Assembly (NCBI RefSeq): GCF_028290025.1
Contig: NZ_JAQGKQ010000046.1
Coordinates: 1-64,000 of the forward strand
Source: Cypionkella sp.
Lineage (GTDB): Bacteria; Pseudomonadota; Alphaproteobacteria; Rhodobacterales; Rhodobacteraceae
Length of the DNA stretch: 64,000 nucleotides
Reading direction: 5' to 3'
In this document: piece after piece, positions 1 to 64,000 of the stretch
Numbering within the stretch: position 1 is the first letter of the stretch
Layout of the letters: each line of letters starts with the position of its first letter
The notes under the pieces: model-generated
Databases searched by the model: none
Seen by the model: only the letters and a program-made list of their open reading frames with translations
Told to the model about the DNA's origin: nothing
Made by a program: the position numbers and the translations under genes

Positions 1-3000
1 GCCGGCTTCTAATGGGTCATCCGATTCGACCAGAACCAGCCGCGCTTCACCGCCGTTGAAAAGATGGGTAAACAGCGTCGCGAAGTTGGCGTTAACCTGT
101 TCAAACGCTGTCAGCAGGCGTTCGCGCCCCTCGCGATTTAGGCCAGCGATACCGGAGCGAAGCTTTTTGATCGCTTCTTCGAGGTCGAGTTTCTCTTGCG
201 CCAACGCGTCGTATTCATCGGACACCGACTTCGCGTCTTCCTCGGCGCGAAGGTTGACGGCGCCCAAAGCCTCGCGTTGCCGTTTCAGGCGCTGCACATC
301 GGTGTCGAGAGTTTCTGCGTCCGGCATCTTGTCGGGATCGACCTTCAGCGTGTCGAGCAGTTGATCGGGAGTGGCACCCTGTTCCTCGGCGATACGTTCT
401 GCGGCGAGATTAACCGATTCGCGGGCGGCTTCGGTGCGGGCCTCGGCGCGAGCGCGAGATTCACGGGCTTCGCCGGCCAGCTTTTCGCCCTCACGTTCGG
501 TATCGCGGGCATTGCGGAGCGCGGCCTCGGCGAAGGAAAGCGCATTGGCGGCGATGGTGCGACGGGCCTCGGCCTCGCTGATCGCATCGCCGAGTTCTTC
601 ACGCTTGATGGCGATTTCTTCGGGCGCGGCAGAGGCATCGGCAAGCTCTTCCTGCGTCTCGGCGCGGCGCTCGGCCAGCTCGGCGATACGTTTTGCGGCG
701 GTGTCCAGGCGGTGTTTCCAGCCCGAGAGTTCCTTGACCGCTTCTTGACGGCGCCGCACGCGGGCTTCGCCTTCGCGGCGCAGTTCGTCATGCGCAGAAC
801 GTCGCGACATCATGGTGATGCGGGCGGCTTCGACGGTGAGTTTCGCAGCCTCCACGCCTTCGCGGGCGGAGTCGAGATCGGGGAGATCTTCTTCGGCGGC
901 GATGGCGGATTCCAGACGCTCGCGGGCCTCGGAAACCTCAGCTTGATAGCGTTCGATCGACAGTCGGGCAGCGTCTAACTTGCCACCGGAAATCGATTTA
1001 TCGGCCTCGGCACGGGCGGCCATACGGTTGGCTTCCGATACGCGTGTGTCGGCGACGCGACGGGCATCCCGCGCGATCTGGTCGGCGCGGGACAGTTCCG
1101 CCAAGCGGTTTTGCAACTGTGCATGTGCCTGTGAAGCACCTTCGGCGCGGGCGGTTATTTCTTCAAGATCGCGCTTTAATGCGGTCAGACGATTTAGTTG
1201 TTGCAGGCGCAGGGCGGCGGCAGAGGGGGCATCTTCGGCCCCGGCGCGGAAGCCGTCCCAGCGCCAAAGATCGCCTTCGCGGGAAACGAGGCGCTGACCG
1301 GGTTGCAGATCGGTTTGCAAGCGGGGGCCATCGGCGCGGTCAATGAGGCCGATTTGAGCCATCCGACGCGAGAGAACATCGGGGGCTTGCACGTGGTTTG
1401 ACAGCGCGACGCTGGCAGCGGGCAGGGGCTGCGAAGTGGCGTAGTCGGGCAGCGCGACCCAGCCGGAGCGTTTGTCGCCTGCGACCTCGGGCGCGCGCAA
1501 ATCGTCAGCGAGGGCCGCGCCGATAGCCTTTTCCAAGCCGGGTTCGACCACCAGCAGATCCAGCAGTTGGTGGCCCGCTTGGGCTTCGCGCTGGACCAGG
1601 CGGGTCAGGGCCGCGACTTCGGCGCGCAGGGCATTGGCCTCACCCTCGGCCTCGGATTTGGCGGCGCGGGCTTCGGCTTCACGGCGTTGAACTTCACCGC
1701 GCGCATCTTCGGCGACAAGTAGCGCCTCTTCGGCAGCTTCGGCAGCCTCGGTTGCGGAAATCTGGGATTCTTCTGCGGTCTCAAAGGCTTCGGCTGCGGT
1801 TTCCAGTGCGGATGCTGCGGTTGTAACCGCTTCTGCCGCGCGCGCCGCTTCGGTTTCGGCCTTTTGCAGAGCGGTTTTGGTGTCAGCCAACATGCGTTGC
1901 ACCGACTGGTGACGGGCTGCCAGACGTGCGGCATCCTCGGTGGCTTGCGACAGCACGCCTTCGCGATCGGTCAGCACCGCCGACGCTTCGCGCGCCAGTT
2001 CTGAGGCTTCGGTCAGCCGATCTTCGTGGCCGTCGTGCAGCCGCAACAGCTGTTCAATTTCCCATTCGAGACGGCCGATAACCTCGCCTGCATCTCGGTT
2101 CAGGCTGGCTTCCCGCTCGGCATCGCGGTCGAGTTCGGCGATGCGGTTGCGCAGGGTTTCGATCATCGCGCGGGCGCGGGCTTCCTGGTCGCCAAGCTGG
2201 TCGCGCTGTAGCATCAGGCGTTGCAGGATGGCGGCAGCGATAGCCGCTTCTTCGCGCAAGGGCGGCAGCGCATCTTCGGCGGTCTCACGCTGTTTGGCGG
2301 CGAGACGGGCGGCGGCTTCGGCTTGTGCGGCTTGGGTTAAGCGCTGGCGCAGCAGGCCATCAGCCTCGGCGCGCGCAAGTTCGGCCTCACGCCAGCGACG
2401 ATACAAAAGCTGCCCCTCTGCGCGGCGAAGTTCCTCGCCGATTTCACGGTAGCGGGCCGCTTGTTTGGCTTGCCGGGTCAGTTGTGAGAGCTGCTGCGCC
2501 ATCGATTCCAGCACATCATCGACGCGCAGAAGGTTGGTTTCGGCACCGGTGAGCTTCAGTTCAGCTTCATGCCGACGTGCATAAAGGCCAGAAATTCCGG
2601 CGGCTTCTTCCAAAATGCGGCGGCGGGCTTTTGGCTTGGCGTTGATCAGTTCGGAAATCTGGCCCTGGCGCACCAAAGCGGGCGAGTGCGACCCGGTGGA
2701 AGCATCGGCAAACAGCATTTGCACATCGCGGGCGCGCAGATCTTTGGTGTTCAGCTTATAGGCCGAACCGGCATCGCGGGTGATACGGCGGGTGATTTCA
2801 ATCGTATCGGAATCGTTAAAGCCCGAGGGTGCGAGCCGGTCGGAATTGTCCAGCACCAGTGCGACCTCGGCAAAATGCCGCGCGCCGCGGGTGGCGGCGC
2901 CGTTGAAAATTACATCCTCCATGCCGCCGCCACGCATCGCAGAAGCGCGGTTTTCGCCCATCACCCAGCGCATCGCTTCCAAGAGATTGGACTTGCCGCA

Positions 3001-3102
3001 ACCGTTCGGCCCGACCACCCCGGTCAGCCCGTCATGGATGACCAGATCGGTCGGATCCACAAAGCTTTTGAAGCCATTCAGCCGCAGCTTGGTAAAGCGC
3101 AA
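1..3102 (-). CDS. smc: Chromosome segregation ATPase SMC (3' end cut by window edge)
   Basis: Structural-maintenance-of-chromosomes ATPase that compacts and segregates the chromosome with ScpA/ScpB. The first 1034 codons are present. Residues 1-39 carry the SMC N-terminus and Walker A motif (GPNGCGKSN), followed by MRGGGMEDVIF. A long Ala/Glu/Arg-rich coiled coil follows, with a non-coil hinge at roughly residues 510-670. The last residues in the window (LFNGGEARLVLVESDDPLEAG) lie just before the C-loop/Walker B region, so roughly 100 residues are missing. The start is TTG at 3102: no ATG lies between it and the upstream in-frame stop, and an AGGA sits 9 nt upstream. The frame stays open to base 1. 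Confidence 0.95.
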   Translation of the reverse strand, partial: MRFTKLRLNGFKSFVDPTDLVIHDGLTGVVGPNGCGKSNLLEAMRWVMGENRASAMRGGGMEDVIFNGAATRGARHFAEVALVLDNSDRLAPSGFNDSDTIEITRRITRDAGSAYKLNTKDLRARDVQMLFADASTGSHSPALVRQGQISELINAKPKARRRILEEAAGISGLYARRHEAELKLTGAETNLLRVDDVLESMAQQLSQLTRQAKQAARYREIGEELRRAEGQLLYRRWREAELARAEADGLLRQRLTQAAQAEAAARLAAKQRETAEDALPPLREEAAIAAAILQRLMLQRDQLGDQEARARAMIETLRNRIAELDRDAEREASLNRDAGEVIGRLEWEIEQLLRLHDGHEDRLTEASELAREASAVLTDREGVLSQATEDAARLAARHQSVQRMLADTKTALQKAETEAARAAEAVTTAASALETAAEAFETAEESQISATEAAEAAEEALLVAEDARGEVQRREAEARAAKSEAEGEANALRAEVAALTRLVQREAQAGHQLLDLLVVEPGLEKAIGAALADDLRAPEVAGDKRSGWVALPDYATSQPLPAASVALSNHVQAPDVLSRRMAQIGLIDRADGPRLQTDLQPGQRLVSREGDLWRWDGFRAGAEDAPSAAALRLQQLNRLTALKRDLEEITARAEGASQAHAQLQNRLAELSRADQIARDARRVADTRVSEANRMAARAEADKSISGGKLDAARLSIERYQAEVSEARERLESAIAAEEDLPDLDSAREGVEAAKLTVEAARITMMSRRSAHDELRREGEARVRRRQEAVKELSGWKHRLDTAAKRIAELAERRAETQEELADASAAPEEIAIKREELGDAISEAEARRTIAANALSFAEAALRNARDTEREGEKLAGEARESRARAEARTEAARESVNLAAERIAEEQGATPDQLLDTLKVDPDKMPDAETLDTDVQRLKRQREALGAVNLRAEEDAKSVSDEYDALAQEKLDLEEAIKKLRSGIAGLNREGRERLLTAFEQVNANFATLFTHLFNGGEARLVLVESDDPLEAG

Positions 3103-3239
3103 ATCGGTATGTCCTGATTCCGTTGGAGCGGTATGATTACGGCGCAGCAGAGCTTAGTCAACGTAAGGTCGCAGGATATGGGCTGCGATTGGCGATTATC
3201 CCCAAGATATTGACGTGATTGTTGGCAGCAACCGTCGAA

Positions 3240-3274
3240 GCCTCCGGCGGGAATATTTAAGTCAGTATGAAACT
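3240..3274. repeat. Dispersed GCCTCCGGCGGG-ATATTT motif, copy 1
   Basis: The motif GCCTCCGGCGGGAATATTT is followed by an AAGTCAGTATGAAAC tail, between the divergent smc and GFA genes. Closely similar copies occur at 33396 and 51694. Such motifs are, from memory, common between genes in Rhodobacteraceae; their function is unknown to me. Confidence 0.6.
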
Positions 3275-3347
3275 GATCGCGTGGTTTTGCATTGGTAGCT
3301 GGGCAGAATGTTGAGTTGCCGAGCCAGCCCACGAAAGGAGCTTGCGA

Positions 3348-3734
3348 ATGACCCCACCTTATTCTGGGCATTGCCTATGTGGTGCGACACGATTTCGATG
3401 CACTGCGGCACCGATCTGGCAAAGCCATTGCCATTGCGAAAGCTGTCGGCGCGCGTGTTCTTCGGCATTCACTTCGTTCTTTGGCGTTGCCGATGGCGCT
3501 TGGAAATGGACGGGCGCCACCCCTGCAACTTATGCGTCATCGCCCGGTGTTTGGCGGGATTTCTGTGCGGCTTGCGGCGCGCAAGTGGCGTATCGGTCGG
3601 AACGGTTTCCGGGTGAGATTCATTTTTATGCGGCATTGCTGGATGACCCCAGCATTTATGCGCCTGAGGAGCATGTTTTCATTGCTGAAAAGCTGCCGTG
3701 GATACATTTGGCCGATGGATTGCCTCAGCGATGA
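3348..3734 (+). CDS. GFA/CENP-V family zinc-binding protein
   Basis: A 128-residue member of the glutathione-dependent formaldehyde-activating (GFA, formerly DUF636) family. It is recognised by its cysteine pattern: C9-x-C11, C28-x-C30-x2-C33 and C73-x2-C76, in the segments GHCLCGATRF, SHCHCESC and FCAACG. These normally bind two zinc ions. True glutathione-formaldehyde activity is proven for few members, so the substrate is unknown. The start is ATG 3348, placed 7 nt after AAAGGAG; a TTG two codons earlier sits almost on the Shine-Dalgarno sequence and is unlikely. The gene stands alone, divergent from smc and convergent with rppH (10 nt between stops). Confidence 0.85.
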   Translation: MTPPYSGHCLCGATRFRCTAAPIWQSHCHCESCRRACSSAFTSFFGVADGAWKWTGATPATYASSPGVWRDFCAACGAQVAYRSERFPGEIHFYAALLDDPSIYAPEEHVFIAEKLPWIHLADGLPQR

Positions 3735-3744
3735 TGCCAAGAAG

Positions 3745-4227
3745 CTAGGCGAGGTGCGGGCGGAAGACGGCAACGATTTCTTCGTAGACCTTGCGTTTGA
3801 ACGGCACCATGGAGGCGATCAGTTCGTCGGCACCGATCCAGCGCCATTTTGAAAACTCGGGGTGATCGGAGGTGATGTTGACCTGAGCGTCCGTCCCCAA
3901 ATAGCGGAACAGAAACCATTTTTGCCGCTGGCCGCGATATTTGCCGCCCCAGACTTTGCCCAACAATTCGGGCGGCAAATCGTAGGTCACCCAATCGTCG
4001 GTCTTGGCAATAAACTCCACCAGATCAGCGGTGACGCCGGTTTCTTCCCACAACTCTCGCAAGGCGGCCGCGCGGGGCTTTTCGCCGTCATCAATGCCAC
4101 CCTGCGGCATTTGCCAAGCGGGCACCGGATTATCCAAACGCTGACCGGCAAAGATCAGGCCAGCCGCGTTGATCAACACGACGCCGACGCAGGGGCGGTA
4201 GGGCAGGGTTTGGGGATCGACGGTCAT
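3745..4227 (-). CDS. rppH: RNA pyrophosphohydrolase RppH (NUDIX)
   Basis: A 160-residue NUDIX hydrolase. The complete Nudix box spans residues 43-65 (G-x5-E-x7-REL-x-EE-x-GV). The N-terminal [11 protein letters not shown] and the QKWFLFRY and WRWIGADEL segments are typical of the RppH/NudH/IalA group, which removes pyrophosphate from 5'-triphosphate mRNA ends and so starts decay (some members also cleave Ap5A). The start ATG 4227 gives the standard N-terminus [12 protein letters not shown]. An upstream in-frame ATG at 4287 would put a strong terminator hairpin inside the coding region and is rejected. It is the last gene of the rsfS-to-ctpA run but is separated from ctpA by an intrinsic terminator. 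Confidence 0.93.
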
Positions 4228-4238
4228 GGGAATTATCC

Positions 4239-4278
4239 AAAAATTTGCCGCGCTAAAGCTGAGACTTAGCGCGGCAAA
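4239..4278 (-). terminator. Rho-independent terminator between ctpA and rppH
   Basis: A perfect 13-bp stem (arms 4244-4256 and 4266-4278, core GCCGCGC) has a 9-nt loop and, on the minus strand, is followed by five T residues. It ends about 11 nt before the rppH start codon. Confidence 0.85.
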
Positions 4279-4298
4279 GGGTTGCATCTGTCGATGGG

Positions 4299-5645
4299 TT
4301 ACGGTGTTGGCGCGACTGCGTTCAAGCCGCGCAGAATATCCACCGCATAGGCCAGCTGATAATCTTCATCGCGCAGCTTGGCGGCTTCTTCGGTGCGCGC
4401 ACGCTCATCCTCTAACTGCTTTTTCTCATCGTCGGTCATAGAATCATTGGTGATCGCACCGCGCAGAGACGCTTCTGTGCGCTGCTTGATTTGATCGTCC
4501 GCTGCCTTCGCCTCGGTGCCTTCGGCTTCTGGATCAACAATGGGCTGGTTCACCACGATATCTGGCATCACGCCCAAAGACTGGATGGAGCGGCCCGACG
4601 GGGTGTAATAGCGCGCGGTGGTCAGACGCATAGCACCCTCACCTTTGAGCGGGATCAGCGTTTGTACCGAGCCCTTACCGAAGCTGCGAGTACCGACAAC
4701 AATCGCCCGACGGTGATCTTGCAGCGCGCCTGCCACGATCTCTGAAGCTGAAGCCGAGCCACCGTTGATCAACACCACGAGGGGTTTGCCGACCGCCAAA
4801 TCACCCGGCGTCGCATTCTCACGCGAGCTGTCTTCAGCGTTGCGACCCCGGGTCGAGACGATTTCGCCTTCGTTCAAGAACGCATCCGAGGTGAGGATCG
4901 CTTGTTTCAGCAAGCCACCGGGATTGTTGCGCAGATCAATCACGAAGCCATTGATTTTATCCATGCCGCCAGCTTCTTCCGCCAGCTTTTTGATGCCGTC
5001 CTGGATACCCGGATAGGTTTGGTCATTGAACGACGAAACCCGCATCACGCCGATGTTGCCGACCAAGCGCGATTTAACAGCCGCGACTTTAATGGTGTCG
5101 CGGATGATGGAAACGTCAAACGGCTCTTTTACACCTTCGCGCACTACCGAGATCAGAATTTCCGATCCGATCGGGCCGCGCATCTTATCAACGGCTTCGT
5201 CCAGCGTCAGACCCTGGACATTTTCACCGTCGACCGAAGTGATGAAGTCACCCGGTTTGATGCCCGCTTTATCCGCAGGCGTGCCATCCATCGGCGAGAC
5301 GACTTTGATATAGCCTTCTTCCATCGTGACTTCGATGCCAAGCCCGCCAAACTCACCGCGCGTCTGGGTGTTCATATCGTCAAAAGCTTTGGCATTAAGA
5401 TAACTGGAATGCGGGTCAAGCGAGGTCAACATGCCGTTGATCGCGGCTTCAACCAGCAATTTGCTGTCCACATCTTCGACATATTGCGCGCGGATGCGTT
5501 CAAAAATATCGCCGAACAGGTCGAGCTGTTCATAGACCGAGGCGTTTTTCGTCGCATCTTGCGCGATCAGCGGGCCGGCCACCTGCGTCGTCAAAACGCC
5601 GCCTGCAATCGAGCCGCACAGTGCCGCGATAATCATTTTCTTCAT
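4299..5645 (-). CDS. ctpA: C-terminal processing peptidase, S41 family (CtpA/Prc-like)
   Basis: A 448-residue periplasmic serine protease that trims C-termini of envelope proteins. A signal peptide covers residues 1 to about 29 ([16 protein letters not shown]...LIAQD). The PDZ domain lies at about 98-185 ([12 protein letters not shown]...AGIKPGD) and the S41 catalytic domain at about 195-375. The catalytic dyad should be Ser299 in [12 protein letters not shown] and Lys324 in [11 protein letters not shown], with the 25-residue spacing expected of the family. The acidic, charged C-terminus is usual in alphaproteobacterial CtpA. It starts 9 nt after the envC-like stop, which fits an amidase activator and a processing protease acting together on the cell wall. 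Its own terminator follows. Confidence 0.95.
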
Positions 5646-5654
5646 CGGCTCGTC

Positions 5655-6770
5655 CTATTCCTCTGCTTTGGCCGTTGCCGCGAACCACTGCATCGGGTCC
5701 ACTGGTTTCGCACCTTGCCTCATCTCTATGTAAAGCGTTTCCGTCTCGCGTCCGCCACTGCCTTCTTTAGCTGGCGCGAGAAGATCGCCACTTCCCGCCG
5801 CAGCTCCACCCATCAAGCCGAGTGCCGCGCCCTTCGCAATCACTTCGCCCACTTCGCCATACACCTGATCGAGCCCGCCCAGAACCAAAAGATAGCCACC
5901 GCCGGGCTCTATAATCATCACGTTTCCGTAGTCGAGCAAGGGTCCACGATACCGGATGGTCGCAGCCCAAGGGCTGGTGACGAGGGCAGCGGGGCGGGTG
6001 GCCAACGTCATGCCGGGGCGAGCGACACCGCGCACATCGGTTTCATTGGGTTTCAGTAGCAAGGTTCCGAGGGCGGGCAGATCAAGTTTGCCTTGCTGAT
6101 CGGCAAATGTGGCATTGCCAGTGTCGTCCAAGGCGAGGCCCGCAGCAAAGGCTTCCAGCGTGTCGGCGGACTCGAGCAGGCCCTTCAGCACATCAGGGTC
6201 TTCGGTGAAACGTTTCGGGAGTTTGGTGCGGTCTGATATGGCTTGGCTTAGATCAGAGCGCGCGACTTGCGCCGCTGCGAGACCTTGGCCCAAAGTGTCG
6301 CCCGCAGCTTTTTGCAAGCGGCGCAGGTCGGAGAGTTCCTGCAATTGCCCTTTCAGATCATTGACTTCGGCCTGCAATGCCGGCGTCACGTCGGCGAGCA
6401 TCATGCCTGAGCGCACGGTGCCCAAAGGCCCGGTTGGGTGAAGCAAGAGCAGTGGACCCGGTTCAGCATCAATGCGCGACAGTACGCCCAAAAGTTGCGC
6501 AATCCGGTCGCGTTTGGTTTGAAATTGCAGGGTGAGGGCGGTTTCGCGCAGTTCCGCTTGCCGCAGGGCTTCGCGCAATGCCGCGAGCCCTTCCTCGTAA
6601 GCCTTGATGGTTTGGGTTAATGCGGCCACGCGATCCTTCGCACCTTCGGCAGCTTGCAATGCAGCTACGGCTTGCTGCAATTCGGCACTCGCCCGCGCCG
6701 CATCTTCGGCCACGCCGGATACGGCCGCCGAGGCGGTCAGCACCACAAGCAAGGCGGCTTTGAGCATCAT
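5655..6770 (-). CDS. EnvC-like murein hydrolase activator with degenerate M23/LytM domain
   Basis: A 371-residue secreted coiled-coil protein. A signal peptide (about residues 1-21) is followed by a long Ala/Gln/Leu-rich coiled coil (about 25-215) and a C-terminal LytM-like domain (about 240-371) recognised by DYGNVMIIEPGGGYLLVLGGLD. In active M23 peptidases the equivalent of LVLGGL is LYAHL, and an H-x3-D lies in the preceding strand; both are missing here (RPAALVTSPWAA, LGGL). The protein is therefore probably a non-catalytic activator of N-acetylmuramoyl-L-alanine amidases, like E. coli EnvC. Its ATG overlaps the gpmI stop (ATGA), so the two are translationally coupled. Confidence 0.85.
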   Translation of the reverse strand: MMLKAALLVVLTASAAVSGVAEDAARASAELQQAVAALQAAEGAKDRVAALTQTIKAYEEGLAALREALRQAELRETALTLQFQTKRDRIAQLLGVLSRIDAEPGPLLLLHPTGPLGTVRSGMMLADVTPALQAEVNDLKGQLQELSDLRRLQKAAGDTLGQGLAAAQVARSDLSQAISDRTKLPKRFTEDPDVLKGLLESADTLEAFAAGLALDDTGNATFADQQGKLDLPALGTLLLKPNETDVRGVARPGMTLATRPAALVTSPWAATIRYRGPLLDYGNVMIIEPGGGYLLVLGGLDQVYGEVGEVIAKGAALGLMGGAAAGSGDLLAPAKEGSGGRETETLYIEMRQGAKPVDPMQWFAATAKAEE

Positions 6771-8287
6771 GCCAGCATAAGGCTCCGCCCGGTCATCTCG
6801 GGTGGTTGCGGCAAATCCATCAGCGCCAGAATCGTTGGCGCGAGGTCGCCGAGCCGTCCACCATCGCGCAACGCCGCCCCCACGGGCCCGCCGACCAGCA
6901 CAACTGGCACCGGATTGACCGTATGGGAGGTGTGTGGCCCGCCTGTTATCGGATCAATCATCATCTCGCAGTTGCCATGATCGGCGGTGACAATCATCGC
7001 GCCGCCCGCAGCCTCCAGCGCCACCAAAGCGCGGCCGAGGCCAATATCTACCGCCTCACATGCCTTGATCGCCGCCGTAAGACTGCCAGTATGACCGACC
7101 ATATCGGGGTTGGCGAAGTTGACCACGATCAGATCGTATCCCTTCTCAATCGCCATCACGAGGTTATCGGACACCTCCACCGAGGACATTTCGGGCTGCA
7201 AATCATAGGTCGCCACTTTGGGCGATTTCGGCATAGCGCGGTCTTCGCCTTCAAACGGAGCCTCTCGACCGCCATTCAGAAAGAACGTGACATGCGGGTA
7301 TTTCTCGGTTTCGGCGAGGCGAAACTGCGTGCGCCCTTGCATCGCCACCCATTCGCCCAAAGTGTTGGAAATGCTACGCTTTGGGTAAGCCGTTGCCATG
7401 TAAAGGTTATGATCTTCGGAATACTCCACCATCCCCAACATCGATGCCCAAACCGGGCGATCCCCGGTGGCAAAGCCCGCAAAGCCCGGAGCCGCCAGCG
7501 CGCCTAAAATCTCCCGCGAGCGATCCGAGCGGAAGTTCAGGCAGAACACGCCGTCGCCATCAATCGCACCCTGATAACCGTCGATGACTGTGGGCGCGAT
7601 GAATTCGTCCATCTCACCCTTGGCATAAGATTGCGCCACCGCCTGTGCGGGGGTCTCGGCGTGCTCGCCATTGCCCATCATCATCGCATCATAGGCGCGC
7701 TGCACCCGCTCCCACCGATTGTCACGATCCATCGCCCAATACCGCCCGATCACCGTGGCGACTTTCGCGCCCGCTGGCAGTTGCACCATCAGCATGTCGA
7801 TGAACTCGGCAGCGGATGAGGGCGACACATCGCGGCCATCGGTGATTGCGTGCAAGGCCACCGGAACGCCCAGCGCGGTAATGGTCCGGCAGGCGGCAAT
7901 CACATGGGTGATATGGCCGTGCACGCCGCCATCCGAAACCATGCCGATCAGATGCGCGGTGCCGCCCGAGGCTTTCATTTTCGCGACAAAATCTAGTAGC
8001 GAGGGATTGGTGGCAAAGCTGCCATCCTCTACCGCGAGATCAATCGCACCCAGATCCATCGCGACGACCCGACCCGCGCCGATATTGGTGTGGCCGACTT
8101 CCGAATTGCCCATCTGCCCGGTTGGCAGCCCGACATCCGGGCCAAAGGTGATCAGCGTCGAGTGCGGACACGTCGCCCAAATCCGATTGAAGTTCGGCAC
8201 ATTGGCCTGCGCAGGCGCGCTGGAGGTCGGATCGGCATTGATCCCCCAGCCATCCAGAATGCACAGAACAATGGGTTTGCGGGACAT
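6767..8287 (-). CDS. gpmI: 2,3-bisphosphoglycerate-independent phosphoglycerate mutase
   Basis: A 506-residue cytoplasmic glycolytic and gluconeogenic enzyme interconverting 3- and 2-phosphoglycerate with two Mn2+. It belongs to the alkaline-phosphatase fold family. Visible motifs are LDGWG with metal ligand Asp12, catalytic Ser62 in TGQMGNSEVGHTNIGAG, TDGRDVSP, NFRSDR, NFANPDMVGHTG and TADHGNCE near the C-terminus. The length is normal. The start ATG 8287 gives MSRKPIVLCILDGWG. It lies between a gene of unknown function and envC in a minus-strand operon, as in many alphaproteobacteria. Confidence 0.97.
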   Translation of the reverse strand: MSRKPIVLCILDGWGINADPTSSAPAQANVPNFNRIWATCPHSTLITFGPDVGLPTGQMGNSEVGHTNIGAGRVVAMDLGAIDLAVEDGSFATNPSLLDFVAKMKASGGTAHLIGMVSDGGVHGHITHVIAACRTITALGVPVALHAITDGRDVSPSSAAEFIDMLMVQLPAGAKVATVIGRYWAMDRDNRWERVQRAYDAMMMGNGEHAETPAQAVAQSYAKGEMDEFIAPTVIDGYQGAIDGDGVFCLNFRSDRSREILGALAAPGFAGFATGDRPVWASMLGMVEYSEDHNLYMATAYPKRSISNTLGEWVAMQGRTQFRLAETEKYPHVTFFLNGGREAPFEGEDRAMPKSPKVATYDLQPEMSSVEVSDNLVMAIEKGYDLIVVNFANPDMVGHTGSLTAAIKACEAVDIGLGRALVALEAAGGAMIVTADHGNCEMMIDPITGGPHTSHTVNPVPVVLVGGPVGAALRDGGRLGDLAPTILALMDLPQPPEMTGRSLMLA

Positions 8288-8362
8288 GAAGCGGCCTTTC
8301 CAATGCGTCAGACGCTTCTAGCGTTGCGGGGGGCGCAGAGCAACGGTTGCGCAGGGTTCGGG

Positions 8363-9280
8363 TTAGAGCGGATCACCGAGGACTGGGATTGTGGCACCTT
8401 CGGTGAGGCGTCCTGCGATATTGATCGTCTCGTTGCACAGGAAATTGGTATCAGTTTCATAGATATGCCGGACGCCAGCGAGGATCGGGTCGTGGGTTGA
8501 GGGACGCAGCGCGCAATAGGCAGCACCGTAAAGCGGCCAAATTTGAGTAAACAACCCAGCCTTATCGCCACGTTTCAGCACGTTCAGGAGCAAAATTGCG
8601 GTGCAGCCTTCAAATCCCGGCGCGCTGTCCATCCCTGCCCTTAGTTCAACAACTTCGGACGGATACTTAACTTCGCCCTCCGGAAATATCCCGTCGCGCT
8701 TACCGATCACATCCATCAGCGCGGCGAAGTGCTGCTCAACTGCATCGCCCCGGTCGGCTTGCGCCACCGCATATAATTCATCCCGCCGCATGGAACGCGC
8801 AATCCGCAGCAGTGGCGCGGCAATCTCGGCGGGTTTCCGCGTCTGGCAGTCTGCATCGGTGGGCGGTGTTTGCAATGTGAGCGTAGCCAATTCGGCGGTC
8901 CTTCGCAGCCCGTTCGCCACGGCCGCCCGCAAAGTTGTCGGCCAATCGCGCAAGAACTTGCAAGCGTGTTCCCAAGCCTCAACCAACAACCCGGAAACCT
9001 GCCGCCGCTGCAAAACATCGGCCAGCAGGACCACAACGGCCAATTCAAAGCCCTCGGCTTGGGTGATCGCAATCGTCTCCAGCCCGTCCAGCAGAGCCAA
9101 AGTCTCCTCACGCTGAAACCGAAAGCCATCGTCGCGCAACTGGGCAAATGCCTCACCCGTCTCGCGCAGCGTCAACCCCGATGCCTCGGCCACCGCCGCC
9201 AAATGCTGCGCCAGCAAAGGTTTCACATGATGCACAAGATCGCTGACCGCCTGCACTGTGCGAAAACTGTTGTCGCTCAT
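8363..9280 (-). CDS. Hypothetical protein in the rsfS-rlmH-gpmI operon
   Basis: A 305-residue soluble protein with no family I recognise. There is no signal peptide or clear membrane segment, and composition suggests an all-helical fold rich in Leu and Ala (LAAVAEASGLTLRET, ETLALLDGLETIAITQAEG). Several conserved-looking aromatic/Trp positions and the C-terminal YETDTNFLCNETINIAG might be useful for homology search. The ATG at 9280 follows a G-rich stretch (GGGGGCGGGG) and lies 9 nt after the rlmH stop, so it is co-transcribed with rlmH and rsfS. Context hints at a role near ribosome maturation or envelope growth, but nothing in the sequence proves this. Confidence 0.8.
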   Translation of the reverse strand: MSDNSFRTVQAVSDLVHHVKPLLAQHLAAVAEASGLTLRETGEAFAQLRDDGFRFQREETLALLDGLETIAITQAEGFELAVVVLLADVLQRRQVSGLLVEAWEHACKFLRDWPTTLRAAVANGLRRTAELATLTLQTPPTDADCQTRKPAEIAAPLLRIARSMRRDELYAVAQADRGDAVEQHFAALMDVIGKRDGIFPEGEVKYPSEVVELRAGMDSAPGFEGCTAILLLNVLKRGDKAGLFTQIWPLYGAAYCALRPSTHDPILAGVRHIYETDTNFLCNETINIAGRLTEGATIPVLGDPL

Positions 9281-9289
9281 CCCCGCCCC

Positions 9290-9760
9290 CTATGCCCGAT
9301 GATACGGCCCACCGCCGAGAATCGTTGCGGCGCGGTACAACTGCTCCGCCAGCATCACCCGCACCAGCATATGCGGCCAGACCATGCGGCCGAAACTTAG
9401 GGAAAATCTCGCTTTTGCGCGCAACGAAGGATCAATCCCATCCGCGCCGCCGATCACAAAGGCCACATCCTGCCGCCCGCTATCGCGCCAGCTTGCCAGC
9501 ATTTCTGCGAACTCGGGTGACGATAAAACCTTGCCGCGCTCATCTAACGTCGCAATCAGCGCGCCAGCCGGAATAGCCCGCTCTAGCAACACAGCTTCCG
9601 CTGCCATGCCGAGGTTCTTCTTATCCTCGACCTCAAGCTCCGCCACCGGGCCGAGGCTTAACGCCCGCCCGGTGCGATCCAGCCGCATATAGTAGTCATC
9701 TACCAGATCACGCTCGGGTCCAGCCCTCAGCCGTCCCACCGCACAGACATGCAGCCGCAA
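9290..9760 (-). CDS. rlmH: 23S rRNA (pseudouridine1915-N3)-methyltransferase RlmH
   Basis: A 156-residue SPOUT-class methyltransferase that uses SAM to methylate pseudouridine 1915 in helix 69 of 23S rRNA on the assembled 70S ribosome. Recognised by the N-terminus MRLHVCAVGRL, LDERGKVLSS, the knot segment FVIGGADGID and the C-terminal SLSFGRMVWPHMLVRVMLAEQLYRA ending in PYHRA. The length matches the family. It lies 3 nt after rsfS, the usual pairing. Confidence 0.97.
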   Translation of the reverse strand: MRLHVCAVGRLRAGPERDLVDDYYMRLDRTGRALSLGPVAELEVEDKKNLGMAAEAVLLERAIPAGALIATLDERGKVLSSPEFAEMLASWRDSGRQDVAFVIGGADGIDPSLRAKARFSLSFGRMVWPHMLVRVMLAEQLYRAATILGGGPYHRA

Positions 9761-9763
9761 GGT

Positions 9764-10186
9764 TTACGCCCCGCGATGCGCGCTGCCCGGAAGCCACATC
9801 TTTTCAAGGTCATAGAACTCGCGCACTTCGGGGCGGAAGACGTGGACGATCACATCGCCCGCATCAATCAGCACCCAATCGCCGGTTTCCTTGCCCTCCA
9901 TCTTGGCCGACAAATGGAACTGCTCTTTCAAGCGATCCGCCAGCTTTTCGGAAATCGAGCCGACTTGCCGGGTGGAGCGACCCGAGCAAATAACCATGTA
10001 ATCGGCTACATCCGAACGCCCGCGCAGATCAATCTGCACGATCTCCTCGGCTTTATCGTCATTAACCGAGGCCAGCACGGAAGCCAGCAGATCTTCGGCG
10101 GTGTAATCGTCAGAGGCGCGGGTTGCGCGCGGGCCAACCGGAAGGCCGGTGGCGGGATCAGAGTGCGACAGGACAAAGTCCTCCAA
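9764..10186 (-). CDS. rsfS: Ribosomal silencing factor RsfS
   Basis: A 140-residue RsfS/Iojap protein that binds ribosomal protein L14 (uL14) and blocks 30S-50S joining when nutrients are short. The family core starts near DLLASVLASVNDDKAEEIVQIDLRG and continues with DYMVICSGRSTRQVGSI, KMEGKETGDWVLIDAGDVIVHVF and REFYDLEKMW. The start is uncertain. The given TTG (10186) lies inside a GGAGG sequence; no ATG is available upstream before the in-frame stop, and an in-frame GTG lies about 36 codons downstream, which would give a short 104-residue form. It heads the minus-strand run rsfS-rlmH-unknown-gpmI-envC-ctpA. Confidence 0.93.
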   Translation of the reverse strand: MEDFVLSHSDPATGLPVGPRATRASDDYTAEDLLASVLASVNDDKAEEIVQIDLRGRSDVADYMVICSGRSTRQVGSISEKLADRLKEQFHLSAKMEGKETGDWVLIDAGDVIVHVFRPEVREFYDLEKMWLPGSAHRGA

Positions 10187-10462
10187 ATAGCGCGCCGATG
10201 CGGCCCCGGCGCAGGGCCCCGAAACCGGGACAATGCCAGCCTATCATTGCAGGGCAACAATCTCAACGGCGGGGCAAGACGCGCGCATAACGGTCTGTGC
10301 AGCCATTCGCAAGGGGAATTTGCCTTTTTAGGCAGCGCGCCTGACCGAAAATTGAGCGTAAAGCTATGCGCTGGAAGCATGGGCGCACGGCTAATGCATA
10401 GCTACACATTCATGCTGCGACGCAGCATATTGCGGGCAGGGAGGGTAAACGGAGTAAACGCT

Positions 10463-10603
10463 ATGACAAGACTACTGAAACTACTGCCGCGACGCAAAAC
10501 GCGCCATGAGGCAGAACTTGAATATCTGAACGGCGCAGTCAGCATCTACGATCTGGAGTGCCGCGAACGCGAAATCCAAGCCGGAAGATTTGCGCACTAC
10601 TGA
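10463..10603 (+). CDS. Small DUF3563-like protein
   Basis: A 46-residue protein with a basic amphipathic N-terminus (MTRLLKLLPRRK) and the segment EYLNGAVSIYDLECREREIQ, which resembles the YL..S.DIYDLE.R.REI signature of the DUF3563 family of tiny proteobacterial proteins of unknown function. ATG 10463 is preceded by GGAG with an 8-nt spacer. It is a stand-alone gene divergent from rsfS. An 8-bp inverted repeat (AGCTATGC at 10362 and GCATAGCT at 10396) lies upstream and might be regulatory. Confidence 0.75.
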   Translation: MTRLLKLLPRRKTRHEAELEYLNGAVSIYDLECREREIQAGRFAHY

Positions 10604-10923
10604 TTGCGCGTCCACTAAGCTCGCGCCATGCTACCTTGCATCGGGGGCGATTCCGCCCCCGGATGCCGACAAGCCGCGTAACCTCGGCCATATATCCCTG
10701 AATGTGTTATGCCTCGACCCTTGCTTGCAAGGCGCGATAGGCGTATATCATCGGCATGATCCGGTTTTTTGACATTGCTGACCATGATCGCCTGCCGTGG
10801 CGGTTTTACGGGGCCACCCGCGCCATTCTAGCGCACGTCTGATCGGTTTGCCGGGCCCCCAGTTTTTGGGAAGTGCCCCGCCTCGTCTTTTCCCTTTTTT
10901 CCAATCCCGAGGATGAGCCAGCC
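10604..10923 (+). promoter_or_regulatory. leuC upstream region: hairpin, predicted promoter, about 175-nt leader
   Basis: A 320-base gap without a confident gene. A strong 12-bp stem with a one-base bulge (10638-10666, GGGGGCG/CGCCCCC) lacks a T-run. A possible sigma-70-type promoter is TTGCTT at 10721-10726, a 17-nt spacer and TATATC at 10744-10749; it would leave a leader of about 175 nt before leuC. The leader holds a 28-codon open frame (10756-10842) with only two or three Leu codons, so classical leucine attenuation is not obvious. A pyrimidine-rich tract (10887-10903) precedes the ribosome binding site. Confidence 0.4.
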
Positions 10924-12342
10924 ATGACCGCTCGCACGCTCTATGACAAAATCTGGGACGATCACGTCGTCCACCAAGCCGATGACGGCACCTGTCTGCT
11001 GTATATCGACCGCCATTTGGTGCATGAAGTGACCAGCCCACAAGCCTTTGAAGGTCTGCGGATGACCGGTCGAAAAGTGCGCAGTCCCGAAAAAACCATT
11101 GCTGTTCCAGACCATAACGTGCCGACGACTTTGGACCGCGCAAATGCTGCGACGATGACCGAAGACAGTCGGATTCAGGTGCAGGCTTTGGACCAGAACG
11201 CGAAGGATTTCGGTATCCATTACTATCCGGTATCGGATGTGCGCCAAGGCATCGTGCATATTGTTGGGCCTGAACAGGGTTGGACCCTGCCGGGGATGAC
11301 CGTGGTGTGTGGCGATTCGCATACCGCCACGCATGGCGCGTTTGGATCGTTGGCGCATGGTATCGGCACCTCGGAAGTCGAGCATGTGCTCGCGACGCAA
11401 ACGCTGATCCAGCGCAAGGGCAAGAACATGAAGGTGGAAATCACCGGATCATTGCGCCCCGGTGTGACTGCCAAAGATATTACGATGGCGGTGATTGGCG
11501 AAACCGGCACAGCTGGCGGCACCGGCTATGTCATTGAATACTGTGGCCAAGCCATCCGTGAGTTGTCGATGGAAGGCCGCATGACGGTCTGCAACATGGC
11601 GATTGAGGGCGGCGCGCGCGCTGGTCTGATCGCGCCGGACGAGAAAACCTACGCCTATTGCATGGGCCGCCCACACGCCCCGAAAGGTGAGGCTTGGGAG
11701 GCTGCGGTGGCTTATTGGAAAACGCTGTTCACCGATGAAGGCGCGTTTTTCGACAAGGTTGTGACGATCAAAGCAGAAGACATCGCACCCTTGGTAACAT
11801 GGGGCACTTCGCCCGAGGACGTGCTGCCGATCACTGCCGTGGTGCCCTCGCCTTCGGATTTCACTGGCGGCAAAGTTGAGGCTGTGCAGCGGGCTTTGGA
11901 CTATATGGGCCTCGTTCCCGGCCAAAAACTGTCGGATATCAAGATCGACACGGTGTTCATCGGGTCTTGCACCAATGGCCGGATTGAGGATTTGCGGGCC
12001 GCGGCGGCGATCCTGAAGGGGAAGAAGAAGAAAGACGGCATCCGCGCGATGGTTGTTCCGGGCTCTGGTTTGGTGCGGGCGCAGGCAGAGGCCGAGGGCT
12101 TGGCGCAAATCTTCATTGACGCGGGCTTTGAATGGCGTCTGGCGGGTTGCTCGATGTGCTTGGCGATGAACCCTGACCAGCTTGCGCCGGGTGAACGGTG
12201 TGCTGCCACCTCAAATCGCAACTTCGAGGGCCGTCAGGGCCGTGGCGGGCGCACCCATTTGCTGTCGCCCGGCATGGCAGCTGCCGCTGCAATCACGGGC
12301 CATCTGACCGACGTGCGCGAAATGATGGCGGAAATCGCATGA
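10924..12342 (+). CDS. leuC: 3-isopropylmalate dehydratase large subunit
   Basis: A 472-residue aconitase-family subunit that, with LeuD, isomerises 2- to 3-isopropylmalate in leucine biosynthesis. The [4Fe-4S] cluster ligands are visible in [13 protein letters not shown] and in [13 protein letters not shown]. Other signatures are [29 protein letters not shown] and the C-terminal [19 protein letters not shown]. The start is ATG 10924 with GAGGA upstream; an earlier in-frame codon at 10873 would add residues not found in the family. leuD follows 316 nt downstream with an opposite-strand gene between them, so the two subunits may be transcribed together but are not tightly coupled. Confidence 0.97.
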
Positions 12343-12353
12343 GCAGCGATAGC

Positions 12354-12569
12354 TTATTCCGGTTTGTGAACTTCGCTCGCCGATTTGAGGACCTCGTCCC
12401 CGTCTTGTTGCACGATGCGGTAGGCGGGTTCGGCTTTGCTCGCGTTTCGAGTGACTTCGGCACCTTTCAACGTCAGGGTGATCTTGCTGCGGTAGACCTC
12501 GGCGATCTTTCCCGTCGCGGTGCCTTTGCCCCACGCCCACGAGACCTTCGATCCTTTGCGAAACGTCAT
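12354..12569 (-). CDS. DUF2945 / HVA1-type TUDOR domain small protein
   Basis: A 71-residue protein that is almost entirely one small beta-barrel domain: [47 protein letters not shown]. This matches the hypervirulence-associated TUDOR (DUF2945, HVA1) family, whose function in bacteria is unknown; the fold suggests nucleic-acid or protein binding. ATG 12569 has AGGA about 9 nt upstream. Its placement antisense between leuC and leuD is odd, because its transcript would oppose any leuC-leuD read-through. Confidence 0.85.
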
Positions 12570-12658
12570 GGCACCCGTCCTGTTTTGCCTGCGACAAACA
12601 ACTCAATTCCGGCTGCGGGGGTTCCTTGCGCCGCAGACTTCCAACCGAGGTAATTCCG

Positions 12659-13264
12659 ATGCAATCCTTTACAACCCTCACCGGGATCGCTGCACCGATG
12701 CAGTTGGTTAATATCGACACCGATATGATCATCCCAAAGCAGTTCCTGAAGACCATTAAGCGCTCGGGCCTTGGGGTGAACCTGTTTGACGAGATGCGCT
12801 ATAATCTCGACGGCAGCGAAATCGCAGATTTTGTGCTGAACCAGCCTGCCTATCGTCAGGCCGAGATCATCGTGGCGGGCGACAATTTCGGCTGCGGCTC
12901 CAGCCGTGAACATGCGCCTTGGGCTTTGCTGGATTTCGGCATTCGCTGCGTCATCAGCACCTCGTTCGCCGACATCTTCTATAACAACTGTTTCAAGAAC
13001 GGCATTCTGCCGATCGTGATGCCGCAGGAAGTGGTCGATGTGCTGATGGCGGATGCCCGCAAAGGGGCCAACGCGCGGCAGACCATTGATCTAGTCAGCC
13101 AGACCGTGACCACCTCGGATGGTCAGGTGTTTGGGTTTGAGGTTGACGCCCACCGCAAGCACTGTCTGATCAATGGTTTGGACGATATAGGGCTGACTTT
13201 GGAAAAAGCTGCCGCAATCGGTTCATTCGAGAAAAAGAACGCGGCGCTGCACCCTTGGGCCTGA
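12659..13264 (+). CDS. leuD: 3-isopropylmalate dehydratase small subunit
   Basis: A 201-residue swivel-domain subunit of isopropylmalate isomerase (partner of LeuC). Signatures are [23 protein letters not shown], the substrate-loop [18 protein letters not shown], and the [17 protein letters not shown] segment. ATG 12659 has GAGG 8 nt upstream; an extension of 11 codons (from 12626) is rejected because it lacks a ribosome binding site and runs through the Shine-Dalgarno sequence. A strong terminator follows the gene. Confidence 0.97.
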
Positions 13265-13288
13265 GTTTCTACAAACCACTACATATAG

Positions 13289-13313
13289 GGCCACCCTGCG
13301 GGGTGGCCTTTTT
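13289..13313 (+). terminator. Rho-independent terminator after leuD
   Basis: A perfect 8-bp stem GGCCACCC/GGGTGGCC with a TGCG loop is followed by five T residues. It lies 25 nt after the leuD stop. Confidence 0.9.
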
Positions 13314-13520
13314 GTTACCGCCAGTTTGATTCAATCCTGCAACACATTCACCACGGAATCGCCACACTGCTTACCGATCATTAACCCAACTGTTGCCGAC
13401 CATGCGGAAAGAAGGCAAGAATTGGGCAATATTGAGGCAACCCGCCTTAAAGTGCGGGATATCTTCGGAAACCTAGCTTGGCATAGTACCAAGCAGGACC
13501 GATTGAAGGGTGGCAGGGCA

Positions 13521-14360
13521 GTGGTTTCGCGGCTAACAGGCGCGATCGTTCGCATGATATTGGTGATGGTGCTGGTCGCCGCGCCTTCTGTGCTTTTGGT
13601 CGATGTGACGGCAGATGCCAAACAGATGGTGGCGCTTGTGGCGCTGTTCATCGGGCTTTTGACCTTTGTAGAATACAATGCGACCTACCCGAGTATGGTC
13701 GAATTCCGCGACGCGCCACCGTTCAATCGAGTGCGATTCTTGATGCTGCTGGCGACGGTCGTCTCGCTGTCCATGATCGCGCGCGGCAAGATCCGGCCCT
13801 CAACTTTGACCGACTTCACCGATGCCGTTGGCACGCTGATCGGCATGTCGATGGATTTTCCGTATAGCCCGGTGCGGCTGGCGACGCTGATGGTCGCCAA
13901 TGATGCCACGGTTGAGCAAATCGCCTCTGTGCGGACGGCAGCGGGCATGGCCTATCTGATCTCTCTGATCTCATTGTCAATTTTTGTGGTGCTCTTAAAG
14001 GCGGGGCGCTGGCCAAGCCGATCAAAAGCCTTCAACGTCTGGGTTAATTTGCCAACATTTGACCCAACAGCCGGGGCCGATGTGGTGACGCGGCTGACGA
14101 GAGACGCGCGCATTAACATTGCGTTAGGGTTTTTGCTGCCATTCTTGATTCCAGCGGTGGTGAAGATCGCGTCGACAGGGTTTGAGCCGTTGACGCTGAC
14201 TTCGCCACAAACCTTGATCTGGACGATGACGGCATGGGCTTTTCTACCCGCCAGCTTGTTCATGCGCGGCATTGCGATGGGACGCATTGCCGACATGATC
14301 ACCGAAACCCGCGCAGCAAATATGCTGGGCGAGGATGGCAAGCGCTATGCGCCTGCCTGA
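13521..14360 (+). CDS. Multi-pass membrane protein of unknown function
   Basis: About 279 residues with five or six hydrophobic segments: an N-terminal helix beginning ...GAIVRMILVMVLVAAPSVLLV, a second close behind (MVALVALFIGLLTF), one around FLMLLATVVSLSMIA, one at AYLISLISLSIFVVLL, and two in the last third (IALGFLLPFLIPAVV and LIWTMTAWAFLPASLFM). I do not recognise a named family. The start is uncertain: GTG 13521, preceded by GAAGGGTGGCAGGGCA, places the first helix close to the N-terminus, whereas an upstream ATG at 13326 would add 65 residues that look non-coding. It lies immediately upstream of, and probably co-transcribed with, a phosphatase-like gene. Confidence 0.7.
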   Translation: MVSRLTGAIVRMILVMVLVAAPSVLLVDVTADAKQMVALVALFIGLLTFVEYNATYPSMVEFRDAPPFNRVRFLMLLATVVSLSMIARGKIRPSTLTDFTDAVGTLIGMSMDFPYSPVRLATLMVANDATVEQIASVRTAAGMAYLISLISLSIFVVLLKAGRWPSRSKAFNVWVNLPTFDPTAGADVVTRLTRDARINIALGFLLPFLIPAVVKIASTGFEPLTLTSPQTLIWTMTAWAFLPASLFMRGIAMGRIADMITETRAANMLGEDGKRYAPA

Positions 14361-14383
14361 TATGGCTGTGCGCCTGGCCAACT

Positions 14384-15376
14384 ATGGCCGATCTGCGTGT
14401 TGCCACGTATAACATCGACCTATGGGCCAAAGGCCCTGGCTTGGCGCTGCAGTCTTTGCAACGTGGTGACAATCCGTCGCAACTTGCTGCCGTTCAGGTG
14501 ATCGTGGCACTGGATGCCGACGTGCTGCTGCTGACCGGCATTGACTATGATCTTCACGGCGACACGATTTCGGCGCTTGAAAAGCGGCTGGCCGAGGCGG
14601 GGGCTCCTTATCGCTACCGCCTGCCACTCCGGCCGAATACTGGCATTGCCACTGGCCTCGATCTCGATGGCAACGGTATTTTAGGCGAGCCGCGCGATGC
14701 CCAAGCCTATGGCCGCTGGGCCGGGGAGGGCGGTATGGCCATCCTGTCTCGGCTGCCGATTGATACCGCGCATATACGCGATTTTAGCGGTCTGCTATGG
14801 GCGGACCTGCCCGGCAACATGATGCCGCCTGACACGTCGGCGGCGCAACTTCTGTCCAGCACTGGCGCTTATGAGGTGCCCATCACCATGCCTGATGGCT
14901 CCAGCCTGAGGTTGCTCGCCTACTACGCAAGCCCGCCGATTTTTGATGGACCGGAGGATCGCAACGGTCGGCGCAACCACGACGAAACCGCCTTTTGGCT
15001 GCGGTTGTTGGCGGGCGATTTAGCCTTCAAGCCGCCTGAGCCACCCTTCGTCATTCTCGGCCAAAGCAACCTTGATCCTGCCGATGGTGGCGGTCGCAAG
15101 CAGGCGATCACTGCACTCCTGCGCCATTCGGCCCTGCAAGACCCAGCCCCTCGCGGACAGTCAACGCGTCACGATCCGGGCCAATCGGGCGATCCAGCGC
15201 TGGATACCGCGCTTTACCCCAAAATCGGCGGCCTACGGGTAGAGGTGATTTTGCCATCGAAAGACCTGCATGTCAGCGGGGCGGGGGTGGTGTGGCCGCC
15301 TGATGCCGACCCCACCGCCGTCACGCTGACCGCTGCTTCACGCCATCACCCGCTCTGGGTTGATCTCGCGCCCTAA
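14384..15376 (+). CDS. Endonuclease/exonuclease/phosphatase-family protein, altered active site
   Basis: About 330 residues of the EEP (DNase I-like) fold, recognised by RVATYNIDLWAKGPG at the N-terminus, the central GEGGMAILSRLPI, VILGQSNLDPADGGGRKQAI and a C-terminal ASRHHPLWVDLAP. In catalytic members the third motif is GDxN; here Gln replaces the Asp (GQSN). The first ATG is 14384, but a hydrophobic stretch ending in TMADL lies directly upstream in frame (from about 14345), like a signal peptide. A non-ATG start such as CTG 14357, overlapping the stop of the previous gene, is possible. The 3' end overlaps the convergent epimerase gene by 39 nt. Confidence 0.75.
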   Translation: MADLRVATYNIDLWAKGPGLALQSLQRGDNPSQLAAVQVIVALDADVLLLTGIDYDLHGDTISALEKRLAEAGAPYRYRLPLRPNTGIATGLDLDGNGILGEPRDAQAYGRWAGEGGMAILSRLPIDTAHIRDFSGLLWADLPGNMMPPDTSAAQLLSSTGAYEVPITMPDGSSLRLLAYYASPPIFDGPEDRNGRRNHDETAFWLRLLAGDLAFKPPEPPFVILGQSNLDPADGGGRKQAITALLRHSALQDPAPRGQSTRHDPGQSGDPALDTALYPKIGGLRVEVILPSKDLHVSGAGVVWPPDADPTAVTLTAASRHHPLWVDLAP

Positions 15377-16228
15377 CCCCGCCACTCGCAGCTGGGCAGC
15401 GGCAACTTCTGCAAGCTTGGTGACTTGGAAATGCGGCGACACTGATTTCAGCGTTGTGCCGTCCAAGCAATGCGGCAGATCGTATAGATAACGCATCTCA
15501 CGCATTTCTCGCGCCAGTTCCCAGAACGGTGCAGCCAAGCCGAGAATCCACCAAGGAAACCTGCCCAAACGAAAGCTCTGCCCGGTTTGCTGCTGAAAGC
15601 TGTCGGCCAGCTCTTGCATAGTGAACGTCAACCCGGCGAACGGAATATCTGCAAACCGGGTCAACGAGCCGCGAATTTCGGCCAGAGCCACCGCTGCGCG
15701 CGCCATATCCGGCAGATAAGCATAGGCGCGCGGCACGTTTGGATCACCAAAGGCTACAATTTTTCGCTTGGCCAAGCTGCGTAGCGCAATGCCCATGCCC
15801 TGCGTCTTGCCAGCGGCGTCAATGAAATCGCCACCGCGCAGCAGGATCACTGGTAAACCGCTGGCACGGTATTCTGCCTCCATTTGCACCCCCACAGCGC
15901 CTTTTCGTGTGTTGGGCTTTTGCGGCGTCGATGGCCCCCAAGGCCGAGCGCGCGTTCCGTAATTATAAACACTCCCCGGAACGATCAGCGTGGCACCACT
16001 GGCCCGCGCCGCTGCAATCGCCTGCGCGGTGATCTCGGGCACCAACCGCGCCCAATCGTGATACATTGGCGGGTTCATCGCATTAACGATCACATCCGCA
16101 CCCTGCGCGGCCTGCACCATATCAGTGCCGCGCTGATAGCGCCGCACTTCCCAGCCCGCCGCCGCAAAAGCTTTTGCCGTATGCGAGCCAAACAGCCCGG
16201 ACGCCCCTGCTACCAAAACCACTGCCAT
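15338..16228 (-). CDS. NAD(P)-dependent epimerase/NmrA-like protein
   Basis: A 296-residue Rossmann-fold protein of the extended/atypical SDR group. The dinucleotide-binding motif GASGLFG is near the N-terminus (MAVVLVAGASGLFGSHTA), followed by NAMNPPMYHDW, a possible active-site YNYGTRARPW and ILLRGGDFID. The C-terminal part (FRLGRFPWWILGLAAPFWELAREMRE) is typical of NAD-dependent epimerase/dehydratase proteins beside LysR regulators. The substrate is unknown. The second ATG (16228) is chosen because AGGAG lies 7 nt before it and almost touches the first ATG (16234). It is divergent from a LysR gene, 89 nt away, which probably controls it. Confidence 0.85.
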   Translation of the reverse strand: MAVVLVAGASGLFGSHTAKAFAAAGWEVRRYQRGTDMVQAAQGADVIVNAMNPPMYHDWARLVPEITAQAIAAARASGATLIVPGSVYNYGTRARPWGPSTPQKPNTRKGAVGVQMEAEYRASGLPVILLRGGDFIDAAGKTQGMGIALRSLAKRKIVAFGDPNVPRAYAYLPDMARAAVALAEIRGSLTRFADIPFAGLTFTMQELADSFQQQTGQSFRLGRFPWWILGLAAPFWELAREMREMRYLYDLPHCLDGTTLKSVSPHFQVTKLAEVAAAQLRVAGLGREINPERVMA

Positions 16229-16317
16229 TTTCATTCTCCTATGTTCCGAGGTGAAATTAGCAGCCCGACGCCATTCATAACATTGGCAACCATCGCAGAT
16301 GTGGTATTCAGATATGT

Positions 16318-17223
16318 ATGGACGATCTCGACTGGACCCTTACGCGTTCCTTTCTCGCCGTGGCCGAAACCGGTTCGCTTTCGGCGGCGGCACGGCAATT
16401 GGGGCTAAGCCAACCTACATTGGGCCGTCATATCGCCGATCTTGAATTGGCGCTGGGGCTGCCGTTGTTCACCCGTCAACCACGCGGCTTGGCTCCTACA
16501 GCAGAGGCGGCTGCCCTGATCCCACATGCCCGCGCCATGCGCGAAGCGGCGGCCAAGCTGGCTTTGGCGGTGGCGGGTCGCGATGCTCGCCTGCAAGGGC
16601 CGGTGCGGATTACCGCCAGCCGCATCGTCTCGCAATATCTGTTGCCGCCGATGCTGGCCGAGTTGCGCCGCGATGAGCCGGGCATTGAGATTGAACTGGT
16701 CCCGACCGACGCTTCCGACAATCTGCTGTTCCGCGAGGCGGATATCGCGCTGCGGATGTATCGTCCAACGCAACCCGATCTGATCACAGCACATCTCTGC
16801 GATATCCCGATGGCGATGTATGCCGCGCATTGCTATCTTGCCCGCCGCCCCGATCCGATCACAGCCGAGACGGTGCTGAACCATGAGTTCGTCGGCTTTG
16901 ACCGATCAGATTTGATGCTTCGGATGATGGCGGCGCAGGGTTTTAACGCTCGGCGGGAAGATTTTCCGACACGCTGCGATGATCAGATCGTGTATTGGTC
17001 GCTGATCCGTGCTGGGCTTGGTTTGGGCGGAATGCAGACGATCATCGGCGACGCAGATTCAGCGGTCACCCGCGTAGCGCCATTTCTGCAGCTAGCGCCT
17101 TTGCCGATTTGGCTGACCGCACCCGAGGCTTTGCGCCACACACCGCGAATTAGGCGGGTGTTTGACCTGCTAAGCACCCATTTCCGGGCGCTGAAGCTTG
17201 ACCCTGCCCCCCCCATTGGCTAG
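16318..17223 (+). CDS. LysR-family transcriptional regulator
   Basis: A 301-residue regulator with an N-terminal winged HTH (about residues 5-62: LTRSFLAVAETGSLSAAARQLGLSQPTLGRHI) and a C-terminal periplasmic-binding-protein-like effector domain (about 90-295, starting PVRITASRIVSQYLLPPML). The effector is unknown. It is transcribed away from the neighbouring epimerase gene, the usual arrangement for LysR regulators and their target. Its start ATG 16318 has no strong Shine-Dalgarno sequence. leuB begins 33 nt after its stop. Confidence 0.93.
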   Translation: MDDLDWTLTRSFLAVAETGSLSAAARQLGLSQPTLGRHIADLELALGLPLFTRQPRGLAPTAEAAALIPHARAMREAAAKLALAVAGRDARLQGPVRITASRIVSQYLLPPMLAELRRDEPGIEIELVPTDASDNLLFREADIALRMYRPTQPDLITAHLCDIPMAMYAAHCYLARRPDPITAETVLNHEFVGFDRSDLMLRMMAAQGFNARREDFPTRCDDQIVYWSLIRAGLGLGGMQTIIGDADSAVTRVAPFLQLAPLPIWLTAPEALRHTPRIRRVFDLLSTHFRALKLDPAPPIG

Positions 17224-17256
17224 GCCAACCGCAACCCTTTCCACACGGAGCCTGAC

Positions 17257-18363
17257 ATGGCCAATCCTTCCCTGCTTATCCTCGCCGGCGACGGCATCGG
17301 TCCTGAAGTGATGGACGAGGTCAAAAAGATCATCACGTGGTTCGACGCCCAAGGCATCGTCAGCTTTGATGTGTCGGAAGGTCTGGTTGGTGGCTGTTCC
17401 TATGACGCCCACGGCACCCCGCTCACCGATGAAACCATGGCCCGTGCGCTAGAGGCTGATGCGGTGCTGCTCGGTGCCGTTGGTGGCCCGAAATACGACA
17501 AGCTCGATTTCAGCGTGAAGCCAGAGCGTGGCCTGCTGCGTCTGCGCAAAGAGATGGATCTGTTTTCCAACCTGCGCCCGGCGCAATGCTTTGACGCGCT
17601 TGCCGATTTCTCTAGCCTGAAGCGCGAAGTTGTTGCGGGCCTTGATATCGTGATCGTGCGCGAACTGACGAGCGGCGTCTATTTCGGTGAGCCTCGCGGC
17701 ATTTTCGTCGAAGGCAATGAGCGTGTTGGCATCAACACCCAACGCTACACCGAGTCCGAGATCGCCCGCGTTGCGCGCTCGGCATTTGAGTTGGCCCGCA
17801 AACGCAGCAACAAGGTCTGCTCGATGGAGAAGGCCAATGTAATGGAGTCGGGTATCCTGTGGCGCGAAGTGGTGCAGGAAATCCACGACAAAGAATATCC
17901 CGATGTCGCACTCACCCATATGTATGCCGACAATGGCGCGATGCAGCTGTGTCGCTGGCCTAAGCAATTTGACGTCATCGTCACCGACAACCTGTTCGGT
18001 GATATTCTGTCCGATATGGCCGCGATGTTGACCGGATCCTTGGGCATGTTGCCGTCAGCAAGCCTTGGTCTGCCGATGGAAAATGGCCGTCCGAAGGCGT
18101 TGTATGAGCCGGTGCATGGCTCGGCCCCGGATATCACCGGGATGGGCAAAGCCAATCCAATCGCATGCATCTTAAGCTTTGCTATGGCGTTGCGCTATTC
18201 CTTCAGTTTGGGCGATGAAGCCAGCCGCGTTGAGAAGGCGGTCGAAAAGGTGCTGGCTGACGGCGTGCGCACCGCTGATCTGATGGGCCCAGAGGGCGGC
18301 TCGCCAGTATCGACCGGCCAGATGGGTGATGCGATCATTGCGGCAATGCAAGCGAGCCTTTAG
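17257..18363 (+). CDS. leuB: 3-isopropylmalate dehydrogenase
   Basis: A 368-residue cytoplasmic NAD+-dependent oxidative decarboxylase making 4-methyl-2-oxopentanoate in leucine biosynthesis. Family signatures include [45 protein letters not shown], the metal-binding [28 protein letters not shown] and [13 protein letters not shown] 17257 has CGGAG 6 nt upstream. It is separated from leuCD by about 4 kb of unrelated genes. Confidence 0.97.
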
Positions 18364-18508
18364 GCGTATTGGCTGCATCGCCTTGCGCACGAACAGCGAC
18401 CTTGGGTGCGTTGCGTCCATGGTCGTCTATGCTTATTTTTTTTAGGTCGGGCTTAATCGTGCGGCTGATGCCACTATTGCCGGAAAAATCGGGCTTATGG
18501 TGACCGGC

Positions 18509-18574
18509 GTGCGGCTTGTCACTTGAAACTGCGAGAGCAAAGCCTGACAGCATAGCGCACCGCACAAGCCGCAC
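18509..18574. repeat. 11-bp inverted repeat before the DMT transporter
   Basis: Perfect arms GTGCGGCTTGT (18509-18519) and ACAAGCCGCAC (18564-18574) flank 44 nt and end 12 nt before the transporter start. They could form an RNA hairpin that hides the ribosome binding region, or act as a DNA operator. Confidence 0.5.
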
Positions 18575-18586
18575 TCTTTCGCCCGG

Positions 18587-19603
18587 ATGCCCGACATGCC
18601 CGTTGCTCCATCGAACCTGCGCGGCGCGCTTCTGGCGCTGGCCGCGTTTGGGATCTACGCCACCCATGACGTCTTGGTGAAGTATCTGGGGGCCAGCTAT
18701 AGTTCGTTTCAACTGATCTTTTTCTCGGGTCTTCTGGGCTTTCCGCTGGTCACCATCATGCTGATGAGCGACCGCACCGATGGCAATTTGATCCCGAAAC
18801 ACCCATATTGGACCGCGCTGCGCACCACCACTGCCGTGCTGAACGGCATCACCGGATTTTATGCGTTCTCTGTGCTGCCGCTGGCGCAATGCTATGCGAT
18901 TTTCTTCGCCATGCCGATTTTGATCACACTTCTGGCGATCCCCATACTCGGAGAAAAGGTCGGTCTGCACCGAGGCATGGCGATTATCGCGGGCCTGCTC
19001 GGTGTGATGATTGTGCTGCGTCCGGGGCAAGAGCCGCTAAGCTTGGGTCATCTTTCGGCCCTCGCGGCGGCGTTTCTCGGGGCGATGACTTCGGTGATAG
19101 TGCGCAAGATCGGCCATGACGAACGCTCAGTCGTACTGATGCTGTATCCGATGGTGGCGAACTTCGTGGTGATGGCCGTGGCGCTGCCGTTTGTTTATGT
19201 CGCTGTTCCGGTGGCACATCTGGGACTGATGGGCACAATGGCGATGCTTGGTCTGCTGGGTGGTCTACTGACCATCGCGGCTTACCGCAGTGCGCCCGCG
19301 ATCATTGTCGCGCCCATGCAATACAGCCAAATTATCTGGGCAATCATCTACGGCTTTATGATTTTCGGCGAGAAAGTCGATTTCTGGACGGCCGTTGGCA
19401 CAACCGTGATCATTCTTGCCGGAGTTTACATCGTCTTGCGCGAAGACCGACCGGCAGTGTCAAAAAACCGCCCGGTATTAGAGACTCGGTCGCGCTTTGA
19501 TTTCGGTGCATTCCCACGCATCGGGCTCTGGCTGCGGCTGTTTGACCGCCGTCGTTTGCGCAACAAAATTGAGGGTCTTTCCGGCACCGACGGCGACGCT
19601 TAA
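18587..19603 (+). CDS. DMT-superfamily (EamA) transporter
   Basis: A 338-residue inner-membrane protein with about ten hydrophobic helices in two EamA repeats (first repeat about residues 12-145, second about 155-285). Signs are ALAAFGIYATHDVLVKYLG at the first helix, FYAFSVLPLAQCYAIFFAMPILITLL and the second-repeat AAYRSAPAIIVAPMQYSQIIWAIIYG. Members export or import amino acids and other metabolites; the substrate here is unknown. It has an unusually long hydrophilic C-terminal tail (about 50 residues, Arg-rich). A second ATG at 18596 is an alternative start. Position after leuB suggests, but does not prove, a link with amino-acid export. Confidence 0.9.
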   Translation: MPDMPVAPSNLRGALLALAAFGIYATHDVLVKYLGASYSSFQLIFFSGLLGFPLVTIMLMSDRTDGNLIPKHPYWTALRTTTAVLNGITGFYAFSVLPLAQCYAIFFAMPILITLLAIPILGEKVGLHRGMAIIAGLLGVMIVLRPGQEPLSLGHLSALAAAFLGAMTSVIVRKIGHDERSVVLMLYPMVANFVVMAVALPFVYVAVPVAHLGLMGTMAMLGLLGGLLTIAAYRSAPAIIVAPMQYSQIIWAIIYGFMIFGEKVDFWTAVGTTVIILAGVYIVLREDRPAVSKNRPVLETRSRFDFGAFPRIGLWLRLFDRRRLRNKIEGLSGTDGDA

Positions 19604-19660
19604 ATCCCGCAGCGCCCCTCTTGCAATGCCGCAAACAAGAGCTTAATTGCGCGCCACGGT

Positions 19661-19737
19661 CGGAGCGTAGCGCAGTCTGGTAGCGCACCTGCTTCGGGAG
19701 CAGGGGGTCGGAGGTTCGAATCCTCTCGCTCCGACCA
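19661..19737 (+). tRNA. tRNA-Pro (anticodon CGG)
   Basis: A 77-nt cloverleaf. The acceptor stem CGGAGCG pairs with CGCTCCG, the D-loop segment is AGCGCAGTCTGGTAGCGC, the anticodon stem CCTGC/GCAGG encloses TTCGGGA (anticodon CGG, reading CCG), and the T-arm is GGAGGTTCGAATCCTC. The CCA end is encoded. Confidence 0.97.
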
Positions 19738-19831
19738 AAATCCTTTTTTTAACGCGTCAGGCTTTCCCGCGCCGCAGCGGCCGTTGCGGTCGAACGTGTT
19801 CAATCTCATGAGCTCATGGCCCGGCGCACGC

Positions 19832-20851
19832 TCAACCGCCGCCAATTTGCCGCGCTCCTGAGGTTTTGCGCCAACGGGCTGGGGGTGCGCCAAAACTGCG
19901 CGAGAATGCGCGCGAGAATGTGGCCTCTGATCCATAGCCCGCGTCTTCTGAGATTTTGACAATTGGATCGTCGGTTTCGACCAGACGTGCGGAGGCGAGA
20001 TACAGTCGCCATTCGCGCAGATATTGCATCGGCGACATCGACAACATCGCTTGGAACCGGGCGCAGAGCACCGTCTTTGAGACGCCTACCGAAGCCGCCA
20101 GCGCACGTTGCGTCCATGACTCGGACGGGTGCGCGTGCAGAAGATTGAGTGCCCGCTGAATGGTTGGATCGGTCACGGCGCTCAGCCAGCCCGTCGTCTG
20201 CGAGCGTGCCTTCGACATTTCGCGCCGCAGCAATTCGATGAAAATGATTTCGGATAACCGCGCGGTGATCGCCAAACCGCCGGGCAGCGGCCTGTCAGCC
20301 TCGCGGCTTAGTTGCCGCACCGCCGCCGCAAGCCAGTCGTCACGCTTGTCGCCGATCCGGGCGATCATCACATCTGGCAAAGCCGCCAGCAGAGGCGCGA
20401 AATCAAGTACGCGCGCCTCGATGAAACCGCAGATAATACGGCAAGGCGCGCCGTTCCCGGCATAACGCAGCACGGGCATCGTCGCCCAAGGTGTCGGCGG
20501 AAGATCCGAGCCGGGGTCGATCAACACACCGCCTTGGCCAGATCCGATCCAATGAGTTTTGCCGCGCGGGAAGATTAGCACATCTCCTGGCGTCACTTGA
20601 AAACGCTGCTCCACGTCAATCCAGATATCGCCCTCAACCACGACATGAAAGCTGACCGAGCCCGGCGGGCGAAACGGTGCAGGTGTCGCATCGACGATCC
20701 AGGCACCGCGCGATTCAAAACAGTATTGCAGCGATCGGGTCACCCGGATGTCGCGCAAAAGCGCGGACAGGATATCAGGCTCGGCGACCTGCATCAAAAG
20801 CGGCCCGCGCGTCGGATCGGTCAAGTCTTGCGGAATAACGGCCAAAGACAT
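19832..20851 (-). CDS. AraC-family transcriptional regulator with cupin sensor domain
   Basis: A 339-residue regulator. The N-terminal cupin-like domain (about residues 10-200) has FHVVVEGDIWIDVE, VTPGDVLIFPRGKTHWIG and a binding-pocket-like CGFIEARVLDFAPLLAALP. The C-terminal AraC HTH pair (about 235-330) has WTQRALAASVGVSKTVLCARFQAM and the signature SEDAGYGSEATFSRAFSRSFGAPPARWR. The second ATG (20851) is chosen because GGAG lies 9 nt before it and touches the first ATG. It is divergent from a methyltransferase gene 118 nt away and may control it. Confidence 0.92.
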   Translation of the reverse strand: MSLAVIPQDLTDPTRGPLLMQVAEPDILSALLRDIRVTRSLQYCFESRGAWIVDATPAPFRPPGSVSFHVVVEGDIWIDVEQRFQVTPGDVLIFPRGKTHWIGSGQGGVLIDPGSDLPPTPWATMPVLRYAGNGAPCRIICGFIEARVLDFAPLLAALPDVMIARIGDKRDDWLAAAVRQLSREADRPLPGGLAITARLSEIIFIELLRREMSKARSQTTGWLSAVTDPTIQRALNLLHAHPSESWTQRALAASVGVSKTVLCARFQAMLSMSPMQYLREWRLYLASARLVETDDPIVKISEDAGYGSEATFSRAFSRSFGAPPARWRKTSGARQIGGG

Positions 20852-20928
20852 TGCGAACATCTCCGAACAGACTGGGCAAGCGTATCACAATTCGACCCAT
20901 GCGCGCAGCCTTAGCGAAAGGCTGTCGG

Positions 20929-20954
20929 CGCAACGTTGCGGGTTTAGCTTAAAC
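20929..20954. promoter_or_regulatory. Palindromes in the AraC/methyltransferase divergent gap
   Basis: A perfect 12-bp palindrome CGCAACGTTGCG (20929-20940) is followed by the dyad GTTTA-GCT-TAAAC (20942-20954), directly before the methyltransferase ribosome binding site. These are candidate operator sites for the neighbouring AraC protein. Confidence 0.4.
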
Positions 20955-20969
20955 TGATTGGAGGCAACT

Positions 20970-21791
20970 ATGTCTGATACCTTAGCACCACCCACACCCG
21001 ATCTTGCAGCCCTGAAAACCCGTCAGCAGGCGGCTTGGGCTTCGGGCAACTACGCGGTGGTGGGCACCACGCTGCAAATCGTTGGCGAGCAATTATGCGA
21101 GGCGCTTGATCTGCGCGCGGGTTCGAAAGTGCTGGATGTGGCCGCTGGCAACGGCAATGCAACACTTGCCGCAGCGCGGCGCTGGGCCAAAGTCACCTCT
21201 ACTGATTACGTGCCTGCCCTGCTGGAGCTTGGTCGTGCCCGGGCGGAGGCTGAAGGCGTTGACGTAACATTCACCCCCGCCGATGCCGAGGCGCTGCCGT
21301 TTGCTGACGGAGGCTTCGACGTGGTGCTTTCAACCTTCGGTGTGATGTTTACCCCGGATCAAGATCGAGCGGCGCAAGAACTGCTGCGAGTCTGCCGCAA
21401 AGGTGGCAAAATCGGTCTGGCGAACTGGACGCCCGACGGTTTTATCGGCCAGTTGTTCAAAATTATCGGCACCCATCTGCCACCCCCAGCAGGCGTCAAA
21501 TCACCGTCGCTGTGGGGAACCGAGGCGCGATTGGCCGAACTGTTCCCACAGGCAAGAGTAAACGTCACGCGCAAGGAGTTTGCCTTCCGATACCTATCGC
21601 CGCAGCACTGGCTTGAGGTGTTTAGGACTTGGTACGGCCCGACGCACAAAGCCTTCCTCGCGTTAGATGTCGATCGACAACAGGCGCTTGCGGCCGACAT
21701 GCTTGGTCTTGCCGAACGCATGAATAGCGCCACGGATGGCACTTTGGTCGCGCGGGGTGCGTATCTGGAAATTGTCATCGAAAAACTCTGA
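20970..21791 (+). CDS. Class I SAM-dependent methyltransferase
   Basis: A 273-residue cytoplasmic protein with a Rossmann-like SAM-binding domain (about residues 35-160): motif I VLDVAAGNGNATLAAA, an acidic post-I strand TSTDYVPALLELGRARA, and the DAEALPFADGGFDVVLSTFGVMF segment typical of the UbiE/Methyltransf_11 group. The C-terminal half may set substrate choice; the substrate is unknown. ATG 20970 follows GGAGG by 5 nt; an in-frame TTG at 20958 overlaps the Shine-Dalgarno sequence and is rejected. It is divergently paired with the AraC gene. Confidence 0.9.
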   Translation: MSDTLAPPTPDLAALKTRQQAAWASGNYAVVGTTLQIVGEQLCEALDLRAGSKVLDVAAGNGNATLAAARRWAKVTSTDYVPALLELGRARAEAEGVDVTFTPADAEALPFADGGFDVVLSTFGVMFTPDQDRAAQELLRVCRKGGKIGLANWTPDGFIGQLFKIIGTHLPPPAGVKSPSLWGTEARLAELFPQARVNVTRKEFAFRYLSPQHWLEVFRTWYGPTHKAFLALDVDRQQALAADMLGLAERMNSATDGTLVARGAYLEIVIEKL

Positions 21792-21860
21792 ACGCCAACG
21801 CACTAACCGGCGCGACACGAAGTTTTGACGCGTCGCTCCGCCGATTGATGGAGCGGCGCA

Positions 21861-21889
21861 TTGACGAACATACCATGAACACCTAAATT
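21861..21889 (+). promoter_or_regulatory. SOS promoter: LexA box GAAC-N7-GAAC between -35 and -10
   Basis: The -35 TTGACG (21861-21866), 17-nt spacer and -10 TAAATT (21884-21889) make a good sigma-70-type promoter. GAAC-ATACCAT-GAAC (21866-21880) is an exact match to the alphaproteobacterial LexA operator (GTTC-N7-GTTC read on the other strand). It lies inside the spacer, where bound LexA would block RNA polymerase. A further GTTC lies at 21892-21895. Confidence 0.75.
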
Positions 21890-21895
21890 GAGTTC

Positions 21896-23128
21896 ATGGT
21901 AAAGATGACCCTTCAAGACAAGCTGGCCGTGCTTTCGGATGCGGCGAAATATGATGCCTCCTGCGCCTCGTCAGGTGGCGAAAAGCGCGATTCCCGCAGC
22001 GGCGGGTTGGGGTCTTCGGGCGGCACCGGCATTTGTCACGCCTATACGCCGGATGGTCGTTGCATATCCTTGCTTAAAATCTTGATGACCAACTTCTGCA
22101 TCTTCGATTGCGCCTATTGTATTAATCGAGTGTCCTCAAACGTTGAGCGTGCGCGCTTTTCGGTCGAAGAGGTGGTGTCCCTGACGCTGGAGTTCTACCG
22201 CCGCAACTATATCGAAGGGCTATTTCTGTCGTCTGGCATCATTCGCTCGCCGGATCAAACTATGGCCGACATGGTGCGGATCGCGCAGACATTGCGTGAA
22301 GAACACGGCTTCAAAGGCTATATTCACCTCAAAACCATCCCCGATGCCTCGGCTGAGTTGATCAAAGCCGCCGGGCTCTATGCTGACCGTCTCTCGATAA
22401 ATGTAGAATTGCCACAGGATGCTTCGTTGCGCAAATTTGCCCCGGAGAAACGGCCGGAAACTATTCGAGCCACGATGGCACAAGTGCGATTAGAAGGGGA
22501 GGCCGCGAAAGAGCTGTCCCACACGGGTAAAAAGCCGCCCCGGTTCGCGCCAGCGGGTCAAAGCACCCAGATGATCATTGGCGCGGACGGCACAGACGAT
22601 GTCACCATTTTGACCAGTGCCACCCGGCTTTACACCGGCTACAAACTGCGCCGGGTGTATTACTCAGCTTTCTCCCCGATCCCGGATGCCTCCGCCGCAC
22701 TGCCCTTGGTCCAGCCGCCACTGCTGCGTGAACACCGTTTGTATCAGGCGGACTGGTTGATGCGATTCTACGGCTTTAGCGCCGAGGAAATCGCAACCGG
22801 CACCACCGCTGGGCACCTTGATCTGGATCTCGACCCCAAGCTTGCGTGGGCCTTGCAGCACCGAGGGGCGTTTCCGCTCGACGTTAATCTGGCAACGCGC
22901 GAAATGCTGCTGCGCGTGCCGGGCTTCGGCACCCGCACCGTGGATCGCATCATAGCTGCCCGCAAAAGCCGCAGCCTTCGCTATGAAGATCTGGTGCGAA
23001 TCGGCGCTTTGATGAAAAAAGCCAAAGCGTTTATCACCTTGCCTGGCTGGACTCCCGGCGGCATGACTGACAGCGCCAATTTGCGCGCGCGTTTCGCACC
23101 GCCTCCTGAGCAGTTGCGCCTGATTTGA
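21896..23128 (+). CDS. Putative DNA modification/repair radical SAM protein (TIGR03916-like)
   Basis: A 410-residue radical SAM protein. The [4Fe-4S]/SAM cysteines are C68-x3-C72-x2-C75 in NFCIFDCAYC, preceded by DGRCISLLKILMTN. The radical SAM barrel runs to about residue 290 (LFLSSGIIRSPDQTM, GYIHLKTIPDAS, LSINVELPQ). The C-terminus has a helix-hairpin-helix-like segment (LRVPGFGTRTVDRIIAARK), a DNA-binding element. This combination defines the family annotated as a putative DNA modification/repair radical SAM protein; its reaction is unknown. The stop overlaps the next gene by 4 nt. ATG 21896 lies at the predicted transcription start; ATG 21905 (MTLQDK) is an alternative. Confidence 0.9.
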   Translation: MVKMTLQDKLAVLSDAAKYDASCASSGGEKRDSRSGGLGSSGGTGICHAYTPDGRCISLLKILMTNFCIFDCAYCINRVSSNVERARFSVEEVVSLTLEFYRRNYIEGLFLSSGIIRSPDQTMADMVRIAQTLREEHGFKGYIHLKTIPDASAELIKAAGLYADRLSINVELPQDASLRKFAPEKRPETIRATMAQVRLEGEAAKELSHTGKKPPRFAPAGQSTQMIIGADGTDDVTILTSATRLYTGYKLRRVYYSAFSPIPDASAALPLVQPPLLREHRLYQADWLMRFYGFSAEEIATGTTAGHLDLDLDPKLAWALQHRGAFPLDVNLATREMLLRVPGFGTRTVDRIIAARKSRSLRYEDLVRIGALMKKAKAFITLPGWTPGGMTDSANLRARFAPPPEQLRLI

Positions 23129-24573
23129 GCTACGCGGTTAGCCTGCCGGAACGTGGCACTTTGCAGGCATGGCGCGCAGCGGCGCGGCTTGCAATTTCAC
23201 ATCGTATCCCCCCCGATCAGATTGAATGGGCGGATGCTGGCGGCTTGTTTGCTGCCCGGGTTTTGCCCACCGAAATTGGTCCACATCAAGCGCACGTCCC
23301 GGCGGCTTTTCTAAAGCTCGCTGGTTCGGTGATCTGGCACACTGCGCCCGAGCGGCTTTCCCTGCTTTATCAGGCGCTTTGGCGCATCGACCATAACGAC
23401 GCAGCCCCTCTGTCGCAGGCCGATATTCTGGGCCGAAGACTGAACCTGATGGCGAAATCGGTTGGCCGTGATATTCACAAAATGCACGCCTTCGTACGCT
23501 TTCGCGAGATTCCGACAGATTTCGCGAAGCCCCACGCCCGCCGTCGTTTTGCTGCGTGGTTTGAGCCTGAGCATAACACTCTCGAGCCCGGCGCGACGTT
23601 TTTCGCCAAGCGTTTTGCCGACATGGATTGGATGATCGCTACCCCGCGCCTCACCGCGCAATTTTGCGACGGCGCGCTGAGCTTTGGCCCAGCAGGCGCG
23701 CGCCCCGATCTGCCAGACGACGCTTCTGAAACGCTGTGGGCCACCTACTTTGCCAACATTTTCAACCCGGCGCGGATTAAATTGGATGCCATGCGTTCCG
23801 AGATGCCCAAGAAATATTGGAAAAACTTGCCCGAAACCCGATTGATCCCCGAAATGCTCAAAGATGCGGAGGCTAGGGTACAACGGATGCGAGACGCTGG
23901 CAGCACCGCGTCTCGTCCAGGGGCGGCTGCGGTATCCACCCGCTACCGTGATGCAATGCCGCACGCGGCCGAGCTGCCCGAGACGTTGGATCAGGCCCAA
24001 AACGCCGCGATGCAGTGCCGCCGCTGTGGTCTGTGCGAGGCCGCGACTCAGACCGTTTGGGGAGAAGGTCGCCGCGATGCCGCCCTGATGATTGTCGGTG
24101 AGCAACCAGGTGATCAAGAAGACCTCGCCGGACGCGTTTTTGTCGGGCCCGCAGGACAGGTGTTACGGGATGCCATGCGCAGGGCGCAACTGGACCCTTC
24201 GCGGGTTTGGCTGACAAACGCCGTCAAACATTTTAAGTTTACCCCACGCGGCAAGCGCCGTTTGCACCAGTCACCTGATCGTCAGGAAATTGAGTATTGC
24301 CGCTGGTGGCTTGGTTTGGAAATCGGCTTCATCCGGCCGCGCTTGACACTTGCACTCGGGGCTTCGGCCGCCTTTGCGCTAACCGGAGATGCGACTCCGC
24401 TATCTGGCCGCCGTGGCAAGGTGCAAGCCGGATTGCATGACGGCCCCGTCCTGGTAACTTGGCACCCGTCTTATATCCTGCGCTTACCCAATCCCGACCA
24501 GCAACACCGCGCTCAGGAAGAATTGCTTAGCGATCTTGTGATGGCGGCACATCTGACGGCGGATGGGTTGTAA
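23125..24573 (+). CDS. DUF4130 / UdgX-family uracil-DNA glycosylase fusion
   Basis: A 482-residue two-domain protein. Residues 1 to about 255 match the DUF4130 (TIGR03915) family that partners the preceding radical SAM protein (HKMHAFVRFREI, WFEPEHNTLEPGATFFAKRF). Residues about 280-482 are a family 4/UdgX uracil-DNA glycosylase: cysteines C298, C301, C304 and C392 for an iron-sulfur cluster, GEQPGDQED (325-333), VKHFKFTPRGKRRLHQSP with His381 at the position that in UdgX forms a covalent bond with uracil-site DNA, and TWHPSYILR (from 445). It starts at TTG 23125, overlapping the upstream stop as TTGA, so the pair is translationally coupled. Uracil repair is the likely role. Confidence 0.92.
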   Translation: MSYAVSLPERGTLQAWRAAARLAISHRIPPDQIEWADAGGLFAARVLPTEIGPHQAHVPAAFLKLAGSVIWHTAPERLSLLYQALWRIDHNDAAPLSQADILGRRLNLMAKSVGRDIHKMHAFVRFREIPTDFAKPHARRRFAAWFEPEHNTLEPGATFFAKRFADMDWMIATPRLTAQFCDGALSFGPAGARPDLPDDASETLWATYFANIFNPARIKLDAMRSEMPKKYWKNLPETRLIPEMLKDAEARVQRMRDAGSTASRPGAAAVSTRYRDAMPHAAELPETLDQAQNAAMQCRRCGLCEAATQTVWGEGRRDAALMIVGEQPGDQEDLAGRVFVGPAGQVLRDAMRRAQLDPSRVWLTNAVKHFKFTPRGKRRLHQSPDRQEIEYCRWWLGLEIGFIRPRLTLALGASAAFALTGDATPLSGRRGKVQAGLHDGPVLVTWHPSYILRLPNPDQQHRAQEELLSDLVMAAHLTADGL

Positions 24574-24672
24574 AGCGGAGCGCTGTCTGTGCGGCTTCAA
24601 GTCTGCCGAGCCTTGAACCGAGCCTGCGCAACCGTTACCCTGCGCGATGGTGCAGCAATCAGGATTTCAGAC

Positions 24673-24918
24673 ATGGCGCAGCGTCTTCATCTGGTCTTCG
24701 GCGGTGAGCTTGTCAGCCCGCAAGACAACGTTTTCAAGGATGTCAGCGAGATCCACATCGTAGGTATGTATCCCGATTATGCGACGGCATTTTCGGCATG
24801 GAAGGCCGAGGCGCAGCGCACGGTTGATAATGCCCACATGCGGTATTTCATCGCGCATATTCATCGTCTGCGCGAAGAAAGCTCGCCCGGGTCACTGACC
24901 GAAGAGATGGGCGCGTAA
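24673..24918 (+). CDS. DUF4170 family protein
   Basis: An 81-residue protein beginning MAQRLHLVFGGELVSPQDNVF and containing IVGMYPDYATAFSAWKAEAQRTVDNAHMRYFIAHIHRL, the typical DUF4170 pattern. The function is unknown. ATG 24673 is chosen over an in-frame start at 24589 because the family begins with this Met. It sits 12 nt before the Kdo-transferase-like gene and is commonly found in that company, so it may take part in lipid A/core metabolism or its regulation; this is inference. Confidence 0.85.
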   Translation: MAQRLHLVFGGELVSPQDNVFKDVSEIHIVGMYPDYATAFSAWKAEAQRTVDNAHMRYFIAHIHRLREESSPGSLTEEMGA

Positions 24919-24930
24919 GCGACCGTTTTT

Positions 24931-26121
24931 ATGGTAATCTCATTAGGTCGAACGCTTTATAATCTGACCGGACGGCGTGCTGCAGGCATTGCTAAAGCCT
25001 GGCCCGCCCGCCCGCCGGGCGATTTGATCTGGTTGCATGCTTCAGAGATCGGCTGTTCGCGTGGCCTGCGGCAACTTGCGTTACGGCTTGTCGAGGAACT
25101 GGGCGTCACCGTGCTTTTGACTTGCCCGGAAGAAGTGCCGTTGACCAACGGCATGTTGCTTCAACCGCCACCGTTGGATACCCCTGCAGAGGCGAAGGCT
25201 TTTTTGTCGCATTGGGCCCCTGCGCTTGCAATTATGTCTGAGGGAGAGCTGCGTCCAGCGTTGCTGTTTGAGGCGGAAGCGCGCCACCTATCAGTGATTA
25301 TGGTTGACGCGCGGGCACCGTTTTTGCCGAAAGAGCGCGACGGTTGGTATCCAGGACTGATGCGTGCGGCGTTGCAGTCTATCGCCCAAGTGCTTGCGGT
25401 GGATGAGACTGCCGCTCGGGCGTTTCGACGTGCGGGTGCTGCAGAAGTCGCGGTGGCTGGACGGATGGAAGAACCGTCAACCGCACTGTCGTATCACGAG
25501 CCTGAACGTGCCATGCTGGCCGGGCTGTTGGCAACGCGCCCGGTCTGGCTTGCAACCGACGTGCCTGCGGCAGAAGAAGCGGCGGTGATCGGCGCGCATC
25601 GATCAGCTCTGCGGTTGGCACATCGGTTGCTGCTAATTTTGGTGCCGCAAGATCCTGCGCGGGCCGAAGTATTGGCGGCGCAGATGGAGGCGTCAGAGGG
25701 GTGGACGGTCGCGCAACGCAGTCTCGATCAAGAACCGCATACGGAAACTGAGGTCTACATACCCGATTCTACCGCCGAATATGGCCTGTGGTATCGGTTG
25801 GCTCCGGTAACCTATATGGGCGGGTCATTGCTGGGTGAAGGCTGTGCCCGCAACCCGATGGAGGCTGCAGCGTTGGGATCAGCGATCGTTTACGGGCCAC
25901 GACCGGGCGATTACGGTCTTGCGTTTGGTCGTTTGGGCGCTGCTCAGGCGGCGAGAGCGGTGGGGTCGCCCTCGGATTTGGGCGATGCGCTAAGCGACCT
26001 ATTGGCGCCCGACCGGGCGGCGCGGCTGGCGCATGCGGCTTGGGCTTTGGCCTCAGATGGGGTTGAAGTGACAGACCGTGTGGTCGAGTTTGCCCGCAGG
26101 GTTTTGGATGGGTCAAGCTGA
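24931..26121 (+). CDS. waaA: Kdo-transferase-like glycosyltransferase (WaaA/KdtA family, divergent)
   Basis: A 396-residue GT30-type glycosyltransferase expected to add 3-deoxy-D-manno-octulosonate to lipid IVA at the inner membrane. The N-terminal domain is recognised by [24 protein letters not shown] and [30 protein letters not shown]; the C-terminal domain by [33 protein letters not shown], which resembles the FVGGSL...G.N..E.A..G segment of WaaA. The WaaA active-site Glu normally in the H-A-x-S-V-G-E segment is replaced (HASEIGC), so catalysis needs confirming. It overlaps lpxK by one base (TGATG), supporting a lipid A role. Confidence 0.8.
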
Positions 26122-27080
26122 TGCGCGCGCCGGGGTTTTGGTCTTATCCGCCGGGACGTCCGGGAATTTGGGCGCGGGTTTTGGCTCCGCTCGGGTGGAT
26201 ATATGGCTGGGCTACGGCGCGGCGGCTGCGTGAAGTAGGTTATCGGGCTGCGGTGCCGGTGATTTGTGTCGGTAATATCAACGCAGGTGGGACCGGGAAG
26301 ACACCGACCGCGATTACTTTGGTAGAGCGGTTGATTGCTCGGGGGCGGCGCGTGGCTGTGGTCAGTCGGGGGCATGGTGGAAGTTTGAGCGGGCCAGTGC
26401 AGGTTGATCCGGCGCGGCACCGGGCGGATCAGGTGGGAGATGAGCCGCTGTTGCTGGCGGCGTTTTGTGACGTTTGGGTTGCAAAGGATCGTGCGGCTGG
26501 GGTGAAAGCGGCGGAGGCGGCGGGGGTTGACGTGATTTTGCTCGACGATGGGTTTCAGAATCCGTCGGTGGTGAAGGATCTGTCGATTGTGGTGGTTGAT
26601 GCGGTGGTGGGGTTTGGGAACGGGCGGTGTATTCCTGCGGGGCCGTTGCGGGAGCCGGTCTCGGTTGGGTTGAGCCGCTCGGATTTTGTGCTGGCGATTG
26701 GGGATGGGTTCTCGGTGGAGGGCGTGCCTTTGCTGCGCGGGCGGTTGGAGGTGCTGGCGATGGGGATGGGCTGGGCTGGTGAGCGCGTGCTGGCTTTTGC
26801 GGGGATCGGGCGGCCGGAGAAGTTCTTCGCGACCCTGCGGGGCGAGGGGGCTGTCGTGGTGCGGGGCGAGGCTTTGGACGATCATCAGCCGCTGTCAGAG
26901 GCGTTGCTGACCCGGTTGGAGATTGAGGCTTTCGCGAAGGGGGCGCAGTTGGTGACGACGGAAAAGGACGCGGTGAGGCTGCCGAAAGCGTTTCGGGCAC
27001 GGGTTCTGACTCTGCCGGTGCGGCTGCGGATTGAGGATTGGGCTCCGCTCGATGCGGCGTTTGATCGGTTGGGGATTTAA
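26121..27080 (+). CDS. lpxK: Tetraacyldisaccharide 4'-kinase
   Basis: A 319-residue membrane-associated kinase that phosphorylates the 4' position of the lipid A disaccharide. The Walker A-like motif [11 protein letters not shown] is at residues 51-61, followed by [29 protein letters not shown] and [11 protein letters not shown], all standard LpxK blocks. The N-terminal hydrophobic segment (about 14-34) is the membrane-binding helix. Its start overlaps the stop of the waaA-like gene. Length is normal. Confidence 0.95.
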
Positions 27081-27192
27081 GGCTGCCCACGCGTGGCAGA
27101 TTTCGGTTTATGTGAAATCAATGGGTTAGCTGGGGGTCGTTAAAGGGTTTGTTAACCTTTGACCCGCTTGATCCGAAACGGAGTATCGCGCC

Positions 27193-27813
27193 ATGTCGAA
27201 TATTGAATCGCTTTTTGTCACGCGGCTGTACCGCGCGGCTTTGGCCGAACAGGGTAAAACCATTGATCTCGAGGAGTTGGAAAACTCTTGCCTCGCGATT
27301 GCCGAGGACGATGAGGCGGGGCAGGACTGGTGCGAAAAGCACGGCTATCCGGGCTACACCAGCTATGCCTCACTCGACGATTTGCCGTGGCGGTTTCCGA
27401 TCTTCAAAGCTTTGGTTAAGGTTCTGGACAAGCATGTTGAGAGCTTTGTGAAGGACGTGCAGTTTGATCTGGGGAGCAAGAAGATCAAGCTGGACTCGCT
27501 TTGGATCAACATTCTGCCGCAGGGCGGGGTGCACAGTTCGCACATCCACCCGCACAGCGTGATTTCGGGAACGTGCTATGTGACGATGCCGCAGGGCACT
27601 TCCGCGATCAAGTTCGAAGACCCCCGGCTGCCGATGATGATGGCCGCCCCGCCGCGCAAAACCAAGGTGCGCGATGAGTTGCGGACGTTTGTTTATAGGG
27701 CACCGGACGCGGGAGAGGTGCTGCTGTGGGAAAGCTGGCTGCGCCATGAAGTGCCGATGAATATGGCGGATGAGGATCGGATCAGTGTGAGTTTTAATTA
27801 TGGGTGGGGGTGA
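27193..27813 (+). CDS. Putative 2-oxoglutarate/Fe(II) oxygenase-like protein (TIGR02466 family)
   Basis: A 206-residue cytoplasmic protein. The C-terminal double-stranded beta-helix has HSSHIHPHSVISGTCYV (iron-binding H-x-H in place of the usual H-x-D), followed by SWLRHEVPMN (distal His) and DRISVSFNYGW with Arg for 2-oxoglutarate. This arrangement fits the TIGR02466 family of unknown substrate. ATG 27193 has CGGAG upstream. It is a single-gene unit between lpxK and a bidirectional terminator. Confidence 0.85.
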   Translation: MSNIESLFVTRLYRAALAEQGKTIDLEELENSCLAIAEDDEAGQDWCEKHGYPGYTSYASLDDLPWRFPIFKALVKVLDKHVESFVKDVQFDLGSKKIKLDSLWINILPQGGVHSSHIHPHSVISGTCYVTMPQGTSAIKFEDPRLPMMMAAPPRKTKVRDELRTFVYRAPDAGEVLLWESWLRHEVPMNMADEDRISVSFNYGWG

Positions 27814-27852
27814 GGGGTAGAGCTTCGCACGAATGTGATGGGTTCATAATAA

Positions 27853-27878
27853 ACGAGCGGACTGTGTGGTCCGCTCGT
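27853..27878. terminator. Bidirectional intrinsic terminator
   Basis: A perfect 10-bp stem ACGAGCGGAC/GTCCGCTCGT with a TGTGTG loop. The minus-strand exit is T-rich (TTTATTAT) and the plus-strand exit is CTCTTCT. It lies between the stop codons of convergent genes. Confidence 0.8.
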
Positions 27879-27897
27879 CTCTTCTGGGCCAAAGAGT

Positions 27898-28266
27898 TTA
27901 GTCTGTACAAGTGTTTGGAATTCCCTTGGCGACAATCTCCTGCCAATTTGCCCCCAGTTCTTCCCGAGCCGAGAATGATTCCGAGTAGCCAGGATCGCCC
28001 TTGTTTACCATTTGGACAACGAGACTATCCTCAATGATCCGATAATCACTATTTGAAGCCTTGAAGTAGAAGCGATCACCACCGCGCTTGATTACTTCAG
28101 TCGAAGCAACGCGGTTGGCGACTTTTGAGGCACCAGCCTGCCCGCACGCGGGTGCGGCTGCGGTCGAAACGGCAAAAGAACTTTTGGTAAGTGGCTGGAC
28201 CTTAGTTACTGCGCATCCTGACAGCAAAAGAGAGGCCGTCACGACAAAAAATTGCAAAGATTTCAT
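27898..28266 (-). CDS. Small putative lipoprotein of unknown function
   Basis: A 122-residue protein with a signal peptide and lipobox (MKSLQFFVVTASLLLSGC, lipidated Cys at about 18) followed by a soluble domain with Cys, YFKASNSDYRIIEDSLVVQM and a C-terminal Cys (PNTCTD). No family is recognised. The start at MKSLQ (28266) is chosen because it begins the signal peptide; 13 upstream residues to 28305 are unlikely. The local sequence is visibly more A/T-rich than its neighbours, and the gene stands alone between a terminator and a repeat-bearing gap. Confidence 0.75.
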   Translation of the reverse strand: MKSLQFFVVTASLLLSGCAVTKVQPLTKSSFAVSTAAAPACGQAGASKVANRVASTEVIKRGGDRFYFKASNSDYRIIEDSLVVQMVNKGDPGYSESFSAREELGANWQEIVAKGIPNTCTD

Positions 28267-28715
28267 AGATTTATTTTCACTTCCATCGGGATTAATAGCG
28301 GCCAAACTCTATGCTCACGAACCCGTGATCTGCAAGCGCCTAAACATAAATAAGGCATATGACAGAGGTTTTAGCCGCATTTGAGAAGATAAGTTTTAAA
28401 CGATGGAGAGAGTTCGCTATTACGGACATGCCTTTCCAGCCTCCCAATTGAAGCCCCCAGCCCGGAATCAAGGGCGAAGCCCGCCGGGCCGCGCCTGACC
28501 TCCCGCTGGGAGGGCGCGATTGCTAAGGGCACCAGTTGAAGCTTTGGCGGAGGAGTTGCGGGATAAATTGTGCAGAACTTTTGCTGGCGCGCCATCCCGA
28601 GGTCAGGCGCGGCCCTTTGTGGTGAGGGTTGACAGTAAACGATGAGGAAACGGATGGGGTGGGTGCGTGGAATCTCGCATCCTATGCGGTGCCGAGTTTC
28701 GCGTCAGACCCCAGC
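28267..28715. other. 449-base intergenic gap with predicted promoter and long inverted repeat
   Basis: No gene is supported here. On the minus strand a weak promoter for the lipoprotein is possible: TTGCAG (28335-28330), a 17-nt spacer holding the palindrome TCACG-AACC-CGTGA, and ATAGAG (28312-28307). The rest contains the inverted repeat listed separately. Confidence 0.5.
28486..28615. repeat. Perfect 16-bp inverted repeat, arms 98 nt apart
   Basis: The left arm GGGCCGCGCCTGACCT (28486-28501) and right arm AGGTCAGGCGCGGCCC (28600-28615) are exact reverse complements. The left arm is followed by CCCGCTGGGAGG. It resembles a REP/MITE-like palindromic element; no ORF or target duplication was seen. 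Confidence 0.65.
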
Positions 28716-29837
28716 CTAAACTTCCCCCTGATGCTCACCTAGTTTCGGCGCTGGGCGATCCAGCGATAAGTCGGCACCCGAGAAGGTCATGGGGGAACGG
28801 ACTCCGGGGAGGCCGTCAGGGGCTATTTGCATTTGGCGGGCGAGGACTTGCGGGTCGGCGAAGACTTCGTCGAGGCTGTTGATCGGGCCTGCGGGGACGC
28901 CTTCGGCTTCGCAGGCGGCGAGCAAGTCTGACTTGGTCCAGGTTTTGGTGGCCTCGGTGATGCGGGCGGTCATTGCTTCGCGGTTGGCGATGCGGTCGGC
29001 GTTGGTGGCGAAATTGGGGGCGGTTGCCATGTCGTCTAGCCGCAGGACCGCGCAGAGGCGGCGGTATTGGCCGTCGTTTCCGGTGGCGAGGATGATCCAG
29101 CCGTCGGCGCAATCGAACACGGCGTAGGGGGCGAGGTTGGGGTGGGCGTTGCCCATCATGCCGGGTGCGCGCCCTGAGACGAGATAATTCATCGACTGGT
29201 TGGCCATGATTGAGGTGGCAACGTCTAAGAGGGACATGTCGATGTGCTGACCAACCCCGGTGCGGCCGCGTTGCAGCAGGGCTGCTAGAATTGCGGTGGC
29301 GGAGTATACTCCGGTGAAAATATCGGTGACGGCGACGCCGACTTTTTGCGGCTGACCGCCGGGTTCGCCGGTGACCGACATCAGGCCGGCCATGCCTTGG
29401 ATGATGAAATCATAGCCAGCGCGGTGGGCGTAGGGGCCGGTTTGGCCGAAACCGGTGACCGAGCAGTAGACCAGTTTTGGGTTGATTTTGCTTAAGCTGG
29501 CATAGTCGAGGCCGTATTTGGCTAGGCCGCCGACTTTGAAGTTCTCAATCAGCACATCGGCGTCGGCGATCAGGCGGCGAACGGTGTCCTGGCCCTCGGC
29601 GGTACGGAAATCGCAAGTGATGGAGCGTTTGCCGCGATTGGTGGCGTAGAAATAAGCGGCTGATTTGTCGCCGTCGCGCTCGATAAACGGAGGCCCCCAG
29701 CGGCGGGTGTCATCGCCCTCGGGCGCCTCAACTTTGATCACGTCAGCGCCAAGATCGGCGAGGGTTTGACCAGCCCAAGGACCAGCCAAAATCCGAGCAA
29801 GTTCAACGACTTTAACGCCCGCCAGTGGGGTGTTCAT
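28716..29837 (-). CDS. CaiB/BaiF-type CoA-transferase (class III)
   Basis: A 373-residue formyl-CoA-transferase-like enzyme that moves CoA between carboxylic acids. Signatures are LAGVKVVELARILAGPWAGQ, LGADVIKVE, GDDTRRWGPPF, DVLIENFKVGG and GFGQTGPYAHRAGYDFIIQGMAGLMSVTG. The catalytic Asp should be in GQHIDMSLLD (about residue 200). The acyl donor and acceptor are unknown. Its ATG directly abuts the dsbA stop (TAAATG), so it is probably co-transcribed with dsbA and the DUF721 gene, an unexpected functional mix. Confidence 0.93.
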   Translation of the reverse strand: MNTPLAGVKVVELARILAGPWAGQTLADLGADVIKVEAPEGDDTRRWGPPFIERDGDKSAAYFYATNRGKRSITCDFRTAEGQDTVRRLIADADVLIENFKVGGLAKYGLDYASLSKINPKLVYCSVTGFGQTGPYAHRAGYDFIIQGMAGLMSVTGEPGGQPQKVGVAVTDIFTGVYSATAILAALLQRGRTGVGQHIDMSLLDVATSIMANQSMNYLVSGRAPGMMGNAHPNLAPYAVFDCADGWIILATGNDGQYRRLCAVLRLDDMATAPNFATNADRIANREAMTARITEATKTWTKSDLLAACEAEGVPAGPINSLDEVFADPQVLARQMQIAPDGLPGVRSPMTFSGADLSLDRPAPKLGEHQGEV

Positions 29838-30518
29838 TTACTTCGCCAGCTCGGCGTCGAGGATAGCTTTCAGATCGTCGTAGGCCATATTGGAGTGTTT
29901 GGTGCCGTTTATGATGAAGGTCGGAGTGCCCTCAATCGCATCGGCTTTCATGTTGGTTTCAAAATGGGTTACCAGCGCCTCAGCCATCGCGGAGTTTTTC
30001 ATGCAGGCGTCGAGGGTTGCATCGTCCATACCGGCGGTGCGGCCGATTTTCTTCAGGTTTTCCACGACAGCGTTCGGGTCATCCGAGGCGGCCCATTCTT
30101 TCTGGGTTTCGAGCACGATATCGGTGATGCCCATGTAGCGCATCTCACCACCGCATCGAGCCATCATCGCGGCCCAGAGACCGTAGCGATCAAAATAGAC
30201 CTCGTGATACTCGAGGCGAACCTTGCCGGTGTCGATGTAGTCGGCCTTCAGTTGCGGATAAACTTCGGCGTGGAAGGCGGCGCAATGCGGGCAGGTGAAC
30301 GACAGGTATTCGACAATTTTGACCTTGGCGTCGAGTTGGCCGATACCGTAGTCAGCGATGGTGGCAGGGTCGATGGCCGCAGGCGTGGCAGCGGTTTCAG
30401 GCGCGGCGGTTGTTGTGGTGGTAGGCGCGGTTGTCGTGGTTTGGGCAAATGCGAATGATGACAGGCCAAGGCCCGCGATCAGGGCCAGTGCGGCGGTGGA
30501 TGCGAGAGTTTTAGCCAT
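29838..30518 (-). CDS. DsbA-family thiol:disulfide oxidoreductase
   Basis: A 226-residue periplasmic protein. A signal peptide (1 to about 26, ending SFAFAQ) is followed by a Thr/Ala/Pro-rich linker (about 27-55) and a thioredoxin-fold domain with the active-site CPHC (Cys76-Cys79) in YLSFTCPHCAAFHAEV. The helical insertion holds one further Cys pair (MARCGGEM, LDACMKN). The cis-Pro is in EGTPTFIINGTKH. It should oxidise or isomerise disulfides in exported proteins. It lies 3 nt after the DUF721 gene. Confidence 0.92.
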   Translation of the reverse strand: MAKTLASTAALALIAGLGLSSFAFAQTTTTAPTTTTTAAPETAATPAAIDPATIADYGIGQLDAKVKIVEYLSFTCPHCAAFHAEVYPQLKADYIDTGKVRLEYHEVYFDRYGLWAAMMARCGGEMRYMGITDIVLETQKEWAASDDPNAVVENLKKIGRTAGMDDATLDACMKNSAMAEALVTHFETNMKADAIEGTPTFIINGTKHSNMAYDDLKAILDAELAK

Positions 30519-30521
30519 GTG

Positions 30522-31055
30522 TCAGCCTTCCTTGGATTTTCGGCGATTTAGGATGTTTTGGCCAAGACGTTCAAGAGCTTGGCGCAGGTCGTCGTTCTGG
30601 ATCGGGGCTGCAGTGCGCGCAACCTCGGCCAGAATAGCGGGATCGGGCGCAGGCGGCTCGATGGGTTTAGTGGTGAACTCCGCCTGACCTTCGGCAAAGC
30701 CTGTGGCGGCGGTCTGAGTGATCAAGATGCGCGAAATCGCGGCGTAGCCATAAATGGCGTTGACCTTTTCGCGCAGCTTTTCCTTCTGCATCTCAACAAT
30801 CGGCGCATTCGGGCCGGTGGTGAGCAGCGTCAGGCTTGCGCCCATGCCCTCACGCCCGTAGCCGACTTTGACGGGGCGGGTCACACGCGCCATTTCCTCG
30901 CCCGCGATTTCAGGCCAATGGGTGAGCAGACGGGCGACGGCAAAGCCACGCTGCTCGCCCACTTTGCGGATTTGATCCTTCAGCAGCCCCGATGTGGCTT
31001 CAAAGCCGCGAATGCGACGATGGGCTGAGGGAAGCGGGCTGGGCGTGCGGGCCAT
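30522..31055 (-). CDS. DUF721 (DciA-like) protein
   Basis: A 177-residue protein with the DUF721 domain (about residues 15-125): GLLKDQIRKVGEQRGFAVARLLTHWPEIAGEEMARVTRPVKVGY, then a hydrophobic strand and a KLREKVNAIYGYAAISRILI segment. In other bacteria DciA of this family loads the replicative helicase DnaB. The C-terminal third is disordered-looking and charged. It is divergent from mutY and first in a unit with dsbA. Confidence 0.88.
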   Translation of the reverse strand: MARTPSPLPSAHRRIRGFEATSGLLKDQIRKVGEQRGFAVARLLTHWPEIAGEEMARVTRPVKVGYGREGMGASLTLLTTGPNAPIVEMQKEKLREKVNAIYGYAAISRILITQTAATGFAEGQAEFTTKPIEPPAPDPAILAEVARTAAPIQNDDLRQALERLGQNILNRRKSKEG

Positions 31056-31135
31056 CTGGTCCTATCCGTGGTTCGGGCTAGTGTATCCGGCAAGCCGGGG
31101 GTCGCCAAGGGTCGGCAGGGTTAAGGGGATAAAGA

Positions 31136-32170
31136 TTGCGTGACGCGGAGGTAAGCGAGCGGTTGCTGGCATGGTATGACCGATCGGCGCGGCTGATGCC
31201 GTGGCGGGTGCCTCCGGCTGCGCGGGCTGCGGGTATGCGAGCTGATCCATACCGGGTCTGGATGTCGGAAGTGATGTTGCAGCAGACCACCGTTGCGGCA
31301 GTTACCGCGTATTTTCAACGGTTTGTGACGCGCTGGCCGACGGTTGCGGATTTGGCTGCGGCGGCAGATGGCGATGTGATGGCGGAGTGGGCGGGGCTTG
31401 GCTATTACGCGCGCGCGCGCAATCTTTTGGCCTGTGCGCGGGCGGTGGTCAGCGCGCATGGCGGGGTGTTTCCGGGCTCGGCTGCGGCGATGCTGACTTT
31501 GCCGGGGGTGGGGCCGTATACGGCGGCTGCGGTGGCGGCAATTTGCTATGACGAGCCTGCGGTGGTGGTCGATGGCAATGTTGAACGCGTGATGGCGCGG
31601 CTGTTTGCGGTGCTTGATGCGTTGCCGGGCGCGAAGCCGGAATTGGTACGGCTGGCGGGCTTGGTGACGCCTGCATTACGGCCCGGTGACTATGCGCAGG
31701 CGGTGATGGATTTGGGGGCTACGATCTGCACGCCGCGCAATCCGGCTTGCGTGATTTGCCCGCTGCTCGGGCTGTGTGAGGCGCAACGGCTCGGGATTGC
31801 TGGGGAATTGCCGCGCAAGACTGCAAAGGTGGAAAAGCCCACGCGGGCAGGGGTGGCTTGGATTGCGTCGCGGGGGGGAGATATTTTGGTAGAGCGGCGG
31901 GCCGAGCGGGGGCTGCTTGGCGGGATGCTGGGGTTTCCGTCTGATGGTTGGGATGGCACGACGTTGGGTGCGCCGTTTGAGGCTGATTGGCGTTTGATTG
32001 GCGCGGTTAAGCATACGTTCACACATTTCCACTTAGTCTTGCAGGTGATGGTGGCCGATTCTGTGGCCAACCCGCAGAGAGGTGAATTTGTGCAGTTGAA
32101 GCCTGATGATCTGCCAACCCTGATGCGCAAGGCCTATGACCTTGCGTTTAATGCGAAAACGCCGCGTTGA
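31136..32170 (+). CDS. mutY: A/G-specific adenine DNA glycosylase MutY
   Basis: A 344-residue base-excision enzyme removing adenine mispaired with 8-oxoguanine. The catalytic Glu45 is in WMSEVMLQQTTV, and the helix-hairpin-helix/Asp region is TLPGVGPYTAAAVAAI and AQAVMDLGATIC. The [4Fe-4S] ligands follow as C-x6-C-x2-C-x5-C in CTPRNPACVICPLLGLC. The C-terminal NUDIX-like domain (about 225-340, GGMLGFPSDGW, VKHTFTHFHLVL) recognises 8-oxoG. It starts at TTG 31136 with AAGGGG upstream. Confidence 0.96.
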   Translation: MRDAEVSERLLAWYDRSARLMPWRVPPAARAAGMRADPYRVWMSEVMLQQTTVAAVTAYFQRFVTRWPTVADLAAAADGDVMAEWAGLGYYARARNLLACARAVVSAHGGVFPGSAAAMLTLPGVGPYTAAAVAAICYDEPAVVVDGNVERVMARLFAVLDALPGAKPELVRLAGLVTPALRPGDYAQAVMDLGATICTPRNPACVICPLLGLCEAQRLGIAGELPRKTAKVEKPTRAGVAWIASRGGDILVERRAERGLLGGMLGFPSDGWDGTTLGAPFEADWRLIGAVKHTFTHFHLVLQVMVADSVANPQRGEFVQLKPDDLPTLMRKAYDLAFNAKTPR

Positions 32171-32214
32171 GTGTGATGGATTTTGCGTTAGAATGGCCCA
32201 AACAAGAGGCCAGT

Positions 32215-33369
32215 ATGACCATTATTCCGAGTGCTGAAGTGCAACGTTTGCAAAATGCTCTGCCGTTCTGGCTGTCCTTGGCGATGATTCCGGTGGCGGT
32301 GCTGGCGACCTTGTGGGGCGGTTGGTTCGTGTTGGCGCTGCCGATTTACGCTTGGGGCATGTTTTCGCTGCTGGATGCGGTGGCGGGGCTAAACTCTGAC
32401 AATGCCGATCTCGATACGCCGGAGTCTGGCTTAAAATACTACCGTTTGGTGACGCTGATCTGGTTTCCAGCGCAGTTTACTCTGCTATGTTGGATGCTGT
32501 GGTATGTGCCGCAGGCGGTGGATTTGGGTGCGGCTGAGAAAATTGGGCTGTTTTTTGGCATGGGCGTGGTGTCGGGCACCATTGGCATCAACTATGCGCA
32601 TGAATTGATGCACCAAAAGCCAGCTTGGGAGCGTTGGTTGGCCGATTTGCTGCTGGCATCGGTGCTGTACAGTCATTTCCGATCCGAGCATCTGCGGGTG
32701 CATCATCTGTATATCGGCACCCCGCGTGACCCTGTAACGGCGCGCTATAACGAGGGGTTTCATCGGTTTTTCCCGCGTGTCTTGGTGGAATGTCGTCAGT
32801 CAGCGTGGAAGGCTGAAGCAGCAATGCTGGCGCGCAAGGGATTGAATAGGTTCGATAAATCCAACCCTTATTGGCGTTACTGGGGCTTGCAGGCAGCAAT
32901 GCTTTTGTTGGCCTTGGTGTTGGGCGGCTGGGTCGGGCTGGCGCTGTTCATCTGGCAAGCGTGGATCGCGGTGTGGCAGTTGGAACTGGTTAATTACATT
33001 GAGCATTACGGGTTAACCCGGCGTTATCTTGGCGAGGGCCGTTATGAGCACGTGCTGCCGCGCCATAGTTGGAACGCCTCACATCGGGCGTCAAACTGGC
33101 TGTTGATCAATTTGCAGCGTCATTCTGACCATCATTACAAGCCAGATCGCCGGTTTCCTTTGCTGCAAACCTATGCCGCGGACGACGCGCCGCAACTGCC
33201 CTACGGTTATCCGGTGATGACCATGGTGGCGATGATCCCGCCGTGGTGGAAGCGCGTGATGAACCGGCGGGTGAAGGCATGGCGGGCACAATATTACCCG
33301 GATATTGCTGATTGGCACCCGTATAATAAGGGGCTGAACCCGGATCCGAAGGGTGCTCCGGCGGTGTGA
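32215..33369 (+). CDS. alkB: Alkane 1-monooxygenase / membrane fatty-acid-desaturase-like hydroxylase
   Basis: A 384-residue integral-membrane di-iron enzyme expected to hydroxylate the terminal carbon of medium-chain alkanes with rubredoxin electrons. The histidine boxes are complete: HELMH (129-133), HLRVHH (159-164), NYIEHYG (260-266) and LQRHSDHH (300-307), with about six hydrophobic helices between. ATG 32215 has AAGAGG 5 nt upstream; 16 more residues from the mutY 3' end are rejected. No rubredoxin gene is nearby, so its electron partner is encoded elsewhere, and other hydroxylation substrates are possible. Confidence 0.9.
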   Translation: MTIIPSAEVQRLQNALPFWLSLAMIPVAVLATLWGGWFVLALPIYAWGMFSLLDAVAGLNSDNADLDTPESGLKYYRLVTLIWFPAQFTLLCWMLWYVPQAVDLGAAEKIGLFFGMGVVSGTIGINYAHELMHQKPAWERWLADLLLASVLYSHFRSEHLRVHHLYIGTPRDPVTARYNEGFHRFFPRVLVECRQSAWKAEAAMLARKGLNRFDKSNPYWRYWGLQAAMLLLALVLGGWVGLALFIWQAWIAVWQLELVNYIEHYGLTRRYLGEGRYEHVLPRHSWNASHRASNWLLINLQRHSDHHYKPDRRFPLLQTYAADDAPQLPYGYPVMTMVAMIPPWWKRVMNRRVKAWRAQYYPDIADWHPYNKGLNPDPKGAPAV

Positions 33370-33395
33370 GGCGGCGCTTTTCGCGGCTGTGGGAT

Positions 33396-33427
33396 GCCTC
33401 CGGCGGGGATATTTACGCCAGTTTGAA
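33396..33427. repeat. Dispersed GCCTCCGGCGGG-ATATTT motif, copy 2
   Basis: GCCTCCGGCGGGGATATTT with tail ACGCCAGTTTGAA, 27 nt after the alkB stop. It matches the copies at 3240 and 51694 in the core. Confidence 0.6.
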
Positions 33428-33459
33428 CGGTTGGTTCTCGATTTAGCAAGCCGTTCGGC

Positions 33460-34515
33460 TTAATCGCCATGGCCCCAACGGCGTAGCGCGAGGTGAAGCG
33501 GATTCAGAAAGCCGTCTTCTGCATAGCCATTTTTCGGGCGGGCGGGCAGGGCGCAGCCGACCTGAACCGCACGTTTCAATATGGCGGGCAGGGTTTTTAG
33601 CGGCCGGATCATGTACATAAAATTTTCAATACGGGTGCAGCCAAGGGTTTCGAATCGCGTCGTGAAATCGAGATAGGGCGCGATGAGCAATGTGCCGGGG
33701 CTGGCCTGAGTGGTCAGATGCCGCTCCATCTGCTCCAGCGGTTCGCCGTACATCGGTTTGTAGACGTAAAGCACATCGTAGTCGCCGTAGTGTGGAAATG
33801 TCAGCGCATCGGCTTGGAAAATCTGCGCGCTGGGCCAACCGCCGCGTTGCATCATTGCTTGGCCTGCGGCGGCGTGCTCGGGTTCATATTCCAGACCATC
33901 GGCGCGGGCAAAGAGTTCGGCGGCTTGGAACACTTTCAGACCCACGCCGCAGCCGACATCGAGGAACGCGGCCGCGTTTTTGTCCATCGCGAGGCAAATC
34001 CGGCGGGCGGCCATGGCATAGCGCAGGAAATCGGTGGTGGGATAGGGCAGATCGCCGTGGTGGCCGGGGGCATCGTGGTAAAGATTGGGCGGATGCGGGC
34101 TGAGATGGCTGTGCATATGGTCCCAAGTGCGGGAATGCAGGGCGAGGGTTTGGGCTTCGGGAGTGTAGGGCGGCGGGGCAGGCGGGAAAAGCGGAAGGCG
34201 CTGGCGTAGAGCGGTTTGCAGGCGGGCGAGAGCTGCCGGGTAAAGCCGCAGATGTCGCAGAACGGCGTCGAAGTACTGCCGCTCGGGTGCGTGCATCGGC
34301 AGCGCGCGGAGTTCTGGCGATTGCAGATGAAAGCTGTGGGCGCGTTGCAGGGCGTGACGGTGCGGCTCGGCCAAGTCTAGCAAGTGGGCAATTTTGAAGC
34401 GGATTTTCGGGGTGAAGGGCGGTGCAAAAGTTAACGCTATGTCGCTGAAAATCGCCCTAAGGGCGGCTTCCTCAGTTTGGCAAATGCGCGTCAGGCTGGG
34501 CAGATCGGGCTGCAT
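33460..34515 (-). CDS. SAM-dependent methyltransferase-like protein, unknown substrate
   Basis: A 351-residue protein with a helical Arg/His/Leu-rich N-terminal half (1 to about 165) and a C-terminal Rossmann SAM-binding domain: DVGCGVGLKVFQAAEL at about 185-200, an acidic loop ADGLEYEPEHAAAGQAMMQRGGW and DYDVLYVYKPMYGE. No signal peptide or transmembrane helix is clear. The substrate is unknown; the N-terminal part is not recognised. It is a single-gene unit between alkB and the ccrM terminator. Confidence 0.8.
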   Translation of the reverse strand: MQPDLPSLTRICQTEEAALRAIFSDIALTFAPPFTPKIRFKIAHLLDLAEPHRHALQRAHSFHLQSPELRALPMHAPERQYFDAVLRHLRLYPAALARLQTALRQRLPLFPPAPPPYTPEAQTLALHSRTWDHMHSHLSPHPPNLYHDAPGHHGDLPYPTTDFLRYAMAARRICLAMDKNAAAFLDVGCGVGLKVFQAAELFARADGLEYEPEHAAAGQAMMQRGGWPSAQIFQADALTFPHYGDYDVLYVYKPMYGEPLEQMERHLTTQASPGTLLIAPYLDFTTRFETLGCTRIENFMYMIRPLKTLPAILKRAVQVGCALPARPKNGYAEDGFLNPLHLALRRWGHGD

Positions 34516-34580
34516 CGCGGGCCAATAGGTTTGGGATTAATGCAGAGATGCTAGCGCAGGCGGCGGATTGTGCCTAATGG

Positions 34581-34611
34581 AAAAAACCCCAGCACGACAA
34601 GCATGCTGGGG
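34581..34611 (-). terminator. Rho-independent terminator after ccrM
   Basis: On the minus strand a perfect 8-bp stem CCCCAGCA/TGCTGGGG with a 9-nt loop is followed by six T residues, 53 nt after the ccrM stop. Confidence 0.9.
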
Positions 34612-34664
34612 CAGTGGTGTCAGGGGCGGACCGTGACACAGGCGTTCGGAAACTTTGGGATGCG

Positions 34665-35810
<1,146 letters not shown>

Positions 35811-35838
35811 TTATTCACCGTTTGTTGATGCAGAGAAT

Positions 35839-35877
35839 GAGTCATTGTGGATAACTCGTCAAATTCTTTATTGAATC
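35839..35877 (-). promoter_or_regulatory. ccrM promoter sites: DnaA box and two GANTC sites
   Basis: TTATCCACA on the minus strand (35846-35854) is an exact DnaA box. GAGTC (35839-35843) and GAATC (35873-35877) are both GANTC targets of the adjacent methylase. All lie within the 86-nt gap before ccrM. A weaker DnaA-like CTGTCCACA lies at 35911-35919 in the end of rnhB. Confidence 0.65.
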
Positions 35878-36514
35878 AAAGGGTTACAGATTTGTCTTGA
35901 TACAACATATTGTGGACAGGTTTGAACGAACGTCTATGTGCTGGAGTGACCCCAAGATTTAGCAACGCAGACTGGTGCATCTTTGTCGGGTAACCGGCGT
36001 TGGTCTCCCAGCCGTAGCCGGGGTATTGTTGCGCCAAATCCACCATGATGCGATCACGTGCAACTTTAGCGATGATAGACGCCGCCGCGATGCTGAGCGA
36101 TTTGGCGTCGCCCTGAATGATTGCGGTGGCGCGGCCCTTCAACTTGGTGGGGATCATGTGGCCGTCGATCAGAATATGACAGGGGGCTTGCGGTAAACCC
36201 GCGACGGCGCGTTCCATCGCCAAATGGCTGGCGCGCAGGATGTTCAATTCGTCGATTTCCTCGACCGAGGCGTGAGCGATGCAGCAATGCGCGCTGGCGA
36301 GGATGATCTCGTAAAGTGCCTCACGGCGGGCAGCGGTCAGGGTTTTCGAATCGGCCAAGCCCTCGGGGACGTTGGCGATGTTCAGAATGACCGCGGCGGC
36401 AGTCACCGGGCCTGCAAGCGGACCGCGACCAACTTCATCCACGCCAGCGATATGAGTGTGGCCTTGCGCTTGGGCGGCGGATTCGAATTCAAAGCTGGCG
36501 AAGATGATTTCCAT
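35876..36514 (-). CDS. rnhB: Ribonuclease HII
   Basis: A 212-residue RNase H-fold enzyme that cuts RNA-DNA hybrids and removes single ribonucleotides. The metal-binding acidic residues are D26 and E27 in GVDEVGRGPLAG, D117 in LIDGHMIP and D136 in IIQGDAKSLSIAAASIIAKVARD. ADSKTL and YPGYGWETNAGYPTKMH are further family blocks. ATG 36514 (MEIIFASFEF) is chosen over an in-frame start 20 codons upstream without a matching N-terminus. It lies just before ccrM, a common arrangement in this order. Confidence 0.95.
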   Translation of the reverse strand: MEIIFASFEFESAAQAQGHTHIAGVDEVGRGPLAGPVTAAAVILNIANVPEGLADSKTLTAARREALYEIILASAHCCIAHASVEEIDELNILRASHLAMERAVAGLPQAPCHILIDGHMIPTKLKGRATAIIQGDAKSLSIAAASIIAKVARDRIMVDLAQQYPGYGWETNAGYPTKMHQSALLNLGVTPAHRRSFKPVHNMLYQDKSVTL

Positions 36515-36625
36515 GTCTTCGCCTAGCGCGAAAACGTGGGCAAAAAAAGGGGGGGCGGCGCTGCTCGGTGCCACCGCCCCCCAAGTTCGGGCCGCTAAGG
36601 GATCGGGATGCGGCCCGGATTCTGC

Positions 36626-37156
36626 TTATCGCCCCAAGCGGAAGCCCGCGTCGCGCAGGCATTGGGCGGAATAAACTCGGTCGGCTCTGCCATAGATTCG
36701 CACGTCGCGGGCGCAATGCGGCAGGCGATAATCAAAACCTTCGCGGCGCAGGCATTTTTCGGAGTACATCGTCACGGCATCGCCGGATCGGCTGTCGATA
36801 GAGATGGCGCATACCGACGGCACGCGCGGCTGATGGCTGGACTGCGGCTGATGATGTGGCTTGGGTTTGTCGTGATGGGGTTTAGGTTTGTCGTGGTGCT
36901 TGCGGTCTTTGTTATCGTCAATGCCTTTGGCGATCAGACCGATCACCAAAGCGCCGGCGATGATTTTCGCGATATTATCGCTGCGCTTATCGGCGTGCGA
37001 CGGCATCGCCGTGGCGGCCAGCAATGAGATGGCGATAAGCAGTACCACAAAAATATTCGCCTGCCGCTTCATTGCGAAAATCGGGGTTTGGCGGGTTTCA
37101 CGCAGGGCGTGGATGGTTTCGGCAAGCGTATCTGACATATGCGCGGTGTGGGACAT
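36626..37156 (-). CDS. Membrane-anchored or secreted His/Lys-rich protein, unknown
   Basis: A 176-residue protein with a short charged N-terminus, one hydrophobic helix or signal segment (about residues 35-52, FVVLLIAISLLAATAM followed by PSHA), a second hydrophobic stretch (KIIAGALVIGLIAKG), a basic His-rich linker (KHHDKPKPHHDKPKPHHQPQ) and a C-terminal domain with two paired repeats: YSEKCLRREGFDYRLPHCARD and YSAQCLRDAGF. The Cys/Arg/Tyr repeat is common in Rhodobacterales secreted hypotheticals but its function is unknown. ATG 37156 has GAGGAGG 6 nt upstream; MKRQANIF (37072) is an alternative that would make a cleaner signal peptide but lacks a ribosome binding site. Confidence 0.75.
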   Translation of the reverse strand: MSHTAHMSDTLAETIHALRETRQTPIFAMKRQANIFVVLLIAISLLAATAMPSHADKRSDNIAKIIAGALVIGLIAKGIDDNKDRKHHDKPKPHHDKPKPHHQPQSSHQPRVPSVCAISIDSRSGDAVTMYSEKCLRREGFDYRLPHCARDVRIYGRADRVYSAQCLRDAGFRLGR

Positions 37157-37348
37157 TTTGGCCTCCTCGTAGCGAGATGTGTTGGGTGGGACCGTCGTTT
37201 GGGCCGATGCCTGAGATTGGTCTTTGAACGTCTGGCCAAGCAATATCCGTCGGCTGTTATGCGATAGCAGGGTCATAAACTCGGTTCGATATTGAATAGC
37301 CGCGCGGTATTGCCCAATGTATCGGTAACGATTTGGGGAGTGCAGCGG

Positions 37349-37633
37349 ATGCGCCTGTTACTTGCGGCAATTTTGGCCTTTGGCTTGGCACTGCCCGCCA
37401 GCGCCGAATGTTACGCCGATTACAAAGCAAAGCAGGACAGCCCGCTGCGGCTGCACTACGGCGTCGCGCAGGTGTCAGATGGCGCTTGTGGAAACAAGGG
37501 TGCGGCGAAAAGCGAACTTAGGCCGAGGCTCGCGGCGGGTGGCTGGACTTTGCTGAACGTATTGTCCACGTTCGGCCCCGAAGGTTTGGGCGAAAGGAAA
37601 GCCAGTGCAGGAGAGTACTTCCTCCGCTACTGA
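37349..37633 (+). CDS. Small secreted protein, unknown
   Basis: A 94-residue exported protein. A signal peptide (MRLLLAAILAFGLALPASA, cut before ECYADY) is followed by a compact domain (KAKQDSPLRLHYGVAQVSDGAC, GWTLLNVLSTFG) with two Cys that may form a disulfide. ATG 37349 has GGGGAG 8 nt upstream. Its 3' end overlaps the next gene by 29 nt, so the two are coupled. Confidence 0.75.
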   Translation: MRLLLAAILAFGLALPASAECYADYKAKQDSPLRLHYGVAQVSDGACGNKGAAKSELRPRLAAGGWTLLNVLSTFGPEGLGERKASAGEYFLRY

Positions 37634-38003
37634 TGTGCTGAAGGCGGGCAACCGGGTGGTTGCAGGCGGGATCGCGGCGATAGTGGTGATTCTGTTGGGC
37701 GCTGCAGTGTTCCTGTTTCTGAACCTGCCGGATGCGAACGCGTATAACGCCCGAGTGGAGCGGTTGTTTGTTGAAAACAACGACTTGAACACCGGGGCGG
37801 AGATCAAGCTACTCGAGATACTGGCGCAGTCTGGGACTTCGTTTTCGGAAGTTTTGACCAGTTATCGCTCGGTGATCTTCGTGTTGTTGGTGTTTGCGAC
37901 TGCCTTGATGGTGGCGGCGCTGGTGTTTCTGGTGACGATCATCGCTTTGAACCGCCGGATTTCGGCAATCCAGCGCAGTGGGATTCAGGTCAGCACTTTG
38001 TGA
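37605..38003 (+). CDS. Two-helix membrane protein, unknown
   Basis: A 132-residue inner-membrane protein. Helix 1 is about residues 18-40 (RVVAGGIAAIVVILLGAAVF), then a loop of about 50 residues with charged, possibly helical character (VERLFVENNDLNTGAEIKLLEILAQ), then helix 2 at about 90-114 (VIFVLLVFATALMVAALVFL) and a short basic tail. It starts at GTG 37605 with AAAGGAAA upstream and overlaps the winged-helix gene by 4 nt (GTGA), suggesting that the two proteins work together. Confidence 0.75.
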   Translation: MQESTSSATDVLKAGNRVVAGGIAAIVVILLGAAVFLFLNLPDANAYNARVERLFVENNDLNTGAEIKLLEILAQSGTSFSEVLTSYRSVIFVLLVFATALMVAALVFLVTIIALNRRISAIQRSGIQVSTL

Positions 38004-38308
38004 TCAGCCGCGAGGCGCGGGCGGTTTACATCAACGACATGGAATTCAGTCTGACCGAGGCGGCTATTGAGACGATAAGCGTTTTGGCAGAGGCGCGGAT
38101 GGATGATGATGTGCTGACGGGCGCGCAGATTGAGGGCGTGATCTCGGGCCGCAATGCCGCCGATTGCGACGAGGCGGCGGGAGCGACACGGGTGAAGCGG
38201 CTGCGCGACGCGTTGGGCAATCAGATGGTCAGCGAGTTGTTGGTGAAGACGATTGCGCGGCGCGGCTATATGCTGGCGGTCGGTAAGGACACGATTAAGA
38301 TGATTTAA
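38000..38308 (+). CDS. Receiver-less winged-helix DNA-binding protein
   Basis: A 102-residue protein. Residues about 12-98 resemble the C-terminal winged helix of OmpR/PhoB regulators: FSLTEAAIETISVLAEAR, a linker, and TRVKRLRDALGNQMVSELLVKTIARRGYML, which parallels the recognition helix and wing (RRLR..L......I.T.RG.GY.L). No receiver domain or kinase is nearby. Start GTG 38000 overlaps the membrane-protein stop. It may be a small regulator acting with that membrane protein; this is inference from overlap alone. Confidence 0.7.
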   Translation: MISREARAVYINDMEFSLTEAAIETISVLAEARMDDDVLTGAQIEGVISGRNAADCDEAAGATRVKRLRDALGNQMVSELLVKTIARRGYMLAVGKDTIKMI

Positions 38309-38511
38309 GGCGGGCAAGATGATCAGAGGCTTGGCGAGGGGCGATCCAGCCTCCGCTATATACAACCTGCGCGATTCGCTGTAATGGCGGTGTTTCGGCC
38401 CGAGGATTCCGGGGCAAGTGGCAGGGAGGCCGGCTTGCGATGGGGAATGAGGTGCCGTTTTTAATGGGACTTCACGGGCATGGCCAAGGCCATCCCCCAT
38501 CAGGAAATGAT

Positions 38512-40887
38512 ATGATTGATCCAATGATTGCCGCGCCTTTGGCTGCGGCTTTGACGGCAAAAGGGTATGAAACTCTGACCGCCGTGCAGACGGCGATGCT
38601 GCAACCAGATGCGCAGGGGCGCGATGTTTTGGTGTCAGCGCAGACCGGTTCGGGCAAGACCGTGGCGTTTGGGATCGCGATTGCGGACCAGATTTTGGGC
38701 GGCATGGACAAGCTTTTGTATGCCGATAATCCGCTGGCACTGGTGATCGCACCGACCCGCGAATTGGCGCTGCAAGTGGCGCGCGAATTGGAATGGCTTT
38801 ATACTTCGGCGGGGGCGGTGATTGCGACCTGTGTGGGTGGCATGGATTACCGCACCGAAAAGCGCGTGCTGGACCGTGGCGCGCATATCGTCGTTGGCAC
38901 TCCCGGCCGTCTGCGCGACCACATTGACCGCAAATCGCTGAACCTGTCGGGCCTACGCGCAGCTGTGCTGGACGAAGCCGATGAGATGCTCGATTTGGGC
39001 TTCCGCGAGGATCTGGAGTATATCCTCGCCGCGTCACCCGAAGATCGCCGCACATTGATGTTCTCGGCCACCGTTCCAAAAGAGATCGCCAAACTGGCGG
39101 AAGATTTCCAGAACAATGCGCTGCGGATTGCGGCGCAGGGTGAGGCCAAGCAGCACGTCGATATCGAATATCGTGCGTTGTCGGTGGCGGTGCGGGATCG
39201 TGAACATGCGATTTTCAACCTGCTGCGGTTTTACGAGGCGAAGGCCGCGATCGTGTTTTGTAAGACCCGGGTCAACGTCAATCATCTGATGGCGCGGATG
39301 GGCAATCGTGGGTTTAAGGTCGTGGCTTTGTCGGGTGAGTTGAGCCAGCAAGAGCGTACCAATGCTTTGACCGCGTTGCGCAATGGTCGCGCGAATGTTT
39401 GTATTGCGACGGATGTGGCTGCGCGTGGTATCGACTTGCCGGGGTTGGAACTGGTTATTCATGCCGATTTGCCGTCGAATTCGGAAACGCTGCTGCACCG
39501 TTCCGGTCGGACTGGTCGGGCAGGGTCGAAGGGCGTCTCAGCCCTGATCGTGGCGCCGTCCGAGTTCAAGAAAGCCCAGCGTTTATTGCAGGGTGCTAAG
39601 GTTGTGGCAGAGTGGGGCTCGGCTCCGTCGGCGGATGACGTGCAGCAAAAAGACGACATGCGTATCTTTGAAAACCCGGTGTTTGGTCAGAATCTGACCG
39701 ATGAGATGGGCATGGCGATGCAGTTGATCGAGCGCTTTGGTGCTGAACAGATCGCTGCGGCTTATGTGCAATCCTGGCGGTCGGGGCGTTCGGCACCGGA
39801 AGTTTTGTCGGATCAAACCGGCCCTGTGCGCGAAGCCCGTGAAGCAGCGCCACCGCGCGAACGCAGCGAATTTGGTGCCTCTGTTTGGTACACGTTGTCG
39901 GTTGGCCGCGCTGGCCGTGCCGAAGCGCGTTGGCTGTTGCCAAAAATCTGTGACGCGGGCTCGATCACCAAGGACGGCATTGGTGCGATTCGCGTGCAAG
40001 AAGACATCACCTATGTGCAAATCGCCGAAGCTTTGGCGAGCCGGTTTGGTCTGTCGCTGGAGTTGGAAAACGGCGTTGTGATGGAGCGGATGGAAGGCGA
40101 GCCTTCGATGGATCGCCCGGAACGTGCCGCCCGTGCGCCTGCTCGGGATCGGGCGGAGCGTCCGGCGCGGGCGGAGCGTTCGGAAAAGCCAGCTTACGAC
40201 AAGCCAGCTTACGAGAAGCGTGAAAAAGCGCCTTATGTGCCGAAGCCTTCACGTTTGGTCGAGGAAGCTGCGGCGGATGGCTACGATCCGATCAAGGGTT
40301 CCGAGGATGCTCCGGCAGAAGCGCCACGTCCGCGCGCGCCGAAGCCTTATGCCAAGCGTGAAGATGACGGTGCGAAGCCTTATGCTGCGCGCGAAGCCAA
40401 GCCTTATGCGCCTCGCGGTGACAAACCCGCTTATGCGCCGCGTGGTGACAAGCCTGCTTATGCACCGCGTGCGGACGGCGAACGCAAGCCTTACGCGCCG
40501 CGTGGTGACAAAGCGGCTTACGCTCCGCGTGGCGACAAGCCCGCTTATGCACCGCGCGCGGATGGGGAACGCAAGCCTTATGCGCCTCGGGCTGAGGGTG
40601 CTAAGCCTTATGCCAAGCGTGAAGATGGTGACCGCAAGCCTTATGCGCCGCGTGCTGAAGGCGCGAAACCCTATGCTCCACGTGGCGACAAGCCTGCTTA
40701 TGCGCCGAAATCGACCGGGTTTAAGTCGCATGGCGCTGCTGATGGCAAGCCGGGTAAGGCGTTTGGTTCCAAGTCACATGGCTCGGAAGGCAAGTCGTTT
40801 GGCAAGCCTGCGTTTGCCAAGCCTGCTGGGCCGAAATTGGATGCCAAGGACACTTCAAAGCGGTTCGTGCCACCGAAGAAAAAGTGA
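38512..40887 (+). CDS. DEAD-box RNA helicase with DbpA-type RNA-binding domain and repetitive tail
   Basis: A 791-residue ATP-dependent RNA helicase. Motifs in order are the Q motif (TLTAVQTAML), Walker A SAQTGSGKT (42-50), PTREL, VGTPGR, DEAD (154-157), FSAT, ARGIDLPG and HRSGRTGRAG. A DbpA-type RNA-binding domain follows at about 455-530 (WYTLSVGRAGRAEARWLLPKI). The last about 265 residues are a low-complexity Arg/Lys/Pro/Tyr/Ala tail with tandem repeats. It resembles DeaD/CsdA helicases that assist ribosome assembly and RNA decay in the cold. ATG 38512 has AGGA 6 nt upstream. A terminator follows. Confidence 0.95.
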   Translation: MIDPMIAAPLAAALTAKGYETLTAVQTAMLQPDAQGRDVLVSAQTGSGKTVAFGIAIADQILGGMDKLLYADNPLALVIAPTRELALQVARELEWLYTSAGAVIATCVGGMDYRTEKRVLDRGAHIVVGTPGRLRDHIDRKSLNLSGLRAAVLDEADEMLDLGFREDLEYILAASPEDRRTLMFSATVPKEIAKLAEDFQNNALRIAAQGEAKQHVDIEYRALSVAVRDREHAIFNLLRFYEAKAAIVFCKTRVNVNHLMARMGNRGFKVVALSGELSQQERTNALTALRNGRANVCIATDVAARGIDLPGLELVIHADLPSNSETLLHRSGRTGRAGSKGVSALIVAPSEFKKAQRLLQGAKVVAEWGSAPSADDVQQKDDMRIFENPVFGQNLTDEMGMAMQLIERFGAEQIAAAYVQSWRSGRSAPEVLSDQTGPVREAREAAPPRERSEFGASVWYTLSVGRAGRAEARWLLPKICDAGSITKDGIGAIRVQEDITYVQIAEALASRFGLSLELENGVVMERMEGEPSMDRPERAARAPARDRAERPARAERSEKPAYDKPAYEKREKAPYVPKPSRLVEEAAADGYDPIKGSEDAPAEAPRPRAPKPYAKREDDGAKPYAAREAKPYAPRGDKPAYAPRGDKPAYAPRADGERKPYAPRGDKAAYAPRGDKPAYAPRADGERKPYAPRAEGAKPYAKREDGDRKPYAPRAEGAKPYAPRGDKPAYAPKSTGFKSHGAADGKPGKAFGSKSHGSEGKSFGKPAFAKPAGPKLDAKDTSKRFVPPKKK
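40342..40710 (+). repeat. In-frame tandem repeat in the helicase tail
   Basis: About ten copies of an 8-12-residue unit, KPYAPRGD / KPAYAPRGD / KPYAPRADGER, are encoded without frame loss. DNA copies are similar but not identical, so the array can expand or contract. Confidence 0.85.
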
Positions 40888-40927
40888 TCTGAACTTCGGT
40901 TCTGGCTATTACGAATGAAAATTCACA

Positions 40928-40957
40928 TAGGGCTGCCTTCGGGCGGCCCTATTGTTT
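40928..40957 (+). terminator. Rho-independent terminator after the DEAD-box helicase
   Basis: A 10-bp stem TAGGGCTGCC/GGCGGCCCTA with one G-T pair and a stable TTCG loop is followed by TTGTTTT. It overlaps the last codons of the convergent phosphatase gene. Confidence 0.85.
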
Positions 40958-41719
40958 TATCAGTGGCATTAGATCGCGGTGCAGGGCCGGGGCGCAGGCA
41001 AATGTGCCCGCTGATTGCGCACCGGGGGCATTGAAACGCAGGGCTTGGCCGTGTTTATCCGAGACAGATGCGCCCGCCCGCGCGGCGATGAGGCTGCCTG
41101 CGGCAATGTCCCATTCCCATGCGTCCATGAAAGTAATCATACCATCAAAGCTGCCATCGGCGACGAGGCACAGACGGTAGGCTAATGAAGCGCGGAAGCT
41201 GCGTTGGAAATCGGGCGGAGTTGTCCAATGCTCGGGGTCCAAGGAATGCCTAGATGTCAGAATGTTAGTGCCGTCTGACAATGACTTTTGGCTGCATTGA
41301 ATCGGCGCGCCGTCGCGCAGAGCGGGTCCGGTGTTGGTGGCTGTATAAAGTTTGTCGAGAGCGGGCAAATAGACCACGGCAGCGGTTATTTCACCATTCC
41401 GAGCGACCGCGAGGGAATGCGAGAAGTGTTTTTCGCCCGCGATAAACGCGCGAGTGCCGTCGATGGGGTCGATTATGAACTGATGTTCGGTATCAAGGCG
41501 GGCGGTGTCATCGGGGGTTTCCTCGGACAGCCAGCCATAATCGGGGCGCGCCCGGCGCAGGATGCCTTGGATCAGGTCGTTGCAGGCGAGATCGGCCTCT
41601 GTCACCGGGCTCGCGTCGGCTTTGTTCCACGCTTTCGGCGCGTTCTTCCAATAGCGCATGGCGACTTCGCCAGCGGCACGGGCGGCCTCGGTCAATAGGG
41701 CAAGGTCACGCGCTGGCAC
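40949..41719 (-). CDS. Inositol-monophosphatase-family phosphatase (CysQ-like)
   Basis: A 256-residue Mg2+-dependent phosphatase. Metal-binding motifs are WLSEETPDD, the central DPIDGTRAFIAG and the C-terminal WEWDIAAGSLIA. It resembles 3'(2'),5'-bisphosphate nucleotidase CysQ, which removes PAP, but inositol- or other sugar-phosphate substrates cannot be excluded. It starts at GTG 41719, 2 nt after the pmbA stop, with GGAG overlapping that stop; upstream in-frame codons are antisense to nothing and lack family sequence. Confidence 0.88.
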   Translation of the reverse strand: MPARDLALLTEAARAAGEVAMRYWKNAPKAWNKADASPVTEADLACNDLIQGILRRARPDYGWLSEETPDDTARLDTEHQFIIDPIDGTRAFIAGEKHFSHSLAVARNGEITAAVVYLPALDKLYTATNTGPALRDGAPIQCSQKSLSDGTNILTSRHSLDPEHWTTPPDFQRSFRASLAYRLCLVADGSFDGMITFMDAWEWDIAAGSLIAARAGASVSDKHGQALRFNAPGAQSAGTFACAPALHRDLMPLIKQ

Positions 41720-41721
41720 GT

Positions 41722-43062
41722 TTACGCTCCGGCAAGGATCATGCCTTCGACGAGCAGGCTGGGGACGCGGGTGGAGAGATGCGTGCGGGCGTCGTTGGCG
41801 GGGATGATGCGTTTGAGCATGTCGCGCAGGTTTCCAGCGATGGTGCATTCGTTGACGGGGTAGAGAATTTCGCCGTTTTCAACCCAGAAGCCGGACGCGC
41901 CGCGTGAGTAGTCACCGGTGGTGGGGTTGATGGTGGAGCCGATCATGGAGGTGATCAGCAGGCCGGTGCCCATGTCGCGGATCAGGTCGGCGCGGGTGAC
42001 TTCGCCGAGGGTGAGGTCGAGGTTGGAACTGGAGGGGGTGGGCGGGGCGGAAGTGCCGCGCGCGGCATTACCGGTAGACTGCATCCCAAGTTGGCGGGCG
42101 GTGGCGAGGTCTAATGTCCAGCCGAGCAGGATGCCGTTTTCGATCACCATGCGGCGGTTTGACGGCAAGCCTTCCCCGTCAAAGGGTCGTGAGCCGCCGA
42201 TGCGCGGGCGCAGTGGGTCTTCGATCAGCGATAGGTGGGCGGGGAGGACTTGGGTGCCTAAGCCATTGAGCAGCCATGAAGAACCGCGCGCGATGCCTGC
42301 GCCGTTGATGGCGCTGGTCAGGTGGCCGATCAGCGAGGAGGCGACGCGTTCGTCGTAGATCACCGGGTAGGTGCCGGTTTTGGGTTTGGTTGCCCCTGAG
42401 CGGGCGAGGGCGCGCTCTGACGCGAGGGTTCCGATGGCGGTGGCAGAGGGCATGTCGGCGGCGAAGATGCGGCTTTCGCCTGCGTAATCACGCTCCATCT
42501 CGGTGCCAGATCCGGTGAAGGCAACGGCGGAAACCGAGTGGGATGAGCGTTCGTAGCCGCCTGCGAAACCGTTTGATGCGGCGAGGTGGACTTGCCTGCG
42601 ACCGTATCCGGCGGAGGCTTCGACTTGAGTGATGCCAGAGGCGGCCATGGAAGCTGCTTCAGCTTCGCGGGCGAGAGATTCGAGGTGCGCGGCGGACGGC
42701 TCTGGTGCGTCTTCAACCAGTTGCAGCGCGGCTAAGTCCCAATGTTTGGCAATTTGGTCGGGCGAGGCGAGGCCCGCATAGGGGTCATTGGGGGCTTCGC
42801 GGGCCATGGCGACGGCACGTTCGGCAAGGCGGGCGAGGGTGGCGGGAGAGGTGTCAGATGCGGAAACGCAGGCTTGGCGGCCGCCGATTAGCACACGCAG
42901 GCCGATCTCTGTCGCTTCGGACCGCTCGGCTTGCTCTAATGCGCCTGCCCGGATGTCGATGGATTGCGATGTGCCGGAAAGCGCCATAGCGTCAGCGGCT
43001 TCGGCTCCGGCTTGTTTGGCGGCCTGCAGGAGGGCTTCGGTCAGCAAGGAAAGGCGGGACAT
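41722..43062 (-). CDS. pmbA: TldD/PmbA-family metalloprotease-like protein
   Basis: A 446-residue member of the TldD/TldE (PmbA) family. In E. coli the TldD-TldE dimer matures microcin B17 and degrades CcdA; TldE lacks the active-site HExxxH and that motif is also absent here, so this is the TldE/PmbA subunit. Typical segments are IDIRAGALEQAERSEATEIGLRVL, SASDTSPATLARLAERAV, GAGIARGSSWLLNGLG and IGSTINPTTGDYSRGASGFWVENG. A TldD partner is not in the window. It is divergent from an unknown gene, with a palindrome-rich gap between. Confidence 0.93.
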   Translation of the reverse strand: MSRLSLLTEALLQAAKQAGAEAADAMALSGTSQSIDIRAGALEQAERSEATEIGLRVLIGGRQACVSASDTSPATLARLAERAVAMAREAPNDPYAGLASPDQIAKHWDLAALQLVEDAPEPSAAHLESLAREAEAASMAASGITQVEASAGYGRRQVHLAASNGFAGGYERSSHSVSAVAFTGSGTEMERDYAGESRIFAADMPSATAIGTLASERALARSGATKPKTGTYPVIYDERVASSLIGHLTSAINGAGIARGSSWLLNGLGTQVLPAHLSLIEDPLRPRIGGSRPFDGEGLPSNRRMVIENGILLGWTLDLATARQLGMQSTGNAARGTSAPPTPSSSNLDLTLGEVTRADLIRDMGTGLLITSMIGSTINPTTGDYSRGASGFWVENGEILYPVNECTIAGNLRDMLKRIIPANDARTHLSTRVPSLLVEGMILAGA

Positions 43063-43081
43063 GCAGCATCCTTAAGGGAAT

Positions 43082-43164
43082 TGACTTCGTTACGGCTCAA
43101 AGTCATGACTTCTGCACAGAGTTCAAGACGTAAGGGCAATTTTAGCCCTGACTAGTTTTTTTTT
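43082..43164. promoter_or_regulatory. Palindrome and hairpin/T-run in pmbA upstream gap
   Basis: The perfect 12-bp palindrome AAGTCATGACTT (43100-43111) lies in the divergent gap, with a further TGACTT at 43082. A short stem AGGGC/GCCCT (43133-43149) is followed after 6 nt by nine T residues (43156-43164), just before the ribosome binding site of the next gene. It could be an operator or attenuator. Confidence 0.4.
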
Positions 43165-43180
43165 CATAAGGAATTTCGAG

Positions 43181-44164
43181 ATGCCGTGGACAGTGGTTGT
43201 GGACGAGCGTGGCCGGCGTTGGGGGGTGAACCGCGAGGGGGTTTATCTTATGCTTCGGGCAGCTTTGCGGGCGGATAAAATTAAGGCGAGGTCACGAATT
43301 ACCTCGGTGCAAAACGGCTTTCTGATGCCGACGACGTATTTGTTCGAGACCGAGTGGAGCGGGCTGCGGGCGGACGTCGACCAAGAAACCAACGTGTTTT
43401 ATATGGATGCGGCGGGGCGGTTGGCGCGTGACCCAGGGGAGATGCGCGCGAACCTGCTAGCAATGATCGGGCGCGGGCGCAGCGATTTCAACGCAGTAGA
43501 GGCGATGCGGCGCAGGGCTACACGGCAATCATCGGATAGCATCTCCAGCAATGTGGCCGGGTGGGAGAGGGCCTTGGAGGTGGCGCAATTCACCCGTGAT
43601 ACTTCGGCTACGATATTGGTGGTGGGTGCGGGTCTGTTGTCGGGTGGGGCTGCGTTTGCGGTGCTGGGGGCGGGATCGGTGCTGCGCGGCACGGCGACGT
43701 ATCAAGATACCGGCAATGTCGAGGCTGCAGTAATCAACGGAACGGGGACGTTCATTGTGGGTATGGTTGGGATTGCGGGGGGAAATCCGGCGCTGGCGCG
43801 GTCGGAGTCGTTGCAACTGATGTTTGTCGGATCGGGTCTGCAGGGTGGCGTGCAGGGGATGCAGTCTTTGGTCGAAGGCAAAGAGCCGAAGCAGGCGTTG
43901 CAGCAGGCGGCGGTGGCGGCGGGGTTCAACTTGCTTGGAAGCGTGGTGGGCGGCAAGATTGACAAGATGAGCTTTGCAACCCGGCTGATCGTGGGTGGGG
44001 TGGTCGATACCTCGGGCAACATGCTTACGGCGGCGGTGGTTGCGGCTCCGCAGGCGATCGCGCGGCCGGCGGTGACGGGCAATTTGGACTATGCGGGGAT
44101 TCCGTTCGATCCGGCACTGGATGAGCTGTATTTGACGCAGAATTGTTTGCGGCGGTTGCAGTAA
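43181..44164 (+). CDS. Unknown Gly/Ala/Val-rich protein
   Basis: A 327-residue protein with no recognised family. The N-terminal 130 residues are soluble and charged (MPWTVVVDERGRRWGVNREG). From about 135 there are several glycine-rich hydrophobic stretches (TILVVGAGLLSGGAAFAVLGAGSV; TFIVGMVGIAGGNPAL; GFNLLGSVVGGKI; MLTAAVVAAPQAIA), which might form membrane-active or pore-like helices. TYQDTGNVEAAVINGTG looks conserved-style. The C-terminus (LDYAGIPFDPALDELYLTQNCLRRLQ) is hydrophilic. There is no signal peptide. ATG 43181 has AAGGA 8 nt upstream. Polymorphic-toxin-like structures resemble this, but nothing proves it. Confidence 0.7.
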   Translation: MPWTVVVDERGRRWGVNREGVYLMLRAALRADKIKARSRITSVQNGFLMPTTYLFETEWSGLRADVDQETNVFYMDAAGRLARDPGEMRANLLAMIGRGRSDFNAVEAMRRRATRQSSDSISSNVAGWERALEVAQFTRDTSATILVVGAGLLSGGAAFAVLGAGSVLRGTATYQDTGNVEAAVINGTGTFIVGMVGIAGGNPALARSESLQLMFVGSGLQGGVQGMQSLVEGKEPKQALQQAAVAAGFNLLGSVVGGKIDKMSFATRLIVGGVVDTSGNMLTAAVVAAPQAIARPAVTGNLDYAGIPFDPALDELYLTQNCLRRLQ

Positions 44165-44192
44165 AGGGCTCCCAACTTGGGAGGTTATTTTT

Positions 44193-44228
44193 ATGTGCGA
44201 TTACATATGGTTAGAGTGGCGCCGTTAA
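44193..44228 (+). CDS. Possible 11-codon small ORF
   Basis: ATG 44193 has GGGAGG 8 nt upstream and encodes MCDYIWLEWRR. It lies 28 nt after the previous stop and may be a coupled or leader peptide. Only the strong ribosome binding site supports it, so it may be chance. Confidence 0.3.
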   Translation: MCDYIWLEWRR

Positions 44229-44240
44229 GGGATTTTTAAC
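44225..44240. promoter_or_regulatory. CtrA-like site TTAA-N7-TTAAC
   Basis: TTAA-GGGATTT-TTAAC exactly matches the full CtrA consensus used in alphaproteobacteria. It lies in an A/T-rich gap between convergent genes, with no downstream coding gene; the terminator at 44271 follows. Confidence 0.4.
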
Positions 44241-44270
44241 AATTGTGGAAAGTTTTGAGTTTTTGAATAC

Positions 44271-44299
44271 AAAAAAGCCGCCCGTGAGGGGCGGCTTTT
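44271..44299. terminator. Bidirectional intrinsic terminator
   Basis: A stem GCCGCCC/GGGCGGC with GTGAG loop is flanked by six A residues on the left and four T residues on the right, so it works on both strands. It separates the convergent unknown gene and the DUF2125 gene. Confidence 0.88.
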
Positions 44300-44319
44300 C
44301 CAGTCATGCTTAGGTTAGA

Positions 44320-45837
44320 TTACTGAAGTTTCTGGCCGTTGGCGTAGAAGCCTTTGTCTTTGAATTCCAGTGTCGAGGTCATCTCGTCCTTGTCGGCGGC
44401 CGAGTTGGCGAACATCGACACCATCATCTTGAAACCCATCGCCTGATCTTGCGGCAGAAGGCCCATTGCTACCAGTTTATCCAGCAAAGTGTTGCCGCCG
44501 GTGAGTTTCAGGTCCAGCTTGCCAGTCGGCAAAGGCACGCCCGGGAAGGTGGTTTTGTCGGTGTTGTCGAACGTGAAACCACCCGCTCCGGTCAATTCTG
44601 CGCCTGCAACCGAGGCTTTCAACTCGGTGACGTCAAGCGCGTTCAACTCACCGGGAGGTGCATCGCCCAGCGCAGCCATTGCAGCCTCATCAAAGAGATC
44701 GGTCGTCATGGTGACTTTGCCTTTGGTGTCGATCACGACAGTCGCGGGGTCGTGCGGCAAGCTGCCTGCTGGATCGACCATGCCCCAGACTTCATCCGAG
44801 ACGGTGAAGCCAACGAGCTTAGTCAGGAACGCAAAGTCTGCCGGAGCGCCGGTTTTGCCGACTGGCATCGCCACGTTAAACGCGGCTTCTTGGTAGCCGA
44901 GTTTCAACTCGGGGAAAGGAATGTCGGCGCTGGCGACGGTCAGATTAAACGCCTTGCCATTGCCGCCGAATTGCAGATGCGTGGCATCCATCACGAAGGA
45001 CATATCGCCGCTTTCCGAAGCGCCGTTGATTTTGGTGGGCTTGCCGTCTTCGGTCACGCTTAGATCGAAGGTCATCGCACCACGGCTGATGCTGCCGTTA
45101 ATCGCAAAACCGCCCTTCAGCGCCGTGGCAAGATCGGTCATTGCCTGCGCACCAAGGAAGTTGCCGTCGGAGTTGCCAGCGAGATCGGCAATAGTCGCGC
45201 TAAAGTTGACATCGGATTTCGCGGTATCATCCTTGCCGGCGCCCGAAAGCTTCACGGCTTTCGCGGTGAAATCGGAGGTGACTTTCTTGGCGTCGCCATC
45301 GCCTTCGACCAGATATTTGCCGTCCAGTTCGGTAATGTCGGCTTGAAAGCTGCCCTGCGCTGGGGCGCTCGGATTGCCGGGCTCTACCTTGACGTTCAGC
45401 GTAGGCGCGGTGAATGCGTAGCTTAGTGCGGCAGCAGTACCGCTGGCGGTGACGACCATTTCGGGCTGCGTCACGGTGATTTTCAGGTCTGTCGGCACGT
45501 CCGAACCTGCGTCAGCCGCAGCTGGGGCTTTAAGCGCCATCGTGTAACTGTCCGAAGTGGTCACATCAACGGTGCCATCGCCGTTGTCAGCAAAATCAAT
45601 CTGCTCGATTGTGCTGGAAAACGAGGTGCCGTCTTTTTCATAGGAAAGCGCCACGTCAGACACGACCAGCGTGTCGCCGTCGCGCTCGGCACTGGCGGAG
45701 GTGACGGTCTGACCGGCAGACGTGCTCATGTCTTGCCAGTTTTGCCATACTTCTTCGGGGGTTACGTCGGCAAAAGCGCCAGAACCTGCCAAAATTGCTA
45801 AAACGGCGGTACTTCCCGCCAGTTTCCAGTATTTCAT
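44320..45837 (-). CDS. DUF2125 family exported protein
   Basis: A 505-residue protein with a signal peptide (MKYWKLAGSTAVLAILAGSGAFA) and a long beta-rich, acidic, Ser/Thr/Ala-rich periplasmic part. The opening DVTPEEVWQNWQDMSTSAGQTV, the mid FVMDATHLQFGGNGKAFNLTV and the repeating strand pattern suit the alphaproteobacterial DUF2125 family of unknown function (possible lipid-transfer or outer-membrane-related beta-sheet protein). ATG 45837 has AAAGG 8 nt upstream; 18 more codons upstream are rejected. Confidence 0.85.
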   Translation of the reverse strand: MKYWKLAGSTAVLAILAGSGAFADVTPEEVWQNWQDMSTSAGQTVTSASAERDGDTLVVSDVALSYEKDGTSFSSTIEQIDFADNGDGTVDVTTSDSYTMALKAPAAADAGSDVPTDLKITVTQPEMVVTASGTAAALSYAFTAPTLNVKVEPGNPSAPAQGSFQADITELDGKYLVEGDGDAKKVTSDFTAKAVKLSGAGKDDTAKSDVNFSATIADLAGNSDGNFLGAQAMTDLATALKGGFAINGSISRGAMTFDLSVTEDGKPTKINGASESGDMSFVMDATHLQFGGNGKAFNLTVASADIPFPELKLGYQEAAFNVAMPVGKTGAPADFAFLTKLVGFTVSDEVWGMVDPAGSLPHDPATVVIDTKGKVTMTTDLFDEAAMAALGDAPPGELNALDVTELKASVAGAELTGAGGFTFDNTDKTTFPGVPLPTGKLDLKLTGGNTLLDKLVAMGLLPQDQAMGFKMMVSMFANSAADKDEMTSTLEFKDKGFYANGQKLQ

Positions 45838-45962
45838 AATATAGCCTTTCCGGTGGAATGTCGCCCATAAGCATCCTTCCTCGTATGACAAGCGTCAAGG
45901 CTTTCCGTTGGCGCAAGCATTGGGTAAACGGAATTGTCATGTGGACGTGAGGAGGATGCGCT

Positions 45963-46721
45963 ATGCTGGGCTTTGATATGCAAGGCAAGGTTGTGGTGAT
46001 TACCGGAGCCAGCCGAGGTATTGGCGCTGCTGCGGCGCGCGAGTTCGCGCATGCGGGGGCTTCGGTGGCGCTGCTGGCGCGATCAGAGGCTGAAATTGTG
46101 GCGCTGGCGGCCGAGATCGGGCCGAAAGCTTTGGCGTTGCGCTGCGATGTGGCCGACGCGGCGGCGGTCGAGGCGGCACTTGTTGCGGTGCAGGCGCGAT
46201 TTGGTCGGCTGGATGTGTTGATTAACAATGCCGGTGTGATCGAGCCGATTGCGCGGTTGGCGGATGCAGGTGTTGAGGCGTTCAGCGCGGCGATTGATAT
46301 CAATCTGAAAGGCGTGTTTCACGGGATGCGCGCGGCGCTGCCGTTGATGAAGGCGCAAGGCTCGGGGACGATCATCACGGTATCATCGGGAGCTGCGGTG
46401 AACCCGATGGAGGGTTGGGGTGGTTATTGCGCCAGCAAGGCGGGTGCGCTGATGCTGACGCGCATCGCGCATCTGGAGGAAGCGGCGCATGGCATTCGCG
46501 TTTTGGGGATGTCACCCGGCACCGTGGCGACTGAGATGCAGGTGAAAATCAAAGCGAGCGGGGTTAACCCGGTCAGCCAGTTGGATTTCTCGGTGCATAT
46601 TCCGGCGGATTGGCCGGCGAAGTGCTTGCTGTGGATGTGCGGCCCCGAGGCTGACGAGTATTTGGGCCGCGATGTATCATTGCGAGATGAGGCGGTGCGG
46701 CGGGCGGTGGGGCTGACTTAG
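45963..46721 (+). CDS. Short-chain dehydrogenase/reductase
   Basis: A 252-residue classical SDR. The cofactor motif TGASRGIG is near the N-terminus, NNAGV is at about residue 85, the catalytic Ser is in TVSSGAAV and the Tyr-x3-Lys is YCASK. The substrate is unknown. It has a strong ribosome binding site (GAGGAGG) 7 nt upstream. It is a single gene between DUF2125 and a flavoprotein. Confidence 0.93.
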   Translation: MLGFDMQGKVVVITGASRGIGAAAAREFAHAGASVALLARSEAEIVALAAEIGPKALALRCDVADAAAVEAALVAVQARFGRLDVLINNAGVIEPIARLADAGVEAFSAAIDINLKGVFHGMRAALPLMKAQGSGTIITVSSGAAVNPMEGWGGYCASKAGALMLTRIAHLEEAAHGIRVLGMSPGTVATEMQVKIKASGVNPVSQLDFSVHIPADWPAKCLLWMCGPEADEYLGRDVSLRDEAVRRAVGLT

Positions 46722-46853
46722 CGCAGAATTCGCGGCAACGTTGGCGCGAAAATCGCAAGGTTTGGTGTGGCGGGTTTGAACGGCTTTGGTCGAGATGCCT
46801 TATCCGCACCGCGTGATTGAAATTAAGGGCGGATTGCCCCAAGGGAATATGTG

Positions 46854-48005
46854 ATGGATGCTTTGGTAATCGGCGCTGGGCCTGCGGGTTTGATGGCGGC
46901 AGAGGAGTTGGCGCGCGCAGGGCACAAGGTGGTGGTCTGTGAGGCGAAGCCAAGCCCGGCTCGTAAGTTTCTGATGGCGGGCAAGTCGGGGTTGAACATC
47001 ACCAAGGATGAGGATCGCAGCAGCTTTATCGCGGAATATCGCAGCGAATGGTTGCGGCCGATGCTGGCGGAGTTTGGCCCGCGCGAGATGATCATTTGGG
47101 CGCGGGCTTTGGGACAAGAGGTGTTTACGGGGTCAACGGGCCGGGTTTTCCCTCGGTCAATGAAGGCGTCGCCGGTGTTGCGGGCTTGGCTGAAGCGGCT
47201 GGAGGGGGCGGGGGTGGAACTGCGCTCGCGTTGGCGCTGGGCGGGCTTTGAGGGCGATGGGTTGGCGTTTGAAACGCCGGAGGGTGTGCAGGTTTTGAAG
47301 CCTGCGGTCACGGTTTTGGCGTTGGGTGGGGCGAGTTGGGCTCGGCTGGGGTCGGATGCGGCTTGGGTGCCTTGGTTGGCCGAGAAGGGCGTGGATATTG
47401 CGCCGTGGCAGCCTGCGAATATGGGCTTCGCGGTGGACTGGACGCCGCATATGGCGAAGTTTTTCGGCACGGCGATCAAAGGGGCTGCGCTGATTGTTGG
47501 CGATCAGCGGGAGCGTGGCGAGTTTGTCGTCTCGGAGCGCGGTATTGAAGGCGGCGGGGTTTATGCCGTTAGCCGTGCGTTGCGCGAGGGCGCTGCGCTG
47601 CGGGTCGATCTGATGGCGGATGTGTCGGGCGATGAGATTGCGGCGCGGTTGAGCCGGATGAAACCGGGGGAAACTTTGGCGAACCGTTTGCGCAAATTGG
47701 GGCTTGCCCCCGCGGCTGTCGGTTTGGTGATGGAATTTGGCCGGGGGCTGGAGACGGTTGCCGCTGTGAAGTCGCTGCCGTTCAAGTTGATGGGGCCAAG
47801 GCCGCTGGATGAAGCGATCTCGGTCGCTGGCGGCGTGGCGCAATCGGCTGTGACCGAGGGGTTGGAGTTGAAGGCGATTCCCGGCATGTTCGTCTGCGGT
47901 GAGATGCTGGATTGGGAGGCGCCTACTGGCGGATATTTGCTGACGGGCGTTGCTGCAACCGGGCGCTGGGCGGGTAAAGCTGCCGGAGCGCGGGCTGCGG
48001 CGTAA
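46854..48005 (+). CDS. FAD-dependent flavoprotein (HI0933/TIGR03862-like)
   Basis: A 383-residue FAD-binding protein. The N-terminal Rossmann motif is VIGAGPAGLMAAEELARAGHKVVVCEAKPSPARKFLMAGKSGLN, where KFLMAGKSGLN marks the HI0933/BaiN-like group. LALGGASWARLGSD and the C-terminal FVCGEMLDWEAPTGGYLLTG are typical. Its reaction is unknown. ATG 46854 has AAGGGA 7 nt upstream; the codon before (GTG 46851) is less well spaced. Confidence 0.9.
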   Translation: MDALVIGAGPAGLMAAEELARAGHKVVVCEAKPSPARKFLMAGKSGLNITKDEDRSSFIAEYRSEWLRPMLAEFGPREMIIWARALGQEVFTGSTGRVFPRSMKASPVLRAWLKRLEGAGVELRSRWRWAGFEGDGLAFETPEGVQVLKPAVTVLALGGASWARLGSDAAWVPWLAEKGVDIAPWQPANMGFAVDWTPHMAKFFGTAIKGAALIVGDQRERGEFVVSERGIEGGGVYAVSRALREGAALRVDLMADVSGDEIAARLSRMKPGETLANRLRKLGLAPAAVGLVMEFGRGLETVAAVKSLPFKLMGPRPLDEAISVAGGVAQSAVTEGLELKAIPGMFVCGEMLDWEAPTGGYLLTGVAATGRWAGKAAGARAAA

Positions 48006-48048
48006 GGGCGGTCTTTCGGGCCGCGCCGTCTCGTGCTAGGGGCAAGGA

Positions 48049-50295
48049 ATGAACAGTTTGCCCACAAAAGACCAGATCCGTCAGTGGATCATCGAGAACC
48101 CCGGCCTGACCGGAAAGCGCGACCTTGCCAAGGCGTTTGGCATCAAAGGCTATGCGCGGATTGATCTGAAGCGGATGCTGAAGGAACTTGAGGCCGAGGG
48201 TGGCATCGAGAAAAAAGCCCGCAGCTATCGTGAGCCGGGGGCTTTGCCGCCAGTTTCGGTGCTGCTGGTGCTGCCGCCGGATAGCAACGGCGATCTGTTT
48301 GCGCAGCCGTTGGAGGCTGACGTGGGCGATGTGCCGCCGCGCATTTTGATCATGCCGCAAAAGGGCGATCCGGCTTTGGCGGGGGGGATGAAGATCCTCG
48401 CGCGGCTGACCCCGGTTGGCGGTGAGGATCACGGATATCAGGCGCGGTTGATCCGGGCTTTGGGCTCGAACCCGCTGAAACTGCTGGGGGTTTTTCGTTC
48501 TAATGCCGAGGGCGGGCGGATTATTCCCATCGACAAAGGCGTTGATAAGGAATGGCGGGTTTCGCGCGATCATACGTTTGAGGCGCGCGATGGCGAGTTG
48601 GTTGAGGCAGAGCAGATCGGCCCGAAACGGCTGGGCTTGCCGCAAGCCAAGATTACCGCGCGCTTGGGCGATCCTTCGGGACCACGCGCGGTTTCGCTGA
48701 TTGCAATTCATCAGCATGGCATCCCGGACCAATTCCCCGACGCGGTGATTGCCGAGGCGGATGCGGCGCAGCCTGCTTCTTTGGATAAGCGCGAGGATTT
48801 GCGCGGCCTGCCATTGCTGACGATTGACCCGATTGATGCGCGCGACCGTGACGATGCGGTTTATGCCGAGGCGGATAGCGATCCGAAGAACGCTGGCGGG
48901 TTTTTCATCTGGGTGGCGATTGCCGATGTGGCGTATTACGTGCGGCCAAACTCGGCGCTGGACCGTGAGGCGCGCAAGCGTGGCAACTCGACTTACTTCC
49001 CCGACCGCGTGGTGCCGATGCTGCCGGATGTGCTGTCGGGCGATCTGTGTTCGCTGCATGAGCACGTGGATCGGGCGTGTCTTGCGGTGCAAATGCGGAT
49101 TGACGCGCATGGCCAAAAGCTGAGCCACCGTTTTGTGCGTGGGCTGATGCGGTCGCAAGCTTCGTTGCATTATGGGCAGGTGCAGGATGCGATTGAGGGG
49201 CGGGCGGATGCGGCGACTGCGTTGTTGTTGCCGGTGCTGCATACGCTTTACGCGGCTTACGCGGCGCTCAAGAAGGCCCGCGCCTTGCGGCAACCTTTGG
49301 ATTTGGAATTGCCAGAGCGGAAGATTGAATTGTCGGACGAGGGCAAGGTGATCTCTGTCGCCTTCAAGGCTCGGTTTGACGCCCATAAGCTGATCGAGGA
49401 ATGCATGATCCTCGCCAACGTTTCGGCGGCTGAGGAATTGGTTCGGCTGAAGCGGCCTTTGCTGTTTCGGGTGCATGAGGAACCATCGCCGGACAAGCTG
49501 GAAGCTTTGCGCGAAGTGGCGGAGGCTTCGGGCTTTACGCTGGCGAAGGGGCAAGTGCTGAAAACCCAGCATCTCAACCGGTTGTTGGCGCAGGCGCAAG
49601 ACACCGAATTTGACGAGTTGATGAACATCTCGACGCTGCGCTCGATGACGCAAGCCTATTATAATGCGGTGAATTTCGGGCATTTCGGGCTGGCTTTGCG
49701 GAATTATGCGCATTTCACCTCACCGATCCGGCGCTACTCGGACCTCATCGTGCATCGGGCTTTGATCGCTGGGCATGGCTGGGGTGACGATGGGTTGTCG
49801 GCTTGGGACGTGGAAAATCTGGATGAGACGGCGAAGCTGATTTCGGACACCGAGCGGCGTTCGATGGTGGCAGAACGCGATACCAACGATCGGTATCTGG
49901 CGGCGTTTTTGTCGGAGCGGGTGGGCAATGAATTCGCCGGCCGGATTTCTGGTGTGCAGCGGTTTGGGCTGTTTGTGAAGCTGGACGAAACCGGGGCGGA
50001 TGGGCTGGTGCCGATCCGCTCGGTCGGGCGCGAGTATTTCCATTACGATCAAGAGCGGCAAATGCTGGTGGGTTCCGATAGTGGCATTGAGATCGGCATT
50101 GGCTTGCGGGTGACGGTGCGCCTGGCGGAAGCTACGCCGATGACCGGGGGGATTGTGCTCGATTTGCTGAACATCGACGGGGCGACTTTGCCGACGGGGC
50201 GGGCGAAAGCCGGGCGGTATCAGCCGAGGAAGCCGGGAAAATTCGCGACCAAGGATGCGGCGACCAAGCGCAAAGTCGTGCGCAAGCGGCGGTAA
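48049..50295 (+). CDS. rnr: Ribonuclease R
   Basis: A 748-residue 3'-5' exoribonuclease that degrades structured RNA and takes part in RNA quality control. Domains in order are an N-terminal helix-turn-helix/cold-shock region (1 to about 200), the RNB catalytic domain (about 240-580) with the acidic cluster DPIDARDRDDAVY, SGDLCSLHEHVDRACLAVQM and HFTSPIRRYSDLIVHR, and a C-terminal S1 domain (about 620-700, FAGRISGVQRFGLFVKLDETGADGLVPI), then a basic tail. Length is normal. It is closely followed by a transglycosylase. Confidence 0.97.
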   Translation: MNSLPTKDQIRQWIIENPGLTGKRDLAKAFGIKGYARIDLKRMLKELEAEGGIEKKARSYREPGALPPVSVLLVLPPDSNGDLFAQPLEADVGDVPPRILIMPQKGDPALAGGMKILARLTPVGGEDHGYQARLIRALGSNPLKLLGVFRSNAEGGRIIPIDKGVDKEWRVSRDHTFEARDGELVEAEQIGPKRLGLPQAKITARLGDPSGPRAVSLIAIHQHGIPDQFPDAVIAEADAAQPASLDKREDLRGLPLLTIDPIDARDRDDAVYAEADSDPKNAGGFFIWVAIADVAYYVRPNSALDREARKRGNSTYFPDRVVPMLPDVLSGDLCSLHEHVDRACLAVQMRIDAHGQKLSHRFVRGLMRSQASLHYGQVQDAIEGRADAATALLLPVLHTLYAAYAALKKARALRQPLDLELPERKIELSDEGKVISVAFKARFDAHKLIEECMILANVSAAEELVRLKRPLLFRVHEEPSPDKLEALREVAEASGFTLAKGQVLKTQHLNRLLAQAQDTEFDELMNISTLRSMTQAYYNAVNFGHFGLALRNYAHFTSPIRRYSDLIVHRALIAGHGWGDDGLSAWDVENLDETAKLISDTERRSMVAERDTNDRYLAAFLSERVGNEFAGRISGVQRFGLFVKLDETGADGLVPIRSVGREYFHYDQERQMLVGSDSGIEIGIGLRVTVRLAEATPMTGGIVLDLLNIDGATLPTGRAKAGRYQPRKPGKFATKDAATKRKVVRKRR

Positions 50296-50301
50296 CTGGC
50301 T

Positions 50302-51537
50302 ATGCGCGCGCTGGTTGGCTTGGTGCTGGGGTTGGCGCTGTGGAGCGGCGTTGCCGCGGCGCAGGATGTCGAGGAAATCGTGGCAGAAGCGGGGGCGGCG
50401 GACGTGATGGAGAACGGCAGCGAGGCCGGGTTGCAGGCATGGATTGCGGGTTTTCGCGGGCGGGCGCTGGCGGCTGGGATTTCGGTGGCGACGTTTGATG
50501 AGGTGATGCAGGGCGTGCATTTTCTGCCAGATGTGATCGAGCGCGATCGCAAGCAAGACGAGTTTACTCGCACGATCTGGGACTATCTGGATCGGGCGGT
50601 GTCGGAGGATCGCATCGTTGCGGGGCAGAAGGCTTTGCGGACACATGGCCCGCTGCTTGAGCAGATTGAAGCGCGCTATGGTGTTGATAAGCATGTAGTT
50701 TTGGCGATCTGGGGGCTGGAAAGTGCCTATGGTGCGGTGCGGGGTGACATTGAAACACCGAGTGCGCTGGCGACGCTGGCCTATGATACGCGGCGCGGGG
50801 CGTTCTTTGAGGCGGAGTTGATCGCGGCGTTGCAGATCGTGCAATCGGGGGCGGTGAAACCTGCGGCGATGATTGGGTCTTGGGCGGGGGCGATGGGGCA
50901 TACTCAGTTCATGCCGTCGTCGTATCTGAAACTCGCGGTTAGTTTTGACGGGCGGGGCAAGCCGGATATTTGGGGTGAGGATCCGACGGATGCTTTGGCC
51001 TCAACTGCTGCTTATCTCGCCAACGCAGGCTGGAAGAACGGTGGGCGTTGGGGGGACGAGGTGCGGCTGCCTGTGGGGTTTGACTATAGCGTGGCCGGGG
51101 ATCGGACGCAGAAGCCGTTGAGTTTTTGGGCGGGGTTGGGCGTTACGTTTCCGGGTGGTGGGTCTTTGGGCGAGGGCTGGGCGTCGCTGCTGCTTCCGGC
51201 GGGTGCGCGAGGGCCGACATTTTTGGTCTATGATAATTTCGCGGCGATTGAGGCTTATAACAAGGCCGACAGCTATGTGATCGCGGTGGGGCATCTGGCA
51301 GATCGGATTGCTGGTGGGGCGGCGTTTGTTGGTGGCTGGCCGCGCGATCTGCGGGCTTTGACGCTGGAGGAGCGGAAGGAAATGCAGTCGCTGTTGCTGG
51401 CGGCGGGGGTTTATGCGGGCACCGCGGATGGCAAGGTCGGGCCGTTGACGATGGCGGCGGTGAAGGCGTTTCAACGCGCGCGTGGCATGGTGGTGGACGG
51501 GTATCCGAGTTTAAAAATTTTGCTGGCGTTGCGGTGA
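50302..51537 (+). CDS. Lytic murein transglycosylase (MltB-like) with peptidoglycan-binding domain
   Basis: A 411-residue secreted enzyme cutting the glycan strands of peptidoglycan to 1,6-anhydro ends. A signal peptide (MRALVGLVLGLALWSGVAAAQ) is followed by the GH103-type domain with catalytic Glu in AIWGLESAYGAVRG (about residue 140), AMGHTQFMPSSYLKLA and WGEDPTDALASTAAYLANAGW. A PG_binding_1 domain follows (about 350-411, AGVYAGTADGKVGPLTMAAVKAFQRARGM). It begins 6 nt after the rnr stop. Confidence 0.92.
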   Translation: MRALVGLVLGLALWSGVAAAQDVEEIVAEAGAADVMENGSEAGLQAWIAGFRGRALAAGISVATFDEVMQGVHFLPDVIERDRKQDEFTRTIWDYLDRAVSEDRIVAGQKALRTHGPLLEQIEARYGVDKHVVLAIWGLESAYGAVRGDIETPSALATLAYDTRRGAFFEAELIAALQIVQSGAVKPAAMIGSWAGAMGHTQFMPSSYLKLAVSFDGRGKPDIWGEDPTDALASTAAYLANAGWKNGGRWGDEVRLPVGFDYSVAGDRTQKPLSFWAGLGVTFPGGGSLGEGWASLLLPAGARGPTFLVYDNFAAIEAYNKADSYVIAVGHLADRIAGGAAFVGGWPRDLRALTLEERKEMQSLLLAAGVYAGTADGKVGPLTMAAVKAFQRARGMVVDGYPSLKILLALR

Positions 51538-51540
51538 TTT

Positions 51541-51580
51541 GAGCGGGGGTGCCGCCTCGGGGGGCATCGAGCCCCCGCTC
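51541..51580. other. Perfect hairpin after the transglycosylase
   Basis: GAGCGGGGG (51541-51549) and CCCCCGCTC (51572-51580) pair perfectly, with a G/C-rich loop. There is no T-run, so a mRNA 3'-end stabiliser or Rho-dependent end are both possible. Confidence 0.5.
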
Positions 51581-51693
51581 GGCGGCGCTGCCGGGGGATG
51601 GGCGGCTGGCGGTGGGATTTTTTGAGATGTGTGGTTGGGTGGCCGTTTTGGCGCTGCCGGATTGCGGCGGTGGGGGCTACATCAGTCGTGGAA

Positions 51694-51728
51694 GCCTCCG
51701 GCGGGGATATTTAAGAATAGGTGAAATG
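51694..51728. repeat. Dispersed GCCTCCGGCGGG-ATATTT motif, copy 3
   Basis: GCCTCCGGCGGGGATATTT with tail AAGAATAGGTGAAATG, in the gap between the transglycosylase and gshA stop codons. Core identical to copy 2. Confidence 0.65.
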
Positions 51729-51792
51729 TTAGGGTTTTGAGAAGCGGAGGGGCTGTCCGGAATCCGCAGATTCCGGCCGCCGTGGTTGTCGG

Positions 51793-53136
51793 TTACAGGC
51801 TGGAGGCTTCGTAAATCGGTGTCAGGTCTTTGCCCCATGCGCCGTTGTAGAGGTCGAGCCAGCGGTCGGCTTGGGTTTTCTCGGTGGCGAGGTTTTGCAC
51901 GAGGGGGGCGAGGTAGCGTTGCTCGTCAAGGCCACGGGCGGCGAGGCCCGCATGCGACAGGCTGACGGCGGCGCGGGCTAGGTCTAACAGTTTGACGCCG
52001 TTGGCTTCGGCTTGCAAGGCGCTGACGGAAGCGTTGACGCGCAGGGTCTCGCGGGTTTCGGTGTCGAAGCCTTTCACCAGATCCCAAGCGGCGTCTAGGG
52101 CGGCATCGTCATACATCAGGCCGACCCAGAAGGCAGGCAGCGCGTCAATATGGGCTTGATCGCCGCAGTCTGCGCCGCGCATTTCGATGTATTTCTTAAC
52201 GCGGGCTTCGGGGAATACCGTGGTCATATGGTCAGCCCAGTCGGAGAGTGTGGGCTTTTCACCGGGCAGCGCGGGCAGGTTGCCATTCAGGAAATCGCGG
52301 AAGGATTGGCCTAAGGCGTTGATATATTTGCCGTCGCGGTAGACGAAATACATTGGCGCATCAAGCACCCAATCGACGTATTGTTGGAAGCCAAAGCCCT
52401 GGTCGAAGGCGAATGGTAACATGCCGGTGCGGGCGTTGTCTAGGCCGCGCCAGATGCGTGAGCGCCATGATTTGTGGCCATTAGGTTTGCCGTCGAAGAA
52501 CGGGCTGGAGGCAAAGAGGGCGGTAGCGACGGGTTGTAGGGCCAGTGCGACCCGGAGTTTTTTGACCATGTCGGCCTCGGAGGCGTAATCGAGGTTCACT
52601 TGCACGGTGCAGGTGCGATACATCATCTGGGTGCCGTGGGTGCCAACGCGGCCCATATAGTCGGTCATCAGGCGGTAGCGGCCTTTTGGCATCACCGGCA
52701 TGGTCTCGGCCGACCATTCGGGGGCAGCACCGAGGCCCATGAACTTGATGCCGAGCGGATCGGCGATGCTGCGGACTTCGTCGAGGTGGTTTTGCAACTC
52801 GGCCGCGCCTTGGTGCAGGTCTTCCAACGGAGCGCCGGAGAGTTCAAACTGGCCGCCGGGCTCAAGCGAAATATTCGCGCCGTCGCGGGTCATGCCGATG
52901 ATATTGTCGGCCTCGGAGACCGGGGCCCAGCCGAAGTTTTGCAGGCCCGCGAACAAAGCGGAGATTGAGCGATCACCTGCATAGGGTAGCGGTGCGCGGC
53001 TGTCGGTAAGCCAGCCGAACTTCTCATGCTCGGTGCCGATCCGCCAATCGGCTTTCGGCTTGCAGCCGTCGGCCATCATCTCGGCAAGCTGCCAGAAATC
53101 TTCGATGGGGCCGCCGCCGTTTTGAGGAATCGACAT
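51793..53136 (-). CDS. gshA: Glutamate-cysteine ligase (plant/proteobacterial GCS2 type)
   Basis: A 447-residue ATP-dependent enzyme that makes gamma-glutamylcysteine, the first step of glutathione synthesis. Family blocks are RIGTEHEKFGW, GANISLEPGGQFELSGAPL, MYRTCTVQVNLDY, SRIWRGLDNARTGMLPFAFDQGFGFQQYVDW and YIEMRGADCG. It belongs to the class found in plants and alphaproteobacteria. ATG 53136 (MSIPQNGGGPI) is chosen over a start 13 codons upstream. Glutathione links loosely to the glutathionylspermidine-like gene at 62 kb. Confidence 0.95.
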   Translation of the reverse strand: MSIPQNGGGPIEDFWQLAEMMADGCKPKADWRIGTEHEKFGWLTDSRAPLPYAGDRSISALFAGLQNFGWAPVSEADNIIGMTRDGANISLEPGGQFELSGAPLEDLHQGAAELQNHLDEVRSIADPLGIKFMGLGAAPEWSAETMPVMPKGRYRLMTDYMGRVGTHGTQMMYRTCTVQVNLDYASEADMVKKLRVALALQPVATALFASSPFFDGKPNGHKSWRSRIWRGLDNARTGMLPFAFDQGFGFQQYVDWVLDAPMYFVYRDGKYINALGQSFRDFLNGNLPALPGEKPTLSDWADHMTTVFPEARVKKYIEMRGADCGDQAHIDALPAFWVGLMYDDAALDAAWDLVKGFDTETRETLRVNASVSALQAEANGVKLLDLARAAVSLSHAGLAARGLDEQRYLAPLVQNLATEKTQADRWLDLYNGAWGKDLTPIYEASSL

Positions 53137-53262
53137 GGGGCAGAGCCCTTTCGCGTTGGAAATTTCAGGATGCAACTGGTGGAGTGGCGCACTGCCTAAG
53201 TCAAGAGATGCCGCGCGGCTGTTATACAGCCATTATTCGCAGGCAAGTGCCGCTTGCGGCTT

Positions 53263-53808
53263 TTACTCGCGGGCGAGGGCGGCTTGGGCTGTGCGGCGCC
53301 AGATGGTTTGGGTCTCGGCTGCGAGCGACAGATTGGTGGACCCGGTGGTTGGCTTGGCATCGAGGGCGGCGACGAGCGACAGCGTGTTCATGCCGGGGAG
53401 GCTGGCGAAGGCATCGAATAGCTTATCGGCTCCGGTGGCATCGACAGGGATCAACAGGGCTTGGCCGTCGGCTTGTTTCAAGCGCCAGACCCTACGACCG
53501 CGTAGGGATAGCAGGCGGAGTTCGGTGAGTTCGGGGATTGAGACATAGCCGCCGGTTTGCGGGCCGAGATAGCCGATCTGGGCCTCGTCCACCTCAACTA
53601 TGCCGGGGCTGTCGATGGGTTGGGTGAAGCGCAGGCGACGCAGGGCTAGGATGGCCCAAGCGACTCCGAATGCGCCGAATGCGGTGCCGAGGGGGGTGAG
53701 CAGGTAGCCTCCAAGGGCGATAAGCCATAGGCCGAAGCCGAGGATTGCTGCGGCGAGGATCACCTCGTTGCCGCGTCTCAGCATGGCGAGAAATTCGGGG
53801 CGGATCAT
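53263..53808 (-). CDS. Hypothetical membrane protein with two N-terminal helices
   Basis: A 181-residue protein. Two hydrophobic helices (about residues 15-55: VILAAAILGFGLWLIALGGYLLTP and AFGAFGVAWAILAL) are followed by a soluble, beta-rich domain (GIVEVDEAQIGYLGPQTGGYVSI, ELRLLSLRGRRVWRLKQADG). No family is recognised. It starts at ATG 53808, which overlaps the GNAT stop (ATGA), so it is the last gene of the rsmE-GNAT-membrane unit. Confidence 0.8.
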   Translation of the reverse strand: MIRPEFLAMLRRGNEVILAAAILGFGLWLIALGGYLLTPLGTAFGAFGVAWAILALRRLRFTQPIDSPGIVEVDEAQIGYLGPQTGGYVSIPELTELRLLSLRGRRVWRLKQADGQALLIPVDATGADKLFDAFASLPGMNTLSLVAALDAKPTTGSTNLSLAAETQTIWRRTAQAALARE

Positions 53809-54647
53809 GCGGAAACCTGCTGTGGCTCTGAAAACATTATTAGTGCAAAGCTGTGGCTGGGGCGAAAACCTAATGCAATGTAGGCGCGGGCGGCTGCTTC
53901 GGAGGCGGCAAATAGCACGGCGCGTTTGATGCCTGCGTGGCGGGCTTCGGCGAGCAGCATGGCGGCGACACGGCGAGCATAGCCTTGGTTGCGCAGGTCG
54001 GGGGGCGTGTAGACGCCGCCGATTTGGAGCACGTCGGGGATTTGGGCGTTTGATCCGGCGAGGGAAACCGGGGTGTCGTCGTGCCACAGGATGCGGTGGG
54101 TTTTGTCTTGCTGCCAGCGCAAGACTTGGGTGCGGGCTAGGAGCGGGGCGGTGTCTAGGGTGAAGCCCATGGTTTCGATCAGGTTTGCAGCCCGCCATGC
54201 GGAGATGAGCGGCAGGTCTTGGTCGCGGATCGGGGTCAGGTAGTAGCCCTCGCAATTTGGTAAGCGCAGGTCGGTTAGGTTTAGGGTGAAGCCGGGCTCT
54301 GTGGTGTTCATCCGGGTTGGGGTGTTGGCGAGGCCGAGGGCGGTTTGGAGGGCCGCGCATTGCTCGGCAGGGCCAATCAGACCGCTGATTGAGCGACCTG
54401 CAAGCAACGGTCTGACGGTGGCCCAGTCAGCGGTGGGGGCCTGCGGTTCCAAGGTGCCGATTTCGTTAAGGGCAAGGTAACCTGTGATCGCACCTGCGGT
54501 TTCGAACAGCCAGCTTTCGGCCTTTATCCCTTTGCCCAGCAGGTCGGCGATGGGGAACATTGAGGTCGACTCGTGTTGCGATAGGAAGGCCAGAAGGGCG
54601 GGGGTGTCTTGTTCGGTGGCAGGGCGAATCGTCGCAAGTTTGCTCAT
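53805..54647 (-). CDS. GNAT-family acetyltransferase
   Basis: A 280-residue protein with an N-terminal domain of its own (MSKLATIRPATEQDTPALLAFLSQHE) and a C-terminal GNAT fold. The acetyl-CoA loop lies in GGVYTPPDLRNQGYARRVAAMLLAEAR, followed by AVLFAASEAAARAYIALGFRP. The substrate is unknown. ATG 54647 overlaps the rsmE stop (ATGA); much longer in-frame extension upstream is antisense to ordinary rsmE sequence and rejected. Confidence 0.88.
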   Translation of the reverse strand: MSKLATIRPATEQDTPALLAFLSQHESTSMFPIADLLGKGIKAESWLFETAGAITGYLALNEIGTLEPQAPTADWATVRPLLAGRSISGLIGPAEQCAALQTALGLANTPTRMNTTEPGFTLNLTDLRLPNCEGYYLTPIRDQDLPLISAWRAANLIETMGFTLDTAPLLARTQVLRWQQDKTHRILWHDDTPVSLAGSNAQIPDVLQIGGVYTPPDLRNQGYARRVAAMLLAEARHAGIKRAVLFAASEAAARAYIALGFRPSHSFALIMFSEPQQVSA

Positions 54648-55369
54648 GCCCAGTCGCCCAAGACTGCTTGCCATAGGGTGAGGGCTGCGACGGCGGCGGT
54701 GTCTGCGCGCAGGATGCGGGGGCCGAGGGCGGTGGGGTGGATTTGTGGCAGGGCGCGCAGGCGAGCTTGTTCGTCTGCCGAAAAGCCGCCTTCCGGGCCG
54801 ATCAGGATCGCCCATTTCTCGCCGCGTGGGCCGCTTAGGGCGGGGGCTTGGCCGAGCATGGCCTCATCACACCAGAGCAGTTTGCGGTCGGGGGGCAGGG
54901 TGGTGAGGAATTTATCGAGGGGGGTGAGGTCAGTGACTTCGGGGACGGAGGTGGCACCGCATTGCTCTGCGGCCTCTAGGGCGTGGGCTTGCAGGCGGTC
55001 TTGGCGGATACGCTCGGAATTGGTGTGGCGGGTTTGGACGGGGATGATACGCGCCGCGCCAAGCTCGGTAGCTTTTTCGACGATGAAATCGGTGCGGGTT
55101 TTTTTGATCGGTGCGAAGGCGAGCCAGAGATCAGGGGGCAAGCGCAGGGGGGCGGTTTGGCGATCGCAAATCAGGATGCCGCCGCGTTTGCCAGCCTCGG
55201 CAATCTCGGCACGCCATTCGCCATCGCGGCCATTGAACAGCGAGACTGCAGCGCCTTTTGTCAGGCGCATCACGTTGAACAAATAGTGCGCCTGATCGGC
55301 GTTTACGGCCACGGCTTGCCCATGCGCCAAAGCCTGATCTACATAGAGCCGGATTTTTGCATCTGTCAT
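54644..55369 (-). CDS. rsmE: 16S rRNA (uracil1498-N3)-methyltransferase RsmE
   Basis: A 241-residue SPOUT methyltransferase for m3U1498 of 16S rRNA. Family signatures are HYLFNVMRLTKGAAVSLFNG, FIVEKATELGAARIIPVQTRHTN, EAAEQCGATSVPEV, LIGPEGGFSADE and the knot end LGPRILRADTAAVAAL. ATG 55369 (MTDAKIRLYVD) starts the family N-terminus. It is divergent from ubiA, only 12 nt apart, and overlaps the GNAT gene by 4 nt. Confidence 0.95.
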   Translation of the reverse strand: MTDAKIRLYVDQALAHGQAVAVNADQAHYLFNVMRLTKGAAVSLFNGRDGEWRAEIAEAGKRGGILICDRQTAPLRLPPDLWLAFAPIKKTRTDFIVEKATELGAARIIPVQTRHTNSERIRQDRLQAHALEAAEQCGATSVPEVTDLTPLDKFLTTLPPDRKLLWCDEAMLGQAPALSGPRGEKWAILIGPEGGFSADEQARLRALPQIHPTALGPRILRADTAAVAALTLWQAVLGDWA

Positions 55370-55381
55370 GCCGGGGAATCT

Positions 55382-56353
55382 ATGTCTGAGAGAGCGGAAA
55401 TGCCAGAGGCGACAAACGTCAATACGGTTGCGGATGCGCCGAAGGGCAACTGGGTGGATCGGTTTGCGCCGCCTGTGACGCGGCCCTATCTGCGGCTGTC
55501 GCGGGCGGATCGGCCTATTGGTACTTGGCTTTTGGTCATCCCGTGTTTTTGGGGCATTGCGCTGGCGGGGTTGGGCGATGGGTTTCGGTTGTGGGATTTG
55601 TGGTTGGCGGTGTCTTGCACAGTGGGCGCGTTTTTGATGCGGGGGGCTGGCTGCACTTGGAACGACATCACTGATCGGCATATTGATGGGGCGGTGGCGC
55701 GAACCAGGAGCAGGCCGCTGCCGTCGGGTGCGGTGACGGTGAAGGGCGCGCTGGTTTGGATGGCGGTGCAGGCGGCTTTGGCTGCATGTATTCTGTTCAG
55801 TTATAATTGGTTGGCGATTGGGCTGGGCGTGGCGTCACTGGCGCTGGTGCTGATTTATCCGTTTGCCAAGCGATTTACATGGTGGCCGCAGGCTTTTTTG
55901 GGGCTCGCATTCAACTGGGGTGCGGTGCTGCTCTACGCGGCACATGTGGGCGAGGTGCAGTGGCCTGCGGTGCTGCTGTATGGCGCGGGCATTGCGTGGA
56001 CGTTGTTTTACGATACGATTTACGCGCTGCAAGATAAGGAAGATGATGCGCTGATTGGTGTGAAATCGACGGCGCGGCTGTTCGGGGATGATGCGCGGGC
56101 GTGGTTGCGTGGCTTTATGGTGCTGGCGGTGGTGCTGATGGCGACGGCGGTGCTCTGGGCAGCGATTCCCGCTGGCCATGTGCTAAATCTGATTGTGGCA
56201 ATGGCCGGAGTCTGTGGCTTTGGCTGGCATATGGTGTGGCAGCTTCGTCGTCTGAACGTGGACGATCCGGAAAATTGCTTAAGATTGTTTTGGTCGAATC
56301 GCGATGCCGGGCTGATTGCTGCGCTATTTCTCGCCGTTGCGGTTTTCCTTTGA
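55382..56353 (+). CDS. ubiA: 4-hydroxybenzoate polyprenyltransferase
   Basis: A 323-residue integral-membrane enzyme that prenylates 4-hydroxybenzoate in ubiquinone synthesis. The first Asp-rich motif is NDITDRHID (94-102), followed by GAVARTRSRPLPSG; the second is YDTIYALQDKEDD. About eight hydrophobic helices are visible. ATG 55382 has GGGGA upstream. Divergent from rsmE, with the ribosome binding site overlapping the rsmE start region. Confidence 0.95.
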   Translation: MSERAEMPEATNVNTVADAPKGNWVDRFAPPVTRPYLRLSRADRPIGTWLLVIPCFWGIALAGLGDGFRLWDLWLAVSCTVGAFLMRGAGCTWNDITDRHIDGAVARTRSRPLPSGAVTVKGALVWMAVQAALAACILFSYNWLAIGLGVASLALVLIYPFAKRFTWWPQAFLGLAFNWGAVLLYAAHVGEVQWPAVLLYGAGIAWTLFYDTIYALQDKEDDALIGVKSTARLFGDDARAWLRGFMVLAVVLMATAVLWAAIPAGHVLNLIVAMAGVCGFGWHMVWQLRRLNVDDPENCLRLFWSNRDAGLIAALFLAVAVFL

Positions 56354-56434
56354 TTGATCCGGGTTGCCGTGCGCTTTATGCAGTCCGGGACCGGGCGACG
56401 GCATTTGGCCGTGCCGTCTCTCTGACAGACCGAG

Positions 56435-58441
56435 TTGAATGATCCCGTGGTAACATTGCCCAATTTTAGCCCTTCCGAGCTTCCTAAGAAATACCTGGCT
56501 CCTGTCGCGTTTGCCGCGGCGGGGGTGGTTTCGATATTGGTGGCTTGGGGTGCGGCTGTGCTGGTCGAGAATATTTCGGCGCGCGCTGTGAAATCCATGC
56601 TGCTGACCGAGGGCGTTACCTTTGCGAGCGTTGCACCGGATGGCTTGCAGATTCACCTGAGCGGCACCGCGCCGAACGAGGCGGCGCGCTATAAGGTGGT
56701 CAATCTGGTAGGCGCACTGATCGATTCGTCGCGCATCCGTGACCGAATGGAAGTCACCCCGGTCAAAGCTATTGAAGCCCCACGGTTCTCTGTCGAGATG
56801 CTTCGCAATGATGATGGCATCCAGTTGATCGGGTTGTTGCCGGAAAGTGATGCTCTACAAGCGGTCAAGGATAAGGCGCAGGCGCTTAATCCCGACGTGC
56901 CCTTGTCAGATATGCTGGAGACAGCGGACTATCCCGCGCCACAGGGTTGGGAAGCTGCGCTAACTTATGGGCTGGATGCGCTGGAAATGTTGCCGCGGTC
57001 AAAAATTTCGGTGGCGGCGGATCAGGTGGCGATCACGGCAATTGCAGCTTCGGACGCCGAAAAACGCGCGTTTGAACGGCAGCTGAACACTGCCAAGCCA
57101 TCCGGGCTGGCAGTGAAGGTAGATATTTCAGCGCCGCGTCCTGTGCTCACCCCGTTCACCTTGCGATTCGTGAAAGACGCTGAGGGTGCAAGGTTTGACG
57201 CTTGCTCTGCGGATACCGAACTGGGGCGGGCGCGGATATTGGCGGCGGCGGGGCTGGCTGGTGCCGTCGGGAGCAACGGTTGCACCGTGGGCCTAGGTGT
57301 GCCGAGCCCTAAATGGACCGATGCGACGATAACCGGAATCAAGGCGGTCGCTCAACTGGCCAGCGCTACGCTGACCTTTAGCGATGCCGATGTGACGTTG
57401 CTGGCGGGCGCTGATGTGCCGCAGGGCGATTTTGACCGGGTGGTGGGCGAGCTTGAGGCCGATCTGCCAGATGTGTTTTCATTGAAAGCCACGCTTGAGA
57501 AGAAAGCCTCGGGTGCGGTTGCCGGTCCGGCGGAGTTCACCGCGTCGTTGGCTCCTGAGACGCATCGGCTGGAGATGCGCGGGCGGCTGACCGATGACAT
57601 GCTGCGCAAGGCGGTCGATAGTTTTGCGCGCGCCGAGTTCGGCGGCAACACCTACCTCGCGACCCGGATGGACCCTGAGTTGCCAACCGGTTGGCCGCTG
57701 CGGGTTTTGGCAGGGCTGCAGGCGTTGGGTGAATTGGACAACGGCACGCTTTTGGTGCGCCCCGATACGGTTGAGCTGAAGGGTATTACCGGGTCGCAAT
57801 CTGCCAAGGTGCGAATTTCACAGATATTGTCTGAAAAACTCGGGCAGGGACAAACTTTTAGGGTCGATGTGAAATACGATAAAACGCTCGACCCACTTGC
57901 CGGTATTCCGACACCGGAGGAATGTGCTGCGGACGTCGATGATGTTGTGGCGCGGCAGAAGATCACTTTCACTCCTGGATCGGCAGAAATCGACGCGGCG
58001 GCGAGTGGTGTGATGAAGGCGCTGGCCGATGTGTTGAAGCTGTGCCCCGGCGTGAAGCTGGAAGTGGCGGGTTACACCGATGCGCAGGGGTCGGAGGAGG
58101 GCAACCGGGCGCTGTCTCAGGCCCGCGCCGAAACCGTCGTTTTGGCGTTGCAGGGGCGGCAAATCGACGTCTCGGGCATGATCGCGCGAGGCTATGGTGA
58201 GGCTGATCCGTTGGCTGACAACGGCACTGACGCCGGGCGCGAGGCTAATCGGCGGATTGAATTTCGTTTGATCGGCGCGCCAAAGCCTGTTTCGGCGGAT
58301 GCTGGGAAAGCGGCGGCTACGGCGGCGCAGGCGCAGGGTGCAGCCGCAGCAGGGCCGGATTTTTCAAGTGATACCAGCCCCTCTGTCGCACCGCAGAAAA
58401 AGACAGTCACGCCGGAGCCGCGGCCGAAGATAACAGAATAG
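56435..58441 (+). CDS. OmpA-domain membrane protein with BON-like repeats
   Basis: A 668-residue envelope protein. One N-terminal hydrophobic segment (about residues 20-43) is followed by repeated alpha/beta units resembling BON domains (FASVAPDGLQIHLSGTAPNEAARYKVV; TITGIKAVAQLASATLTFSDADVTLLAGA) and a C-terminal OmpA domain (about 500-615: ITFTPGSAEIDAAASGVM, GYTDAQGSEEGNRALSQARAETVVLAL, GYGEADPLADNGTDAGREANRRIEF) that binds peptidoglycan. A Pro/Ala-rich tail ends it. The start TTG 56435 lacks a clear ribosome binding site; GTG 56447 is an alternative. It is probably co-transcribed with the small coiled-coil gene downstream. Confidence 0.88.
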   Translation: MNDPVVTLPNFSPSELPKKYLAPVAFAAAGVVSILVAWGAAVLVENISARAVKSMLLTEGVTFASVAPDGLQIHLSGTAPNEAARYKVVNLVGALIDSSRIRDRMEVTPVKAIEAPRFSVEMLRNDDGIQLIGLLPESDALQAVKDKAQALNPDVPLSDMLETADYPAPQGWEAALTYGLDALEMLPRSKISVAADQVAITAIAASDAEKRAFERQLNTAKPSGLAVKVDISAPRPVLTPFTLRFVKDAEGARFDACSADTELGRARILAAAGLAGAVGSNGCTVGLGVPSPKWTDATITGIKAVAQLASATLTFSDADVTLLAGADVPQGDFDRVVGELEADLPDVFSLKATLEKKASGAVAGPAEFTASLAPETHRLEMRGRLTDDMLRKAVDSFARAEFGGNTYLATRMDPELPTGWPLRVLAGLQALGELDNGTLLVRPDTVELKGITGSQSAKVRISQILSEKLGQGQTFRVDVKYDKTLDPLAGIPTPEECAADVDDVVARQKITFTPGSAEIDAAASGVMKALADVLKLCPGVKLEVAGYTDAQGSEEGNRALSQARAETVVLALQGRQIDVSGMIARGYGEADPLADNGTDAGREANRRIEFRLIGAPKPVSADAGKAAATAAQAQGAAAAGPDFSSDTSPSVAPQKKTVTPEPRPKITE

Positions 58442-58474
58442 TGCAGAGGGTCGAATGACACTGGGAACACGGTT

Positions 58475-58804
58475 ATGAACCGCACGGAATTTGTCGTGGC
58501 GACTGCAATTATTCTGCTGCTGGCCTTCGCGGCGGGTTGGTTCACCTATTGGATTTTGCATCGCTTCACTCGGGTGGCGGGCGGCGATATGGCGGAAATG
58601 GACCGTTTGGCGCAATCTTTGCACGAGGCCGAGGAAATGCGCGATCAGGCGATCGTATATCTGGAAAGCCGCGAGGGCGAGTTGATGAACCAGATCGCCC
58701 AGACCGAAGCCGAATTGCGCGCCGCGATGGAGGGCCTGCGCGATGCGCGGCATGAGGCGGAAGAAATGCGGGCATATATTGAACGGATGCACGCGAATAG
58801 TTGA
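58475..58804 (+). CDS. Small membrane-anchored coiled-coil protein
   Basis: A 109-residue protein with one N-terminal helix (about residues 6-29, FVVATAIILLLAFAAGWFTYWIL) and a long charged coiled coil (about 40-105: MDRLAQSLHEAEEMRDQAIVYLESREG and ELRAAMEGLRDARHEAEEMRAYIERM). The function is unknown. It begins 33 nt after the OmpA-like gene, so the two are probably one operon. Confidence 0.8.
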   Translation: MNRTEFVVATAIILLLAFAAGWFTYWILHRFTRVAGGDMAEMDRLAQSLHEAEEMRDQAIVYLESREGELMNQIAQTEAELRAAMEGLRDARHEAEEMRAYIERMHANS

Positions 58805-58843
58805 GGCAGGTCGTCTGCGAATAACCAAGCCCCACCAAGCTAT

Positions 58844-58917
58844 GCCGCCCCGGACTTGATCCGGGGCCTCTTTTTAACCCGCTGCCTTCAGAGGCCCCGG
58901 ATCAAGTCCGGGGCGGC
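58844..58917. repeat. Pair of palindromic CCCCGGA-CTTGA-TCCGGGG elements in inverted orientation
   Basis: Two perfect 28-bp inverted arms (58844-58871 and 58890-58917) are separated by 18 nt. Each arm contains its own palindrome CCCCGGA...TCCGGGG. Five T residues follow the first arm, so the element may also terminate transcription of the gene upstream. This palindrome is common in alphaproteobacterial gaps, to my knowledge. Confidence 0.8.
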
Positions 58918-58928
58918 GAAGTTTGGGA

Positions 58929-59711
58929 TTACAGGCTGCCTAAGCAGGTTTGCATTAGGGGCGAGTTGGGGTCTTCGAGGCCGTCAATCACATTGAAGTG
59001 GTGTTTGCCCGGGGCGACTGTCCACGCGCAGTTCCAGTTTTCCGATAGCGTTCGGGCTTGCCACAGGAATGCGGGGCGTTCGGAGGCTCCGACCCAGATA
59101 TGGGCTTGCGTGGTTAGTGCATGGCGGCCGGGACTTTCTTGCGCGATTTCAATGGCGTCGATGTGCAGGTTGGTTTGCATATCGGTTTGCGAGAGGGGCT
59201 CTAGGTCTGCGAGGGGCGAGATCGGTACGATGCGGGTGAGGCGGGATTTTAGCGTGGCACTGCGGTCGGGGTTGCCCATGCGGGCGGTGAGGTGGCCGCC
59301 TGCGGAATGGCCGGTGATCACCAGTGGGCCTGCGATTTCTGCGCAGGCGGTGGTGATGGCGCTGTCAATTTCGTTGGTGATTTGGGCGATGCGGGCTTCG
59401 GGCGCGAGAGTGTAGCCTGGAAGGGCGCAGGCCCAGCCTTGGGCGATGGCTCCGGCAGCGAGGTGCGACCAGAGGGATTTGTCGGTTTCCAGCCAGTAGC
59501 CGCCGTGGATAAAGACCATCAGGCCGCGTGGGGTGGTTTCGGGCAGGAACAGGTCGAAGCGGTTGCGGGGGGCCGGGCCGTAAGCGAGGTCAAGTCGGGC
59601 GCGCGAGCCGAGGCTGTCGCGGAATTGGGCGGCTTTTTGCGCCCAGAGGGATGGCAGTAATTCCGAGCCGGGAATGAAAGCGCCGTTTTGATATTCTCGG
59701 GTCATGTCCAT
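58929..59711 (-). CDS. Alpha/beta hydrolase (kynurenine-formamidase/esterase-like)
   Basis: A 260-residue hydrolase. The oxyanion motif HGGYW, nucleophile GHSAGG and C-terminal His in GKHHFNVIDGL are visible. HGGYW and the overall size suit arylformamidase/esterase-like proteins of the alpha/beta-hydrolase_3 group. The acidic triad residue is not certain (VGASERPAFLW, where Asp or Glu is expected near VGA). Substrate unknown. It is a single-gene unit; the second Met is an alternative start. Confidence 0.85.
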   Translation of the reverse strand: MDMTREYQNGAFIPGSELLPSLWAQKAAQFRDSLGSRARLDLAYGPAPRNRFDLFLPETTPRGLMVFIHGGYWLETDKSLWSHLAAGAIAQGWACALPGYTLAPEARIAQITNEIDSAITTACAEIAGPLVITGHSAGGHLTARMGNPDRSATLKSRLTRIVPISPLADLEPLSQTDMQTNLHIDAIEIAQESPGRHALTTQAHIWVGASERPAFLWQARTLSENWNCAWTVAPGKHHFNVIDGLEDPNSPLMQTCLGSL

Positions 59712-59820
59712 GCTGATCGCTCCAGTTTGCCGCTTAGCTTAGGTCCAGCATTGGTGGAGGATGTGGACTTTTAAGTCCAGAGCGGGCAAGCAGGGGCAAC
59801 CCGTGACAATGGAGGCCCCC

Positions 59821-61299
59821 ATGCTCGATTCCGTGACCGATCTGCGTTCTTTGTTGAAAGACCCCAGCCTGCTGCCGAACAAAGCCTATGTGGCGGGCGA
59901 ATGGATTGACGCTGCCGATGGCGCGACCTTTGCAGTGACCAACCCGGCGCGCGGCGATGTGATTGCCAATGTGCCGGATTTGACCCGTGCGGATGCGGCG
60001 CGGGCGATTGCGGCGGCGGATATTGCGCGGCGCGAGTGGGCGGCGCGGACTGGCAAAGAGCGCGCGCAGGTGATGCGCAAGTGGTTTGATCTGTGCATGG
60101 CGGCGCAGGAAGATCTGGCGACGATCCTGACCGCCGAGATGGGCAAACCACTGGCTGAGGCTAAGGGCGAGATCGCTTATGGCTCGGCGTATATCGAATG
60201 GTTTGGCGAGGAGGCGAAGCGCACTTACGGACAGATTATTCCCGGCCACATGCGTGACAAGCGGATTTCTGTGTTGAAACAGCCGATTGGGGTTTGTGCC
60301 TCGATCACTCCTTGGAACTTCCCGAATGCTATGATCGCGCGCAAGGTGGCTCCGGCGCTGGCTGCGGGTTGTGGGTTTGTGGCGCGTCCGGCGGCGGAAA
60401 CGCCTTTGTCGGCGATTGCTTTGGCGGTGTTGGCGGAGCGTGCGGGGGTGCCTGCGGGCGTGTTCTCGGTTATCACCTCATCGCGGTCATCTGAGATTGG
60501 CAAGGAGTTCTGCGAGAACCCGGCTATTCGCAAGATCACCTTTACCGGATCGACCGAAGTGGGTCGGATTTTGCTGCGGCAGGCGGCGGAGCAAGTGCTG
60601 AAATGCTCGATGGAACTGGGCGGCAATGCGCCGTTCATTGTATTTGACGACGCTGATCTGGATGCGGCGGTTGAAGGTGCGATGGTGTCGAAATTCCGCA
60701 ACAACGGGCAAACCTGCGTCTGTGCGAACCGGATTTATGTGCAGGCGGGCGTGTATGATGCTTGTGCCGAGAAGCTGGCGGCGGCGGTTGGCAAGTTGGC
60801 GATCGGCGATGGTTTGACCTCGGGCGTCACCACTGGGCCGCTGATCAACGAAGATGCGGTTGAGAAAGTTGAGGAGCATATCGCGGATGTGCTGGCGGGC
60901 GGCGGCAAGGTGCTGACCGGCGGCAAGCGTCACGCTTTGGGCGGCACGTTCTTTCAGCCGACCGTGGTGACGGGCGTAACCAAGGATATGAGGGTCGCCA
61001 ATGAGGAAACCTTCGGGCCGCTGGCCCCTTTGTTCAAGTTTGATACCGAGGAAGAAGTCATCCGCCGCGCCAATGATACGATCTTTGGTTTGGCTAGCTA
61101 CTTCTACGCCAAGGATATTGGCCGTATTACCCGTGTGCAGGAGCAGTTGGAATACGGCATGGTCGGCGTCAACACCGGGCTGATTTCCAACGAGATGGCA
61201 CCGTTTGGCGGGGTTAAGCAGTCAGGTCTCGGCCGTGAAGGGTCTAGCCATGGCATCGACGATTATATGGAACTGAAATATATCTGCTTGTCGGTTTAA
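59821..61299 (+). CDS. gabD: NAD(P)+-dependent succinate-semialdehyde dehydrogenase
   Basis: A 492-residue aldehyde dehydrogenase of the GabD group oxidising succinate semialdehyde in GABA breakdown. Motifs are GVCASITPWNFPNAMI, FTGSTEVG, catalytic Glu in MELGGNAPFIVF, catalytic Cys in NNGQTCVCANR and EETFGPLAPLF. The C-terminal FGGVKQSGLGREGSSHGIDDYME is a GabD-like hallmark. ATG 59821 follows GGAGG by 5 nt. A terminator follows. Confidence 0.93.
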   Translation: MLDSVTDLRSLLKDPSLLPNKAYVAGEWIDAADGATFAVTNPARGDVIANVPDLTRADAARAIAAADIARREWAARTGKERAQVMRKWFDLCMAAQEDLATILTAEMGKPLAEAKGEIAYGSAYIEWFGEEAKRTYGQIIPGHMRDKRISVLKQPIGVCASITPWNFPNAMIARKVAPALAAGCGFVARPAAETPLSAIALAVLAERAGVPAGVFSVITSSRSSEIGKEFCENPAIRKITFTGSTEVGRILLRQAAEQVLKCSMELGGNAPFIVFDDADLDAAVEGAMVSKFRNNGQTCVCANRIYVQAGVYDACAEKLAAAVGKLAIGDGLTSGVTTGPLINEDAVEKVEEHIADVLAGGGKVLTGGKRHALGGTFFQPTVVTGVTKDMRVANEETFGPLAPLFKFDTEEEVIRRANDTIFGLASYFYAKDIGRITRVQEQLEYGMVGVNTGLISNEMAPFGGVKQSGLGREGSSHGIDDYMELKYICLSV

Positions 61300-61320
61300 G
61301 GCAGGCTGCGGCAGATTGGG

Positions 61321-61349
61321 CGGCGCGAGGGGAAGCCCTCGCGCCGTTT
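61321..61349 (+). terminator. Rho-independent terminator after gabD
   Basis: A perfect 11-bp stem CGGCGCGAGGG/CCCTCGCGCCG with a GAAG loop is followed by TTTG, 21 nt after gabD. Confidence 0.75.
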
Positions 61350-61351
61350 GA

Positions 61352-61921
61352 TTAACCTCCGACGCCGCGCGATGCACCTGAACTGCCGAAGCCGCCGCGC
61401 GATTGCACTTGGGTTTTGGTCATCGGTGCCAAGCCTCTGGTGACAGGGGCTTTATTGAAGGCGCTGGCGTTGATCTTGCCGCCGCTGTTGAGATTAGTGA
61501 TGCGGGTGCCGCCGTCTGGCGTGGCAAAACCGCCGCCTGCCGAGCGCACCACCGGTTGCGACATCACCCTACCGCCGCCCAGTGCCTGACCGATCATGTA
61601 GCCCATCAACAGCGGCATGAACACCGAACCGCCGCCGCCATTGTTCGCCGCCGCATCGCCGCCGCAAGCGCCTGCGCCGTGCTCTGCCTCGCACAATTCG
61701 CGGCTTTCGTAGCGCGGCGCGGTTTCTTCGTGCAGCTTTTGCGCCTCGGCGAAGGCGGTTTCGCAATCGGCAGCCGAAAACCAGCCGTCTGGCTTGGCCT
61801 CGGCCAAACAACTGGCCTTGTCGGCAAAGGCGCTGGCCTCGGTCTTTTCTTCGTTGCAGGCGGCCAACCCGAACGCGGCAGCGCCGAGCAAGGTGAGTGC
61901 AACATGACGTGAGCGTTTCAT
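61352..61921 (-). CDS. DUF1190 family lipoprotein (YgiB-like)
   Basis: A 189-residue putative lipoprotein: MKRSRHVALTLLGAAAFGLAAC gives a signal peptide and lipobox (lipidated Cys at 22). A Cys-containing helical part (ASCLAEAKPDGWFSAADCETAF) precedes a Gly-rich hydrophobic centre (VFMPLLMGYMIGQALGGG) and a Gly/Ser-rich tail. It resembles YgiB of E. coli (DUF1190), which sits next to ygiC. It lies 4 nt after the glutathionylspermidine-like gene, so order is reversed relative to E. coli ygiBC. Confidence 0.87.
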   Translation of the reverse strand: MKRSRHVALTLLGAAAFGLAACNEEKTEASAFADKASCLAEAKPDGWFSAADCETAFAEAQKLHEETAPRYESRELCEAEHGAGACGGDAAANNGGGGSVFMPLLMGYMIGQALGGGRVMSQPVVRSAGGGFATPDGGTRITNLNSGGKINASAFNKAPVTRGLAPMTKTQVQSRGGFGSSGASRGVGG

Positions 61922-61925
61922 CGCC

Positions 61926-63104
61926 TTACCCTTCTATAAAGTGCGGCTTGAACCGCGACAAATCTTGCGTGATGCGGCTGCGATCTTCGCGCAAACCCAT
62001 GCCGACGCAGGTCTCTCCTACAATCCACGCACCAATAACCGGACGCATTTCTGCAAACACCGGCAGCGGATGATAGGCTTGCACGATCTTCGGGTGCTGA
62101 TCGTAATCGCGGGCCGTGGCAGCTTCAAGCACCGCGCCGTTTTGGTGAATCGTAACCGATTGGCCTTCGCGGGAGAAGATCGGCTTGGTGACATAGCCTT
62201 GGGCCAGCAGATCAGGGGCGCGGCCCAATGCGGCTTCGTCTTCAAAATACGCGGGCAGCAGGTTGGGGTGGCCTTCAAAAATCTGCCACAGCACGGGCAG
62301 GATCGCCTTGTTCGACAGGATGGCTTTCCAAGCAGGTTCGATGAAGCGACAGCCTGAGGCGGTGATCTTGTCGGCAAACGGGTCGCGCAGCAGGTCTTCC
62401 CACGGGTAGAGTTTGAACAACGCGCCGATCACCCGATCTTCGGCATCGGTGAATTGGCCGTCGGGGCTGATGCCGATCTTGTCGAGATCGGTGTAATGCG
62501 CGCCCAAACCGGCCTCTCGCGCGGCCCAAGCCATGGTTTCTACCGTGGCGTAGTCTTCGGGCGCGTCGGCGACGGCTGCAAAATGCAGGTCGGTGTCGGG
62601 GGCAAACATTTCGGCCAGACGAGCGACCAAGGCTTCATGCACGCCGTTGAACTGATCGGTACCTTCGGGCAGCACGCGGGCGGCCAGTTGCTGTTCAAAC
62701 CACAGCCATTGGAACGAGGCACTTTCATACAGCGAGGTCGGCGTGTCGGCGTTGTATTCCAGCATTTTGGCGGGGCCACTGCCGTCATAGGCCAGATCGA
62801 AACGACCATATAATTCAGGTTCGGCATCATGCCAGCTTTGCGCCACCAGATCCCAATGCGCGCGCGGGATATCCATCCGCTGCATCAGGGTTTCGGATGC
62901 GATCACATGCGCCACTGCTTCGCGACACATGGCGTGAAGTTCGGTGCTGGGGTCTTCGATGTCGTCTTCGATCTGGGCGAGCGTGAAACTATAGGCCGAA
63001 GTTTCGTCCCAATAGGGCTCGCCATACATATCGGCAAAGGTGAAACCAAGTTTCTCGGCTTCGACGCGCCAGTCGGGGCGTTCGGGAAGGGTGATACGGT
63101 GCAA
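61926..63104 (-). CDS. Glutathionylspermidine-synthase-like ATP-grasp protein (YgiC/YjfC-like)
   Basis: A 392-residue ATP-grasp-like protein of the GSP_synth family. Recognised by the MHRITLPERPDWR start, GEPYWDETSAYSF, RFDLAYDGSGPAKMLEYNADTPTSLYESASFQW, WEDLLRDPF, EGHPNLLPAYF and VTKPIFSREGQSV. The true reaction of YgiC/YjfC proteins is not settled; glutathionylspermidine synthesis is proved for Gss. The chosen start is TTG 63104, with GGAG 6 nt upstream, giving the family N-terminus; a TTG 22 codons earlier lacks such support. Confidence 0.9.
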   Translation of the reverse strand: MHRITLPERPDWRVEAEKLGFTFADMYGEPYWDETSAYSFTLAQIEDDIEDPSTELHAMCREAVAHVIASETLMQRMDIPRAHWDLVAQSWHDAEPELYGRFDLAYDGSGPAKMLEYNADTPTSLYESASFQWLWFEQQLAARVLPEGTDQFNGVHEALVARLAEMFAPDTDLHFAAVADAPEDYATVETMAWAAREAGLGAHYTDLDKIGISPDGQFTDAEDRVIGALFKLYPWEDLLRDPFADKITASGCRFIEPAWKAILSNKAILPVLWQIFEGHPNLLPAYFEDEAALGRAPDLLAQGYVTKPIFSREGQSVTIHQNGAVLEAATARDYDQHPKIVQAYHPLPVFAEMRPVIGAWIVGETCVGMGLREDRSRITQDLSRFKPHFIEG

Positions 63105-63245
63105 GGGATACTCCACAGGGTTGTGGAAGATATCGGGGTTGCCATCGTTAGACACAAGCCCCGGCGGCAAATTGTCGGGCTGTCGCGTGGCATCGGCGAT
63201 TATGTGGAGCCGAAAGAGATCGGTTTTTGTCGGTTGGTTTGATCA

Positions 63246-63284
63246 AACAAAAACGGCGCAGGCGAGAACTGCGCCGTTTTTGTT
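63246..63284 (-). terminator. Rho-independent terminator after the SDR gene
   Basis: A perfect 16-bp stem (arms 63246-63261 and 63269-63284, core CGGCGCAG/CTGCGCCG) with a 7-nt loop carries A/T-rich ends on both sides. It lies 10 nt beyond the SDR stop and before the glutathionylspermidine-like gene. Confidence 0.9.
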
Positions 63285-63294
63285 TTAATATATC

Positions 63295-64000
63295 CTACGA
63301 GCCGTTCAGAGCCTTGAAAACATCGGCATAGCGGCCTTCGGCTTCGGCGTTGCGCAGGAATTTCACGCGGTTGACCAACACCTCACCCGAGCCATCTGGA
63401 TTGGCCAAAATCTGCATTACTTCGGCGATATAATCGGCGAGTGGCATGGCGGTCGGATCTACCGCATGGCCCGGCATCAGATCGGTTTGCACAGATGGTG
63501 GGGCGAGTTCCAACACTTCGACCGAGGTGTCGCGAAGCTGATGCCGGAGGGATTGGCTGTAGCTGTGCAGCGCGGCTTTGGTGGCGTTATACGTCGGAGT
63601 GCGGGTCAGCGGCACGAAGGCGAGACCCGAGGTGACGTTAATAATGGTGGCGCTGGTTTGTGCCATCAGATGTGGCAAGAGGGCTGCGGTCAGTTGGATT
63701 GGAGCGATCAGGTTGGTGGCGATCATCGCCTCGGCGGTTTTGGTGTCGCCCGCTTGCAGGTTTTCGGCAAGCATAATTCCCGCGTTGTTGATCAGCACGT
63801 TCAGGCTGGGGAAGCTTTGGGTGATCGTGGCGACGAACCCGGGCAGCGCTGCGGCGTCGCTGACATCCAGTGTGACCCCGTGAAGATTAGGGGTGTTCGC
63901 AACCGCTTGATCCAGCAAAGCTTGGCGCCGCCCCGCGATGATGACTTGGTTGCCTTGAGCCGCCAAAGCCTGTGCCAAAGCGAGGCCAATCCCTGAAGTG
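63295..64000 (-). CDS. Short-chain dehydrogenase (5' end cut by window edge)
   Basis: A classical SDR lacking its first residues. The visible start (TSGIGLALAQALAAQGNQVIIAGRR) is the end of the cofactor glycine motif, so only about 15 residues are missing. NNAGIML, catalytic Ser in INVTSGLAFVP and Tyr-x3-Lys YNATK are present. The C-terminal LRNAEAEGRYADVFKALNGS is like DltE-type oxidoreductases. The substrate is unknown. It is the last gene before its terminator. Confidence 0.9.
   Translation of the reverse strand, partial: TSGIGLALAQALAAQGNQVIIAGRRQALLDQAVANTPNLHGVTLDVSDAAALPGFVATITQSFPSLNVLINNAGIMLAENLQAGDTKTAEAMIATNLIAPIQLTAALLPHLMAQTSATIINVTSGLAFVPLTRTPTYNATKAALHSYSQSLRHQLRDTSVEVLELAPPSVQTDLMPGHAVDPTAMPLADYIAEVMQILANPDGSGEVLVNRVKFLRNAEAEGRYADVFKALNGS

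Follow-up and report, generated by a model that had tools for sequence, protein, structure and literature searches.

A pair of overlapping genes lies on the plus strand within the window, that is, the whole 64-kb stretch of DNA that was analysed. The first (21896..23128, 410 aa) is a radical SAM gene of the TIGR03916 family (rSAM_link_UDG), scored at 583 bits against a cut-off of 343.5, and the second (23125..24573, 482 aa, 4-nt overlap with the first) encodes a fusion of DUF4130 (TIGR03915) and UdgX (TIGR03914), likewise over the curated cut-offs, in agreement with a sequence-only reading of this DNA that had named a radical SAM/UdgX operon here. We take TIGR03916 to be equivalent to COG4277, and UdgX to fall within COG1573.

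The LexA-type operator GAACATACCATGAAC (GAAC-ATACCAT-GAAC; 21866..21880, no strand assigned), spanning -30 to -16 relative to the radical SAM start codon, is an exact GAAC-N7-GAAC, as the same reading had stated. A promoter scan placed a predicted -35 hexamer, TTGACG, at 21861..21866 and a predicted -10 hexamer, TAAATT, at 21884..21889 (both plus strand; at -35, and -12 to -7, from the start codon), a pair with 17-nt spacing and 9 of 12 consensus bases. This was the sole match of the scan in 5 kb, with 2.0 expected in shuffled sequence, and the scan by itself proves nothing about a promoter. The earlier description of both hexamers as good holds for the -35 (5/6 consensus bases) and not for the -10, which is only fair (4/6). 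The first G of the box is the last base of TTGACG, and the operator overlaps the predicted core promoter, sitting between the two hexamers.

An AlphaFold model of the radical SAM protein was obtained with a pLDDT of 83 and a pTM of 0.81. The protein carries a CxxxCxxC cluster motif, with C68, C72 and C75 invariant in 32 aligned proteins, and had no sequence match in the PDB; the 50 PDB fold matches listed for the model are radical SAM barrels in general (HydE, BioB, HydG, LipA-type and others). Identity as the spore photoproduct lyase SplB was not supported: only TIGR03916 (NCBIfam) and Radical_SAM (Pfam) were matched at E 0.001, and spore photoproduct lyase was named in none of the 50 fold matches listed. 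Residues ~326–358 presumably form a helix-hairpin-helix-like stretch, for which no library match was found.

In the fusion protein, the UdgX part contains motif A (GEQPG, within GEQPGD), the R-loop KRRLH (KRRxH, with the nucleophilic His) and motif B (HPS). R379 and H381 are invariant in 26 aligned proteins, and in a search by pattern KRR[LIVM]H occurs in only 46/64 neighbours and GEQPGD in 61/64. Nearly all of the 50 PDB entries listed as fold matches belong to the UDG superfamily, and nothing was learned from them of the DUF4130 fold. Residues 275–476 aligned with Mycobacterium smegmatis UdgX (PDB 6ajo, 6ail, 6iod and others; E 2.2e-45, fold match), with which the protein shares GEQPGD and the KRR-x-H loop; unlike that enzyme, it has DUF4130 as a fusion partner and is encoded in a pair with a radical SAM gene, and its loop reads KRRLH rather than KRRIH.

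Downstream (24589–27080), a DUF4170 gene begins 15 nt after the UdgX gene and is followed by a Kdo transferase gene (waaA-type) and lpxK, and read-through of an SOS message into these lipid A genes is conceivable. The operon is carried on plasmids in Paracoccus denitrificans and Phaeobacter inhibens DSM 17395, and relatives of the radical SAM protein are encoded in 158 plasmid records and 10 phage-collection records, the latter including two that bear the name Acinetobacter phage MD-2021a, as well as human faecal contigs labelled 'Bacteriophage sp.' that carry no annotation. On plasmid p2 of Azospirillum sp. TSA2s, the radical SAM and UdgX genes are separated by a TnpB-family gene. In Parabacteroides and Acinetobacter, the radical SAM gene stands beside a TIGR03915-type or 'DNA metabolism' gene of ~250–265 codons, which is too short for the UdgX fusion, so the radical SAM and DUF4130 parts may be the core of the system and UdgX an addition.

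The box against chance

The motif is short and common in the 4.3-Mb genome, and a match could be an accident without function. GAAC-N7-GAAC was found twice in the window, with 1.69 expected and two or more in 46 of 100 shuffles, and 94 times in the whole genome, compared with 180 for a reversed control pattern. A bare match is thus no better than chance, and the motif count alone was rejected as evidence. What raises this box above chance is its position before the operon, its spacer and its conservation in the genus and the class. Under a matrix made from the boxes of 151 relatives, with the window's own box left out, the spacer ranked 3–4 of 93 own-genome sites, and 0.11% of random spacers scored as high; this matrix also captures the -10 of the operon promoter, so that two signals are mixed in it, and lexA's own box ranked only 51 of 93.

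Conservation was counted over 192 alphaproteobacterial loci, excluding weak or partial matches (L167–L178 and L183), a repeat locus (L150) and 13 alphaproteobacterial matches out of the 55 that a phylum search had placed over the cut-off. An exact box lies just upstream in 189 of these loci (180 unique 90-nt regions; 165 clusters under 75% identity), which bears out the earlier expectation that a motif scan would find it kept upstream of homologous operons. Two of the other three have one mismatch, and the third has no box at the operon (G316, a genome of 1.5 Mb whose LexA-type matches are C-terminal only). Within the genus, the gene was over cut-off in 5 of 15 genomes, own included; the box, whose loss in close relatives would have counted against the reading, is present in 4/4 same-genus loci with a full-length gene, and TTGACG abuts it in these four as in the own locus. 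Within the order, the radical SAM gene was found in 57 of 121 genomes, and all 58 loci have an exact box starting at most 60 nt from the model match. A class sample gave 15 of 16 loci with an exact box and one without, and in one assembly (G164, 85% complete) the box is present with no lexA match found, contrary to a simple rule by which box and lexA would go together. Among the named loci (the best 80 of at least 587 relatives), 78 are exact and all 80 have at most one mismatch; of these best 80, that of Pseudorhodobacter sp. PARRP1 comes closest to the window's radical SAM protein (94% identical).

Spacing and position controls were run on a first pooled set of 156 loci (of 159), which held some loci twice (the own locus, and named records equal to sampled genomes). 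The N7 box was found in 153 of them, other spacings in 0–5 and CAAG-N7-CAAG in 2, and the N7 box was found neither inside the coding region nor farther upstream (0 each). Against this spacing specificity, the class-wide conservation and the replacement of the box by CTGT-N8-ACAG in 19 of the 29 non-alphaproteobacterial relatives, a functionless chance match is given almost no credence.

A single lexA match was found in the own genome, and its promoter carries a like box 31 nt ahead of the start. A same-form box lies within 200 nt upstream of lexA in 14/14 alphaproteobacterial regions examined, own included, although in some it is 124–154 nt away and may be unrelated. This control set comprised the own genome and 13 of 16 class genomes, leaving out G152 (split match) and G316 and G164 (no full LexA); for G323, where no start codon could be located, the model match served as the reference point for the distance. 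Exact boxes were also found in the own genome ~200 nt upstream of the recA gene match, and upstream of uvrA, a uvrD/pcrA-like gene and a PA0069-type radical SAM gene (L080). They occur as well upstream of flagellin, dnaA and pheT genes, which are not known to be SOS genes.

Several other own-genome (G000) sites were observed in the same search. A box identical to that of the operon lies at C84:19885-19899 (minus strand; locus L103, C84:18900-20900), upstream of genes for a small membrane-type protein and a Peptidase_M78 (IrrE-like) protein, near what we take to be a resolvase-like gene, and is possibly the SOS box of a mobile element. It shares AGGGGATT just downstream with two other boxes (L083 and L084, on C53 and C57), and in two of these three AGGGGATT is followed by CGAGAAGG. 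Two overlapping GAAC-N7-GAAC boxes lie between photolyase-like and pepN-like genes (L019, C20:19508-19533). GAACATATAGGGAAC, ranked first among own sites, occurs twice (L079, C52:13085; L093, C68:31596), in each case near small ORFs; that at L093, the one scanned, had no Pfam family match.

Box type outside Alphaproteobacteria

The phylum search placed 84 of 398 genomes above the TIGR03916 cut-off, 29 of them outside Alphaproteobacteria. GAAC-N7-GAAC was found in none of these 29 loci. CTGT-N8-ACAG, the LexA box of gamma- and betaproteobacteria, was found exact in 19 and with one mismatch in 5, and was missing in 5; CTGT at other spacings (N5 to N11) gave 0. Conversely, the CTGT-N8-ACAG box occurs in 0/159 alphaproteobacterial loci, nor in 9 more. 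Upstream of lexA in five CTGT-type genomes the same box is exact in three and has one mismatch in two, and the named Betaproteobacteria Caballeronia and Cupriavidus have an exact CTGT-N8-ACAG at the radical SAM/UdgX operon.

The operon follows the box type of LexA in most of the lineages examined, not in all. Three genomes of the f184 family (G499, G685, G758) have a LexA-like gene with TTAGTAGTAATACTACTAA at lexA and no recognised box at the operon, where another regulator may be in control; a palindrome, TCTCATCCAATGAGA, stands before the radical SAM gene in all three f184 loci (L310, L322, L333). The operon is also without a recognised box in G730, whose divergent LexA is below cut-off, and without a box in G482, a genome outside the class with only a C-terminal LexA-type match. 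Upstream DNA of Parabacteroides, Subdoligranulum, Fusobacterium, Gemmatirosa and Acinetobacter, read by eye only and for motifs other than the two Bacteroidetes motifs of PMC8565304, showed no recognised box.

Promoter geometry and the start of the message

Across the 180 unique regions, the box ends 0–7 nt before the start codon in 130 (2 nt in 77), 8–18 nt in 34, and farther in 16. TTG begins at -36/-35 in 70/130 and 18/34 regions of the first two layouts, with at most 16 and 3 in any other 2-nt bin, and TA stands at -12 in 85/130 and 16/34. The distance from promoter to start codon is kept while the box shifts by ~13 bp, so that in the major layout the box lies over the -10 and in the minor layout in the -35/-10 spacer; the window has the minor layout. 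Where the box stands farther off than 18 nt, the promoter signal is weak (TTG 5/16, TA 1/16).

The two layouts bear on a further reading of the conservation, in which it is due to the promoter and start region rather than to LexA, and the GAAC repeats simply come with the -10. The major layout, having the -10 within the box spacer and so mixing both signals in the matrix, would fit that reading, but both GAAC halves and the exact 7-nt gap persist while the box moves ~13 bp relative to the -10, the box stands in GTTC orientation in 21/180 unique regions, and its type changes outside the class. Conservation of the promoter without LexA is, on these grounds, very improbable.

Shine-Dalgarno-like four-mers (AGGA, GGAG, GAGG) were found in the tested upstream stretch of 15/180 unique regions, and none of the three in the 12 nt examined before the start codon in the window. 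For comparison, the 14 regions upstream of lexA have their box ending 16–154 nt before the start, and 6 of them contain such a four-mer. The spacing of the promoter to the start codon, together with the scarcity of Shine-Dalgarno-like four-mers, predicts a leaderless SOS message, with transcription putatively starting at the ATG (21896) or close to it. A start several nt farther upstream of the ATG, giving a short leader from the same LexA-controlled promoter, would account for the regions in which the -12 TA is missing (45/130 and 18/34) and for the 16/180 with a distant box and weak promoter signal; it is harder to reconcile with the concentration of TTG at -36/-35 and the rarity of Shine-Dalgarno-like four-mers, and is regarded as unlikely, though to be taken seriously.

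Also considered was a message that does have a leader and is translated under the control of a hairpin over the start codon, with a 10-bp inverted repeat (21871-21880/21892-21901) as its arms. In the window this repeat is perfect, but it is absent in the four same-genus relatives, where the longest inverted repeats are 5–7 bp and of other sequence, and hairpin control was rejected for this reason. Its left arm would also lie outside the message if transcription starts at the ATG, and in two layouts the promoter elements stay at a set distance from the start codon; this reading is considered improbable.

In the broader proposal, operator, -10 and start codon would form one ~45-bp unit from which SOS induction gives a leaderless message across Alphaproteobacteria, the promoter-to-start distance having been selected while the box slid by ~13 bp, or was replaced by CTGT-N8-ACAG outside the class. 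We hold the chances of this proposal to be evenly balanced.

Proposed regulation and relation to known systems

With high confidence, GAACATACCATGAAC is assigned as the operator of a LexA-repressed SOS operon, and on the evidence of sequence SOS control of the radical SAM/UdgX gene pair is very probable; that this control is direct, as the sequence-only reading put it, we infer. LexA binding, repression, induction and the start site at this operon are accordingly given as predictions. In undamaged cells, a LexA dimer on the operator between -35 and -10 would block RNA polymerase, and upon DNA damage RecA filaments would trigger LexA self-cleavage, opening the promoter. One message, predicted from the spacing to begin at or next to the ATG and hence to be leaderless, would encode both the radical SAM protein and the DUF4130-UdgX protein. 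By analogy with M. smegmatis UdgX, which according to the accessible part of PMC10359453 excises uracil and attaches itself covalently through H109 to the abasic sugar, the UdgX part may excise uracil and stay covalently bound to the abasic sugar. The role of the proteins is most likely repair of damaged or uracil-containing DNA, and a tentative guess would make the lesion, or the cross-link, the target of the radical SAM and DUF4130 parts.

Published work already describes SOS control of such a gene pair, and the window is a well-supported new example, not a discovery. The accessible text of PMC8565304 reports SOS regulation of the COG1573-COG4277 pair in Alphaproteobacteria and Verrucomicrobia, which it credits to its references 7 (Erill 2016) and 65 (Paes da Rocha 2008, Caulobacter), and gives evidence for, or prediction of, SOS regulation of a UDG-based two-gene system in Bacteroidetes. 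The operon described here is like that COG1573-COG4277 (UDG and radical SAM) operon in having the same kind of gene pair under LexA control in a class named there, and differs from it in the new genus and in the description of the operator in the -35/-10 spacer and of the start-codon geometry. It also resembles the SplB/PA0069-type radical SAM genes of SOS regulons, as a repair-type radical SAM gene with a LexA box, although TIGR03916 is a separate family.

In the portions available, PMC3765255 predicts DUF4130 to be an enzyme related to mutagenesis and links it to SplB-like radical SAM proteins and to UDGs, and PMC9380542 lists a Streptomyces radical SAM gene with a LexA site. The in silico LexA sites of Dinoroseobacter in PMC6473078 do not name the gene pair in the part of the article available, 'radical SAM' and 'uracil' being absent from its main text; none of six regulation terms occurs in PMC10776899, and LexA does not appear in the accessible part of PMC4287350. 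By title, and within open-licence literature, no paper was found on leaderless start-codon geometry of a LexA-controlled operon. This geometry is possibly new, and together with the change of box type across classes it may be the part of the analysis that adds something.

If the leaderless proposal is true, translation of an SOS repair enzyme from such a message might continue under stress that impairs ordinary initiation. The physiological role of UdgX is called largely unknown in the accessible part of PMC10359453, and the protein appears in papers on uracil mapping and base editing. The present comparison indicates that the radical SAM/DUF4130/UdgX module belongs to the SOS response of most of the examined Proteobacteria that have it, whichever LexA box they use, and this membership argues that the substrate of the module arises with SOS-inducing damage.
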